A stretch of 64,000 nt of DNA from Selaginella tamariscina (taxonomy: Eukaryota; Streptophyta; Lycopodiopsida; Selaginellales; Selaginellaceae), in assembly GCA_003024785.1 (NCBI GenBank), contig PUQB01000201.1, positions 290,519 through 354,518 on the forward strand. Direction: 5' to 3'. Every line of letters begins with the position of its first letter. Position 1 is the first letter of the stretch. Shown piece by piece: positions 1-64,000 of the stretch. Below the pieces are notes generated by a model. That model was not told where the DNA came from and did no database searches. It was given only the letters and a program-made list of their open reading frames with translations. The translations under genes were made by a program, and so were the position numbers.

Positions 1-430
1 TATTAAGGATATTTTAAATTTAAGTCCTTTCACGGATATAATAACTGCTCTCACTATACCTAACGCCTTACACTTTGTTGATCGGCCATTTTAAGATTAA
101 ATGGGGCAGGTTGGATTGTCCTAAACCCATCCTTTCATATTCACCTTCTTTAATAAATTCACACCTGAACCTCCATCTATTAACACTCTCTTTAACTTAT
201 TCCTGCTCACATATACTGTGATGCAAGGAACCTGTCCATCATAATCACCTTCATACAGTACTTCCTTATCCATTTTCAAACTGTATATCCTTCACTTGAA
301 TGTGATGTTTGCTGAACCAACTTAATGCATTCAATATCTAATTTCTTATGTAAGGAGCTACCTGTATCAACTGCCCAAGCGTAACCTTTACCTCATGATT
401 TATAGCTTGGTGATACATGGAGTCCATTGT
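1..430 (-). pseudogene. Retropepsin-like protease fragment of element A1 (cut by window edge)
   Basis: This matches the longer open frame at 37267-37749 in the duplicate copy, which carries the aspartic protease motif as LIDGG. Here the frame is interrupted by small deletions (for example near 283 and 375) and is cut by the window edge. The protease would process the Gag-Pol polyprotein. Confidence 0.6.
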
Positions 431-599
431 CTTATCCTGTAGTGGTAAGACTGAAAAACCTTGTTTACCTTTTTACACCTTCTGATTCGTTATCAGTCTG
501 ACCTTTTCGATCAGTCCTGCTCCTGCTCATTTACATTTTCCTGTAACAAGCTCTCCTTCTTGTTAGGAATAGTAACTACCTCTCCTTCTCCATAAGAGG

Positions 600-2120
600 A
601 TTCCTTCTCATTCCTTTGAAGAGTTATAACTGCCCTTGCAACGGGTGGATACTCATTTTTTTTTCTTCTATTTGAATTAGCCGTGTTGTAGGCTGCACAT
701 TAGTCATCCTAGTAGAGTAGGAGGTTGTACATTCCGCCTAGGACATTCCCTAGAGATATGTCCTGTTTCACCACATGTATAACAAACCTGAGAAAAAAAT
801 TCCTACTTTGTGGTTCTTGTCTATCATTAATCTGATTATATTGCTATTTTTACCTCTTTGACCTTGATAAGGTCTTTCTTCTCTCTATATTGTTTATCAT
901 TTTTGTCTCTATAGGATTTATCCTTCTGTCGTCCATTGTATGGACCATTTCTTTCTTCATAATTATATCCTCTCTATTTTCGTAAGAAACATCATTCCTT
1001 CTCTTATAATATCTAAAGTTTCCTATTCTGATAAGGAACTTCATTCCTTCTGCCATATGATATATTATTTATGTTCTCATAAGGAATAACATTATCATTC
1101 CTATCATTCCCACGGTTCCTATTAGGTGGGAACCTTCTAGGAGGTGGACATTCCTCCATTCTCTCTCTATATGAGCCACATTCTAGTTCAGGAACTGCCT
1201 GCAATTCTGCACCACATTCCTTTCCACATATTTGGCACATAGGCAGTTGTAACCTACATTCCTCCACTGTATGGCCAGGATTATTACATTTAGTACACCA
1301 TACTTTTGCCTTTATCTCCTCCTTAATTTTATTCCCTTTAAAGTTTTCATCATTTGAGCCAATGGTTTCTCATCTATTGAATATTTACGAACCTTTACTA
1401 TATCAGCTTCCTCCTCTTCATCAAAGATTCTTCATTCTTCTATATACTTTCAGCTTTTCTTCTGTAATTTTTTCTATCTGCCTTCTTTTCTTTTAATATA
1501 TTTTTAAATGAGTAATGAGATCCTCTATATCCTTTTCATTAATAGTGAGTGCTAAATCTTTATATGGTTTTAGCAACCCTTGCTTATACCATTGCAATAA
1601 GGCATCCTCCTTTACATATGCCTTACACTTTTCTCATGTTTCTTAAAACGATTGTGTATATTCATTTATCTTTTCTATTTTGCCTTGAAGGATGGTTCTT
1701 AACTTCTCTAAATGTTCCTTCAGCAATTCCTTCTTTTAAAATATTCCTTAAAAGCCTCAAAACCTTCTGATAATCCTCTCTGACATCCTTTTCAAAATCA
1801 TAATACTAATCAGAGGCATTTCCTTTCAATGTATGTGAAATATAAGCAGCTTTTCTGCATCCATTGCCTTATACAGTTTTACTACCTTTCAAACTGTTGT
1901 AAATGTCTTTTCGGATTCTCCTTCTTTCCTGTAGAATGTGGGATACATCACTGTACCCCAAATTCCCGGGAAAAGTGCCATATTTGTAATAATCCTTTGC
2001 TCTGGTGTATTTCCTCTTACACCTTCCTCCCTTCCTTTCCGAGAGTTCTTATGAGATCCTTCTCCTTGCAATCTCGGTATATGAACAAGCACTCCTTTCC
2101 TTTCTCTCACAGTTTCCTCT
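600..2120 (-). pseudogene. Gag polyprotein of element A1 with two CCHC zinc knuckles (broken)
   Basis: Gag packages retrotransposon RNA in virus-like particles. Two CCHC zinc knuckles are readable on the minus strand: CTKCNNPGHTVEEC at 1256-1297 and CYTCGETGHISREC at 743-784, each with the exact C-x2-C-x4-H-x4-C spacing. Between and upstream of them are charged, Arg/Asn/Tyr-rich stretches typical of nucleocapsid linkers. The reading frame shifts several times, so no full protein is possible. The second copy (37900-39480) has lost part of the second knuckle by a deletion near 38095. Element-level assignment is firm; exact start and end are not. Confidence 0.7.
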
Positions 2121-2809
2121 AAACCAGCTATTTGATACTACCTCCAATTCTCTAGATCATACTCAGATTTCTGTATTATTTCTAATATCTTCTACTATCT
2201 TCCCAAGGATATTTTGATGTCTATTTTTGTCAGTTTTAGATTGCTATTGGGCAGCCACTCTATTGGCTTGCCTTTGGTTCCTTTGATTAGCTAATGCTAG
2301 ATCAGGATGATGGTTTCTCCAATTTTCCATTCATTCCTTCTCCTATAACATCCGGCTCTACACCTTCTGAGCCTTTTTCAAAATGAAAATTCTGTTTTAG
2401 CCTCTTTTCTTAATGAATGCTAACACTGTAATGGCAAAATCCCTCTGTGATTGCCAAATGTTAAATAGGAAAATAGAAACCTCACATTTTCCTGTTTAAC
2501 CGGTTTCCTTTCTCCTAACCTTTAGGAAAGGCTAAACACTATCTTTACATTAACTCTCCACATATACATATATCAAAACAGGTCTCTGAAGTCAAGGGCA
2601 AGAACGGATTTTGGCTATTACCTTGTTAGATCCATTCATTGAGAGTACATATCACACACACAAATCTTATAATATGCACCTTCATTACTAACATGAATAC
2701 AAGAGAACAAAGTGTCGAGACTCTTTATCTCCTGCTGGAACTTCTTGTGGAGACCCCTTCTCCCTTGCCCTAACTACCCTAACTACCCTTCCTCTCGCCA
2801 CATCATCCT

Positions 2810-2880
2810 TTCCTTTCCGAGATTTCCTTTTCCTTTTCCTTACTCACCTTTTTCTTTTCCTTTTCCTTTTCCTTTCAGTA
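2810..2880. repeat. TTTTCC-type polypyrimidine tract
   Basis: Near-pure pyrimidine repeat made of CCTTTT units. The equivalent tract at 40180-40250 in the duplicate copy has a different length, as expected for slippage. On the coding strand of element A it is a long purine tract upstream of gag. Confidence 0.8.
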
Positions 2881-2999
2881 AGAATTTTCTTCCTTCACAT
2901 CCTTTCCTTCATACTTACTAGACCTTCCACCCTTATTCTCTCCTTAGTAGATGTCTTATGCTCCTAATATTTTACCTTTAACAGACCTTCTTTACAAAC

Positions 3000-4012
3000 A
3001 TCATGCTTGAAACAAGTGTGTTGGTTGTGAGTCCCCATTGGATATCACTTAATGCTTCACAATCATTCGAGAAGTATGATGAGGATAAACGTCGGCACAC
3101 ACCGTTGAATGAAGATTGTCCAATATGTCTCGACATTCACAAAAGTGGATCTAACATTTCAAGAAATACTACCATAAACTCCAATGGACATTGAGCCCAA
3201 CATACAAGGAGAAGGGATTATTTGAAGGTGACTGATGATGATATGCTTAAATAATGTTATACTTGGGAGAAGATCTGGACAAGAATCTCTTGCACACAAA
3301 TGCCAAAAGGAAACATAAGTATCACCCCTCCACTTATAGCAATCCTTGAGCAACGAAGGACAAAGTTGAAATTGATAATGGTTGACAACACCATTCATGA
3401 CAAGTCTTACATGATATTACAGTTAGATTTGGATACCTTTTGGTGCCATAGTTGTTTACATGAAGCCGTTCCAACTATTTGTGATGGATTTGCAAGTACT
3501 AGGTTGCCCATCTATGAAAAAGAATTTGAGGATCTAATTAACAGGCTTGGATGTGCAAACACCCACACTAAAGGGATTTATATTTTGTTGTTTGCTATGT
3601 AGCAACAACTTTGTAATTAACTTTGTTAAGAAGAATAAGCACTACAAGATTGGATATTACATAAGTTTTGATACTATTGTTCACTTCATTTTTAGGAACG
3701 TGCTAGAGAACTTTATACTTTCAAATGAGTGGAAAGGTGTTTTTTTCATTCGGACATGCCTGTAGTGACTCTTGCATCACCAACTATAGGAAACAACAAT
3801 GTAATTCATCTAAACATTATAGTGCTACTGCATGTAGGAGTCCCTTAGAGTTCGCTTGGGTATTCAACTATTGTACCAAAGGGTCTATGCTAAAGGAGTG
3901 TTACATCTGGGAAACAATTGGGTTTGCTGTTGACATGGATGAGACAATAATTAATAACTTACAAATGAGGATAGAACTCTTCTCAAAGAATTACCTTAGC
4001 AAACCTATCTAA
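3000..4012 (+). pseudogene. RING-finger-like gene fragment trapped between two retroelements
   Basis: The plus strand encodes a broken protein containing NEDCPICL at about 3108-3131; the duplicate copy continues as CPICLEAF, which is the start of a RING-H2 ubiquitin-ligase type zinc finger. Later pieces (3300-3600 and 3725-4012) contain more Cys and His residues and could be the rest of the same gene, but I do not recognise them. Several frameshifts separate the pieces, and the second copy (40378-41327) is broken in partly different places. The RING call rests on one short motif, so the identity is tentative; the existence of an old non-retroviral coding fragment is better supported. Confidence 0.4.
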
Positions 4013-4103
4013 GAGTATACGAAAGGTATCTTGTGGAAAATATCAAGAAATTAGGATCAAAATTAAAATCAAAATCAAAATCAACAGACTCTAAAGCATA
4101 ATT

Positions 4104-4372
4104 TGTTAGGAACCAAGCCAAGAAGACATGAAACAAGCTAAATTACAAAGATCGACACAAGACAAATGACTTAGCTCTTAAATTGATGTTGAACTGAAAT
4201 GCTTAACCCTAATCATATTCATCCTTATACACTATAAGGAAAGCCTAGCTAGTTTAGTGACCCTTATCATGGGCTTGGTTAATTTTAATGATCTGTATCC
4301 ATACTCTTATCTATAACCTTATCCGTATCCATATCCCTTATCTGTATTCATATCCTTATCTGTGTGACGAAG
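4104..4372 (-). repeat. 3' LTR of element B1 (approximate)
   Basis: Similar in sequence and order to 8915-9210, including the run of 'cttatccgtatccatatcc'-like steps and an end near TGTGTGACGA. Boundaries were set by eye from where the two copies start and stop matching. Confidence 0.55.
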
Positions 4373-4899
4373 TCAGATCATCACATTATCCTTTCCTTCA
4401 AGAGCGAGGCTTGTTTAGATACTTGTGATGAAACTTGTTGATGGTGTTGCAAGCATGTTGTGAGTTCTCAAGAATGCTCACTTGAAGGGTAGTCAACCCA
4501 ATCAACTAAGTAAAAGAGTCGATGGCAAAGGAACTTAGAGTCCAAGATTTGTTAGCTTCATATCTTAAATCATTGTTAATGTAACTGAAGCTGGAGGTGG
4601 TAAAATTCTACCAGGGAGTGTGCTTGGATGGTACAACTCAAGAAGAAAAACATGGAATATCGGATGGATGTGCATCGAAGAAGGAAGCTCCAACCGATAA
4701 GCTACATCTTTGATACGAGGTGCCATCAACGCATAATTTTGATGTTGTATCGAAGAAGCTAGATCTGCTCACCAACCTGATAAACTAGATTGTCTTTATG
4801 ATATTGATTGGTAGCTATCTTCTGATGTTCCTGTGCCTTTAGAAGATATTAATGAAGCATAGCCTGGATAGACTGGAGACGGTTAAGTTGATCTTCGAT

Positions 4900-7850
4900 A
4901 GACAAATTTACTGAACTTCTAGGCATATCAAAACTCCATCATGGATGTTAACCTGTCAAGGCATAGAAGGGTGACATACTAACTGACGCATGCTTGGAGT
5001 TATTGTAGAAGAACTCAGCTAAGGGCAATAGTAATAACCAATCATCCTATTAGTAATTGATGAAGCACCATAAATACTGTTTGAGGGTCTGAATAGTGCA
5101 TTCTAATTAACCATCACATTCTGGATGATAACCAAAGATAACGACCTCTTAATCTTGAGTAACTCCAGAAGTCATTGCCAAAACTTGGTGATAAATTGCC
5201 GACCACGATTGCTAACAATGTTGTTGGGGAGTTCATGTAGCCGAAAAATGTTCTTCATAACTAAGTCAATTGTCTCTTCATTAGAGATAGTCTTCGTACA
5301 TGGTAGGAAGTGAGCCATCTTAGTGAAACGGTCTACAACAACAAGAATGGTGTCAAATCCTTGAGTTGGTAGCAAATCAGTCATAAAGTCCATTGAGATG
5401 CAAGACCAAGGCATTATTGGAGCTGGAAGTGAGAAATTTTAGAGAAATTTCACAGGTACAATAAACTCTTTCACCGGTCGAGGCCACCAATAGTTATGGT
5501 TGATTAGTTTCACTGTTTTTGTAACACCAAAGTGACCAGCAAGTGGAGTGTTGTGATGAGACTACAGCACTTGAAGTCAAGAGTCACCCGGTGGAACATA
5601 AACCAAGTCATTATAGAAAAGTAGACTGTTGACAAATTGAAACAAATTGTAATGAATGAAGTGTTACCTACAAGGTGACTCAAGATATCTTGAGCCAGCA
5701 GATCGAAGATGAGCTCAGATCAGATAATGTCAAGAAGGCAATGCCTGGGACTAAGTACCACTTGCTTTTGTTGGTCAAATTTGACGTTACCAGCATGCGG
5801 TGCCAAATATGCTTGTTGTGGAAGCATATCAGATTGAACTTACTGAATGTTGGGTCAATACTTGATCTCAAAGTTGAACCAAGAGAGGATTTGATGGGTC
5901 TAACGAGCTTGATGTCAATTCAGAACTTGAGCCTGAGAAAAGTAAATCAAGTTTCGATGATCAGTGAAGACGGTTACCTTGTGCAAGGAGCCTTCAAGAA
6001 ACTTTTGCCACTCTTGGAAGCAATTCACGATAACTAGAAGTTTCTTGTCATGAATCTCATAGTTGATCTTCGTAGTCGTGAACTTGCGTGAGTGGAATGC
6101 TATAGGGTGTAGATCAATGTCAAAGCCATACTGATATAGAATACCACCTAAAGCAAAGTTAAACATGTATGTCTCCATTAGAAAGGGTTTGACCAAGTTG
6201 AAGTGAAGCAAGATCGGAGCCAAGGTAAAAGCAAACTTGAGTGCGATAAACGCGTTCTCAACCTTTATAGACCACTTGAACAGAACCTCCTTCTTGGTAA
6301 GTTGATTCAATAAAATTTTGGATAAGTCCTTAATGAAGCGCCAGTAAAAATTGGCAAAGCTGAGGAAACATTAAACATCTTGAGTTGACTTCGGCATTTC
6401 TTGCTCAAGAACTATGTGCACCTTGGTGGGTCCATGGAGGTTCTAGTGTGTGACACCACATATCCCAAAAACTCGACCTATTTCTGGTGAAATTGCACTT
6501 CTCCAACTTGGTATAGAGACCATGCTGCCGAAGACTTTCTAGAACCTGACGAACGTATTGCTGATGTTCCTCCTTTGTCTTTGAAAAAATAAAGATGTTG
6601 TCCAAGTAAATAATCACAAACCAATCAAGAAAGTTGCAAAAAATGTCATTGGCCATATGTTGGAAAATTGGTTAACCCGAAAGGCATCATTATGTACTCA
6701 AAATGCTCATAACGTGTACAAAAAGCAATCTTTCATTCATCACTAAGGTGAATATGGAGCAAATTATAGGCACCTCGGAGGTCGATCTTTGTAAAGTAAC
6801 GAGCCCCATGAAAATGCTCAAGAATCTCAGAGATAAGAGGTAGAGAATACCAATTACAAATGGTGATCTTGTTCAGCTCACGATAGTTGACCACCAATTG
6901 AAAAAAGCTATCCTTTTTCTTGATGAAGAAGATAGGGGCACTAACTGAAGACTTGGAATGACGAATGAAATCGGTAACTAGGTTGTTGTTGATGTATTCC
7001 CGTAAAGCTTCAAGCTCAAATGGAAAAGACCATAAATCGAATCAAACGAAAGTGTCTTACTTTCAATAGTATCAATCAGACAGTCATACGAAAGATGTTC
7101 AGGATGACGACTAGCTTGGACCTTGTTAAATACATTGGTAAACTCGTGGTATACAGATAGCAAGGAACTAGGAACAAATGTCAAAGACAAAGTCACCATC
7201 ATAGAAAAAACCTTTGGGTTGAGTACGACCAGCATGGATAAATTTTGCCAATGAAATATTCGAGATACGAATTAGGGATGTCATCGGAGTTGAAGTCGAA
7301 ATTGGAACTAATGTCATTAGAGATGCAAAACATTACTAGGTTGAAGTTGTGAACCAAAGTCGGAGTCAGAGTCGAAGCCAAAGACAAAGATGCAGAAGTG
7401 TTGCAAGGAACTAGAGGTGTTGAAATGTAGTTAGAAGCTAGAGCAGAAATAACTAGGGTACAAGTTGTCTAATCAATTTGCGGATTAAGGGTCTCGAACT
7501 AAGGAAGACCGAGAATAACAGGAGTGTTGGGAATTAAAGTGATGTTAAAGGAGACCAAGCACAAGATATTATCAAGGGTGACCGTGAGAGGCACAATTTC
7601 TTCAATAATATTATTGGACATCATTGGTCTTTCATCAGCAACTGTCAACTCAATTGGATCAGAATGCAAACAAAGCTTTAGATTATGTTGTTGGACGAAG
7701 AGGCGATCAATCAAGTTGCTAATTGCACCACTATCAAGTAGAGCTGCTACATTAACTCAAATACCGTTAGATGTCAAGATAATAATCGAACAAAGAAAGG
7801 GCTTACTAATGTTCGTTATAGGTAGAACTACCATCGAGGAAGAGATATTT
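4900..7850 (-). pseudogene. Pol polyprotein of element B1 (protease, RT, RNase H, integrase), broken
   Basis: Minus-strand pieces in order are: protease with LLDSGAISNLID at ~7700-7740; reverse transcriptase at ~7235-6405, where the catalytic box reads YLDN instead of YLDD; RNase H at 6310-5915, where the first catalytic Asp region reads METYMFNFALGG, so the Asp is lost; and an integrase core at 5414-5172 (ISMDFMTDLL, then VVVDRFTKMAHF). The pieces lie in different frames with stops between them. The duplicate (B2) preserves other parts better, for example an RT segment at 44503-44060. The element is dead; the family call to gypsy is secure. Confidence 0.8.
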
Positions 7851-8900
7851 GGAGCAGACTTGCAATGGTCCAATCGGAATGCTCCTATTCGGATTGGACC
7901 TCATTATTTCTTGACTCAGCCAAGGGATCATCCATCACCTTAGCTTGAATTCATTGTCAATTTGGGCACTTAACAATTTGATATTCATCCTTACCACAAT
8001 ATAAACACAAGTTTGCTTGAAGACATGATTATCGCTTGGCTTGTGTCAATAGCCCTTGTGATTGAAGAACATCCACTTGCATCGGTTTGGTGTCAGAAGA
8101 TAGAGTAGTCGATAACTCTTGCACTATTGGAGTTGGAGTATGATTACTTGTTGAGAATGTTTTTCTTCACATCACTTAAAAAATCAATTGTCGCAACAAA
8201 ATGCATGAACAATAGCTTTGTCCAAAAAATTTAGGTCCTCAAGAGTAAATAGGAGATCCTTGACATCATCATGAAGGCTGTAATTACTTCATTGTTGAAG
8301 TGGAAGAACTTGGTTGCTATACTACTTTGTGGGTCTTAAAGTTTCAAATTTACAACTTTGAAGTTGTTCATCATTAATCACAGAGGGTAGCGTCGTCCTA
8401 ATTGATGTCGCATGAAAGTAAAAAAATCAAAAGTATATTTAGATGCTGCATGAGAACCTTGACATAGTTGTCGAAGCTTGATTACCGCTGTGCATTCACA
8501 ATTAAGATCACCAAAGGTAGCTTCAAAGGCTTAAAAAAACGTATTCCATGATTTCAAGAGTGATGAGTCCTTCTCAAGTAAAGGTGCAAACCACTTCATA
8601 ACTGCACTAGCGAGGAGTGTGCCTACAAGACCCACTTGTGTTATATTTCTAGTGTACTAGTGCAGGTGTAAGCGAAAGACCAGCTGAACCTAATTCATAA
8701 AACCCCAAATTGTGACCTTGGGCCATCAAACTTGATTGGTAAGCTGACTTTTAGTTCTAAATATGCAATGAAGATGATTGTCGATGTATATCCTATTGCA
8801 ACCGTTAATTCTCAAGTTGTAGCTACTGAAAATGTTGTGCAAGGAGTTCTGCATCGATAAAAGACAAATTAAAGAACTTGAAAGCTCAGAACTAAGAAAT
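7850..8900 (-). pseudogene. Gag of element B1 with altered zinc knuckle
   Basis: This is the region between the 5' LTR and protease. A knuckle-like CLYCGKDEYQIVKC lies at 7966-8007 with the C-x2-C-x4-x-x4-C spacing, but the His is replaced by Tyr, a change that needs one C-to-T transition. The rest of gag is too broken to read. Function would be RNA packaging. Confidence 0.55.
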
Positions 8901-8914
8901 GGAGAAGGATTCCG

Positions 8915-9210
8915 GTTCAAACTATTAAGAACTAAGATGAGAAGACATGAAACAAACTGGATTACAGAGATTAGAACAAAAGAAGAGGCTTAGCTTCTAA
9001 ATTGGTGTTGAACCAGAATGCTTAATCCTGATCATGTCCACTCTTATATCTATACGGAAAACCAAATTTGGACTTAGCTAATTTTAGTGACCCTTATTCA
9101 TATTCAAAGGCTTATCCTGGACTTGATTAATTTTAATGATCCTTATTTATATCCTTATCTATATCCTCATCCGTATCTGTATGCTTATCTATATTCTTAT
9201 CTGTGTCACA
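8915..9210 (-). repeat. 5' LTR of element B1 (approximate)
   Basis: Partner of 4104-4372. It ends near TCTGTGTCACA. It is clearly diverged from its partner, which implies an old insertion. Confidence 0.55.
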
Positions 9211-11619
9211 AAGTTATAATCCTCTTTTTTTAAGAAGATGATAAAGTTGACAAAGGAGAAGTCACTAAGAAACAAACTGAATGATGAATATCAAGTAAAG
9301 AATCATCGGGAGGAGAATTCAATGCTAACAAATAGTCTCCCAAGCAAAAAAAATTATTCCCGAGCTATTCTAAAGGTAACAAAGCAGAAAATTATTAAAA
9401 GGGAATAATACATAGTTATAAATGAGTGTAACATAAACAATTTTTACTATGTATATTTTGTACAAAAATAAAGTTTCAGAGGCCAATGCAACATTTAACT
9501 TAAACATGGGTCAAGCTTTATCAAGATAAATGTTATATTACATTTGTAGTTTCCTTTCCAACTCACAATAATTTATTAGAGACCACATAATTGTGAAAAG
9601 TAAGGATTTTTATCAGGCGAACAAGGTAAGAGAAGGGTATAACAAAAATTTGTTGTGCCACATGTCAAGATGAAAGAGTAGGACTTCAACATTAACGCTG
9701 TTAAAAACATTGTTCATGTGGAGATAACTAAGGTAGGTCTCAATGAGTGTTTATAAATGTCCAACACTTTACAAGATTTATCCATCCCACCAAAAGATGC
9801 AATTTATAAACTTTAATCTTTTAATCCAGAAAATAAGATAGAAATGCAAAATGTCATTTTGAAAGATTTGTCTTCCACTGGAAATACTAATTTTCTTAAG
9901 ATTCAGGAAGTCCAAAAGGAAGAATAAGTCAATTTTTAATAGTGCAGCAAACAATCTAGTGATGATTTTAAATGAGCTTCTTTAGATCAAGCTTTTAACA
10001 ATGATAATGCTAGAAGAAGACGCAGTAAATGCACTTGACTAGTGTACTACCACCTCACTTGTGCAAAAAAGAAGAGGATTCCAACCATCAGGTTCAACTA
10101 AGTACTCAAACTAGCATTGAGGAGGTCATGTTAACAAACACAGCAAAGCATAGAGAATGGAGGATATTGTTGAAAGTGTTTAAGCTCAATGCGTGGTAAT
10201 GAAAGTTTCAGAGAAAGCCAATGACGAGACAATGGAAGTTGTAAAGAGCAAATGGCAAGACAATTATTACCCAATCAATTAAAGTGCCGCATTAGACATT
10301 AAACAAGGGGGATGAACTGTCATTTACAATTGTTCCTAACAATCTTTCAAGTTGAACCTACACATCACTAGACTCACCAAAAACTTCTTCGTTACAAGTT
10401 ACTCACCACCACCACGTAAAGAAAGACACATAGATATTAAATAAGGAATCATGTTGCGTCGTGAAATTAACTTTTGTGAAAATATTGTCTTGTGCCATGG
10501 CTTAATAAAACTTTTTAATAAACTTAAAAAGATGAACGCAATTAGGAGCATTTGGTCATACACTATGCATTACAATAATGAAGCACTCCTTGAAAAGCTG
10601 TACATTCATAATGCAACAGTGTCCAAGGTGATTGACGAGGAGTTCATCTTGGATTAACAATATTGCATGAATGTATTTCCAAATCACTTTCAACCAATAC
10701 TTAGGAAGGACAAACCAGTCTTTTTAAAAATGGATGAGTACATTCTTGAAATGCTAGATATTTACAAGATTCTCATAGAAAAACAATCTTTAAATTTTTT
10801 TAACTTACAATACTCCTCAAACGGTAATGTTTAATTAGATTATAGCAGCCATACACCAATCACCTTGGACCCTTAAAAAAACTGATAAAATGGATGCACT
10901 AGTATGTTACTTGGACATTTGTCTCCATTGAAGGGATTTACATAGATTTTATAAAGAAAATCCACCTCACTTGCTTTACCCAAATACTTCATTTTATTTC
11001 ATGAGGTTCCTACATATGTGCACTTAACATAGTAAACTCAAATATTTATATTTTTGTTCGTATTAAGTTAATTAAAATAATCACTTGTATCTTTAAAGCA
11101 ATATTAAAACCAAAGACCAAAATAATGATTCCCAAATGCATTTAAAACATTATTATCATCACAAGTTTGTATTTCCAACGAATGACAGTATCAAAATGAG
11201 GAAATTCCTCTACATGATGGGCAACATTGAATAACCATAAAATTGGTCATATAGACAAAGGAATTTGTGGTGAAAATTTATATATTAAATATTAAAAAAT
11301 ATATTATTGAATATATGGCAAATGATTGATGATCCAAATTTATTTGAATTAGGAAATAAATCTAACATCAAATTCATTAAGGCTTTTGATGGTGAGAGTA
11401 ACAAAGACGTAGTATATTCTTTAAAATTTATTTTTTAATCAAGAATTCCTAATAATTAATCATGTCATTCTTTTTTTAAATATACAATATTTTTTTTTAA
11501 ATTGTTATATTGAATACTATATAATTATTAATAAATATTAGTTAAATAATAAAAAAATTAATTATTATTAATTAGGACTATAGAGAGTCCCATTTTTATT
11601 TTAGGGTGTTTTTTACATA
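9211..11619. other. No recognisable gene
   Basis: AT-rich sequence with short unconvincing frames only. A 68-codon plus-strand frame at 10451-10657 has no recognisable motif and no support from neighbours. I see no LTR, terminal repeat or RNA gene. Confidence 0.5.
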
Positions 11620-12740
11620 AATCTTCCACATCGAGGATGAGAAATTAGTTTTACAAAAGTCAAAATTGACACAAACGAAGTTCATGTTCCATCCTTGGCA
11701 TTAAGTATAGGACATACACTTTGTTTGTGTTAATTCTATATTTCATATTTATTTTGAATACAAACACAAAAATAACGATATAGAAGTTATTTTAAATTTA
11801 TGTCAAGTTCTTTTTATGTAAACATTATTTTCCAAATAAATTTTGATAAAAGTCTATTCACAATAGTATGCTTTAGACTTGTAAATATCCTTGTCAACGA
11901 GGATTGTTTTTCATTATGTTTATAGCAAGATTGTGAATCACGCATGATAATTTTTTACAATAGAAGTTCGAAATGTTAGATGAGTTTGAAGGAATATACA
12001 AAAATATGAAGTATGAGAAAAAGTTAAACCTCATATTTCCATTTTGTCAATATTTACATCTTAGGTCTACAAGACCTTATACTCAAGATTACAAGGTGGC
12101 ATGTATGTTTCTTAACTTCATTTACCCATCCTCATCGCCGAGGATGAGTCCATATTGAAGCATTCACGTCCTTGGCACTAAGGATGTCATGGTCTCAATG
12201 AGGGTCACCATCCTCTACTTGAAATTGATCATTATTTTGATCAAGTCATCTTTAATGTTGAAGATAGGTTGATGTCATATCTAACCCTAAGATAGGATCT
12301 CTTTACTAATTTTTTTGTTTATAAAAAAAAACACCTTTATTGAGTTGTAGTCATCCTTAGCACTAAGGATGGGAATCACCTTATATTTAGCATTGAGGAC
12401 TTGTATTATAGACATCCTTGATGTGGAAGATGTGAATGGCCCTTGTATTTGGTGTCAAGGATGGGTCTATTTTTGTGTTCTAAAAGAATTACCTCATATT
12501 TAGCGTAAGGACATGTCCATTTTTTTGTTCTAAATGTCCTTGGCACTGAGGACTAAAAAATTGTGAATACTTTAATGCTAAAAACAATTGAATCCTTGTC
12601 CTTGTGCCAAGAACAAGAATGACTCAATAAGACCATCATCCTTGGCGCTAAGTATTAGTTTATGGAGAGAAGAACCTTGCATTGAGGATGGGTTTCTTGA
12701 GAAATGAACTTTCATCCTTGAGGTGGAGGACTTGGTGACT
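11620..12740. repeat. Dispersed array of imperfect palindromes (TCATCCTT/AAGGATGA arms)
   Basis: At least eight versions of a ~20-bp motif occur in 1.1 kb. The clearest pattern is CATCCTTgGCACTAAGGATG, whose arms are inverted repeats with a short centre. Examples lie near 11690, 12130, 12165, 12350, 12410, 12535, 12635 and 12705; some have only one good arm. Spacing is irregular, so it is not a simple satellite. No coding frame runs through it. Confidence 0.7.
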
Positions 12741-12872
12741 AACATAATGTATTAATAACAACATAGTATTTATGAAATAATATAATGATATATATTTCTG
12801 GATTATGTTTATGAGATTCGAATACACTATGTAAAAACATGTATTACATAATGTGTAAGATTGCACATTCTA

Positions 12873-12875
<3 letters not shown>

Positions 12876-12918
<43 letters not shown>
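12876..12918. repeat. (TA)n microsatellite
   Basis: About 21 uninterrupted TA units between 'taat' and 'catac'. Confidence 0.95.
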
Positions 12919-13335
12919 TACTAGTACACATGCCCACCAAATTCAGTTTCACACGAAGGAATTACAAAGCCAGAGTTCAACAACAGCCTCTATGGCGCAT
13001 GCCCCTCCTATGCAACATTTAAATGTTAAATAAACGGAGAACTATCTTTAAATAAATATATTTTCTTTTTTTTAAGTAAAAATAAACCGTGTTCGTTTCC
13101 TCTCAAGGAGCCGATGGGACGGCCCATTGGGGAATGGATGAATCCCAACACATAAAACGAAATTCCATAGTGATAATAAAAAGACATTTGAATGTTGAAT
13201 AAACTGAGAATTATATTAGAATAGACACATTTCCTTATTTTATATAAAGAAACTTTAATAATAATAAATAATGCATATTTTAGGCATTAGATTTCATGAA
13301 CATAATATAAATTATACAATTTAAATACATTTGTA

Positions 13336-13360
13336 ATATATATATATATATATATATATA
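13336..13360. repeat. (TA)n microsatellite
   Basis: About 12 TA units. The surrounding 12920-13990 is AT-rich and without a recognisable gene. Confidence 0.9.
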
Positions 13361-13989
13361 GCACTATTAGACAATTTTATGCAATGAACATGTTTTTGGC
13401 ATCGGCACTTTGGACGCCGAAGACAATCTTTTGTATGAAAGTAACACATTTAATCTCGAAACTATATGGAACAGTGGTACAGTATATGGAACCGTACAGA
13501 AGGGCACATTACGGCCGAGTGGGTAAACTAGCCCTCGCATAAACTGTATATTTTATATTTTTCATTTACTTTGATCTCTAAGATGTCAATTGGAAGCAGG
13601 AGCAAGGATTATTCTCACTCTTTTCCTGTGTTGGATCAAGAAATTAGTGGATATATGCATTATTCAGCACTAAAAAATCATCAATGAACCTGTAGGAGTC
13701 CTTAAACTAGCTTCATGTCTTACACTGGGTCAAATGTATTTAAAAATCAGTATGTACAACATGTAATTATTTTACCCTTTAAAAAACCCTAAACCTCCTT
13801 TCTAAACCTTAAACCCTCTCTTTTTATTCAGTATTGATAGCATTAATTTTGGGATAATCCATATTACAGTTTCAGATATAAGTTCATATTATTAGAACGT
13901 TTGATAAGGGTTAACTAAGTAAAATGTTATGTTCTTTTCTTTAATCTTTATTAAGTCCGGTCAAGATTAACTTAAAATTATTAACAGAC

Positions 13990-15340
13990 AAATTTAACTC
14001 ACATTAAACCATGTTAAATTAATTATAACTCTAAGTGAATTTGTACGAATATATATATATTTGCAGAGCGCCTCTATCTCTACACGAAAATTGGGAACAA
14101 AATGCCCTAATTAAGATTTACTATGTTGATAATTATTAATATATATCTTTATTACTGTATGGAAGTCAAGATATGCTCAGAATAAAGGTTTGTGATGTGA
14201 CAACAATTTATCATAACAAGAATATTCCTGATGTATCTGGCATAAAAGTGTATAAATTCAAATACTATTTAAATCAAAAGAAGTAATATATGCATCTGTA
14301 TAAGTTTAAAATATTTGAATGTATTAGTTGGATTTTTTTTTTAAAGAAAGCCAGATATCACCCACCATCTAGATTATACAATAAATTCTCCTCTATTAAT
14401 TTTATAATGCATTTACAAACAAAATTGTTATTAAAAAGTCATGGGTTTTGGGCCGAGGACGGACTATGGTGGGTGCTGCCGTGGTTTAAATTTATATTAT
14501 ACTGTATTATTATTGTGTGGAATATGTTTATTGTTAGTTTAATCAATTAAATATAATCCTTAACTTCGTCTTTTACCATAAGTTATATGTCTTTGTCACC
14601 ATCAACTCAAAACGACACTAATATGTTATATCTTATATTATAAAATGTAAAAGTCAGAATTATTATATTTGCTATAAATTCATGTAGGTAATTTTCCCAG
14701 AAGTAACAAAAACATGAATGATATTCAAAACAAATGTCGAAGTAGTCTTTACTATAATATAAAAAAACTACATGGTCAGGATTTAACCAAAATCAAGTGG
14801 ACAATTTCAAATAAAACACAAAAATGTTTCTGACGTTTTCTGCAAATAGATGTTTCGTGTAATGCTACATACTAAGTATATACCCTTGTCGTAGATGTTG
14901 CATTTTCAGGTGCTCCCATTTGGGACCGGGAGGTGGGGTTCCTTGGCAAGCTTGTTACATGGCTCCTGATGGTCCCAAAAATGTTCTTTTGAAGGTTATC
15001 CAAGCCTATACTTTAGATATTAAGGTTTAATGATGTTTTGCCCCATGAATATACCATGAATAACGAGACAATCATATTGTTATATACTTTTTATATATAT
15101 TATAATCCATTTAAAATATGTAAGTGGTTTATTTAACGTTTAGGAAAAGTGGAATTACTTTACCCTAATAAGAAGCGCCTGCATAGACTTTCTAGAAACT
15201 GTACAGGAACAGAACTTTACTGATTTTTAATCCCTATCGCATAAATATTAAGATTCTAAAGAGTGACATAAGCGTCGATGATTTCATGTCATATGTGTTG
15301 GCATCAAATACAGACACAATAACAGTTAAATGCCTTAATG
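13990..15340 (+). pseudogene. Collapsed cytochrome P450 copy (5' flank joined to 3' end)
   Basis: The left part (about 14060-14860) resembles the region upstream of the main P450 at 16100-17300. Shared blocks are 'gtattagttggatt' and 'cattacaaacaaaa'-like stretches and 'gtctttactataatata'. The right part, 14893-15060, matches the last P450 exon: a degraded heme-binding region (VLPFG at ~14911), then 'caagcttgttacatggct', then the C-terminal codons and 3' flank. Nearly the whole coding region is missing, so this is a tandem copy that lost its gene body. The 3' flank to ~15340 recurs inverted at 25080-25290, downstream of the minus-strand P450. Confidence 0.65.
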
Positions 15341-17534
15341 AAACTGGAGTGTATGTACGTGAAGTGCATCTTCAAGCCTGCAGGAAGAAGTGCGTTAAAA
15401 TAAGCTCTCAAATGCTCCAAAGCACGCAGACAAACTCTTCCTAGAGTGCTCAAGATCGGTCTGTAGCTTCTCTAGCCCCAGTCATTATTTTACTTTGTCT
15501 CTTTCGATTGCAGCTGCTATATAGTATATACATTGAATACATTCACCCATAGCTTGCACATAACCAAAATGAAGACATTATGCCATATCTAGAACTGCCC
15601 TCCGATATATAACAAGCACCCTCATGTAGATTTTCCAACTTGCAGGTAAACAACAAGCGCCTCAAGAATCTGCTAAATACCTGAAATCCTGGTACATTGT
15701 GGAATGCCGGATTTTGTTTTCTTCATCTGGGCACTGCTTGCGGCAAGAAGAAGATTATAAGGAACAGTGTAGATTGTTATGTTGGTACACGCCTGCTTAG
15801 AGATCCTGAAAGTTCGAGTAGCTGTATCTGCAGAGCGCCTCTCTCTACCGCCTGCTGCGCACGAAAATTAAGGCATAAAATGCCAATCAATGCATACCTG
15901 AATTGTATAATCATTTTAATTAAATTACGAATTAATATATATCTTTATTATATGAAAGAGGTATTAAGTTCAGAAATTAAAAAAGTTTGAAAAACAATAA
16001 ATATAAGAACATGAACTATAATATATTCAAATTTAAAAAAATTATATGAAAATGCACAAATTTTTAAATACTATTCAAATATGTGCAAAAGAATATCGTA
16101 TGCTTCTTTATAATTTAAATGTATTAGTTGGATTTATGTTTTATTAAAGAAAGCTAATTGCGGGTTATCTGAAGGTTTGTAGATAATAATAATTCTCCTC
16201 TTAAGAGTTAGATATAATTATAATGTATTTACAAACAAAAGCGTTATTAAAAAGCCCTAAGAAAGGTGTGCACATTGCATTAAATTGTGGACAATTTATA
16301 TTGTCTTAGTTTGAGGTCAATACCCGAACCTAAGAGAAAAGAAAATGTGTAATACAGTATAAATGTTTGTATATACATACATAATAGATATATAATAGAT
16401 TTAAGAAAATGAAAATAAAAAATAAAAGAGAGACAACTCTAGCCATATATATGTTATGTGAACACTTATAATATGTGACACACATAATAGCGCGTATGAA
16501 CATATTTTTAAACATCCTAAAGTGACTGCAGTAAAGTTGTATATTTAATAAATTATAAGTTGTATGGTGTAAATATTTTAACTAGGATGTAAATTAAAGA
16601 TTATCTAATATTAAAAAGATGCATAACCTTAATTAATAATGCTGAAAAATTTAGCAGAATGGTGCGTGCAGTGCAAGTGCGCTAAGAATTTTCCGGTAGG
16701 TTCTATTATACAGCGTCCTCAGTTAATTATAATTAATTAATTTAATTATTTATATGCATTTAGAGATATAAATAAAAACGACCTTTAATTCATCATTTGG
16801 TATATACATGTTTTTTTTTAATTTTTACTATTTATCAATTAATTAAATTTTAATTAATTATCACTAATATGAAAGAGTGTCTGTATAACATAATAGTTCT
16901 CGGAACTTTCTTCGCCGTTAAATGTGTATTTGATTTAATCATATTGTGGTTTTACATCGTACTTTATTATTATTAGTGTGTATCACATAAGGTGCAGAAC
17001 ATAACGTATTTTTACTTAATTAGAAATATGTCATTAATTATCAAATATTTTAAACCACCCACCGTTATTCTTTTACCACACTAGATGACATCAATATCAA
17101 TATATTATATTTTATAAACTATTAAAAAATGAAATCGCTCACATAAACTAAATATTTTAATTATGTTAAAAACCAGGACATTTTCTAGTATTTATCAAAA
17201 GAATAAATTTGAATGATATTGCAAAACACGTATCATATTAGTCTTTAGTATAATATACACAAGTTATATTATCAGATATTAGTCTAAATCACGTGTATGA
17301 CTTTTTTGTGCAAAAGAAATGACACGTGCAAGTGGTATATACCCTCACATCGAGTAACATATGGTCCAGGCACTTTAATATTCAGACCAGTAGTTTTGAA
17401 GAAGACATCAAATACAACACACATTTTGATATGGACTTTTAAAATGAAAAGATGTTTCGGAACTGGGTATATATGTTGAGCCCTTGAGTTAATTTTTATA
17501 TAGTGTTGTTTTAAGTTACAGTTCCCAGTGTAAG
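15341..17534. other. Upstream region of the plus-strand P450; no gene
   Basis: AT-rich and gene-free. About 15830-16260 repeats 14060-14440 ('tgcagagcgcctct' and following). Part of it is therefore the duplicated 5' flank of the P450 unit. A 97-codon frame at 15697-15990 overlaps this repeat and shows no protein motif. I could not identify a convincing TATA box. Confidence 0.5.
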
Positions 17535-19250
17535 ATGGATAATATACTGCAATGGTGTATACTTACACTCGTCATTGCATACATAATCTGGAGTCTAATT
17601 TCATACGATCCTAAGGCGCCATTAGCACTTCCCATAATCGGGCATTTGCATTTACTGGGCAAATCTCCGCACCAGTCTCTGGCTAAACTCGCACAAAAAT
17701 ATGGTCCCTGCATGTTTCTAAAGTTCGGATGGTATAAAACTTTGATTATTTCATCCCCAGAATGGGCAAGAGAAGCTCTCAAGACACATGATATTGTCTT
17801 CTCATCCAGGCCGAATCTTGCTGCCGTGGTATGTAGTGTGTATGCACTTATATGTTACATGCCCTGCATGTCTGTATGTAAGACTGCTTGCTTGTATTTC
17901 TGTACATACATATATGTACTTCTATTTCATATGCACCATCAAGGGTTAATGTGATTAAAATATATACAGAGGGTAATTTCGTACAATCACAATGGAGTGA
18001 TATGGTCACCGTACGGAGAAACATGGAGGAACCTGCGCAAGCTTTGCAATTTGGAGCTGCTCTCACCGAAGCGTGTAGCGTTTTTCACTCCAGTGAGAGC
18101 TAGTGAGATGAACTTAACCATGTCTAGACTTTTAGATTGCTCAGGAACTAAAAGTCGTTAACCTCGCGGATGTTCTCTCGGATCTCACTTTTAACACCAT
18201 GACCCAGATGATCATGAGCAAGAGCTATTCTGCAGGAAAAGACGAAGAGGTGCGTGTTTGTGTGTTTATGTGTCTCTGTTATTTATAATAAGTTGCTTCA
18301 GGCATGGACATACAAGGTGTTTATTCGCAAAGCATCGGTTGCAATAGGAGATGTTTATTTGGGAGATTATGTTCCCTGGCTGGGATGGCTAGACTCAAAG
18401 AAGGTGTCTACGATGAACTACTACGTAAAGCATATGGATCAGTACATCCAGAAGCAGATTGATGAGCACCGTAGTAACCCCCAGAAGTTTAACGATTTCA
18501 TAACGATCATGCTTGCTAACAACCAAGTGTGTAACTCAGATGTTGCCATGAAATCTGTCATTCTGGTAGTATATGTCTTTTCCTTTTACTAGTACATATT
18601 TTGATATTACGTTTTCCAGGACTTGCTTGCTGGAGGAACAGATACAAGCTCGGCAACTACGGAATGGGCAATCTCCGAGCTCTTGAAGAGCCCAGAAGCA
18701 ATGAAAAAGGTGAAAACGAGCTTGATACAATAGTCGGAAGAGACGCCATGGTCAGAGAGGAACACCTTGAGAATCTGAAGTACCTTGCAGCTGTAACAAA
18801 GGAGACACTGCGGTTGCATGCTCCAGGCCCTCTGCTTGTGTATGCGACAAGCCAAGACTGTAAATTTGGCGAGTATTTCATCCCCAAAGGAACAAGGGCA
18901 ATAGTGAATGCATATGCATTGGGAGAGATGAAAACACTTGGAAGGACCCTCTCAAGTTTGACCCAGAAAGGTTTATGCAGGGTGACGTAGATGTTCAGGG
19001 GCGGCATTTCCAGGTACTCCCATTTGGGACTGGGAGGCGAGGTTGCCCTGGGACTCAGCTGGGAATGACCATGGTGCAGTTTATGTTGGCAAGCTTGTTA
19101 CATGGCTTCGATTGGGAGATGCCTGGGATGAGTTCTGAGGACATTGATATGGCCGACGGTTTCGGATTAACTCTTCCCAAAAATGTTCCTTTGAAGGCTA
19201 TCCCCGTTGCACGCTTAAACTCACAAGCCTATAGTTTAGATAAGGCTTGA
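17535..19250 (+). pseudogene. Cytochrome P450, plant A-type, frameshifted pseudogene
   Basis: This encodes a membrane-anchored, heme-thiolate mono-oxygenase of plant specialised metabolism; its substrate cannot be told. Exon 1 (17535-17828) has the N-terminal membrane segment and LPIIGHLHLLG. Exon 2 (17970-18249) has the helix-C motif WRNLRK. Exon 3 is 18302-18565. Exon 4 (18620-19250) has the I-helix AGGTDTSSAT, the ExxR motif (KETLRL), FDPERF and the heme loop PFGTGRRGCPG. All introns are GT-AG and phase 0. Three small deletions break the frame: two bases near 18150 (paralogues read Lys-Gln-Val), one base near 18715 and one near 18918. Each was found by comparison with the minus-strand copies. 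Expected length is about 485-500 residues. It resembles conifer CYP750/CYP76/CYP82-type enzymes. A sequencing error is possible for any one break but unlikely for all three. Confidence 0.88.
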
Positions 19251-19340
19251 TGTTGTCCCTGATGAATATTTATGAATAAAGAGACTACTTTTATTAATTT
19301 TGTTATGAATAAATAGACTACTACTATTAATTTTGTTAAT
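19251..19340 (+). terminator. Polyadenylation-signal-like AATAAA pair downstream of the P450
   Basis: AATAAA occurs shortly after the stop codon (~19274) and again ~40 bases on, within a short tandem duplication ('atgaataaa.agactact..tattaattttgtt'). This fits a plant 3' end region. There is no direct evidence of use. Confidence 0.4.
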
Positions 19341-19573
19341 TAAGATTTTGATTTTAAACTTTAGAACATTAGCATACATATATATTTTATTGTATATATT
19401 ATAATTGAAAAATGCAAGTGGTCTTTGTAACTTATTAATTAAATGGAAATGCAAAGCATTTGTGTGAATAAGATGTCTTGGACCTGTGTTCCAAGTTTGA
19501 AACTATTCTTTAATTATGAGTGTAACAGCGCATTTAAACTTTTTTTCTTACTTGCACAGACTTTAAAAACATA

Positions 19574-20450
19574 TTACAAGATGTTGAAATGTGCCAAAAG
19601 GGTTTCAAAAGTACTGTTCCTAGCAAGTCTTCTTAAAGTAAATCCACCTTTTTGAAATTGCCAAGCATGATCGTTATATATGAAATCGTTAAGCTTCTCA
19701 GGGTTACTACGGTACTCATCTCTACACTTTAGGTAGTAGGCCATTTTAGACACTTTCTTTGAGTCCTGCCACCCCACGGAAGATAATCTTCCAGCTAAAC
19801 ATCCCCTATTGCAATCACCTTGTATGTCCGCGCCTGAAACAACTTATTTATATATTAAAGATGCACATAAACACGCACACACCTCTTCGTCTTAGCTCAT
19901 AAAAGTGAGATCCAAGAGTATTAATATCTGCGAGGTTAAATACTTGTTTATTCCCTGAGCAATCTAAGAGTCTAGACATGATTAAGTACATCTCACTAGC
20001 TTTCACTGGACTGAAAAACGCTACAAGCTTCAATGAAAATTGCAAAGCTTGTGCAGGTTCCTCCTTGTTTAGCAAACACCCCTTATAACATAGGGTATAT
20101 GTACATAAATACAAGCATATTAACGCAAACAGTCTTACATACACACATGCAGGGGCATGTTTACATGTACACGTGCATACAACATAGATATGTCTGTGTG
20201 AGAAGACAACATCAATTCTGGCAAAGAAATAACCAGACTTTTATACCATCCGATATACAGAGACCATATTTTTGTGTTTGTTTAATTAGAGACTAGTACG
20301 GTAATTCAAATGCAGATGCCCAAGTATGGGAAGTGCTAATGACGCCTTAGGATCTTATGAAATTAGCCTCCATGCAATGAAGAGTGTACGTATACACCAT
20401 TGCAGTATATTATCCACCGTTAAGGGCTCAACTTACATACCCTTTTAAAT
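19574..20450 (-). pseudogene. Cytochrome P450 5' fragment (exons 1-3), minus strand
   Basis: Reading right to left: exon 1 pieces at ~20270-20440 (start region DNILQWC, LALPI and a later QKYG-like piece), exon 2 pieces at ~19900-20070 (SEMYLIMSRLLDCSGNKQV) and the start of exon 3 at ~19660-19790 (GWQDSKKVSKM, RSNPEKLNDF). The second half of the gene, with I-helix and heme loop, is absent. Exon 1 carries internal deletions. It is a convergent neighbour of the larger P450, suggesting an inverted duplication that was later truncated. Confidence 0.75.
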
Positions 20451-21660
20451 CACTGTTGTTAATGCCGGCATTACACGTGGCATTTCTTTCTTTTCACGAA
20501 AAGATCAGCATTGTTGACTAATTTCTTCGCCATATAACTTGTTTATATTATTCATATTTTTCTTATTTCATTTACCCTCGCGTCAATTCTTAATCGCGAT
20601 CGAATGCCCCCAAGGTCGGAAGTTTCGCATAAGGTTATGGACGTCCGGATCCCGACAACCGATAAGACCTAGAAGGTAGAAATCTGCCGAACGTGGAGCC
20701 TAGATGGGGACATCTACCATACTTCCACGGCCAGGGAGATTGGATAGGAGACCGAGGGGATTGAGCCAGGTGGAGGAGGTTTATATGGTACGTATTTGAC
20801 CAGAGGGTTTAGGGTCTTTATGGTAGCTCATGAAGGGTCTTTCCCATTGGCCCTTCCCCTTCTTAGGCTCTTGGTGTGCTAGGATAACTTCACTTTTTTT
20901 TTGTTCTGTTTATTGCAACTCGCTAGTGTTGGTGACAGCCAGGCATTCCATCCACCACCCTTCCTACTAAGCCAGACCTCGACGTCTTTTACTTTTACTT
21001 TACGAGCGTACGACCAAGAGTAAGCAACCTACAATGGATACTACTTCCTTCTGCATGCATGAATCCTAAATAGTATACGGCCTCCACCTAGAGGCGTAGT
21101 CAATTTGTATAAATTTGTATAATGCATTCATGGTCAACATCATCGTCTTTTTCTGAGTCTTAACTACTGACAATAGTGAGTCTTTTGTCACTGGCTAACT
21201 TCCCTTCAAAACCGACCTACGACTAACTTCCCTTTAAGACTTGACAACAGATGCGTACCGTTGTAAAACTCCGGTGCGCAAGTAGTGAGAACTAGTGACA
21301 TCACTTTGGTGATGACGTTCTTTCACACTTAAAACACATAAACACCTATCACTGTTAAGTGCATATGCCCAACTATGGGAAGTGCTAATGCTATATAAAT
21401 TAGCCTCTAGATTACTTATGCAATGAAGAGTAAGTATACCACCCTAAACTGGTGCGCACTGGTATGAATGAATGAACACACCTAATGACGTGTGTTTACG
21501 TCATCATGATCTATGTCGCAGGGTATATACCTATTATGACTTGTGTGGCATTACACGTGGGACAAAGAATTACTGGAAATTGTACACGTGATTTTGACTT
21601 ATTTCTTAACCATACAACCTGTAAGGACCTTGTGTTACAATATCGTTCGTAGGAAATGTC
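20451..21660. repeat. Repeat unit R1 of the P450 cluster
   Basis: This unit is similar in order and sequence to 22600-23640. Shared blocks are 'gaaaagatcagcattgttga', 'cgtccggatcccgacaacc', 'cacggccagggagattgga', 'gggtctttcccattggccct', 'cagatgc.taccgttgtaaa' and a closing block 'gggacaaagaattactgg'. R1 has ~300 extra bases (20880-21150) not seen in R2. The middle part is less AT-rich than its surroundings and may be an old insertion (solo LTR or similar), but no terminal repeat could be set. Confidence 0.65.
21358..21445 (-). pseudogene. P450 exon-1 scrap
   Basis: About 85 bases match the minus strand of P450 exon 1 around the segment encoding the membrane anchor and LALPIIGHLH ('gcccaactatgggaagtgctaat', with deletions). 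It lies inside repeat unit R1. Confidence 0.6.
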
Positions 21661-22427
21661 TTAGATGTTCACATCAATTCTTTTGTTAAATAAAACAGAT
21701 AAATACATAACAATATAATAATTTTGGTTTTTAGCATTATTAGAAGATTTTTATTTTAATATATGATTATATTTATATAATATCTTCATGTCATGACATT
21801 TAAAACATATGATAAAAGAACAATATGAATGACATATTCTAATTAGTTAAACTAGCAATAAGCATAATAGGCACATGTTTAAACTTGTTAGGATATTTCA
21901 GCACTTTAATTTTAAATTTCTAACTTAGCATTTCAATGTTTTTGTTATAATCAATCTATAATTTTCATCATTGTTACTGTACAACTTATAAATGATCAAA
22001 TATTTACACTATACAACTATATAATTGAGTGCGTATGCAACTTTACTGTAGTCACTTTGATGTTTGAAAAAAATATGTTCATACACATTATTTATGCTTT
22101 AATAAAGAAAAATAAATAAATAAAAATTCCAACCAATACATTCTAATTATGTTAAGCTTATACATACACATATTTACATAGTATTTGAAAAAACTTGTGC
22201 ATTTTCATATATCTTTGGAGGAATATTCTTGTTATGTTTTGTTCATAAAACTGTATTTCCAAGCAACCCTAGTACCTCTTCAATATAATATAATATATAT
22301 ATATATAATACTAATAGTTCATTACTTATTTATATATTATTAAATTTATAATAATATATAAAGTAAAACGATTAGCATTTTATAAATAAATTCATACTAT
22401 TTAACTATCCTATTGTTTAAATTCGAG
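21661..22427. other. AT-rich spacer without a gene
   Basis: Very AT-rich, with short TA runs near 22290-22310. No frame, terminal repeat or motif was recognised. Confidence 0.5.
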
Positions 22428-22590
22428 AACAGGGACCATATTTTGATGTGAGTTTAGTCAGAGACTGGTGCGGTAATTTAAAATGCAGATGCCAAAGTAT
22501 GGCATGGCGCTTTAGGATCTTATGGAATTAGCCTCCAGATTAAGTATGCAATGAAGAGTGTAAGTATACAATTGCCCGTTAAGGGCTCAA
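22428..22590 (-). pseudogene. P450 exon-1 scrap
   Basis: The minus strand matches exon 1 from the start-codon region ('gttgagcccttaacgg') to about the QKYGP segment, with small deletions. It stands at the head of repeat unit R2, just as the 20270-20440 fragment stands at the head of R1. The repeat unit therefore includes P450 sequence. Confidence 0.65.
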
Positions 22591-23640
22591 CTTACATACC
22601 CTTTTTGATCACTGATCCGAATGAACTTAATGTCGGGTATATACTTATTACGACTTAATGTGGCATTTCTTTCTTTCCACGAAAAGATCAGCATTGTTGA
22701 CTAATTTCTTCACCATATAACTTGTTTATATTATTATATTATTCTTATTTCGTTTACCCTCATATCAAACAAAAATCGCGATCGAATGCGCCCTTCCGTA
22801 GTTTCGCATAAGGTTATAGACGTCCGGATCCCGACAACCGATAAGACCTAGAAGGTAGATATCTGCCGAACGTGGAGCCTAGATGGGGACATTTACCATA
22901 CTTCCACGGCCAGGGAGATTGGACCACGTAGGAGACCGAGGGGATTGAGCCAGGTGGAGGAGGTTTATATGGTTATATAGGTACATATTTGACCAGAGGG
23001 TTTAGGGTCTTTTTGGTAGCTCATGAAGGGTCTTTCCCATTGGCCCTTCCCCTTCTCAGGCTCCTCTGAGTGTTAACCACGGACAATAATGAGTCTTTTG
23101 CCATTGGCTGACTTCGCTTCAAGACTCGATTAACATCCCTGACAACAGATGCATACCGTTGTAAAACTCCTGTGCAATTAGAAAGGTGAACTAGTGACAT
23201 CACTTTGGTAATTACGTTCTTCCACACTTGAAACACATAAACACTTAACTCTTAAATGCATATGCCCAACTGTGGGAAGTTCTAATGGTGCTATAAATTA
23301 GCCTCTATATTCAATGAAGAGAATATATTATCCACCCTACACTGGGAAACTATGTTGAATTTATCTTATTCAAGCGCACTGGAATGAATGAATAAACACA
23401 CCTAATGACGTGTGTTAATGTCACCAGCGGCAGGATATATACTTATTATGGCTTCTGTGGCACTACAAGTGGGACAAAGAATTACTGGAAATTGTATACT
23501 TGATTTTGACTTATTTCTTAACCATATAACCTGTAAAGACCTTGTGTTGCAATATCATTTGTATTTTTTCCGTTTTGTTCTAGGAAATGTCTTGTATGAC
23601 ACCTGCACTTCACACACACGCGCACTTAGATACATATATA
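22591..23640. repeat. Repeat unit R2 of the P450 cluster
   Basis: Second copy of the unit described for 20451-21660. It is shorter by the 20880-21150 segment. A 71-codon minus-strand frame (23021-23236) lies in it but its counterpart in R1 is not open, so I do not call a gene. Confidence 0.65.
23254..23335 (-). pseudogene. P450 exon-1 scrap
   Basis: Counterpart in R2 of the scrap at 21358-21445, with the same matched part of exon 1 ('gcccaactgtgggaagttctaat'). Confidence 0.6.
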
Positions 23641-25040
23641 TTCTTTTAGGTATAAAACTAGATTAACTGATATGGGTTAGTATTCACAATTCAACCTTCC
23701 TTTTCAAAATTTAACTTCAAGCCCACCCTGAACAGTTAAATTTTGAGGTTTAAAATATTAATTAAGTAATAATTTATTAATTTAAAAAATATTAAAATTA
23801 TTTAATAAAATAATTAAATAGTAATCTCATATATAAAAGTATCATGATATAAAATATAATCATAATATTTATTATACATTTTAAATTAATAAGTCTTTAT
23901 TTTAAATTAAAAATTAAAATAATATTTATTTTACTACACTAGAAGAATTTCATTGTTGTAAAATTTATATGTTCAAGAAAAAATATTAAACTTCTCTATT
24001 GATTTTGAATAAACTTTTTTCATCGTATATATTCTTAAAACTATGACTTATACATCACCTTTAGGTAACAATTTTTTTTATTACTTGATATATTGATTCT
24101 ATACAATTAAAATATGACTTATACATTACCTTTGTAATTTCACATCAATGTAATAATTTTTTTATTATTTAACATGCTAATTTTATATAGAATCTTTAAA
24201 ATTAATAAAATAGTTTTATTATGTAATGTTTATAACTAAGTTGTATAAATCACTCAGTATCATAACTAGCTCATTTATCTAAAAAATAATTATATTTAAA
24301 ATAATATATTGAAATATAATAAATAACTATATCTCTATTTTTATTTAATACTATAACTAAAAGCATCTTGTTTGTACATCTTTCTATTGCACTAAAACCT
24401 ATGGACGTGTAACTCTATGTCCCCTCCGCCACTTATTTTTTAATTACACTTATACCACATATATTATGATAAAAGCTATATCAATTAATTATTATATTAT
24501 AATATTTAATGTATGTTTTAACTATAGCTCTTTCCGATGACATTTTAATACACAATTGATTATGTATTATCATAGTGTTTACATTTTTATTTAATACCAT
24601 TTTTATAATCATGATTATTAATGAATGCACAAACTTCATGACATGTTCACACTTATTATAAAGTCGAGCCTCTTTAATTAATCTTACTTTAAATACAAAA
24701 TTGTAAAAACTAATTATTTATTATTTAAAACTATAATTAATTTCATCATGTTAAATATTTAGAGCATTAACATTATTAAAAGGCACTGAAAATAAGAATA
24801 CAATAAAAAGATAAAATAAAAAAGTTAAAACATAATAATAATAATAAAGAAAGAAAAATAAACTAATAAAGATATATCAAAAACAATATAACTTATGAAC
24901 TTATTAATGGTTAAGTTGGTGATAATGCAACATAATTATTGGATCTAATTAATGATATAGTTTAATCTCAATCATTAAATTTATTTTATAATATGAATCA
25001 TTAATTTATTAGGTGATACCGCTTAGTCAATAATTAAATT
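23641..25040. other. AT-rich spacer without a gene
   Basis: Strongly AT-rich and low-complexity; nothing recognisable. 25080-25290 beyond it is 3' flank of the minus-strand P450, shared inverted with 15180-15340. Confidence 0.5.
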
Positions 25041-25450
25041 CAAAAAGAAAGACTAGACTGTGAAAGTGTTCTATACACGACTGTTTCATTAAGGCATTTA
25101 ATCGTTATTGTGTCTGTATTTGATGCCAACACATGTGGCACTCTTAAGAAGCATCTTAAACAACAGATTTACACTGGGTGAAATTTAAAAAGTCACTAAA
25201 GTACTGTTCCTCTACAGTTTCTAGCAAAGTCTACGCAGGCACCATTTGAGTCTTCATACTGAGGGTAAAGTAATTCCACCTTTTTGAAATTTGCCGAAAC
25301 GTTAACCATTTATATTTTTTAATAACAAGATTCCATATGTACTAATGAAATGTATTTCTAAGTTTAAAATTAAAATCTTGATAATAAAATTTAATATTAA
25401 TAACATAGTGTAGTCTACTTTATTAACCAAGGACGACAGGGATTCATCCA

Positions 25451-25866
25451 TTAAGCCTTATCTAATCTATAGGCTCGTGGGTCGTGCAACAGGGATAACC
25501 TTCAAAGGAACATTTTTGGAAAGAGTTAATCCGAAACAGTCGTTCATATCAATGTCCTCAAAACTCATCCCATCGGGCATCTCCCAATCGAAGCCATGTA
25601 ACAAGTTTGCCAACATAAACTGCACCATGGTCGTACCAAGCTGAGTCCCAGGGCAACCTCGTCTCCCAGTCCCAAATGGGAGTACCTGGAAATGCCGGCC
25701 CTGAACATCTATATCACCCTGCATAAACCTTTCTGGGTCAAACTTGAGGATCCTTCCAAGTGTTCTCATCTCTCCCAATCGCATATGCATTCACTATTGC
25801 CCTTGTTCCTTTGGGGATGAAATACTCGCCAAATTTACAGTCTTGGCTTGTTGCATACACAAGTAG
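25451..25866 (-). pseudogene. Cytochrome P450 copy, 3' part (last exon), cut by a transposon
   Basis: The minus strand encodes the C-terminal third: FGEYFIPKG, FDPERFMQGD, the heme loop PFGTGRRGCPG and a stop at 25451-25453. The part up to the Pro-rich loop after ExxR continues at 32812 on the other side of the Mutator-like element. A two-base deletion near 25755 (in the codons for the Asp-Pro-Leu-Lys before PERF) breaks the frame. Compared with the plus-strand paralogue it encodes the same C-terminal end but differs at several residues. Confidence 0.85.
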
Positions 25867-25925
25867 GGTCTCGGCGAAAAGGAGGCTCCGGCTCGGGAGG
25901 CTTCGAAATATTCTAGTATATTTGT
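25867..25925 (+). repeat. Left terminal inverted repeat of the Mutator-like element
   Basis: It pairs with 32750-32811. Shared blocks in order are GG..T..GCCGC/GGCG, GGAGGCT, GG.(C)CC/CTC.GGAGGC, then TCGAA(A)TATTCTAG. The repeat is imperfect, with small gaps. Confidence 0.75.
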
Positions 25926-26096
25926 GGATATCCGGGTATATTTTAGCATATTCTAGAATATTCTCAAGAATTTTTTTGATATAAGTTTTTTTAATATGCT
26001 GACTGGCTTAATATTTGCTGACCGACAAATAAATCATTTAAATTTATTATTATTTTTTTTAATACTTTATAAAAAAGTTTAATAAGTTACTATTCA

Positions 26097-26240
26097 AACA
26101 AAGCATTTTGATGTATATCATTTATCCTTGTAGCACGGGTCATGAACTCTATTGCAATTTACCAACAAACAAAGCATTTTGATGTATATCATTTATCCTT
26201 GTAGCATGGGTCATGAACTCTACTGCAATTTACCAACAAA
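26097..26240. repeat. 71-bp tandem duplication
   Basis: Two near-identical copies ('aagcattttgatgtatatca' ... 'gcaatttaccaacaaac') with period 71 lie between the transposase end and the left terminal repeat. They differ at two or three positions. Confidence 0.9.
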
Positions 26241-26266
26241 CGGTGGACCTCCATCTCACTGAGCAA

Positions 26267-29200
26267 TCACCTTTGTAAAAAGTATGTGACGTCTGGGTTT
26301 AAGCCAAGCACACGGTTGTAGATGAAATACATGTGTACACATGGGCTCCAACTTTTGCTCTTCTGAAAGGTAGAACAACTGCATGTAGGATAAGTACTGA
26401 TAGTCACCTTTGCAAAGTCATTTTCTACCGACACAACGAAAGCCTCCTTCCGTCCTCTAACTGTCATTTCAACATTTTTCACTGACCTAAAAACGTCTTG
26501 GCCTTGTGGAAATTCTTCTTTTGTTCCTTAGACATTTTTGTTGGAGTCCGGACCATGGCCCTTCGAAAGGTGGAATTTGTTGTTGATCCAGCTCCACATG
26601 GGTGATGGTGTTTTGTCCTTCTGACCATCATTTACTCTTCCTGCCATCCCCTATAAACCTTCCAGAACAAAGCCTGCATCCTGTAGTTCTCTGACCTCCT
26701 CACTTGTCAGCTTCGTTTCAATGAGCGCGGGCCAAACCGTTGGTGGTGTTGGAATCTTGACTGAAGAATTTTTTCGTTTGGCCATGTGAAACACCCTGAA
26801 TCTCTTAGGCAAAACCACATCATCTGTTGTACATACTCCTCATTCCCCAAGGCATCACTATACATTCGTTTTATATAGAATCCTGGTGCTGACACTCTGC
26901 TTGGATAACCGATTGGTTTTCCATACAGAGCAATTCCTTCCTGATTCATCCCCAAACACTTAACCTTACTAGATGCTTCGATTCGTCTGATGGCCCACTC
27001 TGTTTGTGCAATCTCTCTCTCCAAAACCTCTTCAAACTTTAACCTCTTTCTCCTGTTTTGGACCACTCGCTGTGTGAACGTCGAGCATCAGACTGTTCTG
27101 TTCCTCTGACTATTTTCTGACAGTTTGCACTTGAACGTTAGTGGTACTTGTGAACTCCGGGCTGGTCAAGTGTTCCTCGTCTTCCACCAGATTGATAATT
27201 GTTGATGGAGATACACTTTTCCCCTCAGAGAGTTTGCGATGCATTCTTTTCAACAAAGTTTCCTTCGAAGGACCTGACCCTGTATACCTCCCTCCTATTG
27301 CCGCTTTCACCTTTGCACTCTGTAGAACTACATTAGTGAGGTCTAACATGTTGCCTCTAGTAGTGGTACTCTTATGGCCAATCTTGCTCTTCTTCTCTCG
27401 CGTGAATCACTTCAGCATTGTTTGTAGTTGGAACGCTCGCGAGTCCTTCTTCTGTCATGTCTCCCAGTTCCACCATGGAGATGTGTCCTCATGCCTGATC
27501 CACCAAGATAGCCATGTCTTCAAAGCACGAATGTTTGATGCTCGTCCTTCCCAAAAAGACTCGAGAATTGTTAGTTGTTCTTTCTTAGATTGTTCATTCA
27601 GTGCTACAAGCCAGGCACGAGCAAGTTTCATGTGTTTTTCATGGTGTTCTTTTGCGATTCATTTCTTTGTCACCTGACGCACGGATTGCATAAAGTGAAA
27701 CAGACAGTTTCTTTCCCTTCCTTTCATCTTTGCTCCATTATTGAATACTTAGCGCAAGGCTATCCATATCACTCCAGCCTCATCCAACATAAAACCAGCA
27801 AAGTTTACATTCTCCAACCCTGTTTCTTACATACCTCTAGCATTGTGTTCAAGAATTTCAGCACTGCAACATTATCTTCGCGACACATATCTGCGTAAGC
27901 TATAGTGACCATGGATCTGACACTATAAGAGAGCATTAGATAACAAAGATTAGAAAGTGTTATGAAGAGTTTTACAACTTACAATGGGTCATAAAGGTGT
28001 ATTCCACAATATACGGTGTGTGTGGTCCAGAACAACCCATTGATCATGAAGGTCTCCTCCACTTTGACACCTTCTGATGTAGTCAACTCCTGAACCCGGT
28101 CCCTCAACTGTCATTTTGAAGATCAAGGCTGCTCCTCAGCACCATGCAGTTCCATCCTGGAACATGTATGACGTGAATGAAAGGTATTGGCAACTTTGTC
28201 TTTAGCTCCAGAAGACCCTTGTAACCCTCTCTAAAGTGTGTCTCCTTCTGTCTTGATTGTGTAATAGTCCCGAGTCCTAAAGAAAAGGTCATGTCAATGT
28301 GCCGAGATCTAAAGAAAAATACCTTTGATAATTTATAAGAGGTTCAAGTTTTGAGAGTAAACCAATGTACGAGACTTCTCCTCCTTCCTTGAAAAGTTCT
28401 TCAAAGATGAGTTCACGTGCAACTTGAAACTCAATCACTCGTTGATTGGTTTGCAAATTGCTTTTTACAGTTGTGACACTAGCTCTAGCACGTTGAACGT
28501 TTGAAGCTGACACTAAGGGGCTGACTGGATGCTAATGAACACCTCTGTGAATGAACAACCTTGTAAAAGAAATGTCGTCTGGCAAAATGTAGTACACATA
28601 AGCCGGACAAGTGTGCACTAGCAATGGCTCCTCTCCACAATGCTTACATTTCATGCCTTTTACTTTGCCTGACTCAGTTGTCTTTGCCTTCTCCACAACA
28701 CCCTTGAAGTGACATTCATTTGCTTTCTTCTCTTAAAAGCCAAGTAGGGGTAGGTGGATTGATGCATTTGAGATGTCCGACACATGAACTTTGACTGACT
28801 CGCACTGGAACATGCCAGTGTGTTGTGCTTGGGTGTGTCCAATGGTAGCAGCCATCCTTGCGATTCATCCCCAAGTACTTTCTGTGCTTTCTTTCTTTGG
28901 AGGAAGTTTGTAAATGACATTTTCATTGTATATATCCGGTAGTTTAGAGACTCATTTAACTTCAGAGAACCAATGAGATCCTTCCCTATCCTACATTTGT
29001 CTGCTCTTAGAAGACACACCAGCATGGATTCTCACGCTCCTTTGTCCAACCTGAACAACGGGCCCTTTGCCGGGCACAATGTGTAAAAGACAAACTGGTT
29101 TGATGCATTGCCTTCTGGTAACAACTCCACATCTTCTCCAGAACTCGCAGAAATGACATCAATTGAACCACATGTATACTGAACCAACAAGGAATGTTGA

Positions 29201-29294
29201 AAGCAATGTGAAGATCATGTTCAAACACAAAAGCATTTCCATCTTCATCGACTGGGAAATCTTTGTCAATGCCTTCATAGGTAACTCTGGCCAT
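26267..29294 (-). pseudogene. Mutator-like transposase with zinc-binding N-terminus and SWIM finger (broken)
   Basis: It would cut and join the element's ends in the nucleus. The start is probably ATG at 29292-29294 (MARVTYEG). Domains in order on the minus strand: an acidic N-terminus; a Cys/His cluster CKHCGEEPLLVHTCPAY ending IHRGVH (28550-28650), the FLYWCH/WRKY-like DNA-binding module found at the front of such transposases; then a DDE-type core with FMLDEAG (~27770) carrying a catalytic-type Asp and a Cys/His pair CLFHFMQ (~27700); TTNNAEVIH (~27410), equivalent to the Mutator TNNxxE region with its Glu; and the SWIM finger CSCSTF...CVH at ~26325-26385. A 60-bp GT-AG intron is likely at 27923-27982. 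In-frame stops occur at ~29030 (TGA), ~28530 (TAG), ~27750 (TAA) and ~27680 (TGA), plus frameshifts. Family call is good; inactive as it stands. Confidence 0.8.
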
Positions 29295-29299
29295 GACAA

Positions 29300-30440
29300 C
29301 AGCAAGGAGAAAGCTCGGTGGTTTAGGAAAGCAAAGCAAAAGATTAAACACACTCTCGTTCGCCAAAAAAAATTATAATCGTGATAATAAACGTGAACAC
29401 ACTTTTGTATATAATTAATTCTACGCTGCCCAGCTCATAGTGTTTTAATGCTATCCTCTCTAGTATCACGATGTAATTTAATTATTATCTTTTATGATAT
29501 GAAATATCTTCACCTTTACCAATTATTCACATATTTTAAATTAACCCAAAATTTTAATGCCACATTTATTCTGTAGGGTTTACTGTTTTCATTGTGGCTA
29601 GGGTTTTTTGGTAAATAGGGTTTACTAATTCCATTGCGGCTAAGGTTTTTTCTATATCAGATCTGATATATGAAATCTCCTCCAAGGGGCCGAGAGGAGC
29701 GGCACCATCCATTTCGAAATGATTCATGTAGCGCTTAAGTAAACCAGTTGAGATTTCTGTGCCGATTTAGATTGTCGGCACCTCATGCTCAGTCGGCATC
29801 CAAGGTTTGTTCAATTTCTTTTTTTTTTGATTTGCGGCTCACGTATCCATATCACAATGTATTTTTTTTTTATGCCAGAGTTAAAGGATCTTCCCATTTG
29901 TGCCGTTTAAGAGAGATGGCACATCCTGGCTCACGGTAGCCACAAGATCTGTTCAATTTCTTTTTTTTTTATTTGCGGCTTAAGTATCCATATCACAATG
30001 TGGTTTTTTTTTTATGCCAGAGTTAAAGGGTCTTCTCATTTGTGCCGTCTGAGAGAGACGGCACATCATGCTCAGTCGGCAGCCACAAGGTCTGTTTAAT
30101 TTCTTTTTTTTTTAATTTACGGCTCAAGTATCCATGTCACAATGTATTTTTTTTTAATGCCAGAGTTAAAGAGTCTTCCCATTTGTGCCATTTGAGAGGG
30201 ACGGCACCATCCTGGCTCAATCGGCATACATTATACATCATCTCATTTGTGCCGTCTGAGAGGGTTGGCACCAATTGGTCTTAGTCGGCAGGTTTCGCTC
30301 ATCGACTTTTCTGTGCCGACTGAGAGGGTCGGCACCATCTAGCCTGAGTCGGCAGCCACAAAGTTAGTCATCTTCAATTTTTGTTTTTCCTTTTGTCTCT
30401 GAATCAATTGACTTGTGTGTTTGCTTTCCAGAGTCTGCAA
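29300..30440. promoter_or_regulatory. Head-to-head intergenic region of the Mutator-like element
   Basis: The transposase gene leaves leftwards and the ParB-like gene rightwards from this ~1.1-kb stretch, so it should contain both promoters. The left half is AT-rich. The right half (29750-30360) is a tandem repeat with palindromes. No individual TATA box is asserted. Confidence 0.6.
29750..30360. repeat. Tandem ~142-bp repeats with six ~23-bp inverted repeats
   Basis: Three and a half units of about 142 bp share 'gttcaatttctttttttt', 'cggct.a.gtatccat.tcac' and 'atgccagagttaaag' blocks. Each unit carries one inverted repeat with arms GTGCCGWC and GWCGGCAC around a 7-base centre TGAGAGR. Copies start at about 29759, 29900, 30042, 30185, 30249 and 30313. 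Those at 30042-30064 and 30313-30335 have perfect 8-bp arms. Spacing is 141, 142, 143, 64 and 64, so the last units are shortened. Confidence 0.85.
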
Positions 30441-30441
30441 A

Positions 30442-32742
30442 ATGATGAGAGCTTCAAAACATCTACAAGAGCTTGTGCCTGATGAAGAGCCATGGGAAGA
30501 GAAGAAGATATCGAAGCACAAGCGAGGAAAGAGAGGAGAACCATCTAATGTAGCAAAGGAGGATCCTCCAGTGACTCAGCCTCAAGTAGTACCAGTTGAG
30601 CAGGAGCAGCCTCCATCAACCATCACAGCTTTCCCAGAGAGCTCATCGTAGTTGCCTCCTTCATTCGCTGAGGTTGCAGTCCTGAAAGAGCAAGTGTAGA
30701 TGATAGAGGCAGTTGAAGCTCTTTCTTCTTTTAGCGAGGATGACTTGGAGGAGGCAGTCAGCAAAAAGAGAGGTCGTGGGAGAGCTGATCCAAAAGGCAA
30801 GAAGGCGAAGAGCGATAAGGAGCCAAAAGAGTTATAGCATATCAGCTAGCCTGCATTTGGAGAGCTCAGCGAACCTACTCTACAAAATTACTATCAAGGG
30901 ACTTGGTGATCTTCCTAATGTGCTAATCTGTACAATGCATTCGAACGAGGTGGTTCGACGAGTGAACCCAAGGGACTTGGACATGTGTGGTGTCATCGTT
31001 GAAGAAGGCTGGTTATCTATGCAACACAGCCTTGTTCATTCTGTCCATCGGAGATCCACTCACTACTGAGGAGTTATCAAAGCTGTCGAAGGACACGGTT
31101 CAGTACGAGCAACACCGGTCTTTCGAGCAAGCTCTTACTCAACCGAAGTACAAACAATGGGCTTCAAGGCTGTCAAATCGGAAGTTCAGCTACTGGGACG
31201 GGAACCATAGGCTACAGGCTTTGCAGAAGCTCTACCGGGAGGATTCAGAGAACAACCAACAATGGGTTATTCGTGTTCAATTGAGTTTCATCTCCACAGA
31301 GAACCTCAACAATCTTCAACTGGTTTCGATGTTCCAATCGATAAACATGTGAGTATTTTCTTTTCTTTTCGTTAAGAGTCTAGAGTTACAGTTTCAATGA
31401 ATATATCTTCAGTAACATTTATGGAAACAACACTACCACATATTTTCCTTGTTGTAAAGACGGTCTGCACTAGTACTAAAGGAACTCAGAAAATCCTCGA
31501 GTCACTGATAGAGGTTGATCATCTTGAGGTGCAGAAATGGAAGGAGAGTGCAACAGGAAAGGTGGCTTGGCATTCTCTTCTGAACTTGATCTGTGCAAAG
31601 ATTCTTTTCAAGGTAACCTTCAGTTTGATTGATAGGAAAGAAGTTTTTAACTTATTCTATGTGCAAAACGAGATCGACGATGATCTCGACAGAGCAGTCA
31701 CGAGTGCTAAAGGCAATCCATAGCTTGAACTGAACCTGAAGCATCTGGAGTATAAGAAGCATGACAAGCGTATGCACAAGTTCCTCTCTATCATAGACCC
31801 AGAGTTGGGGGAGGAGTGGTTCCAGAAGGTGACGAACATCTCTCATAAATAGTGTCACTAGATGGGCATTGAGAAGTTGTACACGATGTCAAAGGTGAAG
31901 ATTTTAAACATGCTGCGACTCCGATACTTGAACAAGCTCACTTGTCTCGAATCGAAAGCAGAACAACAGACACTTGGGCTACTAGGCATGCAGGACAAAG
32001 AGTGGATCAAATGGTTCACCTTGGACTTGTATTGGAAGGTTGTGCACGAGGAAGCCATTCAGATCCTTAAGGACTGCGAGAGGATGGTGAAGAAGTTGGA
32101 ACGGATGTCGACTTCATGAGCTGGTTTGACGAGATGTGCACTCGCTGCAAGTGCCTGGTCTTTCAGCCCTTCCATGATTGCATACGGTTCACTTATTCAA
32201 TGGAGCCGAATGAGTTTCTGGAGCATGAGGAGTCTGTGCGTCGGATGATATGGAGGTAAGCTTTCATTCTAGCATTGTTACTAACTAACTTTGTGTTACA
32301 GTTCATACTAGTGAAGAAAATGGCACCGTCTTAGATGATGAAGCTGTGGACAGATCATACAAGCGAGCCTCACATGTGGTTAAAGAGCAGAGGAGCTCTA
32401 ACACCATTCGAATGCGAGCATGTTCCATTTTGGCTCGACTGTCCGTCGCAGCAACCACCAACTTGGGAGAGCTCACTGTTCGACGTGCATGCAAATGATC
32501 TTCCAGCAATTATTTGGGAGCCGAACGAAGTAGAGGCTATCAAGAAAAGTAAGATGGTGCAAAAGACATCTACACCTGCAAAGGCATCAGGAGTGGGACC
32601 AAGCTCTTCTATAGCACCTCTGTCGACAATCAACTTTACACTCAATGAGGTGCAACCACTTGGACATCAAGGACAACCTGAGGACCTTCATCCCGAACTG
32701 GCTGCATCCCGTGGATCTAAAAATTTGGCCTCAGTCTGCTGA
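30442..32742 (+). pseudogene. ParB/sulfiredoxin-like accessory gene of the transposon (broken)
   Basis: The proposed start is ATG at 30442. The N-terminal ~130 residues are charged and low-complexity, with a basic KKRGRGR stretch like a nuclear localisation signal. The middle (30950-31350) reads RRVNPRDLDM, then GVIVEEGW, then YWDGNHRLQALQKLY with Asp-Gly-Asn-His-Arg at 31197-31211. The spacing 'position-defining segment, SI/GW-type loop, G-x-H/R-R-x-x-A helix' is that of the ParB N-terminal (ParB/Srx) fold, which binds or hydrolyses nucleotides and in some relatives cuts DNA. A GT-AG intron fits 31349-31412. The C-terminal 700 bases encode a Lys/Glu-rich and then Pro/Ser-rich tail. In-frame TAG stops lie at about 30649, 30697, 30836 and 30851, with a frameshift near 31015. 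Its role in the element is unknown; possibilities are a DNA-binding helper or a copy-control protein. Confidence 0.65.
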
Positions 32743-32749
32743 CCCAAAA

Positions 32750-32811
32750 GAATATTCTAGAATATTCGAGCCCAGGCCTCCTGGGCCCAAGCCTCCAAAA
32801 TGGCGGCACTC
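32750..32811 (-). repeat. Right terminal inverted repeat of the Mutator-like element
   Basis: Partner of 25867-25925. The gene running rightwards ends at 32742, almost in contact with this repeat. Confidence 0.75.
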
Positions 32812-33860
32812 CACAAGTAGAAGGCCTGGAGCATGCAACCATAGTGTCTCCTTCGTTACTGCTGCAAGGTACTTCAAATTCTCAAGGTGCTCCTCTCTGA
32901 CCATGCCATCTCTTCCAACTATAGTATCAAGCTCGTCTTTCACCTTTTTCATTGCTTCTGGCTCTTCAAGAGCTCGAAGATTGCCCATTCCGTAGTTGCC
33001 GAGCTTGTATTTGTTCCTCCAGCAAGCAAGTCCTGGGAATACGTAATGTAAAAAATATACTTCTATACGTACTATTAAAGCAAAATATATACTACAGAAT
33101 GAAAGATTTCATGGCAACATCTGAGTTACACACTTGGTTGTTAGCAAGCATGATCGTTATGAAATCGTTAAACTTTTCAGGGTTACTATGGTCTCATCAA
33201 GCTGCTTCTGGATGTACTGATCCATATGCTTTAGGTAGTAGTTCATCATAGACACCTTCTTTGAGTCTAGCCATCCCAGCCAAGGAACATGATCTCCCAA
33301 ATAAACATCTCCTATTGCTTTGTGAATAAACACCTTGTACGTCCATGCCTGAAGCAACTTATTATCAGAGAGACACATAAACACACAAACACACACCTCT
33401 TCATCTTTTCCTGCATAATAGCTCTTGCTCATGATCATCTGGGTCATGGTGTTAAAAGTGAGATCCGAGAGAATATCCACGAGGTTAACGACTTGTTTAG
33501 TTCCTGAATAATCCAAAAGTCTAGACATGGTTAAGTGCATCTCACTAGACGCTACACGCTTAGGTGAGAGCATCTCCAAATTGCAAACCTTGCGCAGGTT
33601 CCTCCATGTTTCTCCGTAAGGTGACCATATTACTCCATTATGATTGTACAAAATTACCCTCTGTATATAGATTAAACCTTGATGATCGATTATTGAGCTT
33701 ATTATATATAATAGTATGTATGTATGTACATAAATACAAGCATATTAATGCTAGCAGTTTTACATACACACGTGCAGGGCATGTAACATATAAGTGCACA
33801 CACATATGTACCACTACAGCAAGATTTGGCCGGGTCGAGAAGATAATATCATCTTCATCT
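32812..33860 (-). pseudogene. Cytochrome P450 copy, 5' part (exons 1-4), cut by a transposon
   Basis: Reading right to left: the end of exon 1 (IIFSTRPNLAVV at ~33830), exon 2 (ILYNHNGVIWSPYGETWRNLRK; seven residues after KRVA are missing relative to the paralogue), exon 3 (AWTYKVFIHKA, GWLDSKKVSM) and exon 4 (DLLAGGT at ~33030, then MVREEHLENLKYLAAVTKETLWLHAP). Introns sit at the same places as in 17535-19250. The coding frame runs into the transposon at 32820. Upstream of IIFSTRP the normal N-terminus is missing and a different sequence is joined in frame (see 33838-34048). Confidence 0.82.
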
Positions 33861-34048
33861 CTCAAAATTTGTGCATATGCCCATAAACCGAGCTCCCTCA
33901 ACACCTTCTCCATCTCCGCAGAGTATTCCCACCTTGTATGTACCAACTGCACTTGCCCCAATCTCTCCCCATCGGGAGGATTGACAAGCTCTCGACAATT
34001 TGTGTAGGCAAACAGCCTTTCTTCGCCCACATCTCTCTCTCGTAGCAC
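33838..34048 (-). pseudogene. Unrecognised coding-like segment fused to the P450 exon 1 remnant
   Basis: An open minus-strand frame starts at 34048 and reads through about 60 residues unlike any P450 (including GERLGQVQLVHTRWEYSAEM and KVLRELGLWAYAQILRDED) straight into IIFSTRPNLAVV. The normal exon 1 (membrane anchor and LPIIGHLHLLG) is absent. The amphipathic, charged segment looks protein-like but I do not recognise it. It could be chance reading through unrelated DNA placed there by the rearrangement that also brought in element A2. Confidence 0.4.
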
Positions 34049-34479
34049 ACTGTAAAACCCTAGATCTACACTCTCGGTTCTCGTGCACTACCAGGAAGAG
34101 AATATACCCGTCAAATCAACATAAATAATATTTCATGCAATGTTCTCCTGCGATATGTACTTCCTTACTTTATTATTGTTCACCATTCCTTCAATTTCCT
34201 CTTCTTCCAATGTTTCTAACTGCATCACTCCTTCTTCCTTTATAGATTTAACCCGAAAAGGGCCTATCCACTTCAAATCCAACTTCTGACTCATTTCTCC
34301 CCTTACCTCTATACCACAGGACTAAGTCCTATTCCTTTATCTCCTTTCCTTTTCTTTTCCTATTGAGTCAGGCCTTCCTTCTCCTTTGATTCGCCTGTAT
34401 TGTCTATAAGGCGTACATCCTTAACTCATCCAACTTCTCTAACTCTATCAAACGAGTTGTTAAAGAATCCTTCTCTCCC

Positions 34480-37400
34480 ATATTACACTATAAACTATTC
34501 GCAAGGATGGCACAATATACTCACTCCATCGGAGTTATGGCCTCTACTCCATATGCGAGCTTAAAAAGTGTCATGCCTGTAGTCACTTTATAGGCTATCC
34601 TATAGGCCTAGAGAACTTCTAGTAACCTTTCGTCCCAATCCTATTGATTATCTTGAGCCACCATCCTTAAAACAGTTTTAAGGACTTTATTTTTTGACTC
34701 AGCCTGCCCATTACCTGTGGGTAATATGATGTAGACTTCTTATACTTTATCACAAACTCCTTCATAAGCATTTCTATCGTTTCATTCACGAAATGTTTTC
34801 TTCTGTCACTCACAATTTCCTTAGGAATACCATAACATACTATTATGGTATTATATATAACCTTTCTGTATTGTATGCATCAGCCTTTCTCATAGGCTCT
34901 GCCTCTACCCATTTAGTCATATAATTTGTTAAAACCAATATGTATTGATTCCTTTTTGAGCTCACAAGATTAATTGGTCCTATAAAGTCCATTCCTTATT
35001 TCTAAAAAGGTTTTAGTGGGAGGACTGGATTATAAGGTTATCTATTTCTTTGGAGGCAATTGTGCACGTTGGCACTTATCACATGCCTTACAATAGCTGG
35101 CTACCTCTCTTAATAAGGTAGGCCACCATAGTCCCACTTGAAGGATCTTCCTTCTTGTTATTCCTCTGCAAAATGGCCTCCTGCAAGGCCTGAATGAGCC
35201 TCTTTAAGAACCTCTGGGACTTTTGAAGGCTCTACACACCTTTATAACACACCATCAGATCCCAATTTATATAATTTTCCTTCCATGAGAGAAAAGTGTC
35301 ATGTCCTTATGACAAACAACTTCCTTTTATCTGCTGTCCTATAAATAGGCAGTACTGTTCTAGTGGCTAGATATTATTTTATATAATCTAACCACCTTAA
35401 TGGAACAAATAAATTTGCATCAGGAAAATCATCCATAGCACGAATAGGAGCTTCGCCTGTTTTGATACAACTTAAATGGTCAGCCTGTTCATGCTGCCTT
35501 CCTGGTTTATGAATTATTTCAAAGTTATATTCCCGCAGAAGTAAAAACCACATGGCTAACCTTCTTGTAAGGACCGGTTTATTAAGTAAGTATAGTAAAA
35601 CTTTATGATCCACAAAATTTTTAACTTTATTAGCCAAAAGATAGTGTCTAAACTTATGGATAGCGTATACCATCCTTAATGCTTCCTTTTCTGTAGTGGT
35701 ATAATTTACTTTCGTAGGTGTAAGTCTACGACTAGCATAATAAATGGGACGATCCTTCCCATCCTTTTGTATCTGTGTAAGGACAGCTCCTATAGCCATA
35801 TCAGAGGCATCTACTTGAACGTGGAATTCCCGATCCCATTTCGAACTAACTAGTATTGGAGCCTTAGTAAGAGCCTTCCGAAGCTGGTCAAAGGCCTCTT
35901 GACACTTTAATGTCCATTCATATGGTACATCTGCCTTTAACAAATATGTTAAAGGTTTTGCAATTTGAGCATAATGCTTAATTAATCGCCTATGATAACC
36001 TATTTTGCCTAAAAATCTCTGTAATTCCTTTATATCTTGTGGTGGTTGTAAACTTAGGATAACCTTAACCTTATCTTAATCAACCAATATACCTTCCTTA
36101 CAAACAACATGTCCCAAAAGGATTCCTAACTTAACAAAGAAGTTACACTTTTTTGGATTCAAAGCAACCAGATTTTGCCTACATTTCTAGAAATATTTTT
36201 CTAGACAATGTAAATGTTCCTCTTTCGTGATATAAACACTGAAATCATCCATAAAGACTTTCATATAGTTTAAAAGGTATTCCGAAAAAGTATCTGTTAT
36301 AATCTTTTGAAATGTAAAGGTTTTGTTACATAAGCTAAAAGGCATGACCCTATAGGCATATGCACCCCACGGACTTATAAAAGCCGTCTTATGTTGATCT
36401 TCCAAAGCTACCATCACTTAATTATATCCTGAAAAGCCGTCCATAAAGGAATACATTTCATGCCCAACAACATTATCCAGCATTTCCTCTGTAAAAGGAA
36501 TAGGAAAAGTATCCTTAGTTGTTACATCATTTAACTTCTTATAGTTTATAAATACTTTTAGTTTTCCATTTTTCTTAGGAACAATTACAAGTGGTGATAA
36601 CCATTGTGCTCCCTGTATAGGATATATAAAGCCAACTTGTAACAACTTATCAATTTCCTCTTTAACCAACTTTACATAATTAGGATACATCCTATATGCA
36701 TTTTGTTTAGCCGGTTGGCATCCCAGCAAGGGTATGCCTTTAAAATCCTAGTAGGACCATGCAAATACATCCTTATACTTTTCTAACAATGTCAATCCTT
36801 TATCTTTAAAATCAGGATCTAATCCTTGAGCTATAGTCAACACCTTAGGTTCCTATTCTGTTCCTATATTGACTTGCTCTAAAGGATCATTAGTATAAAT
36901 ATAAGTGTAGTTTGCAGGTTGTTCCTGTAGGTTCATTTCATAAGGAATCGACTTATAAAATTTTTCCTGTAACCCCAATTGATCCTCTTGCTGTACCTGC
37001 TGGGAGATTTTCCTCTTTTCCTTCACAATTGCATACAAATCAATTTCCGTAAAGGCTTTCAGATCAGGATATGTTTTTAAAATTTCCTCTTCTTCCTTAT
37101 CATCTAAGCCATGCATCCAATCATATCCTTCCAATGCAATTGGTCTATCCTTCTTTGCTAGATATCTCTTAGCATAAGTATAGATATCCACTTTCATATC
37201 ACCTTGTCCTATTGTCATTTTTCCTGAGCCCTAATCCTGCACAACGTAGGCAATCTTAAGCCAAGGTTAGCTTAACAACATAGTATATGTAGCGTCATGT
37301 CCTTCCATTCGTAGGACTATTAAGGATATTTTAAATTTAAGTCCTTTCACGAATATAATAACTGCTCTCACTATACCTAACAGCCTTACACTTTGTTGTT

Positions 37401-37749
37401 CGGCCATTTTAAGATTAAATGGGACAGGTTGGATTGGTCCTAAACCCATCCTTTTATATTCACCTTCTTTAATAAAATTCACACCTAAACCTCCATCTAT
37501 TAACACTCTCTTTAACTTATTCCTGCCCACATATATTGTGATGTAAGGAACCTGTCCATCATAATCACCTTCATACAGTACTTCCTTATCCATTTTATAA
37601 ACTGTATATCCTTCACTTGAAGGTGATGTTTGCTGAACCAGACTTAATGCATTCAATATCTGATTTCTTATGTAAGGAGCTACCTGTATCAACTGTCCAA
37701 GCGTAACCTTTACCTCATGATTTATAGCTTGATGATACATGGAGTCCAT
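34480..37749 (-). pseudogene. Pol polyprotein of element A2 (protease, RT, RNase H, integrase), broken
   Basis: The protease frame 37749-37267 has TIYVGRNKLKRVLIDGG, where the usual Asp-Ser/Thr-Gly has become Asp-Gly-Gly, as in several plant gypsy lineages. RT pieces: 36729-36418 (VIVPKKNGKLKVFINYKKLN) and 36417-36187 (SPWGAYAYRVMPFSL, then the active site FMDD). RNase H, 35943-35374, keeps the first catalytic Asp (VQVDASDMAIGAVL) and ends with HKPGRQHEQADHLS. Integrase is recognised by CHACDKC-like zinc-finger remnants near 35080 and STSYYPQ at ~34730. Frameshifts and stops separate all pieces; non-functional. Confidence 0.8.
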
Positions 37750-37899
37750 TGTCTTATCATGTAGTGGTAAAACTGAAAAACCTTGTTTACCTTTGTCTAC
37801 ACCTTCTAATTCGTTATCAGTCTGACCTTTTCGGTTAGAATCCTGCTCCTGCTCATTTACATTTTCTTATAACAAGCTCTCCTTCTTGTTAGGAATAGT

Positions 37900-39480
37900 A
37901 ACTACCTCTCCTTCTCCATAATAAGAGGATTCCTTCTCATTCCTTTAAAGAGCTATAACTGCCCTTGCAACGGGTGGATACTCATCTTTTTCTTCTTTTA
38001 TTTGAATTAGCCGTGTTGTAGGCTGCACATTAGTCATCCTAATAGAAGTAGAAGGTCGTACATTCCGCCTAGGACATTCCCTAGAGATATGTCCTGTATA
38101 ACAAACCTAATAAAAAAAATTCCTACTTTGTGGTTCTTGTCTATCATTAATCTGATTATATTGCTCATTTCTACCTCTTTGACCTTGATAAGGTCTTTCT
38201 TCTCCTCTATATTGTTTACCATTTTTGTCTTTTAGGATCTATCCTTCTGTCGTCCATTGTATGGACCATTTCTTTCTCCATAATATCTATCCTCTCTATT
38301 TTTGTAAGGAACATCATTCCTTCTCTTATAATATCCAAAGTTTCTATTCTGATAAGGAACTTCATTTCTTCTGCCATATGATATATTATTTATGTTCTCA
38401 TAAGAAATAACATTATCATTCCTGTCATTCCCATGGTTCCTATTAGGTGGGAACCTTCTAGGAGGTGGACGTTCCTCCATTCTCCGTTCTTTCTCTATAC
38501 GAGCCACATTCTAGTTCAGGAACTGCCTGCAATTCTGCACCACAATCCTTCCTTTCCACATATTTGGCACGTAGGCAGTTGTAACCTACATTCCTCCACT
38601 GTATGGCTAGGATTATTATATTTAGTACACCATACTTTTGCCTTTATCTCCTCCTTAACTATCATTCCCTTCAAAGTTTTCATCATTTGAGCCAATGGTT
38701 TCTCATTAAATATTTACGAACCTTTACTACATTAGCTTCCTCCTTTTCATCAAAGGATTCTTCATTTCTTCTATATACTTTCAACTTTCCTTTTGCAATT
38801 TTTTATCTACCTTTTTTCTTCTGATATATTTTTAAATGAGTAATGAGATCCTCTATATCCTTTTCATTAATAGTGAGTGCTAAATCTTTATATGGTTTTA
38901 GCAACCTTTGCTTATACTATTGCAATAAGGCATCCTCCTTTACATATGCCTTACATTTTTTCTCATGTTTCTTAAAACGATGTGTATATTCATTTATCTT
39001 TTTTATTTTGCCTTGAAGGATGGTTCTTAACTTCTCTAAATGTTCCTTTAGCAATTCCTTCTTTCTAAAATATTCCTTAAAAGCCTCAGTAACCTTTTGA
39101 TAATCCTCTCTGACATCCTTTTCAAAATCATAATACTAATCAGAGGCATTTCCTTTCAATGTATGTAGAAATATAAACAGCTTTTCTGCATCCGTCGCCT
39201 TATACAGTTTTACTACCTCTTCAAACTATTGTAAATGTCTTTTTGGATTCTCCTTCTTTCCTGCATAGAATGTGGGATACATCATCGTACCCCCAAATAT
39301 TCCTGGGAAAAGTGCCATATTTAAATAATCCTTTGCTCTGGTGTGTTTCCTCTTACACCTTCCTCCCTTCCTCTCTGGGAGTTCTTAAGAGATCCTTCTC
39401 TTTGCAATCTCGGTATATGAACAAGCACTCCTTTCCTTCCTCTCACAGTTTCCTCTAAACCAGCTGTTTGATACTACCTC
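37900..39480 (-). pseudogene. Gag of element A2 (broken)
   Basis: Second copy of 600-2120. The first knuckle region is retained near 38590-38630, but the second is damaged: about a dozen bases encoding its central part are missing near 38095. Arg/Asn/Tyr-rich linkers are readable at 38232-38507. Confidence 0.65.
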
Positions 39481-40377
39481 CAATTCTTTAGATCATACTC
39501 AGATTTCTGTATTATTTCTGCAATATCTTCTACTATTTCCCAAGGATATTTTAACGTCTATTTTTGTCAATTTTAGGTTGCTATTGGGCAGCCACTCTAT
39601 TGGCTTGCCTTTGATTCCTCTGATCAACTAATGTTGGATCAGGACGATGGTTTCTTCAATGTTCCATTCATTCCTTCTCCTATACACATCCGACTCTACA
39701 CCTTTTGAGCCTTTTTCAGAATGAAAATTCTGTCACTTTAGCCTCTTTTCTTAATGATGCTAACACTGTAATGGCAAAATCCCTCTGTGATTGCCAAATG
39801 TTAAATAGGAAAATAGGAAACCCCACATTTTCTTGTTTAACCGATTTCCTTTCTCCTAACCTTTAAGAAAGGCTACACACTATCTTTACAGTAACTCTCC
39901 ACATATACATATATCAAACACCTTCTCTTAGTGCCACAATGACTGGTCTCTGAAGTCAAGGGCAAGAACGAATTTTGGCTATTACCTTGTTAGATCCATT
40001 CATTGAGAGTATACATATCACACACACAAAATCTTATAATATGCACCTTCATTATTAACATGAATACAAGAGAAAAAGTGTCGAGACTCTCTCTCTTCTA
40101 CTAGAACTTCTTGTGGAGACCCCTTCTCCCTTGCCCTAACTATTCCTTAACTACCCTTCCTCTCGCCAGTCATCCTTTCCTTTTTGAGAATTCCTTTTCT
40201 TTTTCCTTTTCCTTTTCCTTACTTTTTTTTTTCCTTTTCCTTTTCCTTTCAGTAAGGATTTTCCTTCACATCCTTTCTTTCCATGCTTACTACAGACCTT
40301 CCACCCTTATTCTCTCCATAGTAAGATGTCTTATGCTCCTAATATTTTACCTTTAACAGACCTCCTTCACAAAACAT

Positions 40378-41327
40378 CGTGCTTGAAACAAGTGTGTTGG
40401 TTGTGAGTCCCATTGGATATCACTTCAACGCTTCACAATCATTCGAGAACGTATGATGAGGATAAACGTCGGCACACACCGTTGAATGAAGATTGTCCAA
40501 TATGTCTCGAAGCATTCACAAAAGTGGGATCTAACATTTCAAGAAATACTACCATAATAAACTCCAATGGACATTGAGCCCAACATACAAGGAGACCGGG
40601 ATTATTTGAAGGTGACTGATGATGATATGCTTAAATGATTAGACTTGGGAGGAGATCTGGACAAGAATCTCTTGCACACAAATGCCAAAAAGTAAAACAT
40701 AAGTATCACCCCCACTTATAGCAATCCTTGAGCAACAAAGGACAAAGTTGAAATTGATAATGGTTGACAACACCATCCATGACAAGTCTTACATGATATT
40801 ACAATTAGATTTGGATACCTTTTGGGGTGCCATAGTTGTCTACATGAAGCCGTTCCAACTATTTGTGTGACGGATTTGCAAGTACTAGGTTGCCCATCTA
40901 TGAAAAAAGAATTTGAGGATCTAATTAATAGGCTTGGATGTGCAAACACCCACACTAAAGGGATTTATATTTTGTTATTTGCTATGTAGCAAACAACTTT
41001 GTAATTAACTTTGTTAAAAAGAATAAGCACTACAAGATTGGATATTACATAAGTTTTGATACTATTGTTCACTTCATTTTTAGGAACGTGCTAGAGAACT
41101 TTATACTTTCAAATGAGTGGAAAGGTGTTTTTTCATTCGGACATGCCTATAGTGACTCTTGCATCACCAACTATAGGAAACACAATGTAATTCATCTAAA
41201 CATTATAGGTGCTACTGCATGTAGGAGTCCCTTAGAGTTCGCTTGGGTATTCAACTATTGTACCAAAGGGTCTATGCTAAAGGAGTGTTACATCTTCTCA
41301 AAGAATTATTTTAGCAAACCTATCTAA
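40378..41327 (+). pseudogene. RING-finger-like gene fragment, second copy
   Basis: Second copy of 3000-4012. The CPICLEAFTKVG segment at 40494-40530 reads better here than in the first copy and is the main reason for the RING suggestion. Frames are broken elsewhere, and a 36-base stretch present in the first copy (near 3905-3970) is missing near 41295. Confidence 0.4.
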
Positions 41328-41399
41328 GAGTATACGAAGAGGTATCTTGTGGAAAATATCAAGAAATTAGGATCAAAATTAAAATCAAAATCAACAAAC

Positions 41400-44300
41400 T
41401 CTAAAGCATAATTTGTTAGGAACCAAGCCAAGAAGACATAAAACAAAGCTAAATTACAAAGATCAACACAAGACAAAAGGCTTAGCTCTTAAATTGATGT
41501 TGAATCAAAATGCTTAACCCTAATCATATTCATCCTTATACACTATAAGGAAAGCCAAATCTCAACTTAACTAGTTTTAGTGACCCTTATATCCTTATCA
41601 TGGGCTTGGTTAATTTTAATGATCTGTATCCATACCCTTATCTATAACCTTATCCGTATCCATATCCCTTATTTGTATTCATATCCATATATGTGTGATG
41701 AAGTCAGATCATCACATCATCCTTTCCTTCAAGAGTGAGGCTTGTTTAGATATTTGTGATGAAACTTGTTTGATGGTGTTGCAAGCATGTTGTGAGTTCT
41801 CAAGAATGCTCACTTGAAGGGTAGTCAACCCAATCGACTAAGTAAAAGAGTCAATGGCAAAGGAACTTAGAGTCCAAGATTTTGTTAGCTTCATATCTTA
41901 AATCATTGTCAATGTAACCGAAGCTGGAGGTGGTAAAATTCTACCAGGGAGTGTGCTTGGATGGTACAACTCAAGAAGAAAAACATGGAATATCGGATGG
42001 ATGTGCATCGAAGAAGGAAGCTCCAACCAATAAGCTACATCTTGGATACGAGGTGCCATCGACGCATAATTTTGATGTTGTATCGAAGAAGCTAGATCTG
42101 CTCACCAACTTGATAAACTAGATTGTCTTTATGATATTGATTGGTAGCTATCTTCTGATGTTTCTGTGCCTTTAGAAGATATTGATGAAGCATAGCCTGG
42201 ATAGACTGGAGACGATTAAGTCGATCTTCGATAGACAAATTTACTGAACTTCTAGGCATATCAAAACTCCATCATGGATGTTAACCTGTCAAGGCATAGA
42301 AGGGTGACATACTAACTGACGCATGCTTGGAGTTGTTGTAGAAGAACTCAGCTAAGGACAATAGTAATAACCAATCATCCTATTAGTAATTGATGAAGCA
42401 CCATAAATACTGTTTGAGGGTTTGAATAGTGCATTCTAATTAACCATCAAATTCTAGATGATAACCCAAAGATAACGACCTCTTAATCTTGAGTAACTCC
42501 AGAAGTCATTGCCAGAACTTGGTGATAAATTGCCGACCACGATTGCTAACAATGTTGTTGGGGAGTTCGTGTAGCTGAAAATGTTCTTCATAACTAAGTC
42601 AATTGTCTCTTCACTGGAGATAGTCTTCGTACATGGTAGGAAGTGAGCCATCTTAGTGAAACGGTCTATAACAACAAGAACGGTGTCAAATCCTTGAGTT
42701 GGCAGCAAATCAGTCATAAAGTCCATTGAGATGCAAGACCAAGGCATTATTGGAGCTGGAAGCGAGAAATTTTAGAGCACATGTCACAGGTATGAATAAA
42801 CTCTTTCACCGATCGGGCCACCAATAGTTATGGTTGATTAGTTCACTGTTTTTTGTAAACACTAAAGTGACCAGCAAGCGGAGTGTTGTGATGAGACTAC
42901 AGCACTTGAAGTCGAGCGTCACCTGGTGGAACATAAACCAAGTCATTATAGAAAAGTAGACTGTTGACAAATTGAAACAAATTGTAATGAATGAAGTGTT
43001 ACCTACAAGGTGACTCAAGATATCTTGAGCCAGCAGATCGAAGATGAGCTCAGATCAGATAATGTCAAGAAGGCAATGCCTAGGACTAAGTACCACTTGC
43101 TTTTGTTGGTCAAATTTGACGTCACCAGCATGCGGTGCCAAATATGCTCATTGTGGAAGCATATCAGATTGAACTTGCTGAATGTTGGGTCAATACTTGA
43201 TCTCAAAGTTGAACCAAGAGAGGATTTGATGGGTCCAACAAGCTTAACGTCAATTTAGAACTTGAGCCTGAGAAAAGTAAATCAAGTTTCAATGATCAGT
43301 GAAGACGGTTACCTTGTGCGGGAGCCTTCAAGAAACTTTTGCCACTCTTGGAAGCAATTCACGATAACTAGAAGTTTCTTGTCATGAGTCTCATAGTTGA
43401 TCTTGTAGTCATGAACTTGCGTGAGTGGAATGCTACGGGGTGTAGATCGATGTCAAAGCCATACTGATATAGAATACCACCTAAAGCAAAGTTAAACAGT
43501 ATGTCTCCATTAGAAAGGGTTTGACCAAGTTGAAGTGAAGCAAGATCGGAGCCAAGTTAAAAGCAAACTTGAGTGCGATAAACGCGTTCTCAACCTTCAT
43601 AGACCACTTGAACAGAACCTCCTTCTTCTTACCAAGAAGCACAATTTTGGATAAGTCCTTAATGAAGCGCCAGTAAAAATTGGCAAAGCTGAGGAAACAT
43701 TAGACATCTTGAGCTGACTTCAGCATTTCTTGCTCAAGAACTATGTGCACCTTGGTGGGTCCATGGAGGTTCTAGTGTGTGACACCACATATCCCAAAAC
43801 TCAACTTATTTTTGGTGAAATTGCACTTCTCCAACTTGGTATAGAGACCATGCTGCCGAAGACTTTCTAGAACCTGACAAACGTGTTGCTGATGTTCCTC
43901 CTTTGTCTTTGAAAAAATAAAGATGTTATCCAAGTAAATAATCACAAACCAGTCAAGAAAGTTGTAAAAAATGTCATTGGGCATATGTTAGAAAATTAGT
44001 TAACCTGAAAGGCATCATTGTGTACTCAAAATGCTCAAACGTGTACAAAAAGCAATCTTTTATTCATCACTAAGGTGAATATGGAGCAGATTGTAGGCAC
44101 CTTGGAGGTCGATCTTTGTAAAGTAACGAGCCCCATGAAGACGCTCAAGAATCTCAGAGATAAGAGGTAGAGGATACCAATTATAAATGGTGATCTTGTT
44201 CAGCTCACCATAGTTGACCACCAATTGAAAAGAGCTATCCTTTTTCTTGATGAAGAAGATAGGGGCACTAACTGAAGACTTGGAATGACGAATGAAATCG

Positions 44301-45435
44301 GTAGCTAGGTTGTTGTTGATGTATTCCCGTAAAGCTTCAAGCTCGAATGGAGAAAGACCATAAATCAAATCAAATGAAAGTGTCTTACCTTCAATAATAT
44401 CAATCAGACAGTCAGAAAAGATGTTCAGGATGACGACTAGCTTGGACCTGGTTAAATACATTGGTAAACTTGTGGTATATAGACAACAAGGAACTAGGAA
44501 CAAATGTCAAAGACAAAGTCACCATCATAGAAAAAACCATGTTGGGTTGAGTACAACCAGCATGGATAAATTTTGCCAATGAAATATTTGAGATACGAAT
44601 TAGGGATGTCATGGGAGTTGAAGTCGAAATTGGAACTAATGTCGTTAGAGATGCAAAACATTACTAGGTTGAAGTTGTGAACCAAAGTCGGAGTCAGAGT
44701 CGAAGCCAAAGACAAAGATGCAGAAGTGTTGCAAGGAACTAGAGGTGTTGAAATGTAATTAGAAGCTAGAGCAGAAACAACTAGGGTACGAGTTGTCTAA
44801 TCAATTTGCGGATTAAGGGTCTCGAACTAAGGAAGACCGAGAATAACAGGAGTGTTGGGAATTAAAGTGATGTTAAAGGAGACCAAGCACAAGATATTAT
44901 CAAGGGTGACCGTGAGAGGCACAATTTCTTCAATAATATTGTTGGACATCATTGGTCTTTCATCAGCAATTGTCAACTCAATTGGATCAGAATGCAAACA
45001 AAGCTTTAGATTATGTTGTCGGACGAAGAGGCGATCAATCAAGTTGCTAATTGCACCACTATCAAGTAGAGCTGCTACATTAACTCGAATACCGTTAGAT
45101 GTCAAGATAATAATCAAACAAAGAAAGGGCTTACTAATGTTCGTTACTAGGATCATAGGTAGAACTACCATTGAGGAAGAGATATTTGGAGCAGACTTGC
45201 AATGGTCCAATCGGAATGCTCCTATTCGGATTGGACCTCATTATTTCTTGACTCAGCCAACGAATCATCCACCACCTTAACTTGAATTCATTGTCAATTT
45301 GGGCACCTAACAATTTGATATTCATCCTTACCACAATATAAACACAAGTTTGCTTGAAGACATGATTATTGCTTGGCTTGTGTCAGTAGCCCTTGTGATT
45401 GAAGAACATCCACTTGCATCGGTTTGGTGTCAGAA
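41400..45435 (-). mobile_element. Ty3/gypsy retrotransposon B2, truncated at its 5' end
   Basis: Second copy of element B1. The 3' LTR is at about 41405-41700. Integrase is at 42747-42454, RT at 43984-43772 (YLDN) and 44503-44060 (IYGLSPFELEALREYI, the pre-RT box of chromovirus-type elements). Protease is at 45210-44827 with LLDSGAISNLID. The gag start and 5' LTR are missing because element D lies at 45436. All frames are broken. Confidence 0.8.
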
Positions 45436-47065
45436 TGTCATAGTTTTTACTATGACTCAACCCTTTACTTTGGACGTTGACTGTTGTTACCTACTGTACT
45501 ATGTTGATAAGCCCTAGGTGTAGAAGAAACAGGCCCGCTTAGTGCACTTGGATATCTAGTGATGGTCCGGCCGGGTGTCATTAGGTATTTGTAAGAAACT
45601 CTGGGCGAAGCTAGCACTTCCATCTAGAAAACTCTTACCTTAGTTTTCCGTGTCCAGTTGGATTAATGGCTAGTTCCGGTGAGTTCGGCATGTCGGATAT
45701 GCTTAGAAATACCCCCAGGTTTAACAGGTTAGGGTTTAGGGGTCGATGGATAACTCACCAAGTATGTTCCCTCTGGGAATGAGATTTCAGTGCTAGCCCA
45801 CTTATGTAAACAGGAAAACAGGGGGGGGGCCTCTATCACATAAATAAGGTAGTATGTAGGAGTGAGGGTTCCTGGGTTCATGACTGAGCTCGTTACTCTT
45901 CTCCTGGTGCAAGCTTTAGCTTGTGTCGTCAAGGCACAACTCTGTTGTGCCGCCCTAACTTCCAGATGCCAGGGGTACGTCCCACCTTCGGGGTAGCTTA
46001 CCCTTAACGTTGGCGAATCCATGCATGGGAGGTCTTGTCGGAATGCACGTTCCAAGAGGCAGAGGTTGAGGCTTGTCTCCAGCCTCCTCCACCACGTCAA
46101 GCTAGGTGTAGCACTCACAGCCAAGCAAGGCACATCCGTGTCCTTGTCCAACTGTGGGCATGGGATCTTGTTTGACAGGTTCACGTTACCTGGTTCCTGA
46201 GGGTTCATTGAGGGATTCTAGAGTTAGCATTTAGGAGCCACATTTGTGGCACTTGGTGTAACTCATGAATCTAAGGGCTATGGCATGATAGCCCACATCG
46301 AGGAAGGCAGTGTCACATGGAGATGTGACACTGGGCTAAACGTCACATAGTGCAACGCCTGAGGCACACCCTTTGGGGTTATGTCATGGGCTTGTCGCCA
46401 AGGGGTTGGATACTCTGACAAACAGACATGCTTGTGCTCGCGCTAGGGTGCTAAGCCTTAGGCATCCGCTCAAGGGAGGTTAGGTCTCGTAACTAGGTGT
46501 GCTTTGGCACACTTGGCTAGGGGAGTGTTCTCTTTGGAGTCCAAGGGTTGAACAACCTAAGCTCATTAGCAGAAGCCCTTTCGTAAGGCACTCGCAAGGT
46601 CATGTGCTTAGGGTTATCCCAAACCTAACCTTAGGGAGTTTGCTTAGCAGAACACTCGTGTCCGCCTACGTCGGACACTCGTGTCCTCACTAAGTACTAG
46701 CCCTAGGTCTAGGGTATAACTTGGCCACTCAAACCCTTAGGAGTTAGTCGTGGTTCAGGGTACCCTTGTGGCCTAAAGGGGTTGTACTCCCGGATGAGGG
46801 TGATTCCTCAAGGGGTAAGTGACAATGCCTTGGCTCTGTCCAGGGGTATGTGTGGAACACACGTCTCCTTGATGGAGGTTAGGGCATGAGCCTGTCTAGG
46901 TCTTCTAGGGCAAGACCCTAAGTCAACTAGGGTTATCCCTCAAGGGTTTTGGGGCCAGACACTCTAGGGAGACTTAGGCTAAACCCTAAGTCAACTAGGG
47001 TTATCCCTCAAGGGTTTTGGGGGTAGACACTCTAGGGAGACTTAGGCTAAACCCTAAGTCTCCTG
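45436..47065 (+). repeat. 5' LTR of element D, first part
   Basis: It matches, inverted, the LTR of element E (59432-61140). It contains a 68-bp tandem duplication at about 46916-47050 ('ccctaagtcaactagggtta' ... 'actctagggagacttaggct') that E has only once, so it arose in D. The 159-codon frame at 45729-46208 is LTR sequence and not a gene. Confidence 0.85.
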
Positions 47066-47893
47066 TGTCAGAGTTTTTACCTGGTGCCAAAAGGCGGCTT
47101 GCAGGTGCCAACCCTGGAATCCCTCTCTGGAAACCCCACGGAATCTGGTAAATATACCCGTATTAGGAACCAAGCCTTAGGAACTCAACCCCTAACTGAC
47201 TAAGCCCACGAACGAGACTCACCTTGTGGATCAGGATACACGGACTAGCCGAGCTTTAGGTGTCGTTCCTAGCTTGGCGTGGTTGAGGCGGCCGGAGCAA
47301 GGCCTCAACCCACTAGTTCTACGGAACGTGAACTCGGACAATGTCTTTGAGCTTCCGGGCAGGTTTTCGGACCAAGGCTTAGCTTGCACCGGTAGGAGGT
47401 TAACGAGCTCTCTTTTGAACCCAGGAAGCCTCACTACATATACTCTACCTTATTTATGTGACGGACCCCCCCCCCCCTGTTTACCTAAGTGAGTAAGTGG
47501 GCTGGCACGGAAATGCCAGCCCTTAGAGAAAATGGTTGTCCTAACCTAATCCTAAACCTAACCCCTAGGGGGGGGGTTTAGGACGTGGGGTTAGGGCAAC
47601 CCTAGGGTTAGGTCAACCCTAGGGGTGTCCCTAACCCTTATTTTGACAAGCTATAATTTGCAAAGAACCCTAACCTGGAACGTCAAAACGGGGGAGGGTT
47701 CTCTAAATGGAAGTGCTAGCTTCGCCTAGAGTTTCTTGCAAATACCTAACGACACCCGGCCGGACCATCACTAGATACCCAAGTGCACTATGCGGGCCTG
47801 TTTCTTCTACATCTAGGGTTCGTCACATAATCCAGTAGGTAACAACAGTCAAACCCCAAAGTAAAGGGTCGAGTCATAGTAAAAACTATGACA
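47066..47893 (-). repeat. 3' LTR of element C
   Basis: 828 bp. It differs from the other LTR by lacking about 145 bp (positions ~53509-53653 of the partner). The junction 'ccaaggcttagc' suggests deletion between short 'caag' repeats. It includes a poly-C run near 47467. Confidence 0.9.
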
Positions 47894-47910
47894 CACTCCC
47901 CGCCTTTGAA
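47894..47910 (-). promoter_or_regulatory. Polypurine tract of element C
   Basis: The minus strand reads AAAGGCGGGGAGTG right before the 3' LTR, the expected primer for plus-strand DNA synthesis. The same sequence occurs beside the LTR of element E at 61141. Confidence 0.85.
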
Positions 47911-48269
47911 AATGTCAACGTCCTCGTTGACGTCTAACTCCAAGACTAGACTAGGTTAGGAAAAATTAACTGAAAACTAACGCTAATCACTCTATGCGGA
48001 GTCAGCAAAAAGTTCACAAGTTTTATTACCCCCCTTGCATTACGCGAAGCCAAATACTTCAGAACCGTCGTTCACTGAGTGAGAACTCAGCTGCCGGAGG
48101 TACCACCTGCGACAAGAAGTCATTTGGAGACCTTTTGCACGTCTGCAAAGTCTGTCACCCGACACAGACAACAAGTTAGTTAATTTCTTTTAGTTAACTA
48201 GAATTTATATCGGAGGCCTCTAGTTAATGTTGTCTGTCGGCCCCTAGGTTAAGAAGAAATAACTTTATT

Positions 48270-51200
48270 CTTAATTAGTTTGAGACCTTGCCTCAAACTC
48301 ATTCACCAACTCCATCGCGTTTTGTAGATTCTCCAATGGTTCCCATGTCGATTCGCACGCTGGATAGCCTTTCCATTTGACGAGATACTCAAACTTACGT
48401 TTCGCGGTCCATAAACCTTCCTTTTGCCCAATATGGATTCGACTTCGTACTCCGTACCTTCATGAACCAGCTCAGGGGGCGGACGTAAGTTTTCATATCT
48501 TTGCGGATGTTTCTCATCTTTGTGGAATGGCTCGAGCAAATTGACATGAAACACATTGTGTATTGTTCCCAACTCTGGAGGAAGATCCAACTCATAAGCC
48601 ACTTTCCCTACTTGCTTCACCACCTTGTATGGACCTATGTAGTGCGATAGAAACTTCCTCGAAAGAGTCGTTGGAACCTTCAGGTTTTTGGTACTCAACA
48701 ATACCATATCCCCAACCTGATACTCTACATCCCGCCGATGCTTATCGTACTGCTGACGATACCTTTCCTGTGCTGCAGCCATCGCTTGACGAGCAGCTTC
48801 CCATGTTCGATACAATTGTCCCGTGAACTCTGCTACAGATGGAACTCGATTGCTATCGTCTTTGGTAACACCATACTCTGAGGAATACCACCCTTATTCC
48901 CAGTTAACACTTCCATCGGGCTACATCCGATTGCAGTGTGTGTCGAGTTATTGTAACATATCTCAGCCATATCAAGTGTTCAGCCCAATCAAGTTGATCA
49001 CCTTGAACATAGCATCTGAGATAGTCCTCGACTTGTCGGTTTACCCTCTCCGTTGACCATCGTTTGTGGATGATAAGCCGTACTAAACTCAGCATCGTCC
49101 CAAATTGCTTGAACAACGTTCCCCAAAACTTGCCAGTAAATCGAGGATCCCGATCTGAGATCATCGTTTCCGGTAGCCCTCGCACTCTTACGACTTCGTG
49201 GAAGAACAACTTTGCTGCTTGTTTTGCATTCACTGTCTCTACAGTTGGAATGAAATGAGCAACCTTTGAAAATCGATCGACACCACCATAAGAGCATTAA
49301 AACCACAAGATTTTGGCAATCCCATGATAAAGTCCAAAGTAACACTTTGAAATGGCCGCTCTGGAATCGGTATACATTGTAACTTCCCAGCTCGTTTTTG
49401 CGAACGCTTTTACTTGTTGACATGTGGGGCATGTCTTGACATACTTGGCAACATCATCTATCATACCCGGCCAATAGAATCCCTTTCAACAAAGCCAACG
49501 TCTTGTGCCTTCCACCATGTCCTGCCAAAGGAACGTCGTGATGCTCTCTTAATAGCCTCTCCCTCCATGTCCCTTCTGGAACATAGAGTCTCTTTTCTTT
49601 ATAATAAAGAACTCCATCTCGTACTGCAAAATGGCCTGTTTGAGTGCATCCATTCGACTTTCTATTCCTGCTGGAATATTACCATCTCTTCGTAATTGAT
49701 GAACTTGTTTCCTCTTTGCCACCAGGCTCAAAGCTTCCTTAGCAAACTTGTCCTGAGGATACGCCGTCACAAATTCATCCACCAAAGTTGACACGGGTGC
49801 TGACATAATACGAAGATGACCCTTTCTACTGAGTGCATCAGCTACCACATTGTCCTTTCCCGCTTATGTTTGATTTCAGGCTGAAATCGTGCCAACTTCT
49901 GCTGCCATCTAGCATACTTTGGTGATAGCTTCGGCTGCGTTTCAAAATACCTTAGAGTTACACTATCTGTCCAAACCACAGTGCCATGACTTGGAAGATA
50001 ATGACGCCAATACTCCAAGGAAGCAACAATAGCATACATCTCCTTTTCGTGAGTAGGCCATCGAGTTTGCGCGGCATCTAACTTTTCGAGAAAAAGGACA
50101 CTGGATGTCCTTTCTGTTGCAATACACCACCAATTGCAAAGTCGGAAGCGTCACATTCTACTTCAAAGGGATCTTCAAAGATGGGCAACTGCAAAACTGG
50201 CTCAGAAGAGATAGCCTCTTTGAGTTTGACGAATGCACGTTGGCACTCTGGAGTCCAATGCCATGGAATGTTTTTCGTAAGATCTGTCAATGGGGCCGCT
50301 ATTTCCGAGTAACCCTTTATGAATCTTCGGTAATACCCTGTCAGACCAAGAAATGATCTAACTTCATGCACGTCTTTTAAAGTCATCCACTCGGTAATAG
50401 CTTGAATTTTCTTTGGGTCCATGGCAACCTCCCCACCTGAGATCAAGTGTCCCAAGAAATCTATCTTGGTTTGACCAAATGCGCACTTGCTTTCTTTAGC
50501 ATACAACTGGTTCTCTCTCAACCTCTGAAACACTTTTTCTAAGTGTTCCACATGTTCCTCAATTGTCGAACTGAAAATCAGAATGTCATCAATATACACC
50601 ACTACGAACTCGTCTAGATAGTCTCTAAACACATCATCCATCATTGTGCAAAAAGTTGCTGGAGCATTGCACAACCCGAATGGCAAGACTAGAAACTCAA
50701 ATGATCCATAACGCGTTCGAAAAGCGGTCTTCTCAATGTCATTCTCTGCTACCCGAATCTGATGGTATCCGACCTCAAGTCTATTCTTGAAAATACTTTG
50801 CTTTTGATAGTCTATCAAACAAGTCGTCCACTCGCGGAAGAGGATACTTTTTTGATAGTTATCGCGTTCAGTGCTCGATAGTCCACACACATTCGCATCG
50901 TACCATCCTTTTTCATTACAAACAAGATAGGTGCACCATATGGTGATCGACTAGGTCGAATGTGTCCTCGACCAATCAATTCGTCAGCTGTCTCTTCAAT
51001 TCTCAACTCTTGAGGATTCAACCGATATGGGGCTCTTGCCGGTGGAGACGAACCGGCAAAACCTCTATCTGTGGTCCACACTCGACGTGGAGGTAACTAG
51101 GCGGCAATCTTCTGGTAACACATCCTTAAACATGTTCAAGACTTCCAAAATAGGTTCAGGAACAGTTCTTGACCATCTCCTATTTTGACTTCACCAGTAT

Positions 51201-51750
51201 CCAAAACCATTGCAAGAAACACACGTTCCCGATGTCTAACTGCCTTACGCAACTGAGTTAAGGTAAGGAACATAGGATTCCAATCCTTATCAGTTAGCGT
51301 TTCCATTTTGAGCGTGGTCTTTCTAATGTCTTCTTTATCTGCTGCAAGCGTGATCGATTGTCTCCAGAACCCCTCATTTCGATTACATGTTTATGGAACC
51401 ATTCCATACCCAAAACAAAGTCAAACCCCGTCATATTCAAGACAACTAAGTCTAGCTTAGCCTTCCAATCTTTGATTTGGACAGGAACTGCCCTTGCTAT
51501 ATTATTAGTATTTTGAGAACCTTTGCCAAAATTGATCTTTATTTCACACATCTTTATTACATCCAAATTCAATCGACGAGCTAGACTAGTCGATATGAAG
51601 TTGTATGTTGCTCCAGTATCGATCATCATTCGGACTCGGTCCCCTCGTATCCTTCCTGTCAAATATAGCAAAGGGTCAGTTTTGTCTTGAATAGCGAATA
51701 AGGCAGGTTGTGTCTGGCACAACATTACCTCTTCTGACTCATCTTCCGGA
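48270..51750 (-). pseudogene. Pol of chromovirus C (protease, RT, RNase H, integrase, chromodomain)
   Basis: Protease: MMIDTGATYNFIS at ~51620 with intact Asp-Thr-Gly. RT: 51081-50815 and 50890-50078 with FLVLPFGLCNAPATF and an intact YIDD active site; connection and RNase H start PFEVECDASDFAIGGVL, continuing through 50154-49549 to ADALSRKGHL. Integrase: CPTCQQ-type zinc finger near 49430, VDRFSKVAHF, SDRDPRFTGKFW and the TERVNRQVEDYLR Glu region at 49233-48904. C-terminus: 48815-48303 with HNVFHVNLLEPF, then a chromodomain (YEVESILGKRK, then after a frameshift near 48410 YLVKWKGYP and STWEPLENL). The chromodomain normally reads histone marks and steers integration. Several frameshifts; inactive as written. 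Confidence 0.88.
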
Positions 51751-52870
51751 TCTTCAAGCGTTTCTGGTTCAGCAACTTCCTCTTCTACCATCGCCTTGAA
51801 ATGTCCTGATTGTTGTGAGGGTGCCGGACACTCTTTAGCAAAATGACCAGGCTTGTTACAATTATAACATTTCACGACCCCGCCTGCGGAACGCGGGGGA
51901 GCAGACTTTGGAGCCGATCCTTTGGTCTGCTGAGGAGGTGGTAACGCCAATGGTTTCCGAAATCCGGTGGGTCTTGATGTGTCCGAAAACTTGGAACTGA
52001 CAAAGGGACTTGCACTTCGAATTGATGGCGATTGATTGGTCGCCTATCAAACCTTCTGAACCCAGACTTTGGAGGAAACCTCCTTGGTTTAGGTTTTGCT
52101 TCCTCCCCTTTGTACAAGTCTTCTAACGACATGCCATAAGCAACCTTTTGAGCTGCCTCTTGACATTCCCGATAGCTTGTGGCTTGTACCTTAAGATCTC
52201 TTCGCGTTTTCTCATTCAAGCTAGCCATGAAGCAACTTCGAGCTTCATCATCGCTCATATTTGGCACCAAATCGTACACTTTCGCAAACCGAGTCATCTG
52301 GCATATACTGCTTTTTGATCTCCTTTTTCATATGCTTCCAGCTTTCGGTATCCACGTTCACCTTCAACAATTCGCCACCAAGTCTTAGCTTCTTCTTTAA
52401 GAAACTGCTTGGCACATGCAACCTTTTCTGTCTTTCTCACGGAAGCAGCCTCGAAATAGCTTTCCATATCATACAACCAGTCATCCAAAACCTTGTAATC
52501 CTTTGAACCCATGAAATTCGAAGGCTTTACCGGTTTGAATTTACTGGGACCTCCACCACTACTTCCGTCGAAGAATCTGATTCAGAGGAACCTGACTCTG
52601 AGTCATGCTTCTTCTTCCTTTTCCGTGTGTCTGGTTGCGGAACATCGGCACTGCTGTATTCGTTGGAATCCGAACGGCAACATTATCGATTCGGTCGTTC
52701 AACCCCAAACATCCCTCGAAGTTCATTTAGGGCATCCATCATTATTTCTCGCCAACCAGGTCGTTGTCTAACCCTAGGGGGTCGACCTGGATCAGCCTCA
52801 TCCATCTCCTCATTTTGAGCCTCTGAACAGCCCTCTCTGCCTCAGGCTCTGGTTGCTTTCTCTTGCTCAT
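51750..52870 (-). pseudogene. Gag of chromovirus C
   Basis: It builds the particle and binds RNA. The start is ATG at 52870 (MSKRKQPEPEAE), shortly after the PBS. The capsid part reads DDWLYDMESYFEAASV and WWRIVEGERG (52512-52294), then MSDDEARSCFMASL (52297-51950). A single zinc knuckle CYNCNKPGHFAKEC lies near 51830-51875. Frame changes at ~52300 and ~51950 interrupt the gene. Capsid wording is of the usual plant chromovirus retrotransposon-gag type. Confidence 0.8.
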
Positions 52871-53178
52871 CGTTTGAACCCTAGTGTCAACACTCGGAGA
52901 ATATGCTTGGAATATTCCCAATGTGAAACTGGAAACACCCTGCACAGGTTGTACACCCACACACATCAGCTTAAACTAGCATAAGACTTTCGAACATACC
53001 TAGAATCTCACGCCGACTCACTGAGCAAGTGTTCTCCGAAGTTTGACAACTCACAGGATCAAACTCTCTGCGCAGAATACAGACATGTTAACCAAAGCGA
53101 TAGAGATCAAGAATTTAGAGTTATCTAAACATTGAAACACCTATGACTTAAGGTAGTCCTACTGACCACAGAGAACTT

Positions 53179-53190
53179 GCTCCGATACCA
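53179..53190 (-). promoter_or_regulatory. Primer binding site of element C (initiator Met tRNA)
   Basis: The minus strand reads TGGTATCGGAGC two bases after the LTR, one mismatch from the standard initiator-Met-tRNA complement. Confidence 0.88.
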
Positions 53191-53192
53191 AT

Positions 53193-54167
53193 TGTCAGAG
53201 TTTTTACCTGGTGCCACAAAGGCGGCTTGCCAGGTGCCAGCCCTGGAATCCCCTCTCTGGAAACCCCACGGAATCTGGTAAAATAACCCGTATTAGGAAC
53301 CCAAGCCTTAGGAACTCAAACCCTAACTGACTAAGCCCACGAACGAGACTCACCTTATGGATCAGGATACACGAACTAGCCGAGCTTTAGGTGTCGTTCC
53401 TAGCTTGGCGTGGTTGAGGCGGCCGGAGCAAGGCCTCAACCACTAGTTCTGCGGAACGTGAACTCGGCAATGTCTTTGAGCTTCCGGGCAGGTTTTCGGA
53501 CCAAGGAATCTGACTAACTCCTTGGAAGTGACGTGCCCTATCTCAAAGGCAAGATCCTCCAACGATAAGGATAGCCTAACCCTAGGGTGGGTTGTACCCC
53601 TGTCGTGTGGAAGTTTGGGCGGCACAACAGAGGGTTGCACCTTGACGACACAAGCTTAGCTTGCACCGGTAGGAGGTTAACGAGCTCTCTTTTGAACCCA
53701 GGAAGCCTCACTACATATACTCTACCTTATTTATGTGACGGACCCCCCCCCCCCCGTTTACCTAAGTGAGTAAGTGGGCTGGCACGTAAATGCCAGCCCT
53801 TAAAGAAAATGGTCCTAACCTAATCCTAAACCTAACCCCTAGGGGGGGGGGTTTAGGACGTGGGGTTAGGGCAACCCTAGGGTTAGGTCAACCCTAGGGG
53901 TGTCCCTAACCCTTATTTTGACAAGCTATAATTTGCAAAGAACCCTAACCTGGAACGTCAAAACGGGGGAGGGTTCTCTAAATGGAAGTGCTAGCTTCGC
54001 CTAGAGTTTCTTGCAAATACCTAACGACACCCGGCCGGACCATCACTAGATACCCAAGTGCACTATGCGGGCCTGTTCTTCTACATTTAGGGTTCGTCAC
54101 ATAATCCAGTAGGTAACAACAGTCAAACCCAAAAGTAAAGGGTCGAGTCATAGTAAAAACTATGACA
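53193..54167 (-). repeat. 5' LTR of element C
   Basis: 975 bp. On the minus strand it carries a CATAAATAA box-like sequence near 53735 that could be the TATA element. It ends directly beside the primer site at 53190. Confidence 0.9.
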
Positions 54168-54317
54168 TCCTATCCACTTGGGCATTAGAGTCTAACCCTA
54201 GGGTGTGTAGGGTTGTTCTAGGAAACTTAGCGTTGCTCACACAGGGTGATGATGCCAAATGGCCACCTGGCAGCCACGTGTTGCCACGTGTTGACCCTTT
54301 GGGTTAAAACTTTGACA
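54168..54317 (+). repeat. 5' LTR of element D, last part
   Basis: The remaining ~150 bp of the LTR, resumed after element C. It corresponds to 59432-59580 inverted in E ('ccaagtgg', 'gtgagcaacactaagtttcc', 'tggctgccaggtggcca'). Confidence 0.85.
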
Positions 54318-54332
54318 ATTGGTATCAGAGCC
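54318..54332 (+). promoter_or_regulatory. Primer binding site of element D (initiator Met tRNA)
   Basis: ATTGGTATCAGAGCC follows the LTR end directly. TGGTATCAGAGC is the standard complement of the plant initiator-Met-tRNA 3' end, where minus-strand DNA synthesis starts. Confidence 0.9.
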
Positions 54333-57300
54333 ATTCTCTGCGGTCAGCAGGACTACCTAAAGTTGTAGTGTGTTTCAGGGTTTAGTTAGTTCTAAATTTT
54401 TGAAGTACTCTATCACTTTTGGGTAACGTCTGAATTCTGCGCAGAGAGTTGGTCCTGAGATCTATAACTCTTCAAAGAACATCTACTTAATAAGTGGGTG
54501 TGGGTTATGGACTCGAATGTCAAGGGTAGCACTTGGAAGGCAACTTTCAAGTTGTATGCCAGGTTACTTTACCTTATGGATGTTCATGTTACCTTACCAT
54601 ATATTCCACAAGATGTGGCGTGTTAGTTTGTTCTGGCTTACAAACTCAGTCTTGTGAGGTGTGTCTTGTGATATCCTAAGTTTACACATTATTGAAAATT
54701 TTTCTTTTTCTTTAAGGTGTTGAATTTGGGATAACACATGATTTAGAAACAGACAGTGTTCTTTGAGTTTTGGCTTATGTCAAGATTCAATATCAAATCC
54801 AACTGTATGTTCAAACGGGGAAAGACTTATGTTCAAATGTGCGTCTTTGACTTTGGGAAGGGGCATATTCAAACATAAGAGTGAACATTACATTCTGATA
54901 GAAGTTGTAAAATAAGCTCTCATTATAGTGCAAGTTTTCCAGAGTGTAACTCCAGAAGCAGACTATGGTGATGAACTTATAATACAACGGAATGTCGGAT
55001 ATTGACATATGATAAATATGTTAAGCAATGGGTTTGAAGATCCAATGTAGTCAAAGTATTGTCTGATGTTTGTAATATTTTGATGACGCTAGCTGCAAGT
55101 AACATTAAGTGGAATAGTTTACTAAGTGACTTGTAGTTTACTAAGTTCAAGTCACCTAATTTAGACAAGTATAACTTGAAACCTTAGTTAGTTGTAAGCG
55201 CGCACTCTGTATTCAAGTTAACTAGCTCGACTAACTTGATTATGAAGTTATTTCATGTGGGATCTTAAGAATGGGATAAAATAATAAATTTTGGCAATAG
55301 ATGGATTTAATGTTGCATCCCTATCAATGCAGCTTTTGGAATATATGACATGATCTACTAGAAAGAGTAATGTTGGAAACATACGTTTACATTTTCAGTT
55401 TACTGAGTAATGAAGGACTTGCATAGTGAAGGCGTTCGGCGCACACTTGTGCATTTTTCATTGTTAACTTTTTAATCTTGAAATCTGTAACGTTGTTTGC
55501 AATGTGGGCATAAGCTCTTGAACAAGGGTGATTCCTTGGTTAAGAAGAGCATGATTTGAGGTTCTCCAGTTTGGTTAGCGACTAAATAAGGAAACTTGTT
55601 AAGTTTGATAACTTATGTTGGAAACTATCAATGAGCCAGTAATAAACGGATTTCCATTGGAGGTTTAAGTGCATGTACCTCCTCAGAGAGTCGATATTCG
55701 ATGAGAATTAAAAGTTGGTATTGGTTTTCAATATCGGTTTCAATTTAGAGTCGAATACGATTATTCAAAAAGACGGTTTCTTGACCTTGCATCATGATCG
55801 CAATGTGGGAACTCAAAGAACTTATAAAACATGTATCTTCAGTTCTTTGGAATATTGAAAAATAGAACTATTCTTGACTCAAGGTTTCATTGTATTCCTT
55901 GGGTTAGTTATCGGTTCTATCTTAAGGTTTGGATGGTGTTTCTTGAGTTGGTTCAATATTCTTGTAAGTATAATATTGTGTAGTGGGATTAGCTCAAGAA
56001 GATGGTCTTCCTTCTTGATGATTGTAATACAATGTTCATAACATATGATCCAATATTCGGTACAAAAATATGAGGTTTCCTATCACCTCATTCATTAAGA
56101 TATTCATATCTTAAACTTTGAAAGTATTTATGATAGTCTTTTAAGATTGATTATAAATGACTTGTCAAAGTATAGTATGGTGTCTCTTGAATATTGAGTT
56201 TGGAGCGCTCAATATTAAGACTTGGTTATGATCACATGAGGTGGCCATAATGATGAAATATAAAGACTCAAGCGGACTTGAGTTCAACACTTTGGTAAGG
56301 CACTACTTTAGTGTTATAACTTGAAACGTGTTTTCAAGTTAGTTGAGAAATGAGGCATTTCTCAATACATTGCTTGAGGGGCAATGTAGTACTTTCTGGA
56401 TTACTAGGTGTCTAGAATGAATAATGTATCTTAGTTCGACATACTGAACTAGATATCTTATTCATGTTTGGGGAAATCTATTGAATTATAAGGTATGACG
56501 GAAACATGAAGTTGATATAACACTTCAGTTTTATGATAACATTTATGTGGAGGTTGATATCTTACTAAATCAGTTAGATGAACCAGACACTAGTTCATGA
56601 TTCCTCTTAGTCTCTGAATAAAGTTCCTCGAAATACTGTCATAACATTATATTTCCGTCTCAAAATTGAAGTTCGGTTCATGTAAACTAAGACAATATCT
56701 ATAATGTAGTTGTAGCATTTCGATAAATTAATATGATTGTAAGTTTATATCCACTAGTATAACAACTAGTTGATAAGCTTAGGATTTGAACGTTAAAACG
56801 ATCATTATCCATTCAAGAGTATCAATATCAAAATTGCGACTATTTATAGAATAAGGATTAGTTTTAAAAGATGTTTATCAAAAACACTAGTTGCTTCAAT
56901 TAGTGAAAATGCTATACTTTGGTATAGTGTTAAGAAACATTTACGAAATCAGTTTAAGAGTTGGAAATAAATATAATGTTATGGAGCCGTGCAGTATTCT
57001 AAATTCAGAGAGACTCTTATCGTGGAAACTAAGTCTTAAAATATGGTATTTTGAACTTAGTGATATAAAGAGTTAGGAAGTATTGAACGGCATCTAGTAT
57101 GATGTGCTCTTTGGGGAATGAGTACAATGAGATGACAATTAAAAGACGTGTTATTTAAAGGTTGTTGATTGAGGCACTAGAGATGGGTTGAATTTCCTGG
57201 TTCCACATTGGTTTGTAAGAAAGGTATGTTAGCTTATCTGGTCCCTGAACTGGTCGGTGTTATGAAAGAGTACAAAGATGATTGCGAAGGACGAATCGTA

Positions 57301-57545
57301 AGGCTATCACACTTGATCACGGATTTGATTGAATTTGATTCTTATCGGGAATAAATTTATGTTAATAACACACCAAGTGAATGGCAGTTGGTAGATTAGC
57401 AAGGCCTTGTTGTATACATGTGTACAGCCATGCGCCTCTGTGATCGCCTCTAGCCAGATTGACATGTTTACAAAGAATAGGGTTTTACGACTTGTACTCT
57501 TATATCGGAAAAGAGCTTGATTCCGATAAAAGTCTCATACTTAGT
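54333..57545 (+). other. Non-coding internal region of element D
   Basis: No frame longer than ~65 codons is convincing. From ~55570 to 57545 it is matched by the complementary strand of 61753-64000. It has unusually frequent short repeats of 'ttgag', 'caagtt' and 'tattgag' type but no protein motif. One site, 56530-56540 ('ttttatgataac'), is the empty counterpart of the MITE insertion in E. Confidence 0.7.
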
Positions 57546-59431
57546 TTGTAAGAAATCAACATCATCAAGAAGGATGTTCCCTTCTCGCCCATGGGCAAAA
57601 TCAACTATTGTAATTTCTTTGACTCTTTATAGATGAAAAAGTAATAAATTAATATACTGGCGAGATAAATCCTGCCAAAACAATTTCCTTACCTAGTATT
57701 CTGCACTTTGTTCATTCCCTACAGTAGCTCTTTGCAGCCACCTAAGAGTTTCCCACATGGATTTGTGTGTTTGAACTTCTCTCATATTTTGCTGTTGTAG
57801 TGGTTGGTGTCAGCAGTATCCCATTTCACCGATAGCTTATGGTACTGCTCAGTTGTAAGATTTGGCTTAGTTAAAACCATTGATCTTTTTGTCAACTTCT
57901 CACGAGTATGCTCAGAAAGTTTTGTTACCATTGTTCCTTTATTATGTTTATCAAGAAGTCGTTGGGTTGCTGTTATTATGTGTGGACATTAATAATGTAA
58001 TACCTTATTAATTTTTTTATTCTTTATTTGAATCTTCATGATTTGTTTTCATGTTGTCACCCACACTATCTTAGTGCTTTTCTTTCTTTGATAATATGTG
58101 TATAAAATAACATTATGTGGAACGATGTAAGAATTGTCATTCTTCATCTTCTTCATCAGCTCAGCTACATGTTCATGGTAAAGTGGCATGTAATTAAAGT
58201 TGGGGTTAACGCTACAACATTTAACCCTAAACTTGTAAATCCTATCATCCAACATCATTTCCTTATGGCTTATTGCAGTATGGGATGCCACTAGTGCAAC
58301 TAACAAAATGATAGATGACTTTTTTGTGCGGTTAGAATTAATATGTGTGAGTCTCGACTATAGCTATTCTAATGTTTTTGGCACACTCTTTCAATTTCTG
58401 AACATTCCTAAGTAAATTGAATGTGATTTGTAAAAAACTTGGGACCAAACCACCCTCTTAATCTCCCTAATAATGTCGTTGTGTTTCTTCAATAAGAGTT
58501 AGGACGATTGCTTCACTTGTGAATATTCTGTGTTGTAAAGCAATATCTACTGCGAATACACACTTACTCGATGAGTATTGAAATTTTCAAAATAAACATC
58601 TAATTGGATTCCCTCCATAAATGGGCTTTTATTTAGTTGAAGAAGAACTCTACGGTCGACATCATTAGTGAACATGTGAACGTCATAATCCACAAGCAGA
58701 CATAACCACCCGAGGTTCTTGTCGTATTTGGTGTTCTTTGGATCCAAAAATGTGACATTGGATGGAACAAGGTATATATTTCGAACATTGTCTAATCTTG
58801 GTTCGCAGCCTGCCCTTGGGTGTTTGATTGGTGAATTTAGTTTCCATTGTTTTGCTTGTCCACATGATGTGACAGACTATTTTGACAGCAACTATGATTG
58901 ATCCAATACACTTCTTATTTATTTTGAAATATGGCCAAATTGATTTTAGAATCCCCTAGCCCATCTCATCTCCTCCTCTTGTCTTTAATCTTACTTCAAT
59001 TCCATATTTAAATACAAAAATGATAAGTTCTTCAAGCACATATCCGAGTATAGCAAATTTTATTTTAATTCTTACTCAGAATTTAATGACAACTCCATAC
59101 TAATGGCTGAATTAGTTCATTTGATCCAACTATTTATCTGTAGAATACTACACTATAAATACAATTCATATAAAAACGCACACACATTTATATAAACCCG
59201 AATATACAAATACATTATTAAAACTTTACAAGGTATAATACATATTTTTCTTTAAAGTGCTCATACTAATTAGATGGGGAGGAATTATAATATACAAACA
59301 AACATGTACTTATTTATATTAATACACTAGTACATTCAAATACACCCTTCTTTATCTCATAAAGAAGTGAATGAAATTAAGTGTCTAAAGCTCATATTTG
59401 TGATAGTGCAAAAAATTGGTATCATTTGGTT
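57546..59431. other. Unassigned segment between elements D and E, with possible minus-strand gene fragment
   Basis: This 1.9 kb is not shared between D and E. The minus-strand frames 58747-58547 (NLGWLCLLVDYDVHMFTNDV, FMEGIQLDVYFENFNTHRV) and 58306-58049 (LDDRIYKFRVKCCSVNPNF) look protein-like and could be exons of one decayed gene, but I do not recognise them. 58900-59430 is AT-rich and empty. Confidence 0.35.
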
Positions 59432-61140
59432 TGTTAGAGTTTTAACCCAAAGGGCCAACACATGGCAACACGTGGCTGCCAGGTGGCCATTCGACATCAT
59501 CACCCTGTGTGAGCAACACTAAGTTTCCCAGAACAACCTCAACGACCCTTAGGGTTAGACTCTAATGCCCAAGTGGACATGAGACTTCAGGGTTTAGCCT
59601 AAGTCTCCCTAGAATGTCTACCCCCAAAACCCTTGAGGGATAACCCTAGTTGACTTAGGGTCTTGCCCTAGAAGACCTAGACAGGCTCATGCCCCAACTC
59701 CCATTAAGGAGACGTGTGTTCCACACATACCCCCGTGACAAAGCTAAGGCATCGTCACTTACCCCTTGAGGAATCACCCTCATTCGGGAGTACAACCTCT
59801 TTAGGGTGACAAGGGGTACCCTGAACCACAACTAACCCCTAAGGGTTTGAGTGGCCAAGTCATACCTTAGACCTAGGGCTAATACTTAGTGAGGACACGA
59901 GTGTGCGCCGTAGGCGAACACGAGTGTTTTGCTAAGCAAACTCCCTAAGGCTAGGTTTGGGATAACCTTAAGCACATGACCTTGCGAGTGCCTCACGAAA
60001 GGGCTCCTGCTAACACGCTTAGGTTGTTCAACCCTTGAATTCCAAGGAGAACACTCCCCTAGCCAAGTGTGCCAAAGCACACCTAGTTATGAGACCTAAC
60101 TTCCCTTGAGCGGATGCCCAAGGCTTAGCACCCTAGTGCAAGCACAAGCATGTCTGTTTGCTAAAGTATCCAACCCTTGGCGACAAGCCTATGACATAAC
60201 CCCAAAGGGCGTGCCTCGAGCGTTGTACCATGTGACGTTTAGCCCAGTGTCACATCTCCATGTGACACTACCTTTCCCGATGTGGGTATCATGCCATAGC
60301 CCTTAGATTCAAGAGTTGCACCAAGTGCCACAAATGTGACTTCTAAATGCCAACTCTAGAATCCCTCAATTAACCCTTAGGAACCAGGTAACGTGAACTT
60401 GTCAAACAAGATCCCACGCCCGCAGTTGGACAAGGACACGGATGTGCCTTGCTTGGTTATGAGTGCTACACCTAGCTTGATGTGGATGAGGAGGCTGGAG
60501 ACAAGCCTCAACCTCTGCCTCTTGGAACGTGCATTCCGACAAGACCTCCCAGGCATGAATTCGCCAATGTTGGTAAGCTACCCCGAAGGTGGGACGTACC
60601 CCTGGCATCTGGAAGTTAGGGCGGCACAACAGAGGGTTGTACCTTAACGACACAAGTTAAAGTTTGCACCGGCAGAAGAGCAACGAACTCAGTCATGAAC
60701 CCAGGAGCTCTCCTACTACATACTACTTTATTTATGTGACAGAGCCCCCCCCCCCCTATTTTCCTGTTTACAACAGTGGGCTAGCACTGAAATCTCATTC
60801 CCAAAGGGAACATACTTGGTGAGTTATCCATCGACCCCTAAACCCTAACCTGTCAAACCTGGGGGTATTTCTAAGCATATCTAACATGCCGAACTCACCG
60901 GAACTAGCCATTAATCCAACCGGGACATAGAAAACCAAGGTAAGAGTTTTCTAAATGGAAGTGCTAGCTTCACCTAGAGTTTCTTGTAAATACCTAATGA
61001 CACCCGGCCGGACCATCACTAAATATCCAAGTGCACTAAGCGGGCCTGTTTCTTCTACACCTAGGGCTTATCAACATAGTACATTAGGTAACAACAATCA
61101 ACATCCAAAGTAAAGAGGAGTCATAGTAAAAACTATGACA
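59432..61140 (-). repeat. 3' LTR of element E
   Basis: 1709 bp, TGTTAGAG...CTATGACA on the plus strand. Inverted match to the LTR of D over its full length, lacking D's 68-bp tandem duplication. Frames at 59886-60080 and 60393-60653 fall in it and are not genes. Confidence 0.85.
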
Positions 61141-61157
61141 CACTCCCCGCCTTTGAA
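61141..61157 (-). promoter_or_regulatory. Polypurine tract of element E
   Basis: The minus strand reads AAAGGCGGGGAGTG directly before the 3' LTR, identical to the tract of element C. Confidence 0.85.
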
Positions 61158-64000
61158 AATGTCAACGTCCTTGTTGAAGTCCAACTCCAAGACTAGATAA
61201 TGTTAGAGAAAACTAACCAAAACTAACATATCACTCTATGCGGAGTCAACCAAAAGTTCACATAATTTTTATTACCCCCCTTGCATTACGCGAAACCAAG
61301 TACTTCAGAACCGTCGTTCACTAAGTCGTAAACCTAGCTGCCGGAGGCACCACCTGCGACATGAAGTCACTTGGAAACCTTTTGCACGTCTGCAAAGTCT
61401 GTCACCCGACGCACACAACACAATGGTTAATTTCTTTACTTGACTAGAATTTATATTGGAGGCCTCTAGTTAGTGTTGTTGCCGACCCCTTGGTTAACAA
61501 GAAATAAATGCTTGCTTTATTCCTTAATATCAAATGCTGTTGACGACCTCTGTCATCTAGCGCACAACAAGCACTTTTCAAATGCTTGACCAAAACACCT
61601 TCGCATTTCTTTGATTTTCCAATGATCCCACATGTCCACATGTTACGATATTATAGCTTACATCTATGCATCCCTCGGTGTTTCTCATTACCCCTTTTCA
61701 CGAGGGTCCGCTACTATACCTATCTCTCGTTAGTATATAGCTACGCCAGACTAAGTATGAGACTTTTATCGGAATCAAGCTCTTTTCCGATACAAGAGTA
61801 CAATTCGTAAAACCTGTTCTTTGTAAACATGTTAATCTGGCCAGAGGCAATCACAGAGGCGCATGGTTGTACACATGTATACAACAAGGTCTTGCCAACT
61901 TGCCAACTACCATCCACTTGGTGTGTTATTAACATAAATTTATTCCGGATAGGAATCAACTTCAGTCAAATCCGCGACCAAGTGTGATAGCCTTACCATT
62001 CGTCCTTCGCAACCATCTTTGTACTCTTTCATAACACCGACCAGTTCAAGGACCAGATAAGCTAACATACCTTTCTTACAAACTAATGTGAAAGCCAGGA
62101 AATTCAACCCATCTCTAGTGCCTCAATCGACAATCTTTAGATAACACGTCTCTTAATTGTCACTCTCATTGTACTCATTCCCCAAAGAGCACATCATACT
62201 AGATGCCGTTCAATACTTCCTAACTCTTTATCTCACTAAGTTCAAAATACCAAATTTTAAGACTTAGTTTCCACGATAAGAGTCTTTCTGAATTCAGAAT
62301 ACTGCACGCCTCCATAACATTATATTTATTTCCAACTCTTAAATTGATTTCATAAATGTTTCTCAACACTATACCAAAGTATAGCATTTTCACTAATTGA
62401 AGCAGCTAGTGTTTTTGATAAACATCTTTTAAAACTAATCTTATTCTATAAATCGTCGCAATTTCGATATTGATACTCTCGAATGGATAATGATCGTTTT
62501 AACGTTTAAATCCTAAGCTTATCAACTAGTTGTTATACTAGTGGATATAAACTAACAATCATATCAATTTATCGAAATGCTATAACTACATTATAGATAT
62601 GGTCTTAGTTTACATGAACCGAACTTCAATTTTGAGACGAAAATATAATGTTACGACAGTATTTCGAGGAACTTTATTCAAAGACTAAGAAGAATCATGA
62701 ACTAGTGTTTGGTTCATCTAACTGATTTAGTAAATATCAACCTTTACATAAATGTTATCATAAGTTCCGTGATTGACAAAATTGATTTTAAACCATGATT
62801 TCACTATTCATGAATAGTAAAACCAAAATTTAGGGTTAAATATATATTATTAATATAAATAATTAATAAATTAATACTATATATTCATAATATTAAAGAA
62901 TATAAGATTTAATTTATGTATTTTATATAATTAAAGATCATCAAAATCATTAAATATATTGAGTTAAATTTTTTTGATCTAAGCCATCATGGTTTTTTTA
63001 GTGGTCTAGGTCATGGTCTAAGTCAATTTTGTCAATCTATGCGATCATAACACTGAAGTGTTATATCAACTTCATGTTTCGTCATACCTTATAATTCAAT
63101 AGATCTCCCCAAAAATGAATAAGATATTTAGTTCAGTATGTCGAACTAAGATACATTATTCATTCTAGACACCTAGTAATCCAGAAAGTACTACATTGCC
63201 CCTCAAGCAATGTATTGAGAAATGCTTCATTTCTCAACTAACTTGAAAACACGTTTCAAGTTATAACACTAAGGTAGTGCCTTACCAAAGTGTTGAACTC
63301 AAGTCTGCTTGAGTCTTTATATTTCATGATTATGGCCACCTCATGTGATCATAACCAAGTCTTAATATTGAGCGCTCCAAACTCAATATTAAAAAGATAC
63401 CATATTATACTTTGACAAGTCATTTATAATCAATCTTAAAAGACTGTCATAAATACTTTCAAAGTTTAAGATATGAATATCTCAATGAATGAGGTGATAG
63501 GAAACCTCATATTTTTGTATCGAATATTGGACTATACGTTATGGACATTGTATCACAATCATCAAGAAGGGAGACCATCTTCTTGAATTAATCCCGCTAC
63601 TTCACTTTCAAGAATATTGAACCAAGGTCAAGAAACACCATCAAACCTTGAGATAGAACCAAAGACTAACCCAAGGAATACAATCAAACCTTGAGTCAAG
63701 AATAGTTCTAATTTTCAATATTCTAAAGAACTGAAGATACCTACTTTATAAGTTCTTTGAGTCCCCACATTTGCGACCATGATGCAAAGTCAAGAAACCG
63801 TCTTTTGAATAATCGTATTCGACTCTAAAATGAAATCGTTATTGAAAAGCAATACCAACTTCTGATCCTCATCGAATACCGACTCTTTGAGGAGGCACAT
63901 GCACTTAAACCTCCAATGGAAATCCGACTGTTACTAGCTCATTTGTAATTCTCAACATAAGTTATCAAACTTAGCAAGTTTCCTTACTTAGTTGATAAAC
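61158..64000 (-). other. Non-coding internal region of element E
   Basis: 61158-61430 is the part shared with chromovirus C. 61753-64000 is the inverted match of D's internal DNA. No coding frame is convincing. It is interrupted by the MITE at 62764-63043. Confidence 0.7.
62764..63043. mobile_element. 280-bp MITE inside element E
   Basis: The ends carry a perfect 15-bp inverted repeat GATTGACAAAATTGA (starting 62771, complement ending 63037) inside a longer imperfect one that also includes ACCATGA. The element is flanked by ATCATAA on both sides (62757-62763, 63044-63050), a 7-9-bp target duplication. Element D has the uninterrupted site at ~56530-56540. The interior is AT-rich and non-coding. 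The duplication length fits a hAT- or Mutator-type MITE. Confidence 0.85.

Follow-up and report, generated by a model that had tools for sequence, protein, structure and literature searches.

The WDGNHR gene of the 64,000-nucleotide stretch analysed here (the window) is real. It is the decayed 5' part of the accessory gene (gene 2) of a plant transposon that has two genes and is probably Mutator-like. Comparison with intact copies in the same genome suggests that the gene 2 protein is very likely a fusion of a ParB/sulfiredoxin-like domain and a methyltransferase-like domain. The gene lies divergent from a transposase gene in two transposon families (A and B), and both families share arrays of a short site in their non-coding parts.

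Gene structure in the window and in intact copies

The window contains a decayed and internally deleted copy of the family-A transposon (25867..32811, 6945 bp), which aligns to the copies L009-L028. It is flanked by an exact 9-bp target-site duplication, CACAAGTAG (left, 25858..25866; right, 32812..32820). The right terminal segment (32749..32811) is 95% identical to positions 9024-9087 of the copy L011. In the left part of the element, an exact-length 71-bp tandem duplication (26095-26236, 97% identical) was also observed.

The preliminary description had placed a plus-strand gene inside the element. A coding remnant was found there (30442-32717, plus strand, with an ATG at 30442), beside the divergent transposase gene and carrying WDGNHRLQAL. 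Mapping from L011 gave the structure of the remnant. Exon 1 (30442..31348) is decayed and encodes the N-terminal basic region and the ParB/sulfiredoxin-like domain (approximately 30917..31290, with WDGNHR at 31194-31211); intron 1 has 56 nt (31349..31404); exon 2 (31405..32255) encodes a conserved middle region without a known fold; intron 2 has about 46 nt (32256..32301); and an exon 3 remnant follows (32302..32717), the rest of which, including the methyltransferase domain, is deleted. The basic stretch, the in-frame RRVNPRDLDM and the DGNHR at 31197-31211 that had been described are all present. However, GVIVEEGW was an out-of-frame reading, and the intact copies read RLVSSLKKAGYLRNTALFIL at this place. 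A GT-AG intron had also been proposed; the introns are real and intron 2 keeps both GT and AG, but intron 1 keeps only its GT donor, as its acceptor AG is mutated in the window.

The window copy of gene 2 carries frameshifts. Its alignment to L011 jumps from 7960 to 9024 at 32717-32749, and this deletion of about 1.1 kb accounts for the missing C-terminal methyltransferase part. The window gene differs from L011 by 238 substitutions, of which 143 are C>T or G>A in the window copy; deamination of methylated cytosines (host silencing) would leave such an excess.

Less decayed copies, to which the preliminary description had looked for the gene, were searched for in the same genome (300.7 Mb, 1391 contigs). 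A first look with the WDGNHR exon gave 1334 candidates, and each of the 150 that were scored (the window copy among them) matched with 83-100% identity. Twenty places picked by hand among the exon matches served as the family-A sample. In the alignable copies, the full element is about 8.3 kb long and has the ends GGGTCTCGGCGAAAAGG...AATGGCGACACTC. Gene 2 is spanned by 18 of the 20 copies (not by L021 and L024) and has four introns of 46-56 nt each. By pattern, all 18 aligned copies have intron 1, and 14 of the 18 have all four introns; L018, L019, L020 and L027 failed for the fourth. GAACAG was chosen as the intron 1 acceptor because it is the sole candidate that joins the long open frames; GTAAAG and CACTAG fail to do so and were dropped. 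When the 14 copies were spliced and translated, an intact 1010-aa frame was open in two of them (L009 and L011); the other 12 contain stops or frameshifts. The intact protein consists of a basic N-terminal region, the ParB/sulfiredoxin-like domain with an insertion, the conserved middle region, and the C-terminal methyltransferase-like domain, in this order.

Transposase gene and element class

The transposase gene of the window is a frameshifted remnant on the minus strand, divergent from gene 2, with approximate limits (26300..29294) set from its frames and an intact counterpart. A SWIM-like C-x-C-x12-C-x-H region was located near 26330-26400 on the minus strand, with a SWIM score of 16.9 bits. 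The same pattern is present in the unaltered L011 reading, which scored 17.3 bits; the Pfam cut-off is 19.6. No Pfam match to the MULE transposase domain was found for the transposase pieces of family A or B. Exact 9-bp target-site duplications, a feature of Mutator-like elements, flank the window copy. Among ten copies with both ends, a script found exact duplications of 8-10 bp in three, one with one mismatch in one, and none in six. The Mutator-like class given in the preliminary description is thus weakly supported, by the duplications of some copies and the SWIM score below the cut-off and not by a MULE match; the element is probably Mutator-like.

None of the four family-A copies examined has an unbroken transposase exon set. 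L010, L011, and L013 have a common frame break before the last long transposase exon; at this place the frame continues in the window copy and in family B. Many transposase exons of family B are open over at least 600 aa.

ParB/sulfiredoxin-like domain

For the ParB domain, nothing reached the threshold in the Pfam, NCBIfam, PHROGs, and PDB profile searches; the best Pfam match of the window exon alone was ddrB-ParB (E 0.19). A query profile of three rows (A, B, and the window) was aligned by hhalign with a target profile of 12 ParB domains from 10 phage loci, which were chosen among 60 listed of 793 records. The whole domain scored 30.0 (prob 39) over 46 N-terminal columns, and the best of 200 column shuffles scored 20.7. 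Without the 42-aa stretch before WDGNHR, which was taken out by a choice made after the first alignment had been seen, the score was 36.3 (prob 79, 70 columns; best of 200 shuffles, 22.6), and both landmarks came into register. The WDGNHRL of all three rows aligns with the GHtR of the phage ParB profile, which agrees with the G-x-H/R-R motif that follows the N-terminal helix region in this superfamily. Crossed controls gave prob 1.2 for the ParB part against the methylases and 0.2 for the methyltransferase part against ParB. The ParB/sulfiredoxin-like identity that had been proposed is supported by the comparison with phage ParB domains (0/200 shuffles) but not at the thresholds of the four profile searches. 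These alignments point, with high probability, to a ParB/sulfiredoxin-like domain with an insertion.

Other searches were also performed. A single-sequence AlphaFold model of window positions 30966-31349 (pLDDT 50) was too poor for use. With the read-through segment as query, phmmer matched dipeptidyl-peptidase III in the PDB (E 0.0013); this match was dropped, and the family profile did not reproduce it (0 matches in the PDB). Neither the read-through protein of the window nor its ParB region nor the intact 1010-aa protein had a match in a collection of 5.8 billion proteins; for the read-through and the intact protein, scoring covered the roughly 7990 candidates with the most shared words. 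No relative was found by tblastn in viral and prokaryote contigs.

Methyltransferase-like domain and motif IV

PF01555 (N6_N4_Mtase) matched residues 916-971 of the family-A protein with 36.0 bits, and family B with 38.9 bits (cut-off 26.7); the match covers only the C-terminal quarter of the Pfam profile. The A+B domain profile also aligned with phage methylases; the alignment takes in 62 columns within the SAM-binding half (prob 97.6, E 3e-12). The phage profile was built from six of the nine methylases read, those with a readable DPPY-type motif. For six phage methylases, the annotated genes include no ParB part; three of these six are in the profile. Among solved structures, MboIIA is closest in sequence (E 4e-4). 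These matches identify the C-terminal part of the predicted protein as a beta-class N6A/N4C DNA-methyltransferase-like domain.

The motif-IV half alone gave prob 2.5, and one of 200 shuffles was as good; it aligns under DPPY. At this position DLPN, not DPPY, was found in 29 of 29 readings from both families, namely those with recognisable preceding residues among loci L001-L041, some of which overlap. The consensus motif IV, (D/N/S)PP(Y/F/W), is absent from gene 2 of families A and B, and for this reason the domain was filed as methyltransferase-like. Since DLPN is without the usual second proline and the aromatic residue of DPPY, catalysis is doubtful; an active gene 2 methyltransferase seems somewhat unlikely. 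The phage methylases L042, L045, and L046, which are outside the profile, have DVPY or DIPY as motif IV.

Second family and conservation

When the genome was scanned with PF01555, 739 candidate places came up; each of the 150 that were scored exceeded the cut-off. The matches that were read belong to family A or to the second family, B. The family-B copy L041 has the same layout of divergent transposase and ParB-methyltransferase genes as family A, with frame breaks in gene 2. The identities between A and B within gene 2 are 58% in the ParB part, 62% in the middle part, 51% in the motif-IV part, and 75% in the SAM part; those of three transposase pieces are 58-85%. In all segments tested of both genes, pS (0.70-0.94) is well above pN (0.09-0.33), which shows that purifying selection has acted on both genes.

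Among the family-B loci listed, 141 of 150 are identical over 134 aa. Family B is very young, and the element is abundant and recently active. Eight of the 150 transposase rows, at 82% identity, were assigned to family A and left out. The remaining 142 family-B transposase places have a ParB exon in at least 100 cases, a methyltransferase exon in at least 89, and either of them in at least 123, at the expected divergent position; 19 are without a partner among the matches listed.

Shared sites in the non-coding parts

One copy of each family (L012 for A and L041 for B) was split by eye into left end, transposase, intergenic part, gene 2, and right end. Of all 8-mers, TGCCGACT/AGTCGGCA alone occurs in every one of the six non-coding parts, and it is in none of the four gene parts. 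The counts of TGCCGACT in the left end, intergenic part, and right end are 2, 15, and 1 in family A and 1, 19, and 1 in family B; the central array holds 15 of 18 sites and 19 of 21 sites, respectively. In 500 dinucleotide shuffles of the six parts, no 8-mer was shared in any; this speaks to sharing and not to repetition, because shuffling breaks tandem repeats. In family B, the sites form a 22-bp palindrome, CCCAGTCGGCATGCCGACTGGG, in steps of about 40 bp. Genome-wide, CCCAGTCGGCATGCCGACTGGG has 1092 exact sites, and its reversed control has 0. Among the matches listed for nine contigs, CCCAGTCGGCATGCCGACTGGG sites lie beside a listed ParB/methyltransferase exon on eight; on the ninth (C13) none is listed.

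In the window, the repeats and the site list define an intergenic tandem array (29758..30364) with 12 TGCCGACT sites within one mismatch, five of them exact. The whole window has 16 such places, five exact, and 12 of the 16, including all exact ones, are in this array. A left subterminal site with one mismatch is located at 25997..26004 on the plus strand.

Comparison with known systems

Plasmid ParB-parS partition systems combine a ParB domain with palindromic sites arrayed next to its gene, and the transposon likewise has a ParB-like domain and a palindromic array near the gene. It differs in that we know of no ParA and no partition role for it. The phage fusions L048, L049, and L050 also have an N-terminal ParB domain followed by a beta-class methyltransferase. 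However, these proteins are 384-409 aa long, have an intact DPPY, and are without the middle region and introns.

Another counterpart in domain content is the accessory protein of the Ectocarpus element Sola1-1_Ec32. In the accessible text of PMC12477816, its ParB-like and N4C/N6A DNA methyltransferase domains are in one protein of 1104 aa (1010 aa for gene 2), whose gene and the transposase gene are on opposite strands, as in the present element. The same text cites like proteins in green and red algal transposons (Iyer 2011, Petroll 2025). The Ectocarpus element belongs to the Sola1 transposase superfamily and to another host group, and the likeness is that of the published description. For VANC of the Arabidopsis VANDAL elements, which are Mutator-like, the accessible part of PMC5735166 reports binding to short motifs in non-coding tandem repeats, upon which cytosine methylation is lost. 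VANC is also the second gene of a plant element with a short motif in tandem repeats of its intergenic and terminal non-coding parts, and TGCCGACT is such a motif. However, that part of the article names neither a ParB nor a methyltransferase domain, VANC removes cytosine methylation, and the likeness is one of element anatomy, with a different protein. A table of Mutator groups in PMC6446971 includes extra ORFs (PMD, SET, ovarian-tumour, and others), and "ParB" is absent from the main text. ParB-methyltransferase proteins of Mutator-like or land-plant elements were not found in the literature searched, a search with most subscription papers outside it. According to these partial sources, ParB-methyltransferase accessory proteins are known from algal transposons, and the present analysis extends them to a land-plant, probably Mutator-like element. 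The shared 8-mer arrays add candidate target sites.

Possible role of the gene 2 protein

The gene 2 protein might recognise the TGCCGACT arrays between the divergent genes and near both ends; from the sequence features, we consider such binding about evenly balanced. Recognition of these sites would set the copies of its own element apart, as VANC does for VANDAL, and the methyltransferase-like domain would modify or occupy the array DNA. As an outcome, the element might be kept active despite host cytosine methylation, or expression and transposition might be coordinated. As a whole, a sequence-specific self-recognition protein for anti-silencing or self-marking, comparable to VANC, may be the best explanation, and we give it an even chance; the anti-silencing or self-marking role, which is by analogy, is put forward more tentatively. 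The helper for DNA binding or copy control suggested in the preliminary description is plausible.

A bolder reading seems rather unlikely: a land-plant transposon lineage might use a prokaryotic-type self/non-self marking of DNA, with a ParB-type reader of parS-like palindromic arrays and a methyltransferase-type domain. This domain would write a mark other than 5-methylcytosine, or would have become a reader of it, and escape from host cytosine methylation would have led to a burst to more than 100 identical copies.

These proposals depend on the identity of the domains and on which protein binds the sites. That the N-terminal domain is not of the ParB/sulfiredoxin fold, with a coincidental WDGNHR and only the methyltransferase assignment sound, might be argued from the lack of a match at threshold in any of the four profile searches (ddrB-ParB being the best Pfam match of the window exon), and from a full-profile score that comes from the 46 N-terminal columns. 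This is improbable: both landmarks are in register without the 42-aa stretch, with 0 of 200 shuffles as good, and the order of ParB and then methyltransferase recurs in the phage fusions and in the Ectocarpus element as described in the accessible text. It is less probable still that gene 2 is a captured passenger without a role for the element. Mutator-like elements often carry captured genes, but the gene has the same place and orientation in two families, shows purifying selection, and is linked to the transposase in at least 123 of 142 places. The conservation and this linkage led us to reject the passenger reading.

A catalytically dead methyltransferase fold has a precedent in METTL14, the partner of METTL3. 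Gene 2 might thus encode a DNA-binding regulator or transposition cofactor with a dead fold, which would bind the arrays for control of the divergent promoters or assembly of a transposition complex. The DLPN in all 29 readings of both families would fit this, as would arrays located in the divergent promoter region common to the two genes and close to the two ends. Against it, no part of gene 2 is as well conserved as the SAM-binding half (75% identity from one family to the other), suggesting that cofactor binding matters, and the DVPY or DIPY of three phage methylases indicates that motif IV tolerates some change; this reading is possible, with odds clearly below even. A similarly low probability is given to the transposase as the protein that binds TGCCGACT, with gene 2 acting elsewhere, for example by unspecific methylation of the element. 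Transposases commonly bind repeated subterminal sites, and sites do occur near both ends; but most sites of both families are central and not terminal, and palindromic sites suit a dimeric ParB-type reader. Self-recognition by the gene 2 protein would be directly testable, since very young copies in one genome make binding, DNA modification, and anti-silencing accessible to experiment. The system also matters to the question whether 6mA or 4mC is produced by an enzyme in a land plant, if only locally on a transposon. Two diverged families have kept the altered motif IV, and one may ask whether the methyltransferase fold is non-catalytic or redirected.

Insertion sites

The window element is inserted in an exon of a cytochrome P450 gene on the minus strand, which it splits into 25467-25857 and 32821-34087 (Pfam p450, E 1.3e-7, 33160-33744). 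The P450 frame reads through the joined empty site; stops further on in this frame show that the P450 gene itself is decayed. The insertion site of the family-B copy L041 (G000:C639:37600-47200), from its flanking frames, is in what we take to be a Ty1/copia-type coding sequence. Farther along the window, minus-strand open frames at 34100-38500 presumably belong to a remnant of a Ty3/gypsy-type polyprotein.
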